Shown here: positions 1 through 44,704 of the stretch, piece by piece
Numbering within the stretch: position 1 is the stretch's first letter
How the letters are laid out: each line of letters begins with the position of its first letter
Source: Phycisphaerae bacterium
Lineage (GTDB): Bacteria; Planctomycetota; Phycisphaerae; UBA1845
DNA length: 44,704 nt
Direction of reading: 5' to 3'
NCBI GenBank assembly: GCA_030429365.1
Contig: JAUIEW010000007.1
Span: 1 to 44,704, forward strand
Made by a program: the position numbers and the translations under genes
The notes under the pieces: model-generated
Told to the model about the DNA's origin: nothing
The model's input: only the letters and a program-made list of their open reading frames with translations
Databases searched by the model: none

Positions 1-1175
1 TCACGTGAACCGCTCGCGACGAAGTTCATCGAAAGCTGGTTGATCGTCGAGACGAACTGGAACGCCTCGTTACAGTTGAACACGCCGTTTTGTGAGTCAA
101 AATCGCCCCAAGCAAACGTGTTACCGAAGCTGATGGCCGTATCGTTACCGAACGTCAACCAACCACCGGGGAAACCACTTCCCGGTCCGAGCAGTGCATC
201 ACTGCATGCATCGACAGGAGCCGGATCGATACCGTCCATGGTGCCATTGGCCACACCGAGACGAACCGTGACGAGGGTCTGGTGCTGGAGATTACGAAGG
301 GCCAAACCGGTTGCCGAGCTACCCGAGCTCAGGTCACCAGGGCCAAACGGAATTCCGCGTCCCAGGTTGTTGAACGCACCCGCACCGACGGTGTTGACCT
401 TCACACCGTTCGAGTCGATGACGCGCTCGGCCGCATCACCGAAACCGGTGACAACGCCCGTCAACAGGTTGACGCGACGAACGGCACTGCCTGCAATCGA
501 AAGGTTGCAGTTCGGCGATGCCGCGTCACGACCGAGGTTCGCGATGACCTGACCGTAGATCGCACCTTCGATCGGAACGTCGTCCGAAACGAACGTGCAG
601 TCGTTGACCACTTGCTCGTTGAGGTCGTAGAACGTGACTTCCGCCCAGGTGTCCACACCAGGATTCGTCGCGATCAACAACGTGATGAGTTCAAATTCCT
701 CGATCACAAAGGCCTGACCCTTGTTACCGAACGGAATCGAAATCATGTCGTCCGCGACGAAGTTGTTGGTGAAGCTTGCAATCGCGTTGAAACCCGCAGC
801 TTGATAAATGTCGACGTTGTTATCGCCCAAAGCGCGATCGGTGTTGTTCAACCCGAACTGTTGAATCGGGTGGGTCTGCCCCGACCCATCGACCAAGTGG
901 CCTTTCATTCTGACGGCCATTTCCTCTTCGCCAGGAACCTTCATCTCCATCACGACAGCATTGCCGCTCTGGTGGATCAAGGTGGCGTCGGTCCACTTCA
1001 AGTCCTTGAAGTCGACCTGCTTCTCTGCAGCACGCTGAGGAGACACTGGCGCTTTGCCATTGACCATCTCAGCCTTTGCCTGATCTCCCGCAATCGCGAA
1101 AGACGGCATGCCGAGGAGCGCGCCAACAGCAATTGCCGCGGCGGTCCTCATCAATCCCGATCTTAATCTTACCAC
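1..1175 (-). CDS. Exported protein of unknown function (C-terminus outside window)
   Basis: An uninterrupted minus-strand frame runs from a GTG at 1175 to the window edge, giving 391 visible codons with no stop. An AGGAGG ribosome site (complement of 1183-1188) lies 7 bases before the GTG, which decides the start. The first ~30 residues form a signal peptide: a basic start, a hydrophobic AIAVGALLGM core and an AIAG cleavage region. The mature part is rich in Asn, Gly, Val and Thr, has few Lys, and contains three or four scattered Cys. It resembles an extracellular beta-rich protein, but no known domain is recognised. The missing C-terminus would show whether a PEP-CTERM or other surface anchor is present. 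Secretion is well supported by the sequence; any function would be a guess. Confidence 0.8.
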   Translation of the reverse strand, partial: MVRLRSGLMRTAAAIAVGALLGMPSFAIAGDQAKAEMVNGKAPVSPQRAAEKQVDFKDLKWTDATLIHQSGNAVVMEMKVPGEEEMAVRMKGHLVDGSGQTHPIQQFGLNNTDRALGDNNVDIYQAAGFNAIASFTNNFVADDMISIPFGNKGQAFVIEEFELITLLIATNPGVDTWAEVTFYDLNEQVVNDCTFVSDDVPIEGAIYGQVIANLGRDAASPNCNLSIAGSAVRRVNLLTGVVTGFGDAAERVIDSNGVKVNTVGAGAFNNLGRGIPFGPGDLSSGSSATGLALRNLQHQTLVTVRLGVANGTMDGIDPAPVDACSDALLGPGSGFPGGWLTFGNDTAISFGNTFAWGDFDSQNGVFNCNEAFQFVSTINQLSMNFVASGSR

Positions 1176-2456
1176 TTGTGTTCCTCCTAATGTGATTAGA
1201 CATCTGTCTCCCACACGCGATGCACGGGGAGCGTCATAAACTCCAAACCACTAGAAAACGATTTGAAAAACGTACTTTCTTACTTGCAGTCATTGCGAGA
1301 AGAACGTCCGGTCTGATTGAGGCTTGAGGCTCCTTTTCCTTCCCGCTTCTTTCTGACCAGGCAACGTCGTTCGACGCAAACGACGTTGATCGCCTGTGTG
1401 ATTCGATTGCCGGCAGCTCTCGCAGACTGCCAAGGATGGGTAATTCACCTCGCAACGAATCGTTATGACATTGCGCTTCGAGTTGCTGGCGACGATCTTC
1501 AGAGGCTTCCTGAAGTTTGCTCAGCCCTTGCGGCTTTGATCCCTCCGAAATATCAAAACCGCGCTCGAACCTAGATATGCAACGCACCCGGCATTGCGGC
1601 AACCACACCCGCCGCTGCAAGGACTGCCAATTCACTCCCGACATCCGACGTACAGGACGTGCCATCATGTGACAGCACCCGTCATTCGCGGACGCCGAGA
1701 ATCAATCTGCGGATCCCCGGACTGCGCACACACCCCTTTTTCACGCGTAATTGCAGGCTGCATTGTAACCTGTCACACTTTCGTAAATCAACCCTGATAA
1801 CAGCTACATTTCCGTTACAAATTCGCGCATATGAATCAAATAAGACGTGTTCTGCCTCCTCTACTTGTCGGAGTAAAGGGCAGGGTACTTGGTGTTTCTA
1901 GGGGTAGAACGCCTAGTTTTTACTGCGCAGACAGTTACCGGACCTTGGCCTTCGCCACCGACGATTGAATCCAAGTGAATCCGGAGTTTCGGGCTATCTT
2001 GGCCCGGTTGGCTGAACTGATCGAATCGCCGAAACGGCAAACTCCGGAGCCGTGAATGGGACAGTTTCAAGGTTGCGGGAGTCATCCAATCATCGACTGG
2101 TCAACGTTCCTGCCCGATTCGGCAGTCCTGGAGCGGGTCCCATATGGTTGACGACCTCTTGGGGCGTCCTTATAAATGCGAGCGGCTACCCGCTGTTCGC
2201 GATGCGTCCGCTTATTTCGACCTTGGAAACAAAGGTAACCCGCTCTCTAAGGGCTGTTATCGACTGAGGTTGCCGCGAATCGCCGAACGCCGGTTGGCCG
2301 CCTGAATCTCGGCTTGGAACTGCCGCTGAGCGTGCAGCACATGGCGAGAAAATCTGGGCAGAGAGACCTGAACGAAGAGGCATTGAATACGGCAAGTCCT
2401 GGGCCCGAAGATGTCCAGTTTGCCGCCCTCCATAATACCAAACCGGAGTTTCGCCG
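1176..2456. other. Long intergenic region without a convincing gene
   Basis: About 1.28 kb separate the divergent exported-protein gene and the FG-GAP lipoprotein gene. Short open frames exist on both strands (for example 1234-1668 minus and 2186-2665 minus), but they lack ribosome sites, signal peptides or recognisable motifs. A weak hairpin, CTAGG/CCTAG at 1898-1916 followed by five T, is the only terminator-like signal seen. The last bases before 2457 carry GGAG at 2445-2448, the ribosome site of the next gene. Both flanking promoters must lie here, but no clear -35/-10 pair could be chosen. Confidence 0.5.
1187..1199. promoter_or_regulatory. 13-bp palindrome next to a ribosome binding site
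   Basis: CTAAT-GTG-ATTAG is a perfect 5-bp inverted repeat overlapping the 5' side of the AGGAGG site of the minus-strand exported protein. It could be an operator or a small hairpin affecting ribosome access. Such a short repeat may also be chance. Confidence 0.25.
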
Positions 2457-4328
2457 ATGAGATCGAAGGGGACCGTGCCAGGATCGCGGATCGGATTCAG
2501 ACAGTTCCGACGACTGGGTACATCTGTATTAACTATATTAATGGCAATAGGTTGCGCCGGATGCCCAGTGCCCGACAATGGCGGCTCTGATGGGGATGGC
2601 GACCTATCCGCATCGATCGCGTTTTTCAGCAACATTCGCCTCTCTGGCGAACAGAACGTCACCATCGTCTACAGCACGACTGGTTCCCCCACCGCAATCT
2701 CGGCCTACTACGTCCCGGTTGCGAGCACTGCGATCGATGCGCAAGCGACTGGCGCAGAAGTCATTTTTGCGAACAATCTCAGCGCGGGCGCCAATCAAAC
2801 AACGTCCCTCAATACGCTCAACATTCCGGTCGGTTTGTATCGAGTCGGTTTGAATCTGACCGACACTTCTGAGTCGATCAAAGTGTTGAGCCAGGGCACA
2901 TTCGAGATCACGGAGTTGCCGACGCCGCAGTTTGAGTTGCCTGATCGCGACCTGCAAATCGTGGCCGGAACACCCGTGGACATCCGCATTGATGTGGGCG
3001 ATGACGAGAACGCTGTCCAGTGGCGACTTTTCTACGTCGAAGCAAGCGTTTCGACCGAAGGTCTGCCAGCCAACCAGATCGGCGACCCGATCGCAACTGG
3101 TGCGGCAAGCCAGATCATCACGATCTGGAACACAACGGGGTTGAGCAACGGCACCTACCGAATCGGTATTTCGGTGACAGATACGGGCCAATCAATCGAC
3201 TCGGCAGTCAACAACAATGAGACGATTCCCGCACCGACGTTCAACGATTTCTCGGTGACCATTGTCGACGAAATCCCGCAGCGGACGCCACCAACTGTTG
3301 TCGTCAGTCAGCCGTCAACCGACATCGAGATCCTCGGTTCGGAAACCACTCTGATCCAATTCGAAGTAACGCGTTTTGAAGACGCGACAGAGTTTGAAAC
3401 TGTCATTCCGTTCTACGACGTTGATGATATCCCCACGAACGGTAACGAAGTGACTATCGGCCAGCCCTTTGATCCATTTCCGATTGAAACTACGAACGTC
3501 GTCTTTGCCGGAAACCTGATCGGCTTGGGAGAAACGGTCTACATCGGTGTCACCGCCGACGACGGCGTGAGTGATCCTGTGACAGCGTACGCCTCGGGAA
3601 CCATTACGCGCCTCGATCCCGACGCAGCTCGACTCACGGTGACCCAGCCGACCAACGCGTTGGCTCAGAAGCCAGGCACCGAAATCAATGTCGCTTGGCA
3701 GATCGATAATCTGCCAACAACAGCCAACGCTGTTGTCGATATTTTTGTCCGGCGAATCGGCTCAGACGGTAATCCAGTCAACTCGACGCTCGTGGACAGC
3801 GATAAGATCAACGCCAATCCTATTCCGCTTACGCAAACGTCGACGAGCTTTACCGCGCAACTCCCAGGGAAGTTCCGCATCACCGCACGACTCACCTTTA
3901 CCGACAACTCAGCCGACGACCTTGTGGACGATGCGCCGGTCGATATTCAGATTTCAACGCTGCCAACGATCTTCTGGCTGGGATCGCTTTTGGATTCAAC
4001 GCCGCAGGTTAAAGGCGCGATTTTCGAAGGCGTGCAGTTTGAAGACAATGCTGGATCTGCGTTTGAAGGTGGCGAGGATTTCGACGGCGGTGGTCTCGAT
4101 GAAACCTTCATCGTCAGCCGCTACGCCAAGCCAGAATTCCAAAATCCCAGCGGTGTGGGCCCCGGTGAAGCCTACATGCTTCGCGGCAACTCGATTCGCT
4201 ACGCTGGCCGATACAACCTGAACTCCGTTGCAAACACCGGGGTCCCAGGATTTGTATTCAGCGGTGTCGAGCCGAATCCAGATCTCGCGCCGACCGATAC
4301 GGACGGCCAGCATCTTCATTTCCGGTGA
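2457..4328 (+). CDS. FG-GAP/Ig-like repeat lipoprotein, N-terminal part (frame broken)
   Basis: This ORF starts at ATG 2457, 8 bases after GGAG. Its N-terminus has a basic segment, a hydrophobic stretch and an AIGCAGC lipobox-like end near residue 36, so a surface lipoprotein is likely. It is followed by an acidic Gly/Asp linker and then several ~100-residue beta-rich segments that resemble Ig-like or cadherin-like repeats. From about residue 525 integrin-like FG-GAP sequence begins (DNAGSAFEGGEDFDGGG, DETFIVSRYAKPEF). The frame ends at 4328 just after DTDG in the middle of an FG-GAP calcium loop. The natural continuation (SIFISGDADADEVGEVVFG) is in the next frame, so this is the front two-fifths of a longer protein of about 1,450 residues. 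Confidence 0.8.
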   Translation: MRSKGTVPGSRIGFRQFRRLGTSVLTILMAIGCAGCPVPDNGGSDGDGDLSASIAFFSNIRLSGEQNVTIVYSTTGSPTAISAYYVPVASTAIDAQATGAEVIFANNLSAGANQTTSLNTLNIPVGLYRVGLNLTDTSESIKVLSQGTFEITELPTPQFELPDRDLQIVAGTPVDIRIDVGDDENAVQWRLFYVEASVSTEGLPANQIGDPIATGAASQIITIWNTTGLSNGTYRIGISVTDTGQSIDSAVNNNETIPAPTFNDFSVTIVDEIPQRTPPTVVVSQPSTDIEILGSETTLIQFEVTRFEDATEFETVIPFYDVDDIPTNGNEVTIGQPFDPFPIETTNVVFAGNLIGLGETVYIGVTADDGVSDPVTAYASGTITRLDPDAARLTVTQPTNALAQKPGTEINVAWQIDNLPTTANAVVDIFVRRIGSDGNPVNSTLVDSDKINANPIPLTQTSTSFTAQLPGKFRITARLTFTDNSADDLVDDAPVDIQISTLPTIFWLGSLLDSTPQVKGAIFEGVQFEDNAGSAFEGGEDFDGGGLDETFIVSRYAKPEFQNPSGVGPGEAYMLRGNSIRYAGRYNLNSVANTGVPGFVFSGVEPNPDLAPTDTDGQHLHFR

Positions 4329-6810
4329 CGCAGATGCCGACGAGGTCGGCGAAGTGGTCTTTGGATTCCCCCGTGCGTTCTCGCAACGACTCCGCGTGCT
4401 GGACGGCCCGCGAATGATCGACTCAAACGGCAGTCTCGAAAATGCCTGCGCTCTCGGGACAAACTACCCGCAGTTCACGCGCGGCGGCATCGTGATTGTC
4501 AGCAGCCGCAACACCGAACTGCAATCGAGAAGCAACGACGAGGCGAACCGCCGGTGCAAACTCGATTGGGTCGGCCAACTGTTCGACACGCAATTCGGTG
4601 CACTTTCGGCAACTGAAGGTGCCGTCTCTCCGGAACCAAACGAAGGCCAACTTTGTCAGGGATCCAGTTGGATGGAAGATCGCCTTACTTTCGTCGACAG
4701 TGAAGGTAACTGCCCACCAGATGGCCCGCCGAACTTCATCGGGTGTGCGAGTACTTTGCAGTTTGACCCAGATGACGAACAGGAAACCCTGGTCGAGCCA
4801 ACATTTGGTTTCGACCCGCGTCTGGCCGACCACTATCTCTGCAACTTCCCGATCCCTTGTTTCCCAGGCGATCCTCGTGGAAGCCTGCAGGAAGATTGCC
4901 CTGGCGTTGATTTCTCGGATACCGATTGCGACTTGTTCCAGGAACTGAGTTTTGACTTGAACCTCTGTTCGCAAACCACTCCGATTGAAGAAGCCGTCCC
5001 GCCAGGTGGTGATCCACTGGCCGATCCAACCTGCGAAGCGGGCAAAGACTTGGCACGGCAACTGCTGATTCCCTTGAATCATGCCTGGGTGGAGCCAACC
5101 ATTGGATTTCTAAGCAGCGGTTACTACCGCGAGCGAATCAGTGGGTCGGGTGCACCGGAAGCAGAAACAGACTGGAACGATATATCACGTGACAACCATG
5201 CCCCCGCCACATCTGCTGGGCGGGTTGATTCGCTCATCGGTTGCCGGGTCATCGGTGAGACCGTCAATGAGGGTTATGGAACGTCCATAACCCAGAGTGA
5301 CGACAACCTTCTGGTAACCTCGCCGCTGCGACAATCGATCAGTATCGACGGGACAACGAGGGAGCAGGGCGGAATTGCATACTCGATTGAAGACTATCAG
5401 CCGCTCGCCAATCGCGCACGGCTTTGGCAGTTCCCCGAAGACATTGGATTTGACCCCCGAGACTATGGATTCATCGGTACGCCGCCCCAGCCACACCAAT
5501 ACCTGGCCGACGGGAATAGCCACGGCGGGATCCGCCCAGGACAGGCGGCGCTCAACGGGGCACATCAGGATACCACCAATTCCTTGGATATATTCGGTGA
5601 CAGCGGCGAGCAGATCAGCAACGTCTTGGGTATCCCCGACTTCAACACGGATGGTCGTGTGGACATTTTGATCGGCGCGCCCCTGGGCGATGTCGATGCC
5701 GATGGCACCGCAGACGGTGCGGCGTATATCGTGTTCCGCCGTGCGGAGACTCTCGAAAACAATTTCGACCTCGCCGACTTGAAACGCAATGTGAATGACC
5801 CCGAGCGTCTTTCGGGTGTGCTTCTTCGGGAGGCGTTGGGCAGTGAACAGCGTTTCGGTGAATCGATTACAGGCGGCATTCCCGGATCGGTGCCGGCAGA
5901 CTTCGACTTCAATCATGATGGCGTTGGTGACGTCGTTATTGGTAATCCCGACGGCAACGGTGGAACCGGCGAGATCATCATCGTCTTTGGAAAGAGTGAC
6001 TTGATCAGCCCGGAAGGCGGCATTCCGATCGAGAGTGAGGGATCAACTCCAGGACTGCTCGAGCGTCGTGAAGGCGCCCGAATTCGAGGCGTCGAGATCG
6101 GAAGTGAGTTCGGCTTCAACGTTCGCAACATCGGCGACATTGACGGCGACGGATTCAGCGACCTCGCCATTGCAGCACCGAACGCTACTCCGAAGTTTGA
6201 TGGCAATCCGAATGACTCAGTTGATATTCTCGACACTCCCGGCTTGGATCGCGACTTGGATGGTGTCCGCGACGACGTCACCGGACGCAATGGTATTCCG
6301 GACGGGGTCATTGATGCCAATGACGAACTCGCCCACGCCGGATTGGTTTACATCATTCTCAGTTCAACCGATACGCGGAACTTCCCCGCCACGGTTGGCG
6401 GAATTCAGGACATCTCGATTTCGGCTTTGGGGACCGACGACCTGGACGGCCTCATCATCGTGGGACGTCGAGGCGACCGTTTCTCCAACAACGTACTCGT
6501 GCATGAAGGTGACTTCCTGGGTGGCGGAGATGCCGGCCAGGATCTACCTGTGATGGTTCACGGCGTCGAGATCAACTATGGCGGTAACCCCAGCAAAGCA
6601 CCGACCCAATTCATGGGTCTCAATGGCCAGATGGTTGAACGACACAGAGGTCGTGGCCAGGGAATTGGTCGATTGGGTGATATTGACGGTGACGGGCTGG
6701 ATGACTTTGCCCTGGGTGCCCAACTCGCCGACCCACGCGTGAATCCCGTGACCGGTGAAGGCACCAGGAACGGTGGCGAGGCTTATATCCTCTACGGATT
6801 TAACCCGTAA
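4228..6810 (+). CDS. FG-GAP repeat protein, C-terminal part of the preceding broken gene
   Basis: This frame carries the rest of the lipoprotein that begins at 2457. Its first ~27 codons (4228-4308) are an out-of-frame shadow of the upstream piece; real sequence begins near 4309 with SIFISGDADADEVGEVVFG. Later FG-GAP units contain Asp-rich calcium loops such as DFNTDGRVD, DFNHDGVGD, DIDGDGFSD and DIDGDGLDD, each followed by a hydrophobic strand (DLAIAAP, DFALGAQ). This is the arrangement of the integrin-alpha beta-propeller. A Cys-rich insert lies around 4640-5040. There is no ribosome site or signal peptide of its own, so it is unlikely to be an independent gene. A rho-independent terminator follows at 6843. 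Planctomycetes encode many such surface proteins; the ligand is unknown. Confidence 0.75.
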   Translation: MQTPGSQDLYSAVSSRIQISRRPIRTASIFISGDADADEVGEVVFGFPRAFSQRLRVLDGPRMIDSNGSLENACALGTNYPQFTRGGIVIVSSRNTELQSRSNDEANRRCKLDWVGQLFDTQFGALSATEGAVSPEPNEGQLCQGSSWMEDRLTFVDSEGNCPPDGPPNFIGCASTLQFDPDDEQETLVEPTFGFDPRLADHYLCNFPIPCFPGDPRGSLQEDCPGVDFSDTDCDLFQELSFDLNLCSQTTPIEEAVPPGGDPLADPTCEAGKDLARQLLIPLNHAWVEPTIGFLSSGYYRERISGSGAPEAETDWNDISRDNHAPATSAGRVDSLIGCRVIGETVNEGYGTSITQSDDNLLVTSPLRQSISIDGTTREQGGIAYSIEDYQPLANRARLWQFPEDIGFDPRDYGFIGTPPQPHQYLADGNSHGGIRPGQAALNGAHQDTTNSLDIFGDSGEQISNVLGIPDFNTDGRVDILIGAPLGDVDADGTADGAAYIVFRRAETLENNFDLADLKRNVNDPERLSGVLLREALGSEQRFGESITGGIPGSVPADFDFNHDGVGDVVIGNPDGNGGTGEIIIVFGKSDLISPEGGIPIESEGSTPGLLERREGARIRGVEIGSEFGFNVRNIGDIDGDGFSDLAIAAPNATPKFDGNPNDSVDILDTPGLDRDLDGVRDDVTGRNGIPDGVIDANDELAHAGLVYIILSSTDTRNFPATVGGIQDISISALGTDDLDGLIIVGRRGDRFSNNVLVHEGDFLGGGDAGQDLPVMVHGVEINYGGNPSKAPTQFMGLNGQMVERHRGRGQGIGRLGDIDGDGLDDFALGAQLADPRVNPVTGEGTRNGGEAYILYGFNP

Positions 6811-6842
6811 ACGCCAATAATGCCCAAATGTAAGATGGTTCA

Positions 6843-6878
6843 GGCAGCCGGTGGGTTCGTCCCAGCGGCTGCCTTTTT
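6843..6878 (+). terminator. Rho-independent terminator
   Basis: A perfect 8-bp stem, GGCAGCCG (6843-6850) with CGGCTGCC (6866-6873), is followed at once by TTTTT. It sits 32 bases after the stop of the FG-GAP gene and separates that unit from the secA unit. Confidence 0.85.
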
Positions 6879-6948
6879 CTTGGGCTATCGGTCCTGAGAT
6901 TTGGATTGCGTGCAGGAACCAGGGTTGGCCGGTATACTCCCCGTTCCA

Positions 6949-7305
6949 ATGATGCGGCAAAATGCAAAACCGAATCGCACATCCGCCCAACTGGGCTGCG
7001 GCCCCGGTCGATGGAACCGCGCCTGCGCGTCGACCACTGTGGTGGTTGCGATGTTGTGCGCTACGCCCGCTGCGACGGCCTTTGCCCAGTCACAAGGCGA
7101 CGAAACACAAGGTGCCGTGTTGACGCGGTTGGCGGCTGCCCCGAGCGCGCCGGCAGCCTGCACAGCCCCACTCGCATCAAACCCGCAGCGTGACGAAATG
7201 GCTCTCGCCCTATCGACCGTCCATGTCACGCGAACCACGCGACCGTCCATCAAGACGTCGCTCCTCGCCACGCGCACCCGTGTTGGCGGTTTGTATGGAC
7301 CCTAG
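6949..7305 (+). CDS. Small exported protein upstream of secA; candidate secretion-monitor leader
   Basis: A 118-residue ORF starts at ATG 6949 and stops at TAG 7303-7305, 121 bases before secA. It has a late signal-peptide-like region: basic residues (GRWNRAC), a hydrophobic TTVVVAMLCATPAATA core and a cleavage-like AFAQ. The mature part is Ala/Pro/Thr/Arg-rich without a recognisable fold, and it ends RVGGLYGP-stop. In gammaproteobacteria SecM occupies this position, is exported, and stalls ribosomes at a C-terminal GIRAGP to raise SecA synthesis. The place, size, signal peptide and Gly-Pro end match that idea, but there is no real sequence similarity beyond GP and no Shine-Dalgarno is evident. 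Codon use is like that of true genes. Alternatives are an unrelated exported protein or a chance ORF. Confidence 0.5.
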   Translation: MMRQNAKPNRTSAQLGCGPGRWNRACASTTVVVAMLCATPAATAFAQSQGDETQGAVLTRLAAAPSAPAACTAPLASNPQRDEMALALSTVHVTRTTRPSIKTSLLATRTRVGGLYGP

Positions 7306-7426
7306 GTGAATTCGACGCCTTGGCAACGAGCGCAGTTGGGCGCTCATGGTTCCATTCAAACTGTTTCCGGCTGGATTTGCGCCGGTCTGACCAAACACAA
7401 CGCTCACCGATAGAAGGAGTACGGCT
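7306..7426 (+). promoter_or_regulatory. secA leader with two hairpins
   Basis: Between the leader ORF and secA are two inverted repeats: GAGCGC (7328-7333) with GCGCTC (7340-7345), and CCGGC (7367-7371) with GCCGG (7381-7385). Neither has a U-run, so they are not ordinary terminators. The secA ribosome site AAGGAG (7414-7419) lies downstream. They could form alternative structures that expose the site when a ribosome stalls upstream; this is inference. Confidence 0.3.
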
Positions 7427-11356
<3,930 letters not shown>

Positions 11357-11378
11357 GAACATGACTTTCAATCGGCGC

Positions 11379-11445
11379 GTAGGGTGGGCCGTGCCCACCG
11401 CCGTTTGAAGGTTTTCTGCAACTTGGTGGGCACGGCCCACCCTAC
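11379..11445. repeat. Mirrored TAGGGT-palindrome intergenic element (copy 1)
   Basis: A 21-bp perfect inverted repeat (11379-11399 with 11425-11445) surrounds a 25-base centre. Each arm is itself a palindrome, GGTGGGC/GCCCACC around CGT, headed by TAGGGT. It lies between the convergent ends of secA and the SDR gene, where it could stop transcription from both sides. Copies with the same plan but different arm bases occur at 19072-19141 and 23620-23739. Confidence 0.8.
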
Positions 11446-11452
11446 TGGGACA

Positions 11453-12439
11453 CTATATTGGCATGTTCAATTGCTTCATTTCGTGATGCAATGTTTCTTT
11501 GAAACCTTCCTGCAGCCGCCTTGGATCGAAGCCGAGTTCGCGTTTGGCTTTGCTGTTGTCGCCGAGGTAGGTTGCGCCGGCGATAACTCTTAGGGTTTCG
11601 GGATGGTAGTCTTCGGGCAGTGGGACCACCGCGCCGACAACCCGCATGATCTTTGACATGAAGCGCAGGATGCCCGGTGATACCCTTCGTTTGGGAGCGG
11701 GAATACCGGTGATCGATTCGGCGATTGCCAGGGCTTCTTCAAATGAATGTTTCTCGCCGGCGATGATGTACGACTCGCCCGGTTTTCCCTTTTCCATCGC
11801 CAGAATGTGACCGCGGGCGGTGTCTTCGACGTGGGCCCAGCAGTAGGCGGCCCCTTCGGGCACGACGGGCAGTTTCCTCTGCAGAAACTGCACGAGCGAG
11901 CGGCGGACCGAACTGTGGTCGCCCGGTCCGTAGACCAATCCGGGCATTACGATGACCAGCGGCAAACCTTTTTCGATCATCGGCAGCGCGACATTGTAAT
12001 GGGCGAGCCATTTGGTGCGGTCGTATTCGCTGAGATGCTTGCCGTCGAAGCGATACGACTCGTCGACGAGCTGGCCATGCGTATCGGAAAACACCGCGAC
12101 GGTGCTGGTGTAGACGGCTTTGGGAATTGATAGTTCGCGCACGAGTTCGAGGACGTTGCGGGTGCCTTCGACGTTGATGCGCTCGGCGACTTTGGCATCC
12201 TTCGCGCCGACTTTGTACCACGCGGCGATATGAAACACACCGTCAGCCCCGCGCATCGGTTCACGCATGCTGTCGCGGTCGGTGATGTCACCCTCAGCCA
12301 ACACCGCCCCGGCGTCGGCAAGGTCGGCTGCCCGCTTGGCATCGCGCACGAGTGCGACGACTTCATGCCCGTCGCCAAGCAATTGCCGAACGACACGGCC
12401 GCCAATAAAACCGGTTCCACCTGTCACGAAGTAACGCAT
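11453..12439 (-). CDS. NAD(P)-dependent epimerase/dehydratase (extended SDR)
   Basis: The 328-residue protein starts MRYFVTGGTGFIGG, the TGxxGFIG nucleotide-binding loop of extended short-chain dehydrogenases. AEGDITD supplies the usual acidic contact to the cofactor, FHIAAWYKVG follows, and YDRTK is the YxxxK catalytic pair. Similar proteins act as dihydroflavonol-4-reductase-like or sugar-nucleotide enzymes in families with broad substrate use. The VMPGLVYGPGD segment is typical of the group. The gene stands alone on the minus strand, convergent to secA, and no pathway neighbours point to a substrate. The ATG start agrees with the family N-terminus. Confidence 0.9.
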   Translation of the reverse strand: MRYFVTGGTGFIGGRVVRQLLGDGHEVVALVRDAKRAADLADAGAVLAEGDITDRDSMREPMRGADGVFHIAAWYKVGAKDAKVAERINVEGTRNVLELVRELSIPKAVYTSTVAVFSDTHGQLVDESYRFDGKHLSEYDRTKWLAHYNVALPMIEKGLPLVIVMPGLVYGPGDHSSVRRSLVQFLQRKLPVVPEGAAYCWAHVEDTARGHILAMEKGKPGESYIIAGEKHSFEEALAIAESITGIPAPKRRVSPGILRFMSKIMRVVGAVVPLPEDYHPETLRVIAGATYLGDNSKAKRELGFDPRRLQEGFKETLHHEMKQLNMPI

Positions 12440-12520
12440 TGAATCTCACCCATACGAATACATGCACTGGGTGACGAACACCCAGTGGCACACTTATGCT
12501 AACGTTGGATGAGCGCGACG

Positions 12521-13648
12521 CTAGTGGCGGGGCAGCAATTCGACGAGTTGCTGCACTTCGTCCTCGGTGGTGTAGAAATGAGGAGACGATCGAAGCCGGC
12601 CACTGCGGTGGGCGATGACCAATCGATGCTCATTTTGCAGGTGTTTTTGGATTTTGCCGAGATTCTGGAAATCCGACGTGAACGCGATGATCCCGCTGGT
12701 CTCGCCGCGCCCACGGGGGCTGACGATGTGGTAGCCCTTGGCTTGCGCACCTTCGGCGATGATGTGCGTCAGGTGCGACAGGCGCGACGCGATCGCTTCG
12801 ATGCCGATTTCCGAAAGCAATTCAAGCGCGGCTCCCAGCGCGTAGATCCCCATCAGGTTGTACGAACCGCTGTCATAGCGCTTCGCCGAATCCTGAAACT
12901 CGAACTTGGCATGATCGAAGTCGAGCGGATTCTTCATCGACAGCCAGCCCACGCATGACGGTTTGAGGAATCCCTGCACTTCTTTGCGCACGTAGAAGAT
13001 CCCCAACCCCTCGGGCCCGCACATCCATTTGTGACCGTCAGCCGCCAGGAAATCGATCTTCATCGAGCGCACGTCGATCGGAACCGCGCCGACGGCTTGG
13101 ATCGCATCGACACAGAGCAGCACGCCTTTCGACTGGCAGTATTCACCGAGGGCTGCAAGGTCCACGCGAAAACCACTCGCATACTGGACGGCTGATATGG
13201 CCACGAGTCGCGTACGGCTATTGATCGCGGAAAGGATGCTCTCGATCGGAATCGCCCCGTCCTCTTCCAGCACCATCTGAACTTCGACGCCGCGGCTTCG
13301 CAGCGATTGCCAGCAAAACACGTTCGACGGAAACTCGACGTTGGTCGTGACGATGTTGTCACCGGTCTGCCAGTTGATGCCGTTGGCCACCAGGTTCAGC
13401 CCTTCGCTGGTGTTCTTGATGAAGCTGATTTCGTCGGGGTTGGCGTTGATGAACTTCGCCGAGATGCGGCGGACCTCTTCGGCATGTTTGAAGAACCCGC
13501 CCTCGAGGTACGCCGAGTCGCGCGACTGGGCGAGAAACTTCTGCGCGGCATCGACCGAACGACGGCACATCGGTGCGACGGCTGCGTGATTCTGAAAATT
13601 GTAATTCCGCGTGATCGGAAACTCGTCGCGGAGTGCGTCCCAATCCAT
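12521..13648 (-). CDS. Class V aminotransferase (cysteine desulfurase/IPN epimerase-like)
   Basis: This is a 375-residue PLP enzyme of the class V fold. The pyridoxal lysine is Lys207 in DGHKWMCGPEGLG, and the FQNHAAVAP start matches the usual YLNHAAxxP motif of isopenicillin N epimerase-like members. NTSEGLNLVANGI and CVDAIQAVGA are further family blocks. ATG 13648 is preferred over the upstream TTG at 13681 because it lies at the expected N-terminus and a GGGGGA site precedes it by 9 bases. No active-site Cys loop typical of IscS/NifS was identified, so a role in Fe-S assembly is not supported. It is 72 bases upstream of the SDR in the same direction and may be co-transcribed with it. The substrate is unknown. 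Confidence 0.9.
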   Translation of the reverse strand: MDWDALRDEFPITRNYNFQNHAAVAPMCRRSVDAAQKFLAQSRDSAYLEGGFFKHAEEVRRISAKFINANPDEISFIKNTSEGLNLVANGINWQTGDNIVTTNVEFPSNVFCWQSLRSRGVEVQMVLEEDGAIPIESILSAINSRTRLVAISAVQYASGFRVDLAALGEYCQSKGVLLCVDAIQAVGAVPIDVRSMKIDFLAADGHKWMCGPEGLGIFYVRKEVQGFLKPSCVGWLSMKNPLDFDHAKFEFQDSAKRYDSGSYNLMGIYALGAALELLSEIGIEAIASRLSHLTHIIAEGAQAKGYHIVSPRGRGETSGIIAFTSDFQNLGKIQKHLQNEHRLVIAHRSGRLRSSPHFYTTEDEVQQLVELLPRH

Positions 13649-13719
13649 GACTGTGTATCCCCCAGAATCGGAAGTATACAATTGGCGAATTCAAACCGCC
13701 CAATCACCCCATAAAGATC

Positions 13720-13790
13720 ATAGGCCGGCTTGCCGGGCTTATTTGGTCAATTAGCCATCTTCACCATAAGCCCGGGCGACGCTTGTCGCC
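13720..13790. repeat. Divergent two-hairpin intergenic repeat
   Basis: Two hairpins, CCGGC-TT-GCCGG near 13725 and GGCGAC-GCTT-GTCGCC near 13775, are framed by facing GGGCTTAT (13735-13742) and ATAAGCCC (13766-13773). The plan is like that of the TAGGGT elements, but the sequence differs. It lies between two divergent genes. Confidence 0.5.
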
Positions 13791-13915
13791 AGTAGACTTT
13801 ATCGGTCGTCAAGTCGTCTTTCCACCGTGGAATGGTCAGATCATGTGAATCCCTTCTGACGCCGTCCACGGTATTGGCCGGCGGGGCTATTGACTCTTTT
13901 CGCGACTAAACGACG

Positions 13916-15616
13916 ATGTGCGCGATGAAGCAGAAAACCGAGTACAACAAGAAAGTCCTGAAGCAGTTCGTCCCGGTCATCTACACGGACGAGCACTTCA
14001 TTGCGGTGGCCAAACCGCCCCGCATCGATCTCGAGTCGACCGCGTGGCGTCATGGTCCGCGGTTTATCGAATTGATCGAAGAGTCGCTGGCCAGCAAACC
14101 CGGGCGATCACACGTCGATTCGGACGAACCGCTCGTCCCGCTCATTTTGCCCGAGCGATATGCCACCGGCGTGGCGCTGTTCGCCCGTTCGGAAGAAGCG
14201 CAGCGCCGTTTTGCAGGAATGGCCCGCACCGGAAAGCTCCGCTTTGCCCACGTCGCAGTCGCCAACGGCAAACCGCCGCGCGCCCGCATCGCATTGAAAC
14301 CCAATCGCGCAACCGTCAAGAAGAAGACGGCCAAACCGCTCCAGCAAGCGGCGAAGATCGAGATGCTGGACTCCACCAAGGACCGCCACGTCGCCCGTTG
14401 CAACACCGGTGCCGCCTCCTTCGAGCAGCTTCGCAAGGCGTTTCGGTTGGCGGGGCTTGCAATCGAAGGCGATGAGTTCATCTCGGCGAAGAAAGCCGCG
14501 AAGCCCAAGCAGTTGCAACCGCGGCCGCTCGTTCACCTGGAGCAGTTGACCTTCCCGCATCCGTTTGAAAAGAACCGCGAGCTGAACCTGCGGGCGGCGA
14601 TTCCGGGGGCGTTTCTCGAACTCGTGCGCAGCGGAAGCCATCGCAACGTGCACTTGAATTCGGCGCTTTCCATCCGCCTTTCCATCCTGCTCGACAAGGG
14701 GACGGATTGCCTGCGGTTGTTCTGCGGTAAGTTTGAAGGCATCAGCGGGCTCGTCGTCGATCGCTACAACGACGTCATCGTGCTGGAAGCGCAGCAGGGT
14801 AAGTTCCAGGGCGGCGATCAGGAACTCGGTGAAATCGCCGACTGGTACGCGACTCAGTTGAAAGCAAAAGCCGTCTACCAGATGTGGACCGCACGCGCGG
14901 GTGAGGGCGGCGTCGGCAAGGACCGCCCCGTCGAGTTGATCCGCGGTCAAGGCGTCGACGAAGTGACGGTGTCGTCGAAAGGGACGAAGTACATCGTCAA
15001 ACCGGGTCAGGGTTTGTCGAGCGGTTTGTTCCTCGATCACCGCGACAACCGCGCCTATGTCGCTCAGCTCGCACAGAACAAAACGCTGCTGAATCTATTC
15101 TGCTATACGTGCGGTTTCAGCGTCGCTGCGGCCCGCGAAGGCGCGAAGACGACCAACGTCGACCTATCGGTGGCGAGTCTCGAATGGGGCAAGCGCAATT
15201 TTGAAGCCAACGGCCTCAGCCTCGACGATCAGATGTTCATCAAGAGCGATGCCTTTGACTATTTCAAACGCGCGGCGCGTCAGGAGAAACTGTTCGACGT
15301 CATCGTGATCGATCCGCCAAGCTTCGCCCGCACGAAAAAACCCAAGCGCACGTTCGAGGTCAAAAAGAACATGGTGGATCTAATCGTCGGCGCGATGCCC
15401 CTTCTAAAACGCGGCGGGCATATGCTGCTGGCCACCAACCATCGACAGCTTCCGCTCGCCTGGCTGATGGAGCAGGTCGACGACGCGTGCGACCGATTCG
15501 CCTCGAAGAACAAGCGTACCCCGCGCGGGTTCCAGATCATTTCCAAACCGAAACTACCCGTCGATTTCGCACCGGACCGCGCGCTGCAAAAAACCATCGT
15601 CGTCCGCTTCGATTGA
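13916..15616 (+). CDS. RluA-like domain fused to RlmI-type rRNA cytosine methyltransferase
   Basis: The C-terminal half is a class I SAM-dependent methyltransferase of the RlmI/RlmK group, which makes 5-methylcytosine in 23S rRNA. Evidence includes FCGKFEGISGLVVDRY, GLFLDHRDNR near residue 370, LNLFCYTCGFSVAAA (SAM loop) and IDPPSFARTKK near 466. The first ~190 residues look like an RluA-family pseudouridine synthase: YTDEHFIAVAKPPRI, then PERYATGVALFARSEEAQRRF. The catalytic RLD of RluA enzymes is replaced here by LPE, so the key Asp is Glu80 and activity is doubtful. That half may act as an RNA-binding module. The domain order is clear from the sequence; the rRNA target is inferred. ATG 13916 is used; another in-frame ATG is at 13925. 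Confidence 0.85.
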   Translation: MCAMKQKTEYNKKVLKQFVPVIYTDEHFIAVAKPPRIDLESTAWRHGPRFIELIEESLASKPGRSHVDSDEPLVPLILPERYATGVALFARSEEAQRRFAGMARTGKLRFAHVAVANGKPPRARIALKPNRATVKKKTAKPLQQAAKIEMLDSTKDRHVARCNTGAASFEQLRKAFRLAGLAIEGDEFISAKKAAKPKQLQPRPLVHLEQLTFPHPFEKNRELNLRAAIPGAFLELVRSGSHRNVHLNSALSIRLSILLDKGTDCLRLFCGKFEGISGLVVDRYNDVIVLEAQQGKFQGGDQELGEIADWYATQLKAKAVYQMWTARAGEGGVGKDRPVELIRGQGVDEVTVSSKGTKYIVKPGQGLSSGLFLDHRDNRAYVAQLAQNKTLLNLFCYTCGFSVAAAREGAKTTNVDLSVASLEWGKRNFEANGLSLDDQMFIKSDAFDYFKRAARQEKLFDVIVIDPPSFARTKKPKRTFEVKKNMVDLIVGAMPLLKRGGHMLLATNHRQLPLAWLMEQVDDACDRFASKNKRTPRGFQIISKPKLPVDFAPDRALQKTIVVRFD

Positions 15617-15718
15617 CGCCCTGGTGGCGCCGGCTCGCATGCTCACATTGTGCCGATTAAGATGATCGCTCAGCTTGAAAGGGTTGAACCATTGTCTTAA
15701 GGCAGGGCCGGCAACATC

Positions 15719-17293
15719 GTGAATACCGACAAATCTGCATTGGATGATGTGGTCGTATTGGACGGCCGCGAAGTGGAAACGTTTCACGCGCTCTGTGCAT
15801 CGCGGTGGCGCGCATGGATCGACAGCGCCATTGAAGCCAAAACCAGCGGCAAGGGTATCCTCGCTCGGCCGGAAGTTGACGTTGGTTTAATCGAGCTCTG
15901 CCTGCATCTCGACACCGTCGATCCCGATGGCGACTGGAAACGGAATGCTTACATCACGCTGATCTGGACAATCGACGACGCCCTGCGGGCTGGCGGAGAT
16001 TGGACGTGGGCGCAATACGATTCTCTTCTCCCATACGTGGAGGATCCGCTGCGTGAACTCGTCAGCATGGGCGAGCGGCCCATCCCTGAAAATGCAAAGA
16101 ACGCCAAGAAACATCCGCTGCTTCGGGCGCTGGTCAACACCGGCACGAAGATCACCGGCGAGTGGGCCGCCCACAAACTCGCCCGCCAGGAGGGCATCGA
16201 TCGCGACTTGATCTGCCGCGTCGATCAACAACCGATCATTGATGCATTTGAGGGGCATCGTCCGGAAGTCGTTCGTGCGGCGATGCTGCGTGTCGCGACG
16301 GCCAACCGCTTGACTTACGAACTCGGGGGCAGCACGAAGAATTGGAAGAGCCCTGAGATCGAACCGCTGCCCGACGACTTTCCCAAACCGCTTTGGCGCA
16401 ATCTCAACGTTCCCCAAATACCGCTCAAGTCGCGGGCGGCGCGGTGGGAGGTCGGCTGGGAAGTCCACCTCCGGTCGCGCGATGTATTCAGCGCAGCCAG
16501 CACGGTCAACGTCTATACCTATGCCCTCGGGGCATCTGCAGAACAAGCGCAGTTCGACCCTAAGAACAGCGCGACCGATTACACAGACACGTCGCAGATG
16601 TTCAACCGATGGTTGCGTTGGCCCCGGGCAATGGAAGAGTTCGCCTCGCTCGAATTGTTCTTCGATGAATCGCCAACACGGTACCTCGCGTCGAATCTGG
16701 CCCACGCGCGGATTCGCTGTCAGTTCAACCAGTGGGACGAGCATTTCTACGCATTCGACGCGCTCACAGTGGCTGACAAGGAACTTCGAAGCGAATGGGT
16801 GAGACAGTATCTCGCGATGCCAATCGATTTTCGCAGCGCCTTTTTCGATCCTGTATTGCAACTGCTATCCGGCGAACCGCTCGACAAAGAACGCAAAGTG
16901 CCAAAATCCGACGCCCGGTTCTATCACGAATCGTTCGCCGTTCAGAAGGCGATTCATCAAGACAATGTGACTGCATTCAATGAGCATCTACCGGCGATGA
17001 TGGCCGCCTATCGGCGTTTGGGAAACCGGCAATTCACCAAAGAACTCTGCCTTGCTGCGATCGCACTCCAGCGCGAGGCGTTGCGACGTGGCATGAAGAT
17101 CGACATCCCACAGGATTGGCCCAACCATCCGCCAACTGTCGAAGCCCCCGACCCGGTTGAACCCGATACGCACTGGAGTCCGTGGGCGGGCGTGCAGTTG
17201 TTGGTCGACAACCCAACCGAGCCACTCGCTTGGCCGACCATGCTGCTCAACCGCAGAGTGCGCCGCGTGGTCAAGTCCGAAGCAGCCATCTAG
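15719..17293 (+). CDS. Conserved-looking protein of unknown function, 524 residues
   Basis: This is a cytoplasmic-looking protein without signal peptide or membrane segments, rich in Trp, Arg and Asp. It is not recognised with confidence. The N-terminal ~130 residues are helical in pattern, the centre has several W/R-rich stretches, and the C-terminal segment (LGNRQFTKELCLAAIALQRE, ALRRGMKID) recalls the end of Imm49-type immunity proteins, but only weakly. The start is GTG 15719 with only a poor GGCAGGG site. The stop codon overlaps that of the convergent acetyltransferase within a CTAG at 17290-17293. No toxin gene lies beside it, which weakens an immunity role. Confidence 0.8.
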   Translation: MNTDKSALDDVVVLDGREVETFHALCASRWRAWIDSAIEAKTSGKGILARPEVDVGLIELCLHLDTVDPDGDWKRNAYITLIWTIDDALRAGGDWTWAQYDSLLPYVEDPLRELVSMGERPIPENAKNAKKHPLLRALVNTGTKITGEWAAHKLARQEGIDRDLICRVDQQPIIDAFEGHRPEVVRAAMLRVATANRLTYELGGSTKNWKSPEIEPLPDDFPKPLWRNLNVPQIPLKSRAARWEVGWEVHLRSRDVFSAASTVNVYTYALGASAEQAQFDPKNSATDYTDTSQMFNRWLRWPRAMEEFASLELFFDESPTRYLASNLAHARIRCQFNQWDEHFYAFDALTVADKELRSEWVRQYLAMPIDFRSAFFDPVLQLLSGEPLDKERKVPKSDARFYHESFAVQKAIHQDNVTAFNEHLPAMMAAYRRLGNRQFTKELCLAAIALQREALRRGMKIDIPQDWPNHPPTVEAPDPVEPDTHWSPWAGVQLLVDNPTEPLAWPTMLLNRRVRRVVKSEAAI

Positions 17294-17757
17294 GCGCTTG
17301 GCCAAACGATTTCGTAAAGATGATATCCCGCGTCAACCATCCCCAGCGATTGATACGTCGCCAGCGCCGGTTCGTTTTCGCGTTCGACGTATAACCGCAA
17401 ACCGCACACACCCGCTGTGTTGCTCGCTTCGCCGCGCAGGTGTTCGTAAAGCCGTCGATAGACGCCCTTGCGCCGAAAGTCCTTGACCACGTACACGCTT
17501 TGAATCCACCAGAACCAGCCGTCGCGCCAATCGCTCCACTCCTGCGTCACCATCAACTGCCCCACCACGCGCCCGTCACACTCCGCGACGAGGTAACGCC
17601 CGCGCAACGGATCGTCGAGCGCCCGCTGCACACCACGCGTGAGCACGGCTTCATCAAGCTGCTTGCCCTCTGACTCGATGGCCATCATGCTGTTGCCTTC
17701 GACGATCGCGCGTAGATCGGACGCAGTAGCGCTGCGGACAATGATTGACGATTTCAC
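17290..17757 (-). CDS. GNAT family N-acetyltransferase
   Basis: The 155-residue protein has the GNAT layout: IIVRSATASDLRAIV at the start, YLVAECDGRVVGQLMV (beta4), IQSVYVVKDFRRKGVYRRLYEHL with the acetyl-CoA-binding R-R-K-G-V-Y loop, and LRLYVERENEPALATYQSLGM near the end. GTG 17757 is chosen because AAAGGA ends 5 bases before it and because it fits the family N-terminus; the longer frame to 17919 has no such support. The acceptor is unknown. The gene converges on the 524-residue gene with a 4-base overlap of the two ends. Confidence 0.88.
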   Translation of the reverse strand: MKSSIIVRSATASDLRAIVEGNSMMAIESEGKQLDEAVLTRGVQRALDDPLRGRYLVAECDGRVVGQLMVTQEWSDWRDGWFWWIQSVYVVKDFRRKGVYRRLYEHLRGEASNTAGVCGLRLYVERENEPALATYQSLGMVDAGYHLYEIVWPSA

Positions 17758-17958
17758 ATGAATCCTTTCACGATGGATTGTCAGGAACAGGTAGTCGGGC
17801 CGAAGCATAACGGGAATTGATGATGGAGCCCAGCGTGGGGCAAAAACGTTATGAGACTGCAATACATGAATGGGTCGAGCGAATACAGAATCTTGTGATG
17901 CGCCCGCGGGTAGAACCACTTGGGCGCCGATCGCGTATCATGAAGAAGTTTTGAATAC

Positions 17959-18000
17959 ATCTGGCCAAAAATGAATCTGGCCAAGAATGAATCTGGGCAG
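17959..18000. repeat. 16-bp tandem repeat in front of msrP
   Basis: ATCTGGCCAARAATGA occurs twice in a row (17959-17974 and 17975-17990), with a partial third copy to 18000. It ends just before the msrP ribosome site GGAG (18002-18005). It may be a slippage product or a regulator site. Confidence 0.6.
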
Positions 18001-18013
18001 TGGAGTGAAAACG

Positions 18014-19048
18014 ATGGCCGCCAAGCGCCGCAGCAAAACCTGGGATGTTGACCGCAACGAAGCCACGCCCGAAGCGATCTTTCTGAACCGTCGGCGATTC
18101 CTCCGCTCGCTCGGAGCCATCGGCGGCGCAGTGGCGATCGGCGGCATCGGTTGCAAGCCCGACGACAAGCAGCCCGACAATAGTGACAGCGCCGAAAGCA
18201 CAGCAACGCCAAGCCCTGAACCGGCAACTTCGGTTCTTCCGAAGCAAATCGTTCTGCCCACAACGCCGACGTCGGACCTCTATCCTGCAACACGCAACGA
18301 GACATTCAAACTCGATCGCCCCGTCACCGATGAGGTGGTCGCGGCGACGCACAACAATTTTTACGAATTCACCACCGACAAAGGGCGCGTGTGGGAGTTT
18401 GTGTCGAGCTTGAAGATTCGACCATGGACGGTTGAAGTTGGTGGGCTGGTAAAAAATCCCAAACGTTACGACGTCGACGATCTCATCCGCAAGATGCCGC
18501 TCGAAGAACGCCTTTACCGCCACCGCTGCGTCGAGACGTGGGCGATGGCTGTGCCTTGGACGGGCTTTCCCCTGCGCGAATTGATCAAACTCGTCGAACC
18601 GAAATCAAACGCGAAGTACATCCGCTTCACGTCATTCAATCGCCCGAAAGAAGTCCCCACACAACGATTCGGCTCGTACAAATGGCCCTACTACGAAGGG
18701 CTGAGCATGGAGGAAGCCAACAACGAACTGGCGATGATGGTGACGGGCATCTACGGCCACGAATTGCCGACGCAGCACGGCGCGCCGATTCGACTCGTCG
18801 TCCCGTGGAAGTATGGATTCAAAAGCATCAAGTCGATCGAGCGGATCGAGTTCGTCGAAGAGGAGCCGGGCACGTTCTGGCACGACCTTCAGCCGCTTGA
18901 GTACTCGTTTCACGCCAACGTCGAACCGAATGTCCCCCACCCGCGCTGGTCGCAGGCGCGCGAGTGGCTCATCCCAGACCGCGGCGACTCAAGACCCACG
19001 CAGCTCTATAACGGTTACCAGGATCAAGTCGCAAAGCTCTACGGCTAA
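18014..19048 (+). CDS. msrP: Protein-methionine-sulfoxide reductase, molybdopterin subunit MsrP
   Basis: MsrP (YedY) reduces methionine sulfoxide in envelope proteins with a molybdopterin cofactor. ATG 18014 is used because GGAG lies 8 bases upstream. A twin-arginine signal (NRRRFLRS, residues 25-32) precedes a GAIGGAVAIGGIGC hydrophobic region, so the protein is exported folded. The molybdenum-ligand Cys is Cys172 in HRCVETWAMAVPWTGFPL, and later blocks GAPIRLVVPWKYGFKSIKSI and YNGYQDQV match the family. The GIGC47 at the end of the signal looks like a lipobox, so it may be a Tat lipoprotein, unlike soluble E. coli MsrP. No msrQ haem partner is adjacent; electron supply must come from elsewhere. 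Confidence in the family is high. Confidence 0.95.
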   Translation: MAAKRRSKTWDVDRNEATPEAIFLNRRRFLRSLGAIGGAVAIGGIGCKPDDKQPDNSDSAESTATPSPEPATSVLPKQIVLPTTPTSDLYPATRNETFKLDRPVTDEVVAATHNNFYEFTTDKGRVWEFVSSLKIRPWTVEVGGLVKNPKRYDVDDLIRKMPLEERLYRHRCVETWAMAVPWTGFPLRELIKLVEPKSNAKYIRFTSFNRPKEVPTQRFGSYKWPYYEGLSMEEANNELAMMVTGIYGHELPTQHGAPIRLVVPWKYGFKSIKSIERIEFVEEEPGTFWHDLQPLEYSFHANVEPNVPHPRWSQAREWLIPDRGDSRPTQLYNGYQDQVAKLYG

Positions 19049-19071
19049 ACGTAAAACCCAAGCGGCCAATC

Positions 19072-19141
19072 GTAGGGTGCGTCCCGGACGCACCTGCTGA
19101 ACCGTATCGGCGTAAACAGGTGCGGCCGGGCCACACCCTAC
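19072..19141. repeat. Mirrored TAGGGT-palindrome intergenic element (copy 2)
   Basis: Two 25-base arms (19072-19096 and 19117-19141) face each other and match at 22 of 25 positions. Each is a TAGGGT-headed palindrome: GGTGCGTCC/GGACGCACC on the left and GGTGTGGCC/GGCCGCACC on the right. A T-A pair of the left arm is a G-C pair on the right, so pairing is kept. It lies just after msrP. Confidence 0.8.
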
Positions 19142-19272
19142 AAACCTGTGCCACTGCTCTGTGAGCAGTGCGGATCCCCCACCGTCATTTGGCACAACCA
19201 ACCGAAGCGCTGTATCCTTAAACCAGACGCACAAATTCAACCAACCTCACCATCAAACGGGGAGCGATCATC

Positions 19273-19938
19273 ATGTCAAAGGTAGGCGTTTGTCTTTCAG
19301 GTTGCGGTTTTCTCGACGGGTCGGAAATTCAGGAGGCGGTCTTCACCCTCCTCGCACTGGACCAAGCCGGCGCAACAGCCGTCTGCTGCGCACCGGAAAT
19401 GCCCCAGGCCCAGGTCGTCAACCACGCCACGCAGGACCGCGTCGGTGAACAGCGCGACGTCCTCGCCGAAGCCGCCCGCATCGCCCGCGGCAACATCATC
19501 CCGCTGTCGCGCGTCGACGCCCGCAGCATCGATGCGTTGATCTTCCCCGGTGGATACGGCGCAGCGCAAAACCTCTGCACCTTCGCGGTGGATGGACCCG
19601 ACTGCGCGGTGAACTACGAAGTCGAAACGCTCGTGTCCGACATGCTCGAAATGAAGAAACCAATCGGCGTCATCTGCATCGCCCCGGCGATGATGGCCCG
19701 CCTCGTCGGCAAGCGAAACATCGCCGCAAAACTAACCATCGGCAGCGACCCGGGAACCGCAGAAGCCGTCAACAAAATGGGCGCAACCCACACCGAATGC
19801 CCCGTCACCGAAATGGTCATCGACGAAGAAAACAAAATCGTAAGCACCCCGGCATACATGTACGACGCCACCCCAGCCCAAGTCTTCGAAGGTGTGAAGA
19901 AATGCGTGGATGCGGTTGTGCGGTTGATCGGTAGTTAA
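19273..19938 (+). CDS. elbB: ElbB-like DJ-1/PfpI family glyoxalase
   Basis: The 221-residue protein matches ElbB of the DJ-1/PfpI superfamily. It shows VGVCLSGCGFLDGSEIQEAV at the start, the DALIFPGGYGAAQNL loop with the conserved Glu/Gly-rich contacts, and the nucleophile elbow with Cys135 in GVICIAPAMMA. E. coli ElbB has glyoxalase activity and was linked to isoprenoid synthesis, but its physiological role is unsettled. GGGGAG lies 8 bases before ATG 19273, which makes the start firm. The gene is single and starts after a mirrored repeat. Confidence 0.93.
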   Translation: MSKVGVCLSGCGFLDGSEIQEAVFTLLALDQAGATAVCCAPEMPQAQVVNHATQDRVGEQRDVLAEAARIARGNIIPLSRVDARSIDALIFPGGYGAAQNLCTFAVDGPDCAVNYEVETLVSDMLEMKKPIGVICIAPAMMARLVGKRNIAAKLTIGSDPGTAEAVNKMGATHTECPVTEMVIDEENKIVSTPAYMYDATPAQVFEGVKKCVDAVVRLIGS

Positions 19939-19985
19939 ATTCATGCAAAGCTACTAGAGGGATTGGGTTGACTTGGAGTTGGCGA

Positions 19986-20792
19986 ATGAGTCGAAGACGA
20001 CGTGCCAGATGGGTGAGCAAAACCATACCTCCATTGGGCAAAATACTTCCGCATGAGTTGCAGGCTCTAAGGGAACTGGCCAAAGAAGAATGGAGGAAGC
20101 AAAGACGCAAAGCATCACCAACATCAAGACCTCAAGCCTTCGCCAAGAAGTCGAACGAAAGCGTCAACCCAGCCAGTTCCACAGCGTTCGCCGATTGGGT
20201 CTTCTGGCAACTAAACCCAGACTATCGCCCCATTGATCGACAACGAACTTCACTCCAAATGAAATGGTCTGGAGAATACGGCCACGAACAGATCGAGCGC
20301 TTGAAGCTTTGGATTAAGAAGGACCGGCGAGAATGCGGATCCTTCGGGCTGCAATCTCCTTGGCGTGCGGTCTACGTCGATTCGCAAAATCGATCCGAGC
20401 AAAATACATTCGTTGCATCGCGTCTGAAATTCAATGGCGTGGCGTTGAAAGGAAGACCCGACGTCGTCCTAAGAGACACTCAGACGAATGGAATCATTAT
20501 TCTCGAGCGCAAAATTACACACGGGGATCCCAATAGTATCCCGCCTTCCGGATACGCAAATCACTTGTGTCAGCTATGGACTTATGCCTGGATGGATGCG
20601 TGGAACGATGCCCCATACGTAATGCTAGTTCTACAATATTGGCACAGAGATTGGGGAAAAAGTCCTTGGTCCCACGATCTCGGTGTAGCCCCAGTGCGTT
20701 TCAGGGAAGACAATCAGTTCAACAGGTGGGCTACAAATTGGTTTACGCGATACGGTGGCGAATTCGCCGAGCACAGTCAATCGATTGGATGA
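19986..20792 (+). CDS. PD-(D/E)XK nuclease-like protein
   Basis: ATG 19986 follows GGAG by 7 bases, giving 268 residues with a very basic N-terminus (MSRRRRARW). The core motif is GRPDVVLRDTQTNGIIILERK: Asp159, Glu174 and Lys176 form the P-D...E-x-K signature of the PD-(D/E)XK superfamily. It is followed by a helix with NHLCQLWTYAWMDAW, as in many Cas4/RecB-like members. The family includes restriction, repair and recombination nucleases; which one this is cannot be said. Codon and base use are more AT-rich than in msrP or elbB, hinting at acquisition. The next gene, 78 bases on, encodes an exported protein. No methylase or helicase partner is adjacent. Confidence 0.7.
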   Translation: MSRRRRARWVSKTIPPLGKILPHELQALRELAKEEWRKQRRKASPTSRPQAFAKKSNESVNPASSTAFADWVFWQLNPDYRPIDRQRTSLQMKWSGEYGHEQIERLKLWIKKDRRECGSFGLQSPWRAVYVDSQNRSEQNTFVASRLKFNGVALKGRPDVVLRDTQTNGIIILERKITHGDPNSIPPSGYANHLCQLWTYAWMDAWNDAPYVMLVLQYWHRDWGKSPWSHDLGVAPVRFREDNQFNRWATNWFTRYGGEFAEHSQSIG

Positions 20793-20870
20793 AACGATCC
20801 CGTGTAGATACGCAGGCAGGAGACACTTACCGAGTACGTTCATCCTCACTACTAGAAATAGGAAATGCCG

Positions 20871-21638
20871 ATGCGACGATCAACGATTCTGCTTACGGTG
20901 TTTATGTGGGTGCCCAGCGCAGTAGCGACTGAACAGGTACCGGACAACATCATTTTTGACGGACAGATGTGCGAGTTGGAGACGCATTGGTCGTTCCCAT
21001 CACCGCTTGAAGTGTATTTCCGACAGTCGGGAGCCAAAAATCCGTTTGACGATCCAGAATCATTTTCTACAGGGAACTACAGAGGACATATTGCGACTTG
21101 GGAATTGTCAGATGGCGCGCTGTACCTGAAGAGCATAACTGTCGACAAGTACGAGAATCAACCCTATGAGTCGTCCGATGGCTCAGAGATAATGATTCCA
21201 ACTCCCAAGGCAACACCGTTTCCACTGACCAAGATTTTCCCAAAAGCCGACCCCCAAAAAGGCGTCTTGGCGCAATGGTTTACGGGCATCGTTCTTGCAA
21301 GAATCGGAGGCCACGTAAGAGAGCTTGAGGGAGATTCTTACACCTATGAATATCGATCATTTGCATATTTGGAGTTCAAGAACGGCAAATTCATCAAGCA
21401 AACGATTCTTGATCGCGACGAGCACTGGCGCGATGTGCGAGAATATTACGATCGCATAGACGCCGACACACCTGTCACAAAAGGTCCACACTTTGAATAC
21501 GTGCAAGCCATCTCAAAACTACCGAACGATGACTGTCAAAAGCAACAACACGAGCATGCCGCGAAGACTGAAGAAAAGGTGAGCCCCAATCCACAACAAG
21601 ACATGACCGCAGAAGAGTCGCAATCTGAAAGCAAGTAG
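20871..21638 (+). CDS. Secreted protein of unknown function
   Basis: This 255-residue protein has a signal peptide MRRSTILLTVFMWVPSAVA before TEQ. ATG 20871 is preferred to ATG 20865 because AGGA ends 7 bases before it but only 1 base before the other. The mature part opens FDGQMCELETHWSFPSP and has many aromatic and acidic residues; the final ~40 residues are Gln/Glu/Lys-rich and look disordered. Cys residues are few (one near the start, one near the end). No domain is recognised. Like its upstream nuclease-like neighbour, it is relatively AT-rich, so the two may have arrived together. Confidence 0.8.
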   Translation: MRRSTILLTVFMWVPSAVATEQVPDNIIFDGQMCELETHWSFPSPLEVYFRQSGAKNPFDDPESFSTGNYRGHIATWELSDGALYLKSITVDKYENQPYESSDGSEIMIPTPKATPFPLTKIFPKADPQKGVLAQWFTGIVLARIGGHVRELEGDSYTYEYRSFAYLEFKNGKFIKQTILDRDEHWRDVREYYDRIDADTPVTKGPHFEYVQAISKLPNDDCQKQQHEHAAKTEEKVSPNPQQDMTAEESQSESK

Positions 21639-21881
21639 GTCGGAAGACACGGGCTTTTCGACCTGAACGACCAAACCCCAATCGACGCAGCCCGTTCAGT
21701 ACAGCGGGGTCCGTTCATTCACCAAAACTTCAAATCGCATTTTCGACAGCGGCATTCCGATCATCTGCAAATGCAACCACCAAGATTGCCGCATTCTACC
21801 CCGCCCCCCATCTCGACGGCTCTGCGAATGCTGGTAACGGCCATCGATCAAAAAATCACAAGCCTGCTTGATTTTCGTTTT

Positions 21882-21908
21882 CTGTTAGGGTATGCTTAAC
21901 CCGAACAG
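21882..21908. promoter_or_regulatory. Inverted repeat upstream of the lexA region
   Basis: CTGTTAGGGT (21882-21891) faces ACCCGAACAG (21899-21908) across a 7-base loop ATGCTTA; 9 of 10 positions pair. CTGTT/AACAG resembles the ends of an SOS box, but the spacing is much too wide for the classic form. It could be an operator for the unit leading into lexA. Confidence 0.3.
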
Positions 21909-21923
21909 GAAGCGAACTTCTGC

Positions 21924-23138
21924 TTGGGGCTTGTCTTTGGGCTGGGTTGGCTACTTCGACAGGGAGGTCGGCTTATGTGTGCTCTTGGTTCTGATTCTAT
22001 TGGTGCTGATTCTGCAGGTGCTGCTGGTTTGGGTTCGCCGCTTTGTTTGTTTGGGCCGGGTGGGTCTTACCGCGTTGGGCTTTTGCCGGCTGCGGCGCTA
22101 TGCCCTGCGTCGGCTGGATCGGCGGAGCCGGCTAATGGGGCGGATTCTGAGTCTTGCTGCGCAAGACTCGCTGGCGGTGGGCGCGGTGGGTTTAAGAATG
22201 CCCGGACCGGCGACCATGCCCGGTTGATTGCTTATCCGGGGCGCGGGCTTGTCCATGACGCGACGCGACCCGCTTCAACTGGTTCAACTCAATCTGTCAG
22301 TTCATCTCGATCGGGCAGTTCGAATCAATCGGGGCATGCAATTGCACCGGCGTATGTGATGGGGTCCAGTGCGGCTGGTGTTTCGCTTTCGGTGGATTGG
22401 TGGGTTCGCCAGTGCGTTGAAGATGTTCGCGTTTGGGCGTCTTCGGTTGCGGGTTGGATTTCGGATGCTTGCGATCGATTCCTGAGCGTTGGTTCGGCAC
22501 TGGTGCCACATGCCCTGCAAGGTAGCGCTCGCCCGCGTGTTTCGACGCGTCTTGTCGCGGTGCCGATCGCGGATGTTCGGCCGACTCTGTCACATGCCGA
22601 TGATGCGACCCGCACACTGTCGCAGAATGTTTCAACCATCGCACAGCCTTTACGCGAAACCGACTTGCCGCCGGTTGTTCTCGGTCCGCAAGGGTTGGCC
22701 GCTTATGTTCAAGGTGGCGTTCTCGAAGCCGATGCGACCGATCGATGCAGCAGTGAAGCAACGACGAATGAGCTTTTGCGAAGCAGACTTTACGAAGAAA
22801 ACGGATGTTCACAGCCACTTGGATCGAACAGCGCAGGTGCGACTGCTCGCCCGGTGGAACTGGAGGTAACCAATGGCCCCCGGCAAGAAAAGTTCCGGAA
22901 CCAAGGGCAGAGACAAGCGGCGGCTGACCCCGCGACAGCTTCAAATCCTGACACGCATTCGGGACTATCGTCGCAGTCATGGCTATTCCCCGTCGATGCA
23001 GGAGCTGGCCGACGACCTGCAGATATCGAAGGTCACGGTGTTCGAGCACGTCGACACGCTCGTCGCAAAAGGGCAGCTGTATCGGAATCCGCACAAGGCA
23101 CGCTCTTTGGAACTGACGTCGCAGGCTCAGCTGCCTGA
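21924..23138 (+). CDS. Doubtful ORF upstream of and running into lexA
   Basis: A 404-codon open frame begins near 21924, crosses the lexA start at 22873 and stays open for 266 bases in another frame. The first third is G/T-rich with Gly/Ser/Ala/Leu; the second third (22480-22870) has natural codons and segments such as STRLVAVPIADVRPTLSHAD and ETDLPPVVLGPQGLAAYVQ. The part inside lexA is surely a shadow. Perhaps a real upstream gene is present whose end is hidden by a frameshift, or the region is non-coding. Another frame (21892-22227) would encode a Leu/Val-rich membrane segment. No ribosome site or known domain supports either. The stretch 21639-21923 shows nothing more. Confidence 0.25.
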   Translation: MGLVFGLGWLLRQGGRLMCALGSDSIGADSAGAAGLGSPLCLFGPGGSYRVGLLPAAALCPASAGSAEPANGADSESCCARLAGGGRGGFKNARTGDHARLIAYPGRGLVHDATRPASTGSTQSVSSSRSGSSNQSGHAIAPAYVMGSSAAGVSLSVDWWVRQCVEDVRVWASSVAGWISDACDRFLSVGSALVPHALQGSARPRVSTRLVAVPIADVRPTLSHADDATRTLSQNVSTIAQPLRETDLPPVVLGPQGLAAYVQGGVLEADATDRCSSEATTNELLRSRLYEENGCSQPLGSNSAGATARPVELEVTNGPRQEKFRNQGQRQAAADPATASNPDTHSGLSSQSWLFPVDAGAGRRPADIEGHGVRARRHARRKRAAVSESAQGTLFGTDVAGSAA

Positions 23139-23517
23139 CGATCGACCGACGCTCCTGCCGCTGATGGGGCGGATTGCGGCTGGCCTGCCGATCGAAGCCA
23201 TCGAAAACGCCGACGCCCTCGATCTCGAATCGATCTTCGCGTCGCGGGCTGACACGTTCGTCCTGCGCGTTACGGGCAACAGCATGATCGACGAGCAGAT
23301 TCGCGACGGCGATTACGTCATCGTCGAGAAACGCGACACTGCCCGCGATGGCGAAACGGTGGTGGCTCTCATCGACGATGGCGAGGCAACGCTCAAGAAG
23401 TTCTACAAGGAAAAGGACCGCGTCCGGTTGCAGCCAGCCAACCCGGACTTCGAGCCGATCTTTGTTGAGAACGTCAACATCCAGGGCGTGGTCATCGGCG
23501 TGTTGCGGCGGTTGTAA
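22873..23517 (+). CDS. lexA: LexA repressor
   Basis: LexA represses SOS genes until RecA filaments trigger its self-cleavage. The 214 residues start with a basic tail, then LTPRQLQILTRIRDY and the winged-helix YSPSMQELADDLQISKVTVFEHV. The cleavage site is Ala103-Gly104 in GRIAAGLP. The catalytic pair is Ser137 in GNSMIDEQIRDGD and Lys175 in EATLKKFY. GGAGGT lies 5 bases before ATG 22873, so the start is firm. Length and motifs are standard. The recognition helix (QISKVTVFEHV) differs from E. coli, so its DNA site cannot be predicted from the E. coli box. A mirrored repeat follows the gene. Confidence 0.97.
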   Translation: MAPGKKSSGTKGRDKRRLTPRQLQILTRIRDYRRSHGYSPSMQELADDLQISKVTVFEHVDTLVAKGQLYRNPHKARSLELTSQAQLPDDRPTLLPLMGRIAAGLPIEAIENADALDLESIFASRADTFVLRVTGNSMIDEQIRDGDYVIVEKRDTARDGETVVALIDDGEATLKKFYKEKDRVRLQPANPDFEPIFVENVNIQGVVIGVLRRL

Positions 23518-23619
23518 TCGAATCGATGCATCGGAGGGGATTGCATCGATGGGATTGCACAGACGTTGACTGCGCGGAAACGGGTGCGCGATCGATGACT
23601 ATGCCGCGTCTTGCGCAAT

Positions 23620-23739
23620 GTAGGGTCCGCTGTGCGGACCGATGCTTGTGAACGGACTCGACGTTAGGAAACCAAATTGCATTTCGTGCAACAGCGCATC
23701 TTGGGATTGTTGCGTGATGGTCCGCACAGCGGACCCTAC
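23620..23739. repeat. Mirrored TAGGGT-palindrome intergenic element (copy 3)
   Basis: A 21-bp perfect inverted repeat (23620-23640 and 23719-23739) encloses 78 bases. Each arm is a palindrome GGTCCGC/GCGGACC around TGT behind TAGGGT. The centre holds a further small hairpin, TTGCA/TGCAA near 23680. The right end overlaps the stop codon of the minus-strand gene at 23739. Confidence 0.8.
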
Positions 23740-24212
23740 TAGAAGAGCAGGTCGAGGACTGTTCCGGTGAAGTTTGGGTCGCTTGATTGTTGAAGTTCTC
23801 GAATGTAGACCGCGACTTCTTTCTCCGGAATCTTGTGCGGCCAATTGAGTTCGAGTTCCGGTAGATCGCGCATGGTGGTGAGTGTCGGCGGTGGTGATTG
23901 ACTCGCACCTTGGACGGCTGCTGGCGGTGATTGGGGCGCGCATGTGTTGGCCGGTTGGGCGCACGTTGCGTTGGCACCATCGGCGCAGATCGAGACCATC
24001 GACGACGAAACGAGAAGCGGTTGGAGTTTGGCGCGGCGCATCAGGATGTAATGCAGAAATGCCGGCGCGCCGAGCAAGCGCACGACGTTTGGGTTGGAGC
24101 GCAGAGACCGATAAGAGAATTGCGCGGACTGTAAGGCAATGGGTTGTACGCGCAGCGGATCCACGTGAAAGCTCCAGTGGGCGCACACCGATCGTGCGAT
24201 CGACAATGGCAA
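23739..24212 (-). CDS. Hypothetical protein, start uncertain
   Basis: The frame from 24212 to 23739 has natural codon use and ends PEKEVAVYIRELQQSSDPNF...VLDLLF, with its stop inside the TAGGGT repeat. The first possible start is a TTG at 24212; a TGA lies 8 codons upstream. A shorter start at ATG 24041 would give 100 residues beginning MRRAKLQPLLVSSSMVSICA, which looks like a signal peptide before a Pro/Gln/Ala-rich linker. No good ribosome site supports either. The Pro-rich middle and acidic end suggest a small exported or regulatory protein. No family is recognised, and it could be a chance ORF. Confidence 0.4.
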   Translation of the reverse strand: MPLSIARSVCAHWSFHVDPLRVQPIALQSAQFSYRSLRSNPNVVRLLGAPAFLHYILMRRAKLQPLLVSSSMVSICADGANATCAQPANTCAPQSPPAAVQGASQSPPPTLTTMRDLPELELNWPHKIPEKEVAVYIRELQQSSDPNFTGTVLDLLF

Positions 24213-24213
24213 T

Positions 24214-24277
24214 CGCCGATTCGGACAATTGGCGAATCAGAAAGTCGCCGATTCGGACAATTGCTGATTCAGACAGT
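24214..24277. repeat. Two-copy 32-bp tandem repeat
   Basis: CGCCGATTCGGACAATTG begins each of two adjacent 32-base units (24214-24245 and 24246-24277); 28 of 32 positions agree. Each unit holds a GATTCG...GAATC/GATTC imperfect inversion. It lies in the space between a minus-strand ORF and queA. Confidence 0.75.
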
Positions 24278-24464
24278 GCGCACCGATTCACCGGGAATTC
24301 CTGCACATTGCGAACCAGTTGACATCGCCCGCGGAATTGCTGCAAGGCCGCGTCGATAACTGTTTGCGAATACGCTATTTACGCCGAATGAACGTGACGC
24401 CGCTTGCGGCATGCGGTTTTGCCCGCGTTGATTCCTGACCACATTTTGATTCTTGTAAGCAACC

Positions 24465-25574
24465 ATGAGTTCGACCGACGCCCATCTCGCACGCCGGCCC
24501 GATTTCGACATTGGCGAATTGGACTATGTGCTGCCCGAAGAGTTGATCGCCCAGCATCCGCCCGAGGTGCGCGGAAGCTCGCGCATGCTGGTGGTCGATC
24601 GGCAGCGGCAGACGATCGAAGACGATCAGGTAGCCAACCTGCACAGCCATCTGCGTAGCGGCGACACGTTGGTGATGAACAACACGCGGGTGGTGCCGGC
24701 GAAATTTCGCCTCAAACGATCCACAGGCGGCGTGATCGATGCGCTTTTCTTAAGCGAGTCCCAACCCGGTGAGTGGGACGTCTTGCTCAAGGGCGCGCAG
24801 CGCGTTTCGATCGGTGAAGCGCTGTCGCTTGTATGTCCTGTCGAAGGATCGCCAGACGAAGGACTCGCGCTGATCGCAAGGGAGCGCGGCGAGCGCGGAA
24901 TGTGGCAGTTGCAACTGGCGGCTGACAATCCACAGAGTGCGGCGCAGATTCTTGAACGGGTTGGTCGAATGCCCTTGCCGCCGTACATCAAACGAAACAA
25001 GGGCACCGACGATCACGACGTCGAAGACAGCAATCGATACCAGACGATCTATGCAGACAAACCCGGTGCGGTCGCAGCGCCGACAGCCGGTCTGCATTTC
25101 ACCGAGCCGCTGCTCGAGAAAATCAAAAACGCCAACGTCGCAACGCACTATGTCACGCTGCACGTCGGATACGGAACGTTCGCACCGGTCGAAGTCAGCA
25201 ACCTTGCCGACCACAACATGCACCACGAATATTTCGAGATCAGCCAGCAGACATGCAGCGCCATTGCTCAAGCGCGCGAGCACGGCGGCCGCATCGTCGC
25301 GGTGGGAACGACCTCGGCGCGGTTGCTCGAATCGGCATGGCTGGCCAACCGTTTGACGGAAGCGGCTAGCGGTTCGACCGACATTTTCTGCTATCCTCCG
25401 TATGAATTCGGCGGCACTGATGCGCTCTTGACGAACTTCCATCTGCCCAAGAGTACGCTGATGGCGTTGGTGATGGCCTTCGCTGGCATCGATCTGATCC
25501 GCAAAGCCTATCAACATGCCGTCGACGAAAAGTATCGATTCTTCAGTTATGGCGATGCCATGCTAATCGTTTGA
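24465..25574 (+). CDS. queA: S-adenosylmethionine:tRNA ribosyltransferase-isomerase QueA
   Basis: QueA moves the ribosyl part of SAM onto preQ1 in tRNA, making epoxyqueuosine. The 369 residues show the family blocks: FDIGELDYVLPEELIAQHP near the start, GDTLVMNNTRVVPAKF, GRMPLPPYIKR, RYQTIYADKPGAVAAPTAGL, HVGYGTFAPV, and LTNFHLPKSTLMALVMAF near the end. Length is slightly above the E. coli enzyme (356). The ATG at 24465 is 5' of the conserved start and no strong ribosome site is seen, so the exact N-terminus is moderately sure. The helicase gene follows after 15 bases in the same direction, so co-transcription is likely. Confidence 0.96.
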   Translation: MSSTDAHLARRPDFDIGELDYVLPEELIAQHPPEVRGSSRMLVVDRQRQTIEDDQVANLHSHLRSGDTLVMNNTRVVPAKFRLKRSTGGVIDALFLSESQPGEWDVLLKGAQRVSIGEALSLVCPVEGSPDEGLALIARERGERGMWQLQLAADNPQSAAQILERVGRMPLPPYIKRNKGTDDHDVEDSNRYQTIYADKPGAVAAPTAGLHFTEPLLEKIKNANVATHYVTLHVGYGTFAPVEVSNLADHNMHHEYFEISQQTCSAIAQAREHGGRIVAVGTTSARLLESAWLANRLTEAASGSTDIFCYPPYEFGGTDALLTNFHLPKSTLMALVMAFAGIDLIRKAYQHAVDEKYRFFSYGDAMLIV

Positions 25575-25589
25575 AAGCGTTTGCAGCGA

Positions 25590-27716
25590 ATGTCCCACGA
25601 GAACCCCGTCCAGGACCAATGGCTCACCGAGCTAAACGAGCAGCAGCGACAAGCCGTCACGCATGGTGATGGGCCGCTGCTGGTCATCGCGGGCGCAGGC
25701 ACCGGAAAGACCAAGACGCTCGCCTGCCGGGTGGCGCACCTGATCGCCAACGGAACGCCGGCAGAGCGCATCTTGCTGCTGACATTCACGCGACGGGCGG
25801 CTGCAGAGATGATTGGGCGAGCACGACACATCACCAACCGCCCGGACGCGGCATCGGTCTGGGGCGGAACTTTCCATGCGATGGCCAACCGCATCCTGCG
25901 GATATATCACTCGGCTGTCGGGCTGCCCGATGATTTCACGATCATGGATCAATCGGACGGAGCCGACCTGATGAACGTCTTGCGGACGGACATGGGCCTG
26001 GGCAAAGGCGACCGCCGCTTCCCGCGGAAGGAAACGCTCGTCAAGATTTACTCGCGAACCATCGCCGCACAGGAAGGCCTGCGCGACGTGGTCAAGCGGT
26101 TTTATCCGTGGTGCGCCGACGACACCGATGGCATTGCGGAGTTGTTCGAGGCGTTTGTCGACCGCAAGCGGAAGCATGGCCTGCTCGACTACGACGATCT
26201 GCTGCTGTTTTGGAACGTGCTCTGTGACGTATCGCCGGCTGCTGATACGGTTGCAGGCCGATTCGATCACGTGCTGGTCGATGAATACCAGGACACGAAC
26301 GCGCTACAAAGTGCCATATTGCGACACTTGCGCAGGCAGAACAAGAATTTGTGCGTCGTCGGCGATGACGCCCAGTCGATCTATTCGTTCCGCGCGGCGA
26401 CCGTTCGCAACATCCTCGACTTCCCCGAGCAATATGAAAACACAAGAGTCGTCAAGCTCGAACAGAACTACCGATCGCGCAAACCGATCCTGAAAGCATC
26501 CAACGCGGTGATGGCCGAAGCGCGCGAACGCTACACGAAGGAATTATGGTCCAACCTCGAAGGCGAACAGAAACCGCTGCTGATCCACTGCGTTGACGAG
26601 CAAGGCCAGTGCAACGAAGTGTGTAGCCGCATCCTCAAACACCTTGAAGAAGGCATCCCGCTGATGAAGCAAGCCGTCCTGTTTCGCACGGGGCACCACA
26701 GCGACATGCTCGAAGTCGAGTTGGCCAAGCGCAACATCCCGTTTCACAAGTTCGGCGGATTGAAGTTCATCGAGTCGTCGCACATCAAAGACGTGTTGGC
26801 GCTGCTTCGCGTGCTGGAGAACCCGCGCGACGAGATCAGTTGGTTTCGGATTCTGCTGATGCTCAACGGAATCGGGTCGGCGACCGCGCGCCGCATTGTC
26901 GATGCGCTTCTGGTCGATACTGAAGACTCGGAGCAAGCAACCGACGACGAAAATGCGGAAGGAACCCGCTTCAATCTCGCCCTCAAACGGTTGGCAGAGG
27001 CTCCGCCGCAGGTGCCGGCTGGCGCTCGCGAAACGTTCGACAAACTTCGCGATTTACTGCTGACCTGCAGCGGTCTTGGCGGTTCAGAAAGCGATGAGGC
27101 GTCGGCAGACACCCCCCCGATTTCGCAGCAAATCGAGCTGATTCGCGAGTTTTACGAGCCTTTGTTGGAGCGACGTTTCGACAACGCCGCAATGCGGACG
27201 CGCGACCTCGAGCAACTCGAACACATCGCCACCGGTTACCGATCGCGGCGCAGCTTCATCAGCGACCTGACGCTCGACCCGCCAGTCTCGACGTCCGACC
27301 TGGCCGGTCCGCCGTTTCTTGAGGAAGACTATCTGATCCTCAGCACGATCCATTCGGCGAAGGGCTGCGAGTGGGATGCCGTTCATATTTTGCACTGTGC
27401 GGACGGGATGATTCCATCGGACATGGCCGTCGGTGATGACGAGGGCATCGAAGAGGAGCGCCGGCTTCTTTACGTGGCGATGACGCGAGCGAAGGATCAC
27501 CTGTACACGTACTTCCCGCTGCGTTATTACCACCGCCCCAACAGTTCAAGCGACGCCCATTCGTACGCGCAGCTGTCGCGTTTCATTTCGAAGGATGTTC
27601 TGCCGACGTTCGAGCAGCACACGATCGAAACGCCGCAAGTGCGCGATGACCCTGCCGCCATCAAGGCATCGGTCGAAAGCGTGGACAACTACCTCAAGAC
27701 GCTCTGGCGCAATTGA
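25590..27716 (+). CDS. UvrD/PcrA-type superfamily 1 DNA helicase
   Basis: This 708-residue ATP-dependent 3'-5' helicase has all SF1A motifs: Q-motif LNEQQRQAV, Walker A GAGTGKT near residue 35, LTFTRRAAAEM (Ia), LVDEYQDTN (II), VGDDAQSIYSFR (III), LEQNYRS (IV), IHSAKGCEWDAVHI (V), and EERRLLYVAMTRAKDHLY (VI). The family unwinds DNA in repair and replication restart. ATG 25590 is chosen over TTG 25581 as it fits the family start. It is close to UvrD/PcrA/Rep in length, without RecB-type nuclease. A CADGMIPSD replaces the usual EEGLFPH segment. The queA and glycosylase neighbours suggest a small nucleic-acid maintenance operon. Confidence 0.94.
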   Translation: MSHENPVQDQWLTELNEQQRQAVTHGDGPLLVIAGAGTGKTKTLACRVAHLIANGTPAERILLLTFTRRAAAEMIGRARHITNRPDAASVWGGTFHAMANRILRIYHSAVGLPDDFTIMDQSDGADLMNVLRTDMGLGKGDRRFPRKETLVKIYSRTIAAQEGLRDVVKRFYPWCADDTDGIAELFEAFVDRKRKHGLLDYDDLLLFWNVLCDVSPAADTVAGRFDHVLVDEYQDTNALQSAILRHLRRQNKNLCVVGDDAQSIYSFRAATVRNILDFPEQYENTRVVKLEQNYRSRKPILKASNAVMAEARERYTKELWSNLEGEQKPLLIHCVDEQGQCNEVCSRILKHLEEGIPLMKQAVLFRTGHHSDMLEVELAKRNIPFHKFGGLKFIESSHIKDVLALLRVLENPRDEISWFRILLMLNGIGSATARRIVDALLVDTEDSEQATDDENAEGTRFNLALKRLAEAPPQVPAGARETFDKLRDLLLTCSGLGGSESDEASADTPPISQQIELIREFYEPLLERRFDNAAMRTRDLEQLEHIATGYRSRRSFISDLTLDPPVSTSDLAGPPFLEEDYLILSTIHSAKGCEWDAVHILHCADGMIPSDMAVGDDEGIEEERRLLYVAMTRAKDHLYTYFPLRYYHRPNSSSDAHSYAQLSRFISKDVLPTFEQHTIETPQVRDDPAAIKASVESVDNYLKTLWRN

Positions 27717-27747
27717 CGCTGCGGCACGGGCACTTTGACGCAAAGCA

Positions 27748-28434
27748 ATGGTGAAGAAAACGAAATCGAAAAAGAGGGCCACCGCATACTGGAGCGCATC
27801 GGCGCCGGCCTCGATGAATTCAGTCGACCATGAATCGGCGATCGTCACGCTGCGCAAGGCGGACAAGTCGATGCGCAAGATCATCGACGCGTGTGGCCCA
27901 TACACCATGAAACCGAAGCGCGGTTACTTCGCAGCACTGTGTCGCGCGATCATCGGACAGCAGTTGGCTGTCGCGGCGGCGGCAACAATCTACGAACGCT
28001 TTCGCAGTCTTTTTCCAGGTGGGCGGCCAAACCCTGAAGCGTTGCTATCGATCAGCAAGCCGCGACTTCGGGCGGTCGGATTGTCCAATCAGAAGACGGC
28101 GTACCTCATCGACCTGGCGACGCATTTTTCGGAAGGGGCGATCCCGAATCGCCGGCTTAGTCGCATGACCGATGACGAGGTAATCGAGTCGCTGACGGCG
28201 GTCAAGGGAATCGGCGTGTGGACGGCGCAGATGTTTCTGATCTTTGTACTCGCCCGCCCGGACGTTTGGCCGACGGGCGATTTGGGCATCCGCCGGGCGC
28301 TGGAGCGGTCGTTTTCAGTTTCGCCGGAAGCGAGCCTGGACGACCTGGAACAAGTGGGCGAACCCTGGCGACCCTTTAGGAGCTACGCGGCATGGTATCT
28401 TTGGAGAAGCCTGGACGTCGTCCCTGTGAAATAG
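27748..28434 (+). CDS. DNA-3-methyladenine glycosylase II family (HhH-GPD)
   Basis: The 228-residue protein is an AlkA/MAG-type glycosylase that removes alkylated purines from DNA. It shows ALCRAIIGQQLAVAAAATI (start of the HhH-GPD core), LTAVKGIGVWTAQMFLIF (helix-hairpin-helix), and WPTGDLGIRRAL, where Asp178 is the catalytic acid. The first ~30 residues are a basic Lys-rich tail. It begins 31 bases after the helicase stop, so one transcript is likely. It lacks the AlkA N-terminal domain, resembling the shorter yeast Mag1/Bacillus forms. Substrate range beyond 3-methyladenine is inferred from the family. Confidence 0.93.
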   Translation: MVKKTKSKKRATAYWSASAPASMNSVDHESAIVTLRKADKSMRKIIDACGPYTMKPKRGYFAALCRAIIGQQLAVAAAATIYERFRSLFPGGRPNPEALLSISKPRLRAVGLSNQKTAYLIDLATHFSEGAIPNRRLSRMTDDEVIESLTAVKGIGVWTAQMFLIFVLARPDVWPTGDLGIRRALERSFSVSPEASLDDLEQVGEPWRPFRSYAAWYLWRSLDVVPVK

Positions 28435-28807
28435 CCACCAATTCGCACATTTCTACCGAGGCGGACATGCCTTACACGCGCCAATGACCTGCCTGCAAAT
28501 TGTGTAATCTTGCATATGGTCCAAATGTTGCGTGGGCCCCTCCGAATCCCAAACCATAACAAAACTTTTACGTTGAACACGGTTTACGGTAGCATTTAAG
28601 GGCGTAGACTATTGTATTGGAAACACCGTGAACCGTGCGGCGAAACGATGCCATTGGCTGATCGGTCGTCCGATTCGCACCGGGAATGTGCGGTGTCAAA
28701 GTTGGAGAAGAGTGCCAAGGCTGTGACACACCAGTTGTGCGCTCGGAGTCAGCAAAGAATCTGTCAACTGAGGCTCCACTGGAGCCAGCGAAACGTCAGG
28801 ATCGAAC
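28435..28807. other. Intergenic region with an imperfect inverted repeat
   Basis: Within 373 bases without a supported gene, CACGGTTTACGGT (28578-28590) faces ACCGTGAACCGTG (28625-28637), pairing at 12 of 13 positions across 34 bases. It may be a regulator site or RNA hairpin for the downstream membrane protein gene. A short plus ORF at 28612-28815 has no support. Confidence 0.35.
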
Positions 28808-29161
28808 ATGAGTGACTCGGCAAAAAAAGGAATCATGCTGGCCGGCTCGCTCCTCGTGCTCATCGTTGCATTGATCTTTGTCCGGGGAGCGTTCCACGAC
28901 GAATTGGCGGAATCGGTCAACACCCACGTGTTTATGGACAAAGATTCCGGTGAATTGTTCAATGTTGAAATCAAGCCTGGCGAAAAGTTCTTCCCAGCAG
29001 AGAATCCCAAGACGGGCGAGATGACGCTCTTCCCGACAGAAATCTGCTTTAAGAACGAGTGCGGAAGTGCAGGGGGTACGCGGGTCATTCTCAACACGAT
29101 CTTGGACAAACCCGGTCCGACGTATTGTCCAAAATGCGGCGCTCTGGTCTCGTCTCGTTAG
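28808..29161 (+). CDS. Small membrane-anchored protein with C-terminal Cys pair
   Basis: This 117-residue protein has a short hydrophilic N-terminus, one membrane helix (GIMLAGSLLVLIVALIFV), then an outward domain. The domain reads NTHVFMDKDSGELFNVEIKPGEKFFPAENPKTG, with Cys residues in ICFKNEC and a final YCPKCG, possibly one zinc site. A GGA lies about 7 bases before ATG 28808. Small proteins with this pattern are common in planctomycete genomes, often near pseudopilin genes as here, but their role is unknown. The stop overlaps an antisense stop at 29158-29161. Confidence 0.85.
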   Translation: MSDSAKKGIMLAGSLLVLIVALIFVRGAFHDELAESVNTHVFMDKDSGELFNVEIKPGEKFFPAENPKTGEMTLFPTEICFKNECGSAGGTRVILNTILDKPGPTYCPKCGALVSSR

Positions 29162-29392
29162 GCTTGGTGGAGCAGAACTTCCGGGAAGTGTAAATCGCCG
29201 GAATTAACGGATTTGCCGAACGTCCAGCTCAACTTGATCGGCAGATCGGCACGAATTTCGGCCTGATCGGGATTTTTGGGCAAAAAAAGGGGCATGATGC
29301 CGGAGCGATTGGCACCAGCTTCCTCCCTTTTGATAGAATAGATACGGTCAAGTGATTTGGATCCGCATGGTCTTACTGACGGGATCGAGGAC

Positions 29393-30484
29393 ATGAAACA
29401 GAAGAGAGAATTCGCGTTCACGCTGGTCGAGTTGCTGGTGGTCGTATCGATCATCGCGCTGCTGATATCCATCTTGTTGCCCTCGCTTCAACGGGCGCGC
29501 GACCAAGCCAAGCAGGTCAAATGCCTCGCACATCAAAGTGGGTTGGCGAAGGCGGCGATCACTTACACGACCGAGGAAAACGATTGGATTCCTGGCTCGC
29601 CCGGAACAACCGGCTCGATGCTTCTTGGAAAGGACTGGGGAGCGGCGAACGTTGAGAACCTTCCGCGAAACGCTGTTCAGATTTACGACTGGATGGGAGC
29701 GCTTGCGGGCGGTCAGATGGGATTCAGTCTTCCTGCCAATCGAGTGGAACGGTGGAAGCAATTGGTTGAGGGCGCGTTTGTCTGCCCATCTAACCGATAC
29801 ACCGCGCCGTCTTGGGGAGGTACGGACCCCCAGCAGTTATTCCCGACCCAAAAGCTCATCAGCTACAACATGATGCGTAATATGATTTGGTGGCAGAACG
29901 GTGACGATGCACCAGAGTTTGCCGCCAATCCCGGCGTCAATATGTTCCGCAATATTCCCGACGGCTCAGATCTTCCGCCAGGCTATGCACCGAAGTTGAC
30001 CCGTTTGGGCACGCCGAGCGAGAAAGTCTTTATCTCGGATGGTTCCAGGTTCACGAAGCTTGAAAACGAAAGTGACTTAAACAGCAAGGTAATTCTCGAC
30101 TACGACGCCGACTGGAAAGCCGGTTATGGCGGTGCGTTTGCCGATGGTGGCCCGACCGTCCAGTCACAACACACGCGGTCTTTCAGACTCAACGAGCCGT
30201 CGAAGTTCTTTGCTTATCGACACAGAAAAGGCCGCAAGACCGGCGGAAATTCGCAAGGGAAACTCGACAAATCGAATGGTCTCGTGACATCCTATTGGGA
30301 TGGCCATGGCGAGTGGATGACCGCCGCAAAGTCGCGTCTTCCGGATCGCTGGTGGCCCAAGGGCACCAAAATCGGTTTTGGCGACTTCAATTCCCGTACC
30401 ATTGCCGCATTGATCGACAACGTTGGCATTGGAGGATACCAGTCGCTCTTTGACAGCAACAACCAATACAACGTGCGCCGATAG
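29393..30484 (+). CDS. Pseudopilin-like protein with FTLVE N-terminus
   Basis: The 363-residue protein starts MKQKREFAFTLVELLVVVSI, a prepilin-type leader followed by a long hydrophobic helix (LISILLPSLQRAR). The usual Gly before the cleavage Phe is Ala here. The C-terminal part has YRHR...GLVTSYWDGHGEWM, matching the H-X9-DG-type module of planctomycete pseudopilin-like proteins. Such proteins are exported and processed by prepilin peptidase; their function is poorly known. ATG 29393 is used since a GGGA site lies 8 bases upstream and the prepilin signature begins right after. A terminator follows at 30581. Confidence 0.9.
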   Translation: MKQKREFAFTLVELLVVVSIIALLISILLPSLQRARDQAKQVKCLAHQSGLAKAAITYTTEENDWIPGSPGTTGSMLLGKDWGAANVENLPRNAVQIYDWMGALAGGQMGFSLPANRVERWKQLVEGAFVCPSNRYTAPSWGGTDPQQLFPTQKLISYNMMRNMIWWQNGDDAPEFAANPGVNMFRNIPDGSDLPPGYAPKLTRLGTPSEKVFISDGSRFTKLENESDLNSKVILDYDADWKAGYGGAFADGGPTVQSQHTRSFRLNEPSKFFAYRHRKGRKTGGNSQGKLDKSNGLVTSYWDGHGEWMTAAKSRLPDRWWPKGTKIGFGDFNSRTIAALIDNVGIGGYQSLFDSNNQYNVRR

Positions 30485-30580
30485 GCCCGGGAATCGATCA
30501 GGCGATCGAACCTGCATTCGCAAACGCACGCCGGATTGCAACAGCTTTGGCTGAATCCGGATTTCAAACTTGCTCTGGTC

Positions 30581-30613
30581 AGCCAGCCTACCTTGCGGTG
30601 GGCTGGCTTTTTT
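30581..30613 (+). terminator. Rho-independent terminator
   Basis: AGCCAGCC (30581-30588) pairs with GGCTGGCT (30601-30608) and is followed by a run of T to 30613. It closes the unit of the pseudopilin-like gene and lies before the next small gene. Confidence 0.85.
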
Positions 30614-30652
30614 CATGCCTCTGTCTTGGCTGCTGTGATTGGAGACTCGGTG

Positions 30653-31129
30653 ATGAAGTTTCGTCGATCGCTGCTCATCCTGATTCCGCTTGGCGTCGCG
30701 GTTCTTACGTTGGCGTTTGTGGTGAAACGCAACCTTGAGATGCGCGAGCGGTTGCTTTGCGGAATTCGGATGAAGTCACTCGGGACGGCCGTCAAAATAT
30801 ACGCCGAAGACAATCACGTTGAGCCGAATGAGGTTGTTCAAATCCTGATTGACCATGGTGACTGGAAAGCAGAAGACTCACTTTGCCCAACAAGCGGCCA
30901 GCCAATTCTGCTCGCGGCGATATCGGCCGCAAGACTTGCGGACGTCTCACCGCGGGATGTCATCGCTTATGAACCACTCTCATATCACGACGGCAAAGGG
31001 GCCAACATTCTTTACGGCGACGGGCACGCGTCGTTTGAGAGCCCGGATGCTTATCGCGAAGTCATCGCTTATTCGAAGTCGGCAGGAAGTTGGGGCGCTG
31101 CGGAAGACCTGACATCAAATGGGTCATAG
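30653..31129 (+). CDS. Pseudopilin-related membrane protein
   Basis: ATG 30653 lies 8 bases after GGAG, giving 158 residues. One N-terminal helix (SLLILIPLGVAVLTLAFVV) is followed by ERLLCGIRMKSLGTAVKIYAEDN, similar to the region after the membrane helix of planctomycete pseudopilin-like proteins (CxxNLKxLGxAxxxYAxDN). NILYGDGHASFES near the C-terminus fits the DG-type end. It lacks the FTLxE cleavage motif, so it may be a processed relative or a degenerate form. Function unknown; export or membrane anchoring is likely. Confidence 0.8.
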   Translation: MKFRRSLLILIPLGVAVLTLAFVVKRNLEMRERLLCGIRMKSLGTAVKIYAEDNHVEPNEVVQILIDHGDWKAEDSLCPTSGQPILLAAISAARLADVSPRDVIAYEPLSYHDGKGANILYGDGHASFESPDAYREVIAYSKSAGSWGAAEDLTSNGS

Positions 31130-31194
31130 CGCGGCTCATCCCAATCATGGATAAGCGTTGCCGAGATTTCTATTCCACAAACCGGGCGCAAAAA

Positions 31195-31226
31195 AAAGGC
31201 AGTCAGGAGTAATCCTAACTGCCTTT
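31195..31226. terminator. Bidirectional terminator
   Basis: A 14-base stem, AAAGGCAGTCAGGA (31195-31208) with TCCTAACTGCCTTT (31213-31226), has one mismatch and A/T runs on both sides. It can end both the plus-strand gene and the minus-strand tRNA transcript. Confidence 0.85.
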
Positions 31227-31238
31227 AATCGCTCGACT

Positions 31239-31322
31239 TGCGGATGAGAGGATTCGAACCTCCACTGGGTTACCCCAACTGGCACCTGAAGCCAGCGCGT
31301 CTGCCAATTCCGCCACATCCGC
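31239..31322 (-). tRNA. tRNA-Leu (anticodon CAG)
   Basis: The minus strand folds into an 84-base class II tRNA. Acceptor arms are GCGGATG and CATCCGC with A73. The D region is TGGCGGAATTGGCAGACGCG, the anticodon stem-loop is CTGGC-TTCAGGT-GCCAG with anticodon CAG, the long variable arm is TTGGGGTAACCCA, and the T loop is GGTTCGAATCC. It reads CUG. CCA is not encoded. No other tRNA is near. Confidence 0.96.
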
Positions 31323-31709
31323 TCTGCTGTGAATCGCGTGCCAAAGCTTACTGCGAGCCGCGAAAGCGTCAAGGTGCCGAATCGTGTTGTCTGCCCGCAT
31401 CACGCTTGTATCGTTTTGGGAACTGAGCCCTGTTGCTTTTGAATCCCACGCCACTTCGCGAAGGCGGACGCTGGCGACTGACGGATTCCAGCCACGGTAA
31501 AGTTCTCGCGGATTTTGACCCCGTCAAGGCCGATCCGACCCTGCAGGCGTAAGGGTTTGGGGCTTGACCGGTCAGTTGATTCCGCAATAATCGGTTGCCT
31601 CGTCGATAATATACGACGACCCATTGTTGAACTGCCGCAACTGCTGCTGGAACTGGCGGCTGTAGACAACTTCTTTGCCCGCGAAACCTGTTGCCTGGGA
31701 GATTTATCC

Positions 31710-32639
31710 TTGCACACAAATGACACATACGGGACCCGACGGTCTGTGGGTTTGCAGCGAGCGGGCAGCCGGCGGTTTGCTGGTGTTTCGCAGTTTCGAC
31801 GCGGGCACAGCCGCCTGCGTAAGACGCTGACCCTGTTGATCGTATGCTGCAGCATCTCAGCGATGACGGGATGCGCCAGTCTGTTCAATCCATCCTTCTT
31901 GAGCCTGGTCACCACGCCAACGCCGGACAACAACGGCATCGTCAACGATGTGACGTTGTCGAATGCCCCGGGCCACGTCCCGGTCTTCTTGATCAACAAC
32001 ACGCGGTTTGATTCGGCGCTGGTCGATTACATGGACAGCATCGGCATCGACACGAGCGATCCGGATTTGCGGCCTCGCGTCCGCGTGCGTACGACGCTCA
32101 ACTACGTCAACGACAACTCGAACACGATTGAGTTTCTGGATGGATCGGACATCGTTCAGGGAACGGTTCTTACCGACGACGGCATTCAGGAAAATCCGCT
32201 GGTTCCGCGACAACTGACGGAGAACACGCTGACCAGCGTTGTTGCCGTCTGCAACGTTGCGAATGTTCAACCCGACGCCAGCATCGAAGTGTTTGTCCCG
32301 GTGTTCTTGAAAGTCATTGGGTTTGAGAGCACGAACATCCTGTTCAACGTTCGGACGCTCAACGAGACCATTCCTCCACAGTTCACCATCTTGCAGGGGG
32401 ATGAAGTCGATAACAACTTCAATGTAACGTTGCAGCGCAACTTCGACATTCGCGACGTGCCGGTACCGGCCAGCAATGTGCAGTGCGGCAGTGTCGTCGC
32501 TTTTATTCTCACGGGGACGTTGCGGGTCCCCTTTGTCGTGGATGAGTTGGGCCAAACCGCTCCGGGATATCTCGACGGCGATAATGCCGCTCAGGCATCC
32601 AACCCGGGTCGATTCGAATTCCAGACGGCAGTGCGATAG
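31710..32639 (+). CDS. Lipoprotein of unknown function (NPSF group, member 1)
   Basis: TTG 31710 is used because GGGAGA ends 7 bases before it. A long basic leader precedes a hydrophobic segment LTLLIVCCSISAMTGC, whose Cys starts the mature lipoprotein, followed by ASLFNPSFLSLVTTP. The rest is a beta-rich domain with Asn, Asp, Val and Thr (for example NTIEFLDGSDIVQG, VPVFLKVIGFESTNI). The next gene, 14 bases on, starts with an almost identical NPSFL segment after its lipobox, so the two are likely paralogs expressed together. No known family is recognised. The lipid anchor is well supported; the function is not. Confidence 0.85.
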   Translation: MHTNDTYGTRRSVGLQRAGSRRFAGVSQFRRGHSRLRKTLTLLIVCCSISAMTGCASLFNPSFLSLVTTPTPDNNGIVNDVTLSNAPGHVPVFLINNTRFDSALVDYMDSIGIDTSDPDLRPRVRVRTTLNYVNDNSNTIEFLDGSDIVQGTVLTDDGIQENPLVPRQLTENTLTSVVAVCNVANVQPDASIEVFVPVFLKVIGFESTNILFNVRTLNETIPPQFTILQGDEVDNNFNVTLQRNFDIRDVPVPASNVQCGSVVAFILTGTLRVPFVVDELGQTAPGYLDGDNAAQASNPGRFEFQTAVR

Positions 32640-32653
32640 CGGGAAATCTAAAT

Positions 32654-33298
32654 ATGAAGCGTATGAGTTATTACGGGTTGCCCCTTTTGATGCTGATGGC
32701 GTCGGCGATTGTCGGCTGCAACGCATCGCTGCTGCTGAACCCTTCGTTCCTAAACCAGCAGACGGGTGAGGTCTTCCCCTTGGTTCCTGGTGATCGGACT
32801 GGATTCATTCTGGTTCGTGCGAACAATGCGTCGTCAGCTTCGATCGAATTCGTGGTTACGGCCGAACGCCGCCTACCGTCGGACGATGATCCGTCCGGAT
32901 TCACAATTGAGAAGCAAACGTACCGTCTGCTCACGCAACCGCAGCAGGCCGCCAACGACTTGGGCGTGTTGATCGAGTGCCCGATTTTCCGGCTTGGCTT
33001 GGGTGAAGACCTTGATCGACCGAACACCGAACCCGGGCTCTTTGTCAACGCGACGGCTGTTGGCGCGGGCGGTTTTGGAGTCCCCTCAAACGTCAATCCG
33101 CTGAACAGTGATTCGACGAATTTTGATTGTGGCGATACGGTTGTTTTCCAGGCGCGGGAGGCCCCGAATACGGCTGGCGGAATCGTCGCTGCATCGTTCG
33201 TCCTCGATGACGAAGGCTTCAGCGGAGACATCATCGGCCTGGACACGTTTGGCAATGCCAGAGCGCTCTTGGAAGAGCAGCGTATCACTGAGCCCTAA
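32654..33298 (+). CDS. Lipoprotein of unknown function (NPSF group, member 2)
   Basis: This 214-residue protein has an N-terminal signal with LLMLMASAIVGC as lipobox, then NASLLLNPSFLNQ. That segment matches the start of the upstream lipoprotein. The mature domain is shorter and rich in Asn, Ala, Val and Asp (FILVRANNASSASIEFVV), with two Cys residues. ATG 32654 is the first start; ATG 32663 is also possible. It lies 14 bases after its neighbour, so one transcript is likely. No domain is recognised. Confidence 0.88.
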   Translation: MKRMSYYGLPLLMLMASAIVGCNASLLLNPSFLNQQTGEVFPLVPGDRTGFILVRANNASSASIEFVVTAERRLPSDDDPSGFTIEKQTYRLLTQPQQAANDLGVLIECPIFRLGLGEDLDRPNTEPGLFVNATAVGAGGFGVPSNVNPLNSDSTNFDCGDTVVFQAREAPNTAGGIVAASFVLDDEGFSGDIIGLDTFGNARALLEEQRITEP

Positions 33299-33322
33299 TC
33301 TTTAACAATTAGATTGCACATC

Positions 33323-33514
33323 ATGAACGCTTCCCAACGACATAATCGCCGCTCAATCTGGACGGCAATGATGATTGTCGGCACTTGCTTCGCCGGTACC
33401 TGCGAATTGCGGGCGCGCGACGCCATCGTGTTCGGCACGCAGAATTTCATTCTCAACACACTTCTCAATCCGGCCAACTTCATCGTAACGAGCGACGACT
33501 TGTCGGGCGGCTAG
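33323..33514 (+). CDS. Short exported protein (possible NPSF group, member 3)
   Basis: A 63-residue ORF follows 24 bases after the two lipoprotein genes. It has a signal-like segment (SIWTAMMIVGTCFAGTC) and a mature part with FILNTLLNPANFIVTSDD, whose LLNPANF recalls the LNPSF motif of its neighbours. There is no clear ribosome site. It may be a real small member of the group or a remnant. Confidence 0.55.
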   Translation: MNASQRHNRRSIWTAMMIVGTCFAGTCELRARDAIVFGTQNFILNTLLNPANFIVTSDDLSGG

Positions 33515-33616
33515 TCGAGGCCCAGCCGCTTCCACTCCAATCTCCAGATAATCCAACACACATTGAAGCGCGCAGACCGTGTCGACACACCGGGCGTGTG
33601 CCTTTACGATGATTTG

Positions 33617-34480
33617 ATGACCAGTGCATCGCCATCATCCAAAAAGATCGTCTTGATCACCGGCTGCAGCAGCGGGATCGGATTCGCAACAGCCGACGTG
33701 CTTGCCAACGCCGGTCACACCGTCTATGCAACCGCCCGACGAACCGAGTCCGTTGCCCAACTCGAAACATGGGCTCAGCCGTTTGCCGGGCGAGCGATCG
33801 TCGAACAGTTGGACGTCACCGACATAGCCAGTATCGAACGGGTGGTGGAGCGGATTCAAAGCGAACAGGGTCGTATTGATTGCGTCGTCAACAATGCGGG
33901 ATACGGTCAAGCCGGTCCCGTCGAGGAAGTCTCCCTCGACGCATGGCGAAAACAGTTTGAGACGAATCTGTTTGGCGTCGCGGCGGTCACTCAACGCGTG
34001 CTGCCCATGATGCGATCGCAGCGAAGCGGTCGGGTCATCAACGTGTCCAGCGTGGTCGCTCACCTGTCGCTTCCGATGATGGGGCCGTACTGCGCGAGCA
34101 AGCACGCGCTCGACGCGATGTCGCTGGCGCTTCGGGTGGAGTTGGCCCCCTACCACGTTGACGTCGTCATGATTGAACCGGGTCCGATTGAAACCGAATT
34201 CCGCCCCAACGTGGACCACAATCTCGAATCGAAGGGCGACGAGAACAGCCCCTACAAGCGACTTGGCGACGCGATGGACAGCTATTGGAATCGTAGCTTC
34301 GGTAAGACGGCTGCGAAACCGATTGCGGTCGCACGAGCCATTCAGAAAGCGGTCGAATCAAAACGCCCGAAGACGCGTTACCGCATCACCGCGCCGGCGA
34401 AATTCGCCCCTCACCTTGTGTCACACCTGCCCGATCGCCTGCTGGATCGAATCATCCACTGGCAACTCAAACTCAAGTAA
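33617..34480 (+). CDS. Short-chain dehydrogenase/reductase
   Basis: The 287-residue classical SDR has the TGxxxGIG cofactor loop as ITGCSSGIG, the NNAGYG motif, Ser in VINVSSVVAHLS, and YCASK as the YxxxK pair. VMIEPGPIETEF is the usual segment after the catalytic site. The C-terminal part (ITAPAKFAPHLVSHLPDRLL, DRIIHW) is like that of oxidoreductases of the retinol dehydrogenase/lipid-linked branch. ATG 33617 is chosen; the longer frame to 33563 has no support. The substrate is unknown and neighbours give no clue. Confidence 0.92.
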   Translation: MTSASPSSKKIVLITGCSSGIGFATADVLANAGHTVYATARRTESVAQLETWAQPFAGRAIVEQLDVTDIASIERVVERIQSEQGRIDCVVNNAGYGQAGPVEEVSLDAWRKQFETNLFGVAAVTQRVLPMMRSQRSGRVINVSSVVAHLSLPMMGPYCASKHALDAMSLALRVELAPYHVDVVMIEPGPIETEFRPNVDHNLESKGDENSPYKRLGDAMDSYWNRSFGKTAAKPIAVARAIQKAVESKRPKTRYRITAPAKFAPHLVSHLPDRLLDRIIHWQLKLK

Positions 34481-34523
34481 TCGCGGGATTGGATATCAAG
34501 AAAAGTTGGTGAACGCGATTGCG

Positions 34524-34817
34524 CTACTGATCGTCGGACATGCGCGCTTTCAAAGACGCGGCGATGGCGTCGGCGGCTTCTGGCGAGAGCGATGTTTCCT
34601 TTGCCTTCGGAAACTCGTTGCACTGTCCGCAGCCCATCTTGATTGTTTCGCGCATCATGTGGGCGTCGTGTTTGAAGCGGCGGCAGGCCTTGCAATACAG
34701 AACGTGAATTTTGATGGCGAGGCGCTGTGACCGGGTCAACGAATGGTCCATCGACAACGAAATCAATCGAGCGTGATCTTCGCAGCGTGCGTTTAGTAGT
34801 TTGAAGAATTCAAACAT
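34524..34817 (-). CDS. Zinc-binding anti-sigma factor (ZAS)
   Basis: A 97-residue soluble protein starts at ATG 34817, with GGAAG 7 bases upstream. The motif Cys...His-x3-Cys-x2-Cys is present: RCEDHARLIS, then IHVLYCKACRRF. A second pair is CGQC near residue 75. ZAS proteins bind ECF sigma factors and release them on redox or metal change. It lies 44 bases after the sigma gene on the same strand, the usual order. There is no membrane helix, so sensing is likely in the cytoplasm. Confidence 0.82.
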   Translation of the reverse strand: MFEFFKLLNARCEDHARLISLSMDHSLTRSQRLAIKIHVLYCKACRRFKHDAHMMRETIKMGCGQCNEFPKAKETSLSPEAADAIAASLKARMSDDQ

Positions 34818-34861
34818 GCCAGTTCTTCCGTCACCCGCGGCATACGTGACCGCGGCGGCCG

Positions 34862-35476
34862 TCATTCGCTCTCGCGAAACCACTTCGTTTCGAGGCATCG
34901 GCGCAAACTCAGCCTTGCCCGATGGATCCTCGCCCACATGTTGGTCGAAGTAATCCCCAATATCGTACAAACTTCTTCACTTTCCACCCCGTCAATTTCC
35001 CGCAGGATGAAGGTGGTGGCCAACTTATCGGGCAATGCGGCGATGCAGCCGGCCAGCGTCGCCTGAAATTCGCTGTTTTCAATCAACGCCTTGGGGTCGC
35101 CATTCCAGGTCGAAGAGCGCCCGACCCAATGTCCCCTTCCATCAAAATGGGCTTCACCCAAAGCTTGGTCCGAAAGAGTTTCCGTACTCTGGCGTCGAGA
35201 CTGCTTGCGGAGGTGGTCGATGATTTTGTGTTTGAGGATGCCCGTCAGCCAGGTTCGTTCAGCTGCTTCTCCGGTGAATCGATGGCGTGCTTCGTAGGCC
35301 CCCATCAAACATTCCTGCACCAAATCCTCAGCCACTTCGCGATCACGCACACGCAGGATTGCAAAACCAAACAACGCATCACCGTGCAATTGGACCCATT
35401 GAGCCGGATCCAGCGCGCTCGGAGGTGCTTTGTCCTTGCCATGTGCCAGTGGTCGCTTCATCTTCATCGAAACCAT
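34862..35476 (-). CDS. ECF-type RNA polymerase sigma factor
   Basis: The 204-residue protein has sigma region 2 (ALFGFAILRVRDREVAEDLV, QECLMGAYEARHRF, WLTGILKHKIIDHLRK) and region 4 (LPDKLATTFILREIDGVESE, CTILGITSTNMWARIHRARL), without region 3, as in ECF sigma factors. It is followed by a zinc anti-sigma gene. ECF units are usually autoregulated, but no promoter of that kind could be picked out here. An ATG at 35476 is the first start; others at 35467 and 35461 are possible. Confidence 0.92.
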   Translation of the reverse strand: MVSMKMKRPLAHGKDKAPPSALDPAQWVQLHGDALFGFAILRVRDREVAEDLVQECLMGAYEARHRFTGEAAERTWLTGILKHKIIDHLRKQSRRQSTETLSDQALGEAHFDGRGHWVGRSSTWNGDPKALIENSEFQATLAGCIAALPDKLATTFILREIDGVESEEVCTILGITSTNMWARIHRARLSLRRCLETKWFRESE

Positions 35477-35823
35477 TTAACCAGCCAGGTACGAAAAAAT
35501 ATAGTCGATCCGCGATTTACTTTGTAAGGATCTTTTGAGCAATCCGACCAAGCCTGCAAACCCACTGAGTCGGATGGCAGCTGGGAGGTTCCCACCTGCC
35601 CAAACGATTCAGCGAGAGAGCGGTCTGAACCTGGGAGGCGTATCAAGACGAGAGAGAAATCTGCGCGCCGCGCCTGAAGTGGCGTCATGGAGCCGTGCGG
35701 CCGCACGCAAACCACGCAAGTTCTACTCCTTTTCAATCAGTGGGGTCTGACACAATGGGGCATGCGCTTTGCGCGTGCCTCATTGTCGTTTGGTTCAGGC
35801 AACTAAAACTGGCCCCCCGCAGA
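35477..35823. other. Intergenic region without a supported gene
   Basis: This stretch of 347 bases lies between the start of the sigma gene and the end of the C45-like gene. A GC hairpin (GGCATGCGC/GCGCGTGCC near 35760-35781) has no T-run. Short ORFs on both strands lack ribosome sites or motifs. The promoter of the sigma operon must lie here. Confidence 0.4.
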
Positions 35824-37092
35824 CTACTCGAGGAGTTTCGCTATCAGGAATCGCTTCAGCGGTTGATGGCAGGCGTGATCTTCGGGTGTGGCAAACCGCA
35901 GTTCGAGTGCGCCTACGTTGGGAAACGCCACCATCGAATGAATGGTGCCGTTCATCGCCGCACCATCCATAATCTTCCAAGCCTGATCCGAATCGACCTT
36001 CGTATCCGGTGCGTTGAGCTTTTCCATGATGCCGCGATAACGCGGGCACGAATCACCGCCCTCGGCCCGGTTGCGGTAGTGATTGGTGCATGCGATGAAC
36101 GACTCGACCTTGTCGGGTGCGTTGGTAACCGCCTGTCGAACGGTGACGCCCTTCGTGGCCGCCATGTTGCCATCGTATTCAAACACGACAGCCGTCTTAC
36201 TTTCTTTTGAAGCCCGCGTAGCGACCATGAAGTTGTTTCCACGGGTTCCGGGACTTGCGAGCAGGATGCGCTCGGCGACCTGGATGGCGTTGGCAGCGTC
36301 GGACGTTTGCACAATCTGCCTCAGGACAAGGCTTCGGGGGCGCCGGCGGACTTGCGTCTGCGACGGGGCGACATCCACATCGTGCATCGCGACCACAACA
36401 CCATGTTCGTTCATCGCGGTATATGCGCCGATGAGTCCGGGCCAGGCAACCGACACCCAACTGCTGGCGTCTTCAGCCGCGACCTTGCGCGCGACGACCA
36501 AATGCAGTTCTTTCAACCCAGGCAGATCGAAGTAGTCGAGGTTTCGCCCCACAACGGTGCCGCCGTCTGACGTCATTGCGCCCCACGCGGCAAAGCTCGA
36601 ACATCCCCCGGGAATCCAGTCGGCCAACGTGTTGAGTGCGATGAGGTCGGATTCGTCGATGGGCCGACCCAATCGCTCGAGCATCATGCCTTCATCGCCA
36701 ACCGCCTCACGCATCCCCGCAATCAAACCCGTGATTTCGGCTTGCTCGGCGGCGGTTAATTCGAACCGCGGCAGCAGTTGCTTGCGGACACCGACTTCGT
36801 ATTGCTGCGGATCGCGAAAGAGAAGATCGCCATCAAAGAGCAGGCGAAGCATGCTGGTGATCTGTTGGCCAAACAACTTGCCGTGAGCGTGCCCTTGCTG
36901 GCGAGGCGTTCCCCAGAGTCGCAAGACGCTGACGCCCTGCTCCTGGCTGACCGACCCCGTGCAACTCGGAGGGGCCAGTTCGGTTGTTGGGCTCCCCGCG
37001 TGAACGGCCGCCGCGAGGGCTATAACAACGAACGCAGCCGTGAAGAAACGTCGGTGAGTTGCGCGGCGAACAGCGTTTGATACTGGTTTCAT
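35824..37092 (-). CDS. C45-family-like Ntn hydrolase (acyltransferase/peptidase)
   Basis: The 422-residue protein has a signal peptide (FFTAAFVVIALAAAVHAG) and the C45/acyl-CoA:6-APA acyltransferase fold. WGTPRQQGHAHGKLFGQQI is the conserved start, and IPGGCSSFAAWG contains Cys164, the nucleophile that becomes N-terminal after self-cleavage. TVVGRNLDYFDLPGL, NEHGVVVAMHDVD, NNFMVATRA and TNHY follow in the family order. Such enzymes cleave or form amide bonds; the substrate is unknown. Its ATG overlaps the stop of the upstream MazG-like gene (ATGA), so the two are translationally coupled. Confidence 0.88.
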   Translation of the reverse strand: MKPVSNAVRRATHRRFFTAAFVVIALAAAVHAGSPTTELAPPSCTGSVSQEQGVSVLRLWGTPRQQGHAHGKLFGQQITSMLRLLFDGDLLFRDPQQYEVGVRKQLLPRFELTAAEQAEITGLIAGMREAVGDEGMMLERLGRPIDESDLIALNTLADWIPGGCSSFAAWGAMTSDGGTVVGRNLDYFDLPGLKELHLVVARKVAAEDASSWVSVAWPGLIGAYTAMNEHGVVVAMHDVDVAPSQTQVRRRPRSLVLRQIVQTSDAANAIQVAERILLASPGTRGNNFMVATRASKESKTAVVFEYDGNMAATKGVTVRQAVTNAPDKVESFIACTNHYRNRAEGGDSCPRYRGIMEKLNAPDTKVDSDQAWKIMDGAAMNGTIHSMVAFPNVGALELRFATPEDHACHQPLKRFLIAKLLE

Positions 37093-37442
37093 AGTCTAAA
37101 CTTTCCGTAGTATTTGTCGGCTGGATACTTCTTGGCGTTCTTGACCATCTTGTCGCGAAGCGCGTCGGACAGGTCGATATTCATGGTGGTGGCGAAGGAC
37201 AGCAAATAGGCAAAAACGTCGGCGACTTCTTCGGTGATCTCACCCATCGTCTTCTCGTCTTTCTGAATGTTGTCGACGGCGTCCGAATGGGTCCATTGGA
37301 AGTGTTCCATCAGTTCAGCCGCCTCGATGGCGATGCACGCGCTGAGGTTTTTGGCGTCGTGGAATTGCTCCCAGTCGCGCTCGGCGACGAAGTCGGCCAT
37401 CAACTGCTTCATCTCCGATAATGTCGTCTGATTGTCCGCCAC
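37089..37442 (-). CDS. MazG-like nucleotide pyrophosphohydrolase
   Basis: The 117-residue protein matches small all-alpha NTP pyrophosphatases (MazG/RS21-C6 type) that remove non-canonical or excess (d)NTPs. The metal-binding acids are in EAAELMEHFQW and EITEEVADVFAYLL. LMADFVAERDWEQFHDAKNL is the common N-terminus and NAKKYPADKYYGKFRL the C-terminus. The GTG start at 37442 is fixed by GGGAGG 8 bases upstream. It is coupled by a 4-base overlap with the C45-like gene. Confidence 0.92.
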   Translation of the reverse strand: MADNQTTLSEMKQLMADFVAERDWEQFHDAKNLSACIAIEAAELMEHFQWTHSDAVDNIQKDEKTMGEITEEVADVFAYLLSFATTMNIDLSDALRDKMVKNAKKYPADKYYGKFRL

Positions 37443-37495
37443 GCCGACGTCCTCCCGCTCAAGTGGATGCTGCCCGATTGTCGATTTTCGTCGTG

Positions 37496-37528
37496 ATTCT
37501 GGCAGAAATCGCCTGATATCGCCAGAAT
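37496..37528. promoter_or_regulatory. 8-bp inverted repeat in a divergent promoter region
   Basis: ATTCTGGC (37496-37503) faces GCCAGAAT (37521-37528) across 17 bases, in the space between the divergent mazG-like and lepB genes. It could be an operator for one or both. Confidence 0.35.
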
Positions 37529-37668
37529 TCAGCCGGACTGTACCTGCTGGGTGAACAAGCCGGATCGATCGAGAGTAGAATCCGCGTGGCTAGAATCTCA
37601 GACCAGACCGACACACCATTCAAGCCCCTCAGCATCGGGCATGGTCAAAGTACAAAGGTAAGAGGCAT

Positions 37669-38409
37669 ATGAAACCTGAAGAACCGACCGCGGACACGAC
37701 GACAGAATCCCGCCGACGAACGCCCAAAGAACGGGCGATCCAGTTGTGGCGGGAGTGGGTCAAACCACTGGCGATCATCATCATCGTGTGCACGAGTTTC
37801 CGCTCGGCGATCGCGGATTGGAACGACGTGCCGACCGGTTCGATGAAACCGACGATCCTCGAAGGCGATCGAATTCTGGTCAATCGCCTCGCGTATGGTT
37901 TGAAGGTTCCGTACACGACGTGGCATCTTCTGCAATGGTCGGAACCGAAAGCGGGTGAAATCGTCGTCTGCTATTCACCAGCCAACGGGGATCGGCTGGT
38001 CAAGCGGGTGGTCGGCGTGCCCGGTGATCAGCTTGAAATGCGCAACAACGTTTTGTTCATCAACGGCGAACCGCTCCACTACGATCGCCTCGACGAAGAA
38101 TTGATCCAGCAGATCAAACCTGAAGCGATACCGCGCCATCAGTTCGCTGCCGAGACATTGGGCGAACACACACACGCGACCATGATCACCCCAAACGTCC
38201 GTTCACCGCGCACGTTTAAGCCGATCGTCGTCCCCGAAGGGCAGTACTTCATGATGGGCGACAATCGAGACAACAGTGCTGACTCGCGCTCATTTGGGTT
38301 CGTCAAGCGGAGTCAGATCCTGGGCCGATCCAGCCGCGTCGCACTTTCACTGGATCCCGATTGCTGGTATTGGCCCCGCTGGGACCGCACACTGCGCGAA
38401 CTTGAGTAG
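37669..38409 (+). CDS. lepB: Signal peptidase I
   Basis: This enzyme cleaves Sec signal peptides at the outer face of the inner membrane. The 246-residue protein has one N-terminal helix (WVKPLAIIIIVCTSFRSAIA), then Ser58 in VPTGSMKPT and Lys112 in RLVKRVVGVPGD, the catalytic dyad. YFMMGDNRDNSADSRSFGFV is box E. A roughly 50-residue insert between GEPLHYD and RTFKPI separates the boxes, as in larger family members. AAGG/AGAGG bases precede ATG 37669. The gene is single, divergent from the mazG-like gene. Confidence 0.96.
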   Translation: MKPEEPTADTTTESRRRTPKERAIQLWREWVKPLAIIIIVCTSFRSAIADWNDVPTGSMKPTILEGDRILVNRLAYGLKVPYTTWHLLQWSEPKAGEIVVCYSPANGDRLVKRVVGVPGDQLEMRNNVLFINGEPLHYDRLDEELIQQIKPEAIPRHQFAAETLGEHTHATMITPNVRSPRTFKPIVVPEGQYFMMGDNRDNSADSRSFGFVKRSQILGRSSRVALSLDPDCWYWPRWDRTLRELE

Positions 38410-38418
38410 CGCGTCTAA

Positions 38419-39675
38419 TCAACCGGACTTTCCAAGACAGGAATTGCAGCGACGTTTTCCGGAAGCGAGCGCGGATTGCTCGCTCTCGTATTCGACGCGG
38501 TTCTTGTCGCTGATGCGTTTGACATGACTGCACGTCGGCAGGTGAAAGACCTTTGAGTTCTTGCTGGCGATCCTGATGGCTGGTTGCTCGCTGGCCCCAT
38601 TTTCTTGATCCTGGTTGTCCGCGGTGCCGGATTCGGGCGTCGCATCCGGAAGCGGTTGCGAAATCGCCGCGATTTTCGTCGGCGGTTCCGGCTGGCTGGA
38701 ATTCAGATTTGGTGAACCGGCTTGTTCGTAGGCGTTGTAGATCAGGGCCGCCGCCAACCGCGACGCCCGTCGCAACATCTCGACTGTGGCCTCCCCCTCT
38801 GCATCATCGAGCAATTCGTAATACTCGTCCTGCCGTGCAAAAAATGCCGTTTCGCCAACGACGTTCATCTTCTCAAGGATCGCGCGATCGGCATTGCAAA
38901 ATTCGCCAAGATCTTGCAATGACGCGAGCATCGTATTGAAGATCATTTGGCGGGCGGTTTGTCCGAGCGGATACTGGAACCGGGCCGGATCGATCTGGCT
39001 TTGATAGCGATGCTGAAACCGGCGCACCAACTCCCAACCGTATCGCTGCCCGACATCCTGATGGGCATAAAGCGGATCGCCCAGCATCTTGCGGCCGAAG
39101 TTTAGATTTCCCGACGCTTCGCCGTGACGGTCTCGCGTCAAGTGGAACGGGTTTGCGGCACAGGCGCAAAACGAAATCAAGTACCCTGCTCGCATCGCGA
39201 CCTCGTTGCGATCTCCGTTCTCAAATGCCCGGGTCAATTCCGTCGCCATGCTTTCCAATGCCCAAGGCAACTCGCCGCCGCGCTTGACCTTGGACTTTCG
39301 CATCAATCCGCGCGCTTTGACCTGCTCGTCTGGAAACTCTTGCGCAGACTGCATGCGGGCGCGCGGATCATTCGATTCAGCCGCGGCGTCGAGATAGACG
39401 TAATACCACTGCGCGCGATTCTTGAATTGCGCTTCTCTTTGCCACAATCCAAACGGCTCGATGGCTCGCTCAAGCACTGCGTCCTTCATGTCGGCGAAAT
39501 AGTCAGAGAGAGGCTGAGGAAGCGCTTCAATCGACGTTGCAACGACAATGCGTTGGACGGCAGGCCCTGACGCGAGACAGCGTGCCTCTGGAGCAAATAA
39601 GAAACAAAACGCTGCGAAGGAAATGAAAACCCGACTGAACTGTGGAATCCTGGTTCCCGGTGATTGGTGGCCCAT
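38419..39675 (-). CDS. Exported protein with S1/P1-nuclease-like part and Ada-type zinc module
   Basis: The 418-residue protein has a signal peptide (FISFAAFCFLFAPEARCLAS). Its middle contains LISFCACAANPFHLTRD, reminiscent of the His/Asp-rich metal site of S1/P1 nuclease or zinc-dependent phospholipase C proteins, but the usual full set of ligands was not found. After a Pro/Gln/Ser linker, the last ~50 residues read KNSKVFHLPTCSHVKRI, then ALASGKRRCNSCL. This is the metal-binding module seen in Ada and in many nucleases, with Cys-x..-Cys-x2-Cys. The combination suggests an exported nucleic-acid or lipid enzyme; activity is not established. It converges on lepB, 9 bases apart. Confidence 0.8.
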   Translation of the reverse strand: MGHQSPGTRIPQFSRVFISFAAFCFLFAPEARCLASGPAVQRIVVATSIEALPQPLSDYFADMKDAVLERAIEPFGLWQREAQFKNRAQWYYVYLDAAAESNDPRARMQSAQEFPDEQVKARGLMRKSKVKRGGELPWALESMATELTRAFENGDRNEVAMRAGYLISFCACAANPFHLTRDRHGEASGNLNFGRKMLGDPLYAHQDVGQRYGWELVRRFQHRYQSQIDPARFQYPLGQTARQMIFNTMLASLQDLGEFCNADRAILEKMNVVGETAFFARQDEYYELLDDAEGEATVEMLRRASRLAAALIYNAYEQAGSPNLNSSQPEPPTKIAAISQPLPDATPESGTADNQDQENGASEQPAIRIASKNSKVFHLPTCSHVKRISDKNRVEYESEQSALASGKRRCNSCLGKSG

Positions 39676-39964
39676 GTGTGCTCGCCCCTTGTTGCAAAAT
39701 CATCCTCTTCCCCCCGACCGGGACGCGGAAAATCGAGTAGTTGGTCTGTCTGATTCAGACCTCAGTATACCGAACGGGCGCGAGAGAGTCACACATTCTG
39801 GGACAACGAGATTTCCCAGCCGCAGCCGACCTGTGCCCCCGACTGACGCGCGGACCGCCGGGCTCAATCTTTTGCATTCTGCAGACCGATGAATACCATC
39901 AGTGCGGGCGCAATCGGGTGCGCTTGATGTCCACGGCTCAAGGTGCCTTTGCCGAAAAAATGTC

Positions 39965-40438
39965 ATGAAAAGCAACTCGCTCGCTCCCCTGTTCATCACG
40001 TTCGCCGTGCTTTGTTTGATTGCCATTGGACTGACGCTGTGGCTGTACTTTGGCGACAGCTTCAGGACAGCTCCCGAAGCGAACACTGTTTCGATCGACC
40101 TCAATCAGCAATTTGAAGAGGACAACAAGCGCAACGCAGAAGTCGCGATGAGGGTCGTCAAAGATGGCGGCATCGTCGACCTGAGCATCGATCGATTCGT
40201 GACTGGAATGAAACGCTACCCGAATTCACTGAATGAATTGCAGGAAATGCCGGAGACAATGTCAGACAGTGAACGTTGGAGTGGTCCGTACATCATTAAC
40301 CCCGACCTGCTGGTAGACCCTTGGGGAAAACCTTTCCAGTACCAGTCACCCGGGTTGCACAATCCAGACGGATATGATTTTTGGAGCAACGGAGCCGACG
40401 GTCTGACCGGCACGCCCGACGACATCGGCAATTGGTAG
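39965..40438 (+). CDS. GspG-like protein with atypical N-terminus
   Basis: The 157-residue protein has one N-terminal helix (LAPLFITFAVLCLIAIGLTLWL) but no prepilin FTLxE motif. The rest matches the C-terminal domain of GspG, the major pseudopilin of type II secretion: SIDRFVTGMKRYPNSLNELQ, YIINPDLLVDPWGKPFQYQS, and GYDFWSNGADGLTGTPDDI, the Asp-rich calcium end. It may be a membrane-anchored pseudopilin relative that is not processed. ATG 39965 is chosen; no strong ribosome site is seen. No other type II secretion gene is adjacent. Confidence 0.85.
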   Translation: MKSNSLAPLFITFAVLCLIAIGLTLWLYFGDSFRTAPEANTVSIDLNQQFEEDNKRNAEVAMRVVKDGGIVDLSIDRFVTGMKRYPNSLNELQEMPETMSDSERWSGPYIINPDLLVDPWGKPFQYQSPGLHNPDGYDFWSNGADGLTGTPDDIGNW

Positions 40439-40512
40439 TCAAAGCAGCGGGTGGCTCGCCGATTCAAATGCACCGACGTTTCAGAATGCGCCGGTGATCA
40501 ATCGTGCACTGA

Positions 40513-41088
40513 TTAACCGGCGCGGGCTGCAATCTTGTTCATTAACAATTCTTCCAACGCCAGATCGCGGCCGTCCTCGATCCACTCGACATCCGCGCGG
40601 GTGACACGTTCGCCCGTGGATACTGCCGGCAGTGCATCACCATAGAACTGAAACGCGGCGATCGAATTGTTGAATTGTCGGTCGGGCGCGGAAAAGCGTT
40701 CGCGTACGACTTTGACGGTCACGCTGGCTTCACCCTTCACGAGGTCCGGGGCGGCTTGGATTTCAACCGTGCGACGAATTGTATTCAAGCTGGCTTCCCA
40801 GAAATCGTAGTTGGTGGCTACGTCCTTGCGCCAGACTTCAAAGAAGTGTTTCGACGTTTCGGGATAGGTCGTGACCACGCCTGCCCGGCGATCGACGCGA
40901 TCGATTCGAAACCCTTGATCGCGCAGAACATCCTCGCATGTATTGAGCAGATCGTTGAGCTGGTCCTGATCGGCGACGGTGAAGTCCTGCATCATCGGAT
41001 CGCCGTCGCGCTGAACAGGCGTGCAACCAACCAGACAAGCCAACCCGACCAGAAGCACGACGCTTTGAATTTGTTTACGCGTATTCAT
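40513..41088 (-). CDS. Lipoprotein of unknown function
   Basis: ATG 41088 gives 191 residues starting MNTRKQIQSVVLLVGLACLVGC, a lipoprotein signal with LVGC as lipobox. The domain is mixed: NTCEDVLRDQGFRIDRVDRR, then TYPETSKHFFEVWRKDV, EIQAAPDLVKGEASVTVKVV. No family is recognised. It follows pyruvate kinase on the same strand, 79 bases on; the longer frame to 41166 is out of family support. Confidence 0.82.
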   Translation of the reverse strand: MNTRKQIQSVVLLVGLACLVGCTPVQRDGDPMMQDFTVADQDQLNDLLNTCEDVLRDQGFRIDRVDRRAGVVTTYPETSKHFFEVWRKDVATNYDFWEASLNTIRRTVEIQAAPDLVKGEASVTVKVVRERFSAPDRQFNNSIAAFQFYGDALPAVSTGERVTRADVEWIEDGRDLALEELLMNKIAARAG

Positions 41089-41166
41089 GGCAGCAATCTT
41101 AGATGGGGATAGGTCCGGGTCAAGAATGCGTTTGTAGATCTGCGGTCCGAGTTGCGTCGCAACCAA

Positions 41167-42774
41167 TCAGGGACGCCGCGCCCCCAGCCGATGGATCGTG
41201 ATCGAACCGGTATCGCCCCACTCCATGCTTGCGGGCCCAAATCCCATCACGATCGGGTCGCCAATCTTGGCCCACCCTTCGCGGGCGAGGACATCGTCGG
41301 CTTTTTGCAGGCATTCCCGCGTCTCCTGGGGCTTGTGCACCGTCGCCGACGTCACGCCGTAGTACAACGCCAGACGCCGGCGAACCGCGTCACTGGGAGT
41401 CAATGCCAGGATCGGCTGATCGATCCGGTGACGACTCAGCAGACGGGCCAACACCCCTTTCTCCGTCCAGATCGCCACTGCCACCGCGTCCACGTGCTCC
41501 GCAACCGACTGGATGCTGTGGGCGACAGCCGCCGTCACCCCGCGACAGAACTCATTGGCGACGACGGCCCGACTCAGGTGGTCGCCGTACCGATCGGCTT
41601 CAGCCGCTATACGGTTCATGATCTCGACGGCGGCAACGGGATGCTCGCCGACCGCCGTCTCCGCAGACAACATGACCGCGTCGGCGCCGTCGACGATGGC
41701 GTTGGCCACATCACTCACCTCCGCCCGCGTCGGAATCGCCTCGGTCACCATCGTCTGAAGCATTTGTGTCGCGATGATGACGGGCGTGCCATAGCGGCGG
41801 CAGCGTGCGCAGATTTCTTTTTGCACACGCGGGACGTGAACGATGTCCATCTCGACCCCCAAGTCGCCGCGTGCGACAAGGATTGCATCCGACGCTTCGA
41901 TGATATTGTCGATATCGCGAACGGCTTGAGGTGTTTCAATCTTGGATACGATGTGCACTTCGACCGCTTCGGCTTCGATCAGTTTACGCAATTGCTGGAC
42001 GTCGGCAGCAGTCCGTACGAAGGAGATGGCCAAGTAATCCAGATCGTTGGTGATCGCCCACTTCAGATCGACAATATCTTTTTCGGTTAAGGCATCGATC
42101 TGCAAATCGCTGTCGGGAAGGTTGACCCCCTTGCGGCTGCGGATCGTGCCGCCAACCTGACACTCGCAAACGAGACCGTCTTCGTTCGATTCGGTCACGA
42201 CGAATCGGATCATCCCATCATCGATCAGGACGCGATGGCCAACCTGGATGTCCTTCAGGACATCGGGCTGATTGGTCGACACGCGCGATGCGTTGCCTTC
42301 GACCTCGTCGGTGACGATGCGGAGGGTGCTGCCGGCTTCGATCTCGACGCCGTCATGTTCAACGGGCCCCAGCCGAATTTTCGGGCCGCACAGATCGCCC
42401 ATGATCGCGACGGTCAGTTGGTGGCTGGCGGCGATGGCGCGGACCCGATCCACGACAACCTTGTGATCCTCCAGCGTGCCATGCGAAAAATTGATTCGGA
42501 CCACATGGACGCCAGAAAGCAGCAGTGGTTCAAGGACTTGGGGGGAGGAAGATCCCGGACCGATGGTCGCAACCACCTTGGTCCCGAGCCAGGACGCACG
42601 CCCACGGGCCCGACTCCCCACGTTGGATGCTCGAGTTGAAGCGTCTTGCACCGGTGTATCTCCATCCTTGAACTCGGCGGTCATTGTGTCGCCAAACACA
42701 CGTGCCGCCGATGCGTCAACAATCCATTCGTGCTTGTTGTCGTCGATTGGAAGCCCCACCGCAAGCCGAATCAT
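41167..42774 (-). CDS. pyk: Pyruvate kinase
   Basis: Pyruvate kinase makes pyruvate and ATP from phosphoenolpyruvate and ADP, the last step of glycolysis. TKVVATIGPGSSSPQVLEPL opens the core, GVHVVRINFSHG and IMGDLCGPKIRLG follow, and KIETPQAVRDIDNIIEASD contains the catalytic Lys. DAILVARGDLGVEM is the metal and PEP site, IIATQMLQTMV and DGADAVMLSAETAVGEHPV are later conserved blocks. The C-terminal domain is present (DAVAVAIWTEKGVLARLLSR). About 65 residues precede the usual start; ATG 42774 is used because codon use stays gene-like upstream, but ATG 42684 is possible. No allosteric feature can be judged. Confidence 0.95.
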   Translation of the reverse strand: MIRLAVGLPIDDNKHEWIVDASAARVFGDTMTAEFKDGDTPVQDASTRASNVGSRARGRASWLGTKVVATIGPGSSSPQVLEPLLLSGVHVVRINFSHGTLEDHKVVVDRVRAIAASHQLTVAIMGDLCGPKIRLGPVEHDGVEIEAGSTLRIVTDEVEGNASRVSTNQPDVLKDIQVGHRVLIDDGMIRFVVTESNEDGLVCECQVGGTIRSRKGVNLPDSDLQIDALTEKDIVDLKWAITNDLDYLAISFVRTAADVQQLRKLIEAEAVEVHIVSKIETPQAVRDIDNIIEASDAILVARGDLGVEMDIVHVPRVQKEICARCRRYGTPVIIATQMLQTMVTEAIPTRAEVSDVANAIVDGADAVMLSAETAVGEHPVAAVEIMNRIAAEADRYGDHLSRAVVANEFCRGVTAAVAHSIQSVAEHVDAVAVAIWTEKGVLARLLSRHRIDQPILALTPSDAVRRRLALYYGVTSATVHKPQETRECLQKADDVLAREGWAKIGDPIVMGFGPASMEWGDTGSITIHRLGARRP

Positions 42775-42911
42775 TGACGAACCCAACGTCTCCGCGCCGA
42801 TATGATCTATAAAGAAATCGTCCGCGCTGCCGAGCCGAACGAGTTTCGAGCGCCAAACCTGAACTTACCGAGTCAAATCGCGAGTCGAAGGTTTGCAACC
42901 GCACGCGGCAT

Positions 42912-42928
42912 TGACTACATATTAGTCA
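42912..42928. promoter_or_regulatory. 6-bp inverted repeat between pyk and the HEAT-repeat gene
   Basis: TGACTA (42912-42917) faces TAGTCA (42923-42928) across CATAT, in the divergent space between pyk and the exported HEAT protein. An operator for either gene is possible. Confidence 0.3.
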
Positions 42929-42983
42929 TTGGGCACACATTGAAACCGAAGTGATTGTCCAGAAGTCTTCGGTTTGGGTTTTC

Positions 42984-44704
42984 ATGGTCAACGATGTCCC
43001 ACATCTAGTTGTTCATCGAAAAGATGACGCCTTATATACGCTGTTGCGGATCGTCCTGATCCTCGCACTGGCGCTGCCCCTTTCTGCAGACGCTCAAACC
43101 GCCCCCGTCGAGACGCCCGCGCCGACCGAAACACCGGCTCCAATTGATACGCAGCTTGTCGACAGCCAGCTTGAAGCCCAGCGGGCCATCATCCTCAACC
43201 TGGAAGATTCGATGGAGACGCGGATCAGTCAGGCGGTGGCGATGCTCACCGTGGGATCCAAGCCAGCCATCGACAATGTGGTCAATCTTTTGATCACTGG
43301 CAACGAACCGTCGACCAAGGTCGTGATGTGTCGGGCCATTCAACAATGGGCTCAAGATTCTTCAAACGAACCCAACGCGCGGCTCGTCGATCCGTTGCTG
43401 ACAATGCTGGAGCATCCCACGGCTGACGTGCCAAGTGCAGCGTCGTTGGCGCTTTCCGAGTTTCAGAATCCCGCGGTGTTTGAATCGCTTCGACTGATCG
43501 CCAACACGCAGGATGCCCCGTTGTCCAAACGGGGGGCGGCGCTGTCTGCGCTGTCGCGAAACACGGATCGTCGCAATGTGGTCGCGGGGTTGATTCAGCT
43601 TCTCGATACCCCCGATGACGAATTCCGTTCGATGGTGCTGGACGTGCTCGGGCACGTCGCATCGCCTGGAGACGGATCGGTCGAGTCGTGGAAGGCATGG
43701 TGGAAAGCGCAAGAGTCATTGAGCGAAACGCAGTGGCTGCGCAACCAGTTGCACCTGAAGTCCAAGCGGCTTGATGCACGCGAGCTCGAACTGAAAAACG
43801 TCCGCGACGCTGCGCAAGCCCAACGTGATCAGCTCGCCAATCGCCTCACCGAGGCCCTTTCCGCCCAGTATCGACTGACGGCTGCGGATGCCAAAAACGC
43901 GCTGATTCTAAGCTGGCTCGCCGACCCCACTCCGGCGACGCGTCTGACCGCAGCCGGTCTGGTGGCGGAACAGATTTCCGAGGGCAATCTGCCCGACGAC
44001 AAGACCCGTCAAGCCCTTCGCGACCGATACAACGATCCATCACCTGCGGTGCGTAAGACCTCGGTGGAGATCGTCGGAGCGCTCAATGACCCAGACGATG
44101 CGGCTCCCATGCTGGCCCGGTTGCAGGACGAAACAGACCCATCCGTGCGCGAAACGATCCTGAGCATGCTCGGAAAGTTGCGAAACGAAATCGCCATCAT
44201 TCCGCTGATTGACGAGATCACCGACACCAATGCCCCCGAGTCGTGCGTGGCCGCGGCGGCGGAATCGCTCGGTTCGTTGGCGAGCCGCGAAATCCTGAGC
44301 CCCGAAGATGTCGAGCGTAGTATCGAACCGTTGCGAAAGCGATATGCCCTGGTGAACGGATCATCAAAGCGACTGAAAGTGGCGATCCTCAAAGCGATGG
44401 CTGCCATCGGGTCCACCGAATTCAAACCGGAATTCGAAGCGAACCTCGCGGCTTCTGACCCTGAGTTGCTGTTGCAGGCCATCCGCGGCATCGCCATCGT
44501 TGGATACGATGGACGCCTGGATCGGCTCAGCGAACTTGCGACCCACACCGACGCCCGCGTCAGACAGAAAGCCATCGAAACATTGGGAACCCTGGGCACG
44601 CTTGCCGAGATCGACATTGTCTCTGCGCGGTTGAACCCGAGCGTCGAGAAGGTCGATGGCCCCCGCGATGGAGCTTGGCTGGCGTTTAAAAAGATTTCCT
44701 CTCG
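42984..44704 (+). CDS. Exported HEAT-repeat protein (C-terminus outside window)
   Basis: The frame from ATG 42984 stays open to the window edge (573 codons). The signal peptide is LLRIVLILALALPLSADAQ, followed by a Pro/Thr/Ala linker. HEAT-type repeats follow: LVDPLLTMLEHPTADVPSAA, VRKTSVEIVGALNDPDDAAP, VRETILSMLGKLRNEIAIIP and VRQKAIETLGTLGTLAEI, with a coiled-coil stretch (QWLRNQLHLKSKRLDARELE) between about residues 245 and 295. HEAT repeats form curved helical solenoids that bind proteins. The partner is unknown. No ribosome site is obvious. Confidence 0.85.
   Translation, partial: MVNDVPHLVVHRKDDALYTLLRIVLILALALPLSADAQTAPVETPAPTETPAPIDTQLVDSQLEAQRAIILNLEDSMETRISQAVAMLTVGSKPAIDNVVNLLITGNEPSTKVVMCRAIQQWAQDSSNEPNARLVDPLLTMLEHPTADVPSAASLALSEFQNPAVFESLRLIANTQDAPLSKRGAALSALSRNTDRRNVVAGLIQLLDTPDDEFRSMVLDVLGHVASPGDGSVESWKAWWKAQESLSETQWLRNQLHLKSKRLDARELELKNVRDAAQAQRDQLANRLTEALSAQYRLTAADAKNALILSWLADPTPATRLTAAGLVAEQISEGNLPDDKTRQALRDRYNDPSPAVRKTSVEIVGALNDPDDAAPMLARLQDETDPSVRETILSMLGKLRNEIAIIPLIDEITDTNAPESCVAAAAESLGSLASREILSPEDVERSIEPLRKRYALVNGSSKRLKVAILKAMAAIGSTEFKPEFEANLAASDPELLLQAIRGIAIVGYDGRLDRLSELATHTDARVRQKAIETLGTLGTLAEIDIVSARLNPSVEKVDGPRDGAWLAFKKISS

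Follow-up and report, generated by a model that had tools for sequence, protein, structure and literature searches.

A probable five-base deletion interrupts an FG-GAP propeller gene upstream of secA in a Phycisphaerae genome

A gene of about 1,450 codons for a putative surface lipoprotein is broken in the Phycisphaerae genome studied here. The break is probably a recent, chance deletion of five bases in the DNA, which would have turned the gene into a loss-of-function allele. The window, i.e., the whole 44,704-nt stretch that was analysed, corresponds to contig C452 in a draft genome (455 contigs, 5.23 Mb) that holds one copy of this gene. The features of the broken gene are as follows:

2457-4328, + strand: frame A, 623 codons, with a signal/lipobox-like start, N-terminal domains and the start of the FG-GAP propeller
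4303-4311, + strand: frame-break site, five bases short relative to every homologue examined
4306-6810, + strand: frame B, the remaining 834 codons, open to the TAA at 6808-6810
4020-5840 (about 4000-5840), + strand: mosaic middle block, grouping with genome G003, the part upstream of it grouping with G001, G002 and G004
5876-5900 (approximate), + strand: about eight extra codons, in frame, in a conserved RFGESI-G-DFDFN stretch; absent from four congeners

Frame A starts at the ATG at 2457 and runs through DTDG-QHLHFR into the TGA at 4326-4328, the same ending that was given in the initial annotation. The open +1 frame after the break carries on past DTDG, as proposed there, reading ..SIFISGDADADEVGEVVFG to the stop at 6808-6810, and the GGCC tetranucleotide is indeed located at 4305-4308.

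The Two Frames Are One Gene in Relatives

The gene was sought in 60 related genomes, the source genome included, at a threshold of E<=1e-10. Frame A was matched in 49 of them and frame B in 46. Four congeners have a single open frame across both halves, of 1453, 1481, 1522 and 1522 codons. The junction was examined in 29 other genomes matching frame A, which include the four congeners, and all 29 homologous loci read through it in one frame. As a single open frame spans both halves in the homologues, frames A and B were once one gene, in line with the earlier proposal of a gene split in two. A scan of contigs with frame B alone found no relative, whereas an alignment-based query did.

Intact Phycisphaerae homologues (e.g., UBA1845 DDIR01000118, OFTM112 JAJDEB010000023 and M_MetaBat.71 JAADIU010000086) represent the same gene in the same place as in the window, and in G002, G003 and G004 it also lies just upstream of secA. 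They differ from the window in their uninterrupted frame of 1453-1522 codons. One further record, JANQQE010000024.1 (L072, isolate IP29b_bin.190), carries this planctomycete region in the same place as G004. Its title, Alphaproteobacteria, is probably a mislabel.

Nature of the Lesion

The four congeners read D-G-[I/M]-A-S-[I/V]-F at the junction, and in the alignment with them the window is without five consecutive bases. The spacing between the glycine of DG and the next D-x-D is exactly eight residues (24 nt) in 29 of 29 loci, versus 19 nt in the window. The initial annotation had described a single-base break, caused by one extra C. Its frame arithmetic is correct, since the net change is +1 and removing one C rejoins the frames, but a single-base insertion is ruled out by the congener alignment, in which the window is five bases short at one place relative to all four, and by the invariant anchor spacing. 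An extra C would leave two residues still missing, and these would need a separate two-codon loss; the one-event reading is thus a five-base deletion. The comparison with relatives that had been suggested as a check finds the gene whole in the congeners, and the lesion in the window to be of five bases and not of one. Judged from the alignments, the lesion is a single five-base deletion that appears private to this genome. A contig chimera was ruled out, as collinearity with G002 and G004 holds along the whole contig.

An Integrin-Like Propeller in a Putative Lipoprotein

The FG-GAP repeats named in the initial annotation were recovered in the downstream part (Pfam FG-GAP, 1.7e-16). Frame B, which contains most of the propeller, scores 60.1 bits with PF01839 against a cut-off of 22.1, and five intact homologues score 54.8-79.4 bits, again above the curated cut-off. 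No NCBIfam model matched the FG-GAP protein. Its N-terminus has a hydrophobic stretch followed by a cysteine (GCAGC) that is kept in most aligned N-termini, which is consistent with a putative lipoprotein.

The fold was predicted for the C-terminal 958 residues of an intact congener, from an alignment of 24 sequences. The model (pTM 0.74, mean pLDDT 65) consists of well-modelled strands around a long, low-confidence insert at residues ~209-435. Foldseek returned 112 PDB matches at E<=0.001, and every one of the 50 listed is an integrin alpha chain. The best of them is 4wk2_A (E 3.4e-12); the predicted model thus matches an integrin-alpha-like propeller, with low TM-scores of about 0.15-0.47. 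The likeness to the integrin alpha-chain beta-propeller lies in the FG-GAP repeats and the predicted fold, while this protein differs in being bacterial and in having N-terminal domains and the long insert. The junction falls near residue 115 of the 958-residue model. On this model, the break is inside the predicted propeller, and frame A would keep the N-terminal domains and the first propeller strands.

Age of the Break

Changes private to the window in frame B number 43, 37 and 59 at codon positions 1, 2 and 3, and those private to the intact copy of G003 number 41, 25 and 47. Positions 1+2 versus 3 do not differ between the two (Fisher p=0.90), and relaxed selection on frame B was not seen in this comparison with the intact G003 allele. 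The absence of any excess of unconstrained change suggests that the break is young, and these counts argue that frame B was under coding-type evolution for almost the whole of its separate history. Third positions are near saturation, with differences of 0.5-0.67 in most pairs, so that the age of the event is bounded only loosely.

Mutation, Artefact and Other Explanations

The proposed mechanism is a single five-base deletion, private and recent, that puts the last 834 codons out of frame. It would have occurred in the DNA of the cell, and not merely in the consensus, as a small deletion arising by chance, with one or two shared bases at most. The exported product would be truncated and lack a complete propeller, making this a loss-of-function allele of a gene for an accessory surface protein. 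Intact orthologues together with a private inactivating lesion are what a recent pseudogene or null allele presents. The case resembles the frameshifted pseudogene alleles of accessory surface proteins, with one recent lesion and the rest still coding-like, and differs from them in nothing beyond the usual.

The initial annotation had offered a sequencing error, a fresh mutation or phase variation, of which the first two stand as the leading readings. An artefact, by which the gene of the cell is intact and five bases were lost in metagenome assembly, has a real but clearly smaller chance of being correct than the deletion. The genome is a 455-contig draft, and frame B is fully constrained. 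The secA gene is frame-broken in the congener MAG G003 (L065 ~16630) and in pieces with repeated joins in the congener MAG G001 (L250 200-1450), something that a living cell could hardly survive. These breaks are most likely assembly faults and, as secA is essential, indicate that such drafts do contain false small lesions. Frame breaks elsewhere in the genome were sought by scanning 623,606 bases (60 fetched stretches plus the window) against 949 open frames taken from congener sequence totalling 1.35 Mb. The comparable portion, at 60% identity or more, amounts to 115,478 bases in 15 stretches and contains one true frame break, that of the FG-GAP gene. A candidate frame change at 25591 proved to be the tail of an upstream gene beside the start of the next one, and short antisense or weak candidates at 11367, 19152, 38412 and 41139 did not recur in a stricter scan. 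This rarity argues against an artefact and favours a true, recent loss of function. Moreover, a five-base loss outside homopolymers and repeats is not a usual short-read error. On balance, we favour a true mutation over a consensus error.

The remaining explanations are all far less probable. Translation of frame B as a separate working gene, from GTG 4354 or ATG 4414, is very improbable: a purine-rich GAGG does lie a few bases 5' of GTG 4354, but no signal sequence is visible from either start, so that an exported propeller is hardly possible, and no homologue is split at the junction. Slightly less credit still is given to slippage at the junction that would turn the gene ON and OFF reversibly. 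Surface proteins are usual targets of phase variation, but a slippage-prone repeat is lacking at this site: no tandem repeats were found in 2000-7400 at a score of 30 or more, the congeners do not carry the missing five bases as a repeat, and 29 of 29 homologues are in frame here. A slippage switch is thus unlikely, and the doubt about slippage already voiced in the initial annotation was well founded. An equally slim chance is left for a programmed +1 frameshift or other recoding that joins frames A and B, e.g., at UGA-C. In its favour are the net change of +1 and the C that follows the UGA of frame A, a weak stop context known from prfB. However, the codon preceding the stop is CGG, versus the CUU of prfB, and the junction arose through a lineage-private deletion. 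The conservation of a prfB-type shift site is not seen, all 29 loci being in one frame; as no homologue shifts frame at the junction, a programmed shift is unlikely.

Recurrent Stops and a Mosaic Middle Block

Internal stops occur in two of the 30 named loci, besides the window and G026. The stop of G026 is an in-frame TGA beyond the junction (L036 3823). An in-frame TAA is present before the junction in G013/OFTM303 (L082 5646), L082 and G013 sharing the same stop, and an in-frame TGA in bin11 (L090 6591, L090 being the bin11 chromosome). Stops at the match ends of L084, L091 and L097 were dismissed, as they lie at normal gene ends. The single in-frame stops in three other copies hint at recurrent loss, and from these sequences the family appears to tolerate loss of the FG-GAP gene.

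In the tree of 2640-3990, the window groups with G001, G002 and G004 (SH-aLRT 99). In the tree of the middle block, where the window is represented by its frame-B part only, from 4306 on, it groups with G003 (SH-aLRT 99), and the order for 5843-6807 has weak support (81-85). The window-G003 distance at codon positions 1+2 is alike inside and outside the block (0.179 versus 0.163), which makes the ancestor of G001, G002 and G004 the better place for the swap. The frame break lies some 200-300 bases inside the edge of the block, and G003, with the same block, is intact. A recombination breakpoint was rejected as the cause of the break, given its position inside the block and the placement of the swap in that ancestor. 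It is conceivable, although doubtful, that this is a diversifying surface propeller, its middle block exchanged between lineages and its gene repeatedly switched off by single lesions (the five-base deletion and the in-frame stops of G013, G026 and bin11), under pressure from phages, predators or neighbours that recognise the propeller.

The Surroundings and the Significance of the Break

About 1.7 kb at 15615-17294, with a 524-codon ORF (15719-17293), has no Pfam match and, at the nucleotide level, no counterpart in the collinear regions of G002, G003 and G004.

Between the FG-GAP gene and secA, a small ORF (6952-7305, + strand) has a signal-like N-terminus and ends in ..RTRVGGLYGP-stop, its stop located 121 nt before the secA start at 7427. 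An upstream ORF ending in GG[LI][YHT]GP-stop was found at 18 of the 30 secA loci examined, the window's own included (the others being L221-L224, L228, L231, L232, L235, L237-L239 and L241-L246). The window and three of the four congeners share the same last ten residues of this ORF; in the fourth congener it is cut by a contig end. RNA folding of the gap between this ORF and secA revealed nothing beyond chance (z -0.13). From its sequence features, it looks like a candidate SecM-type translation-arrest monitor. In the main text of Fujiwara et al. 2024 (PMC10987492), upstream ORFs of the proline-stop kind are reported only in Bacteroidota, an LPPP class is given for Planctomycetota in other orders, and neither UBA1845 nor GGLYGP is mentioned.

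By itself, the breakage of a single copy of an accessory surface gene has little significance. It is useful as a warning, since an apparent "one extra C" became a five-base deletion once relatives were aligned. Of more interest than the broken gene are its surroundings, with the conserved GGLYGP-stop ORF in front of secA. If this ORF stalls ribosomes, it would represent a type of secretion monitor that the main text of PMC10987492 does not describe for Planctomycetota.
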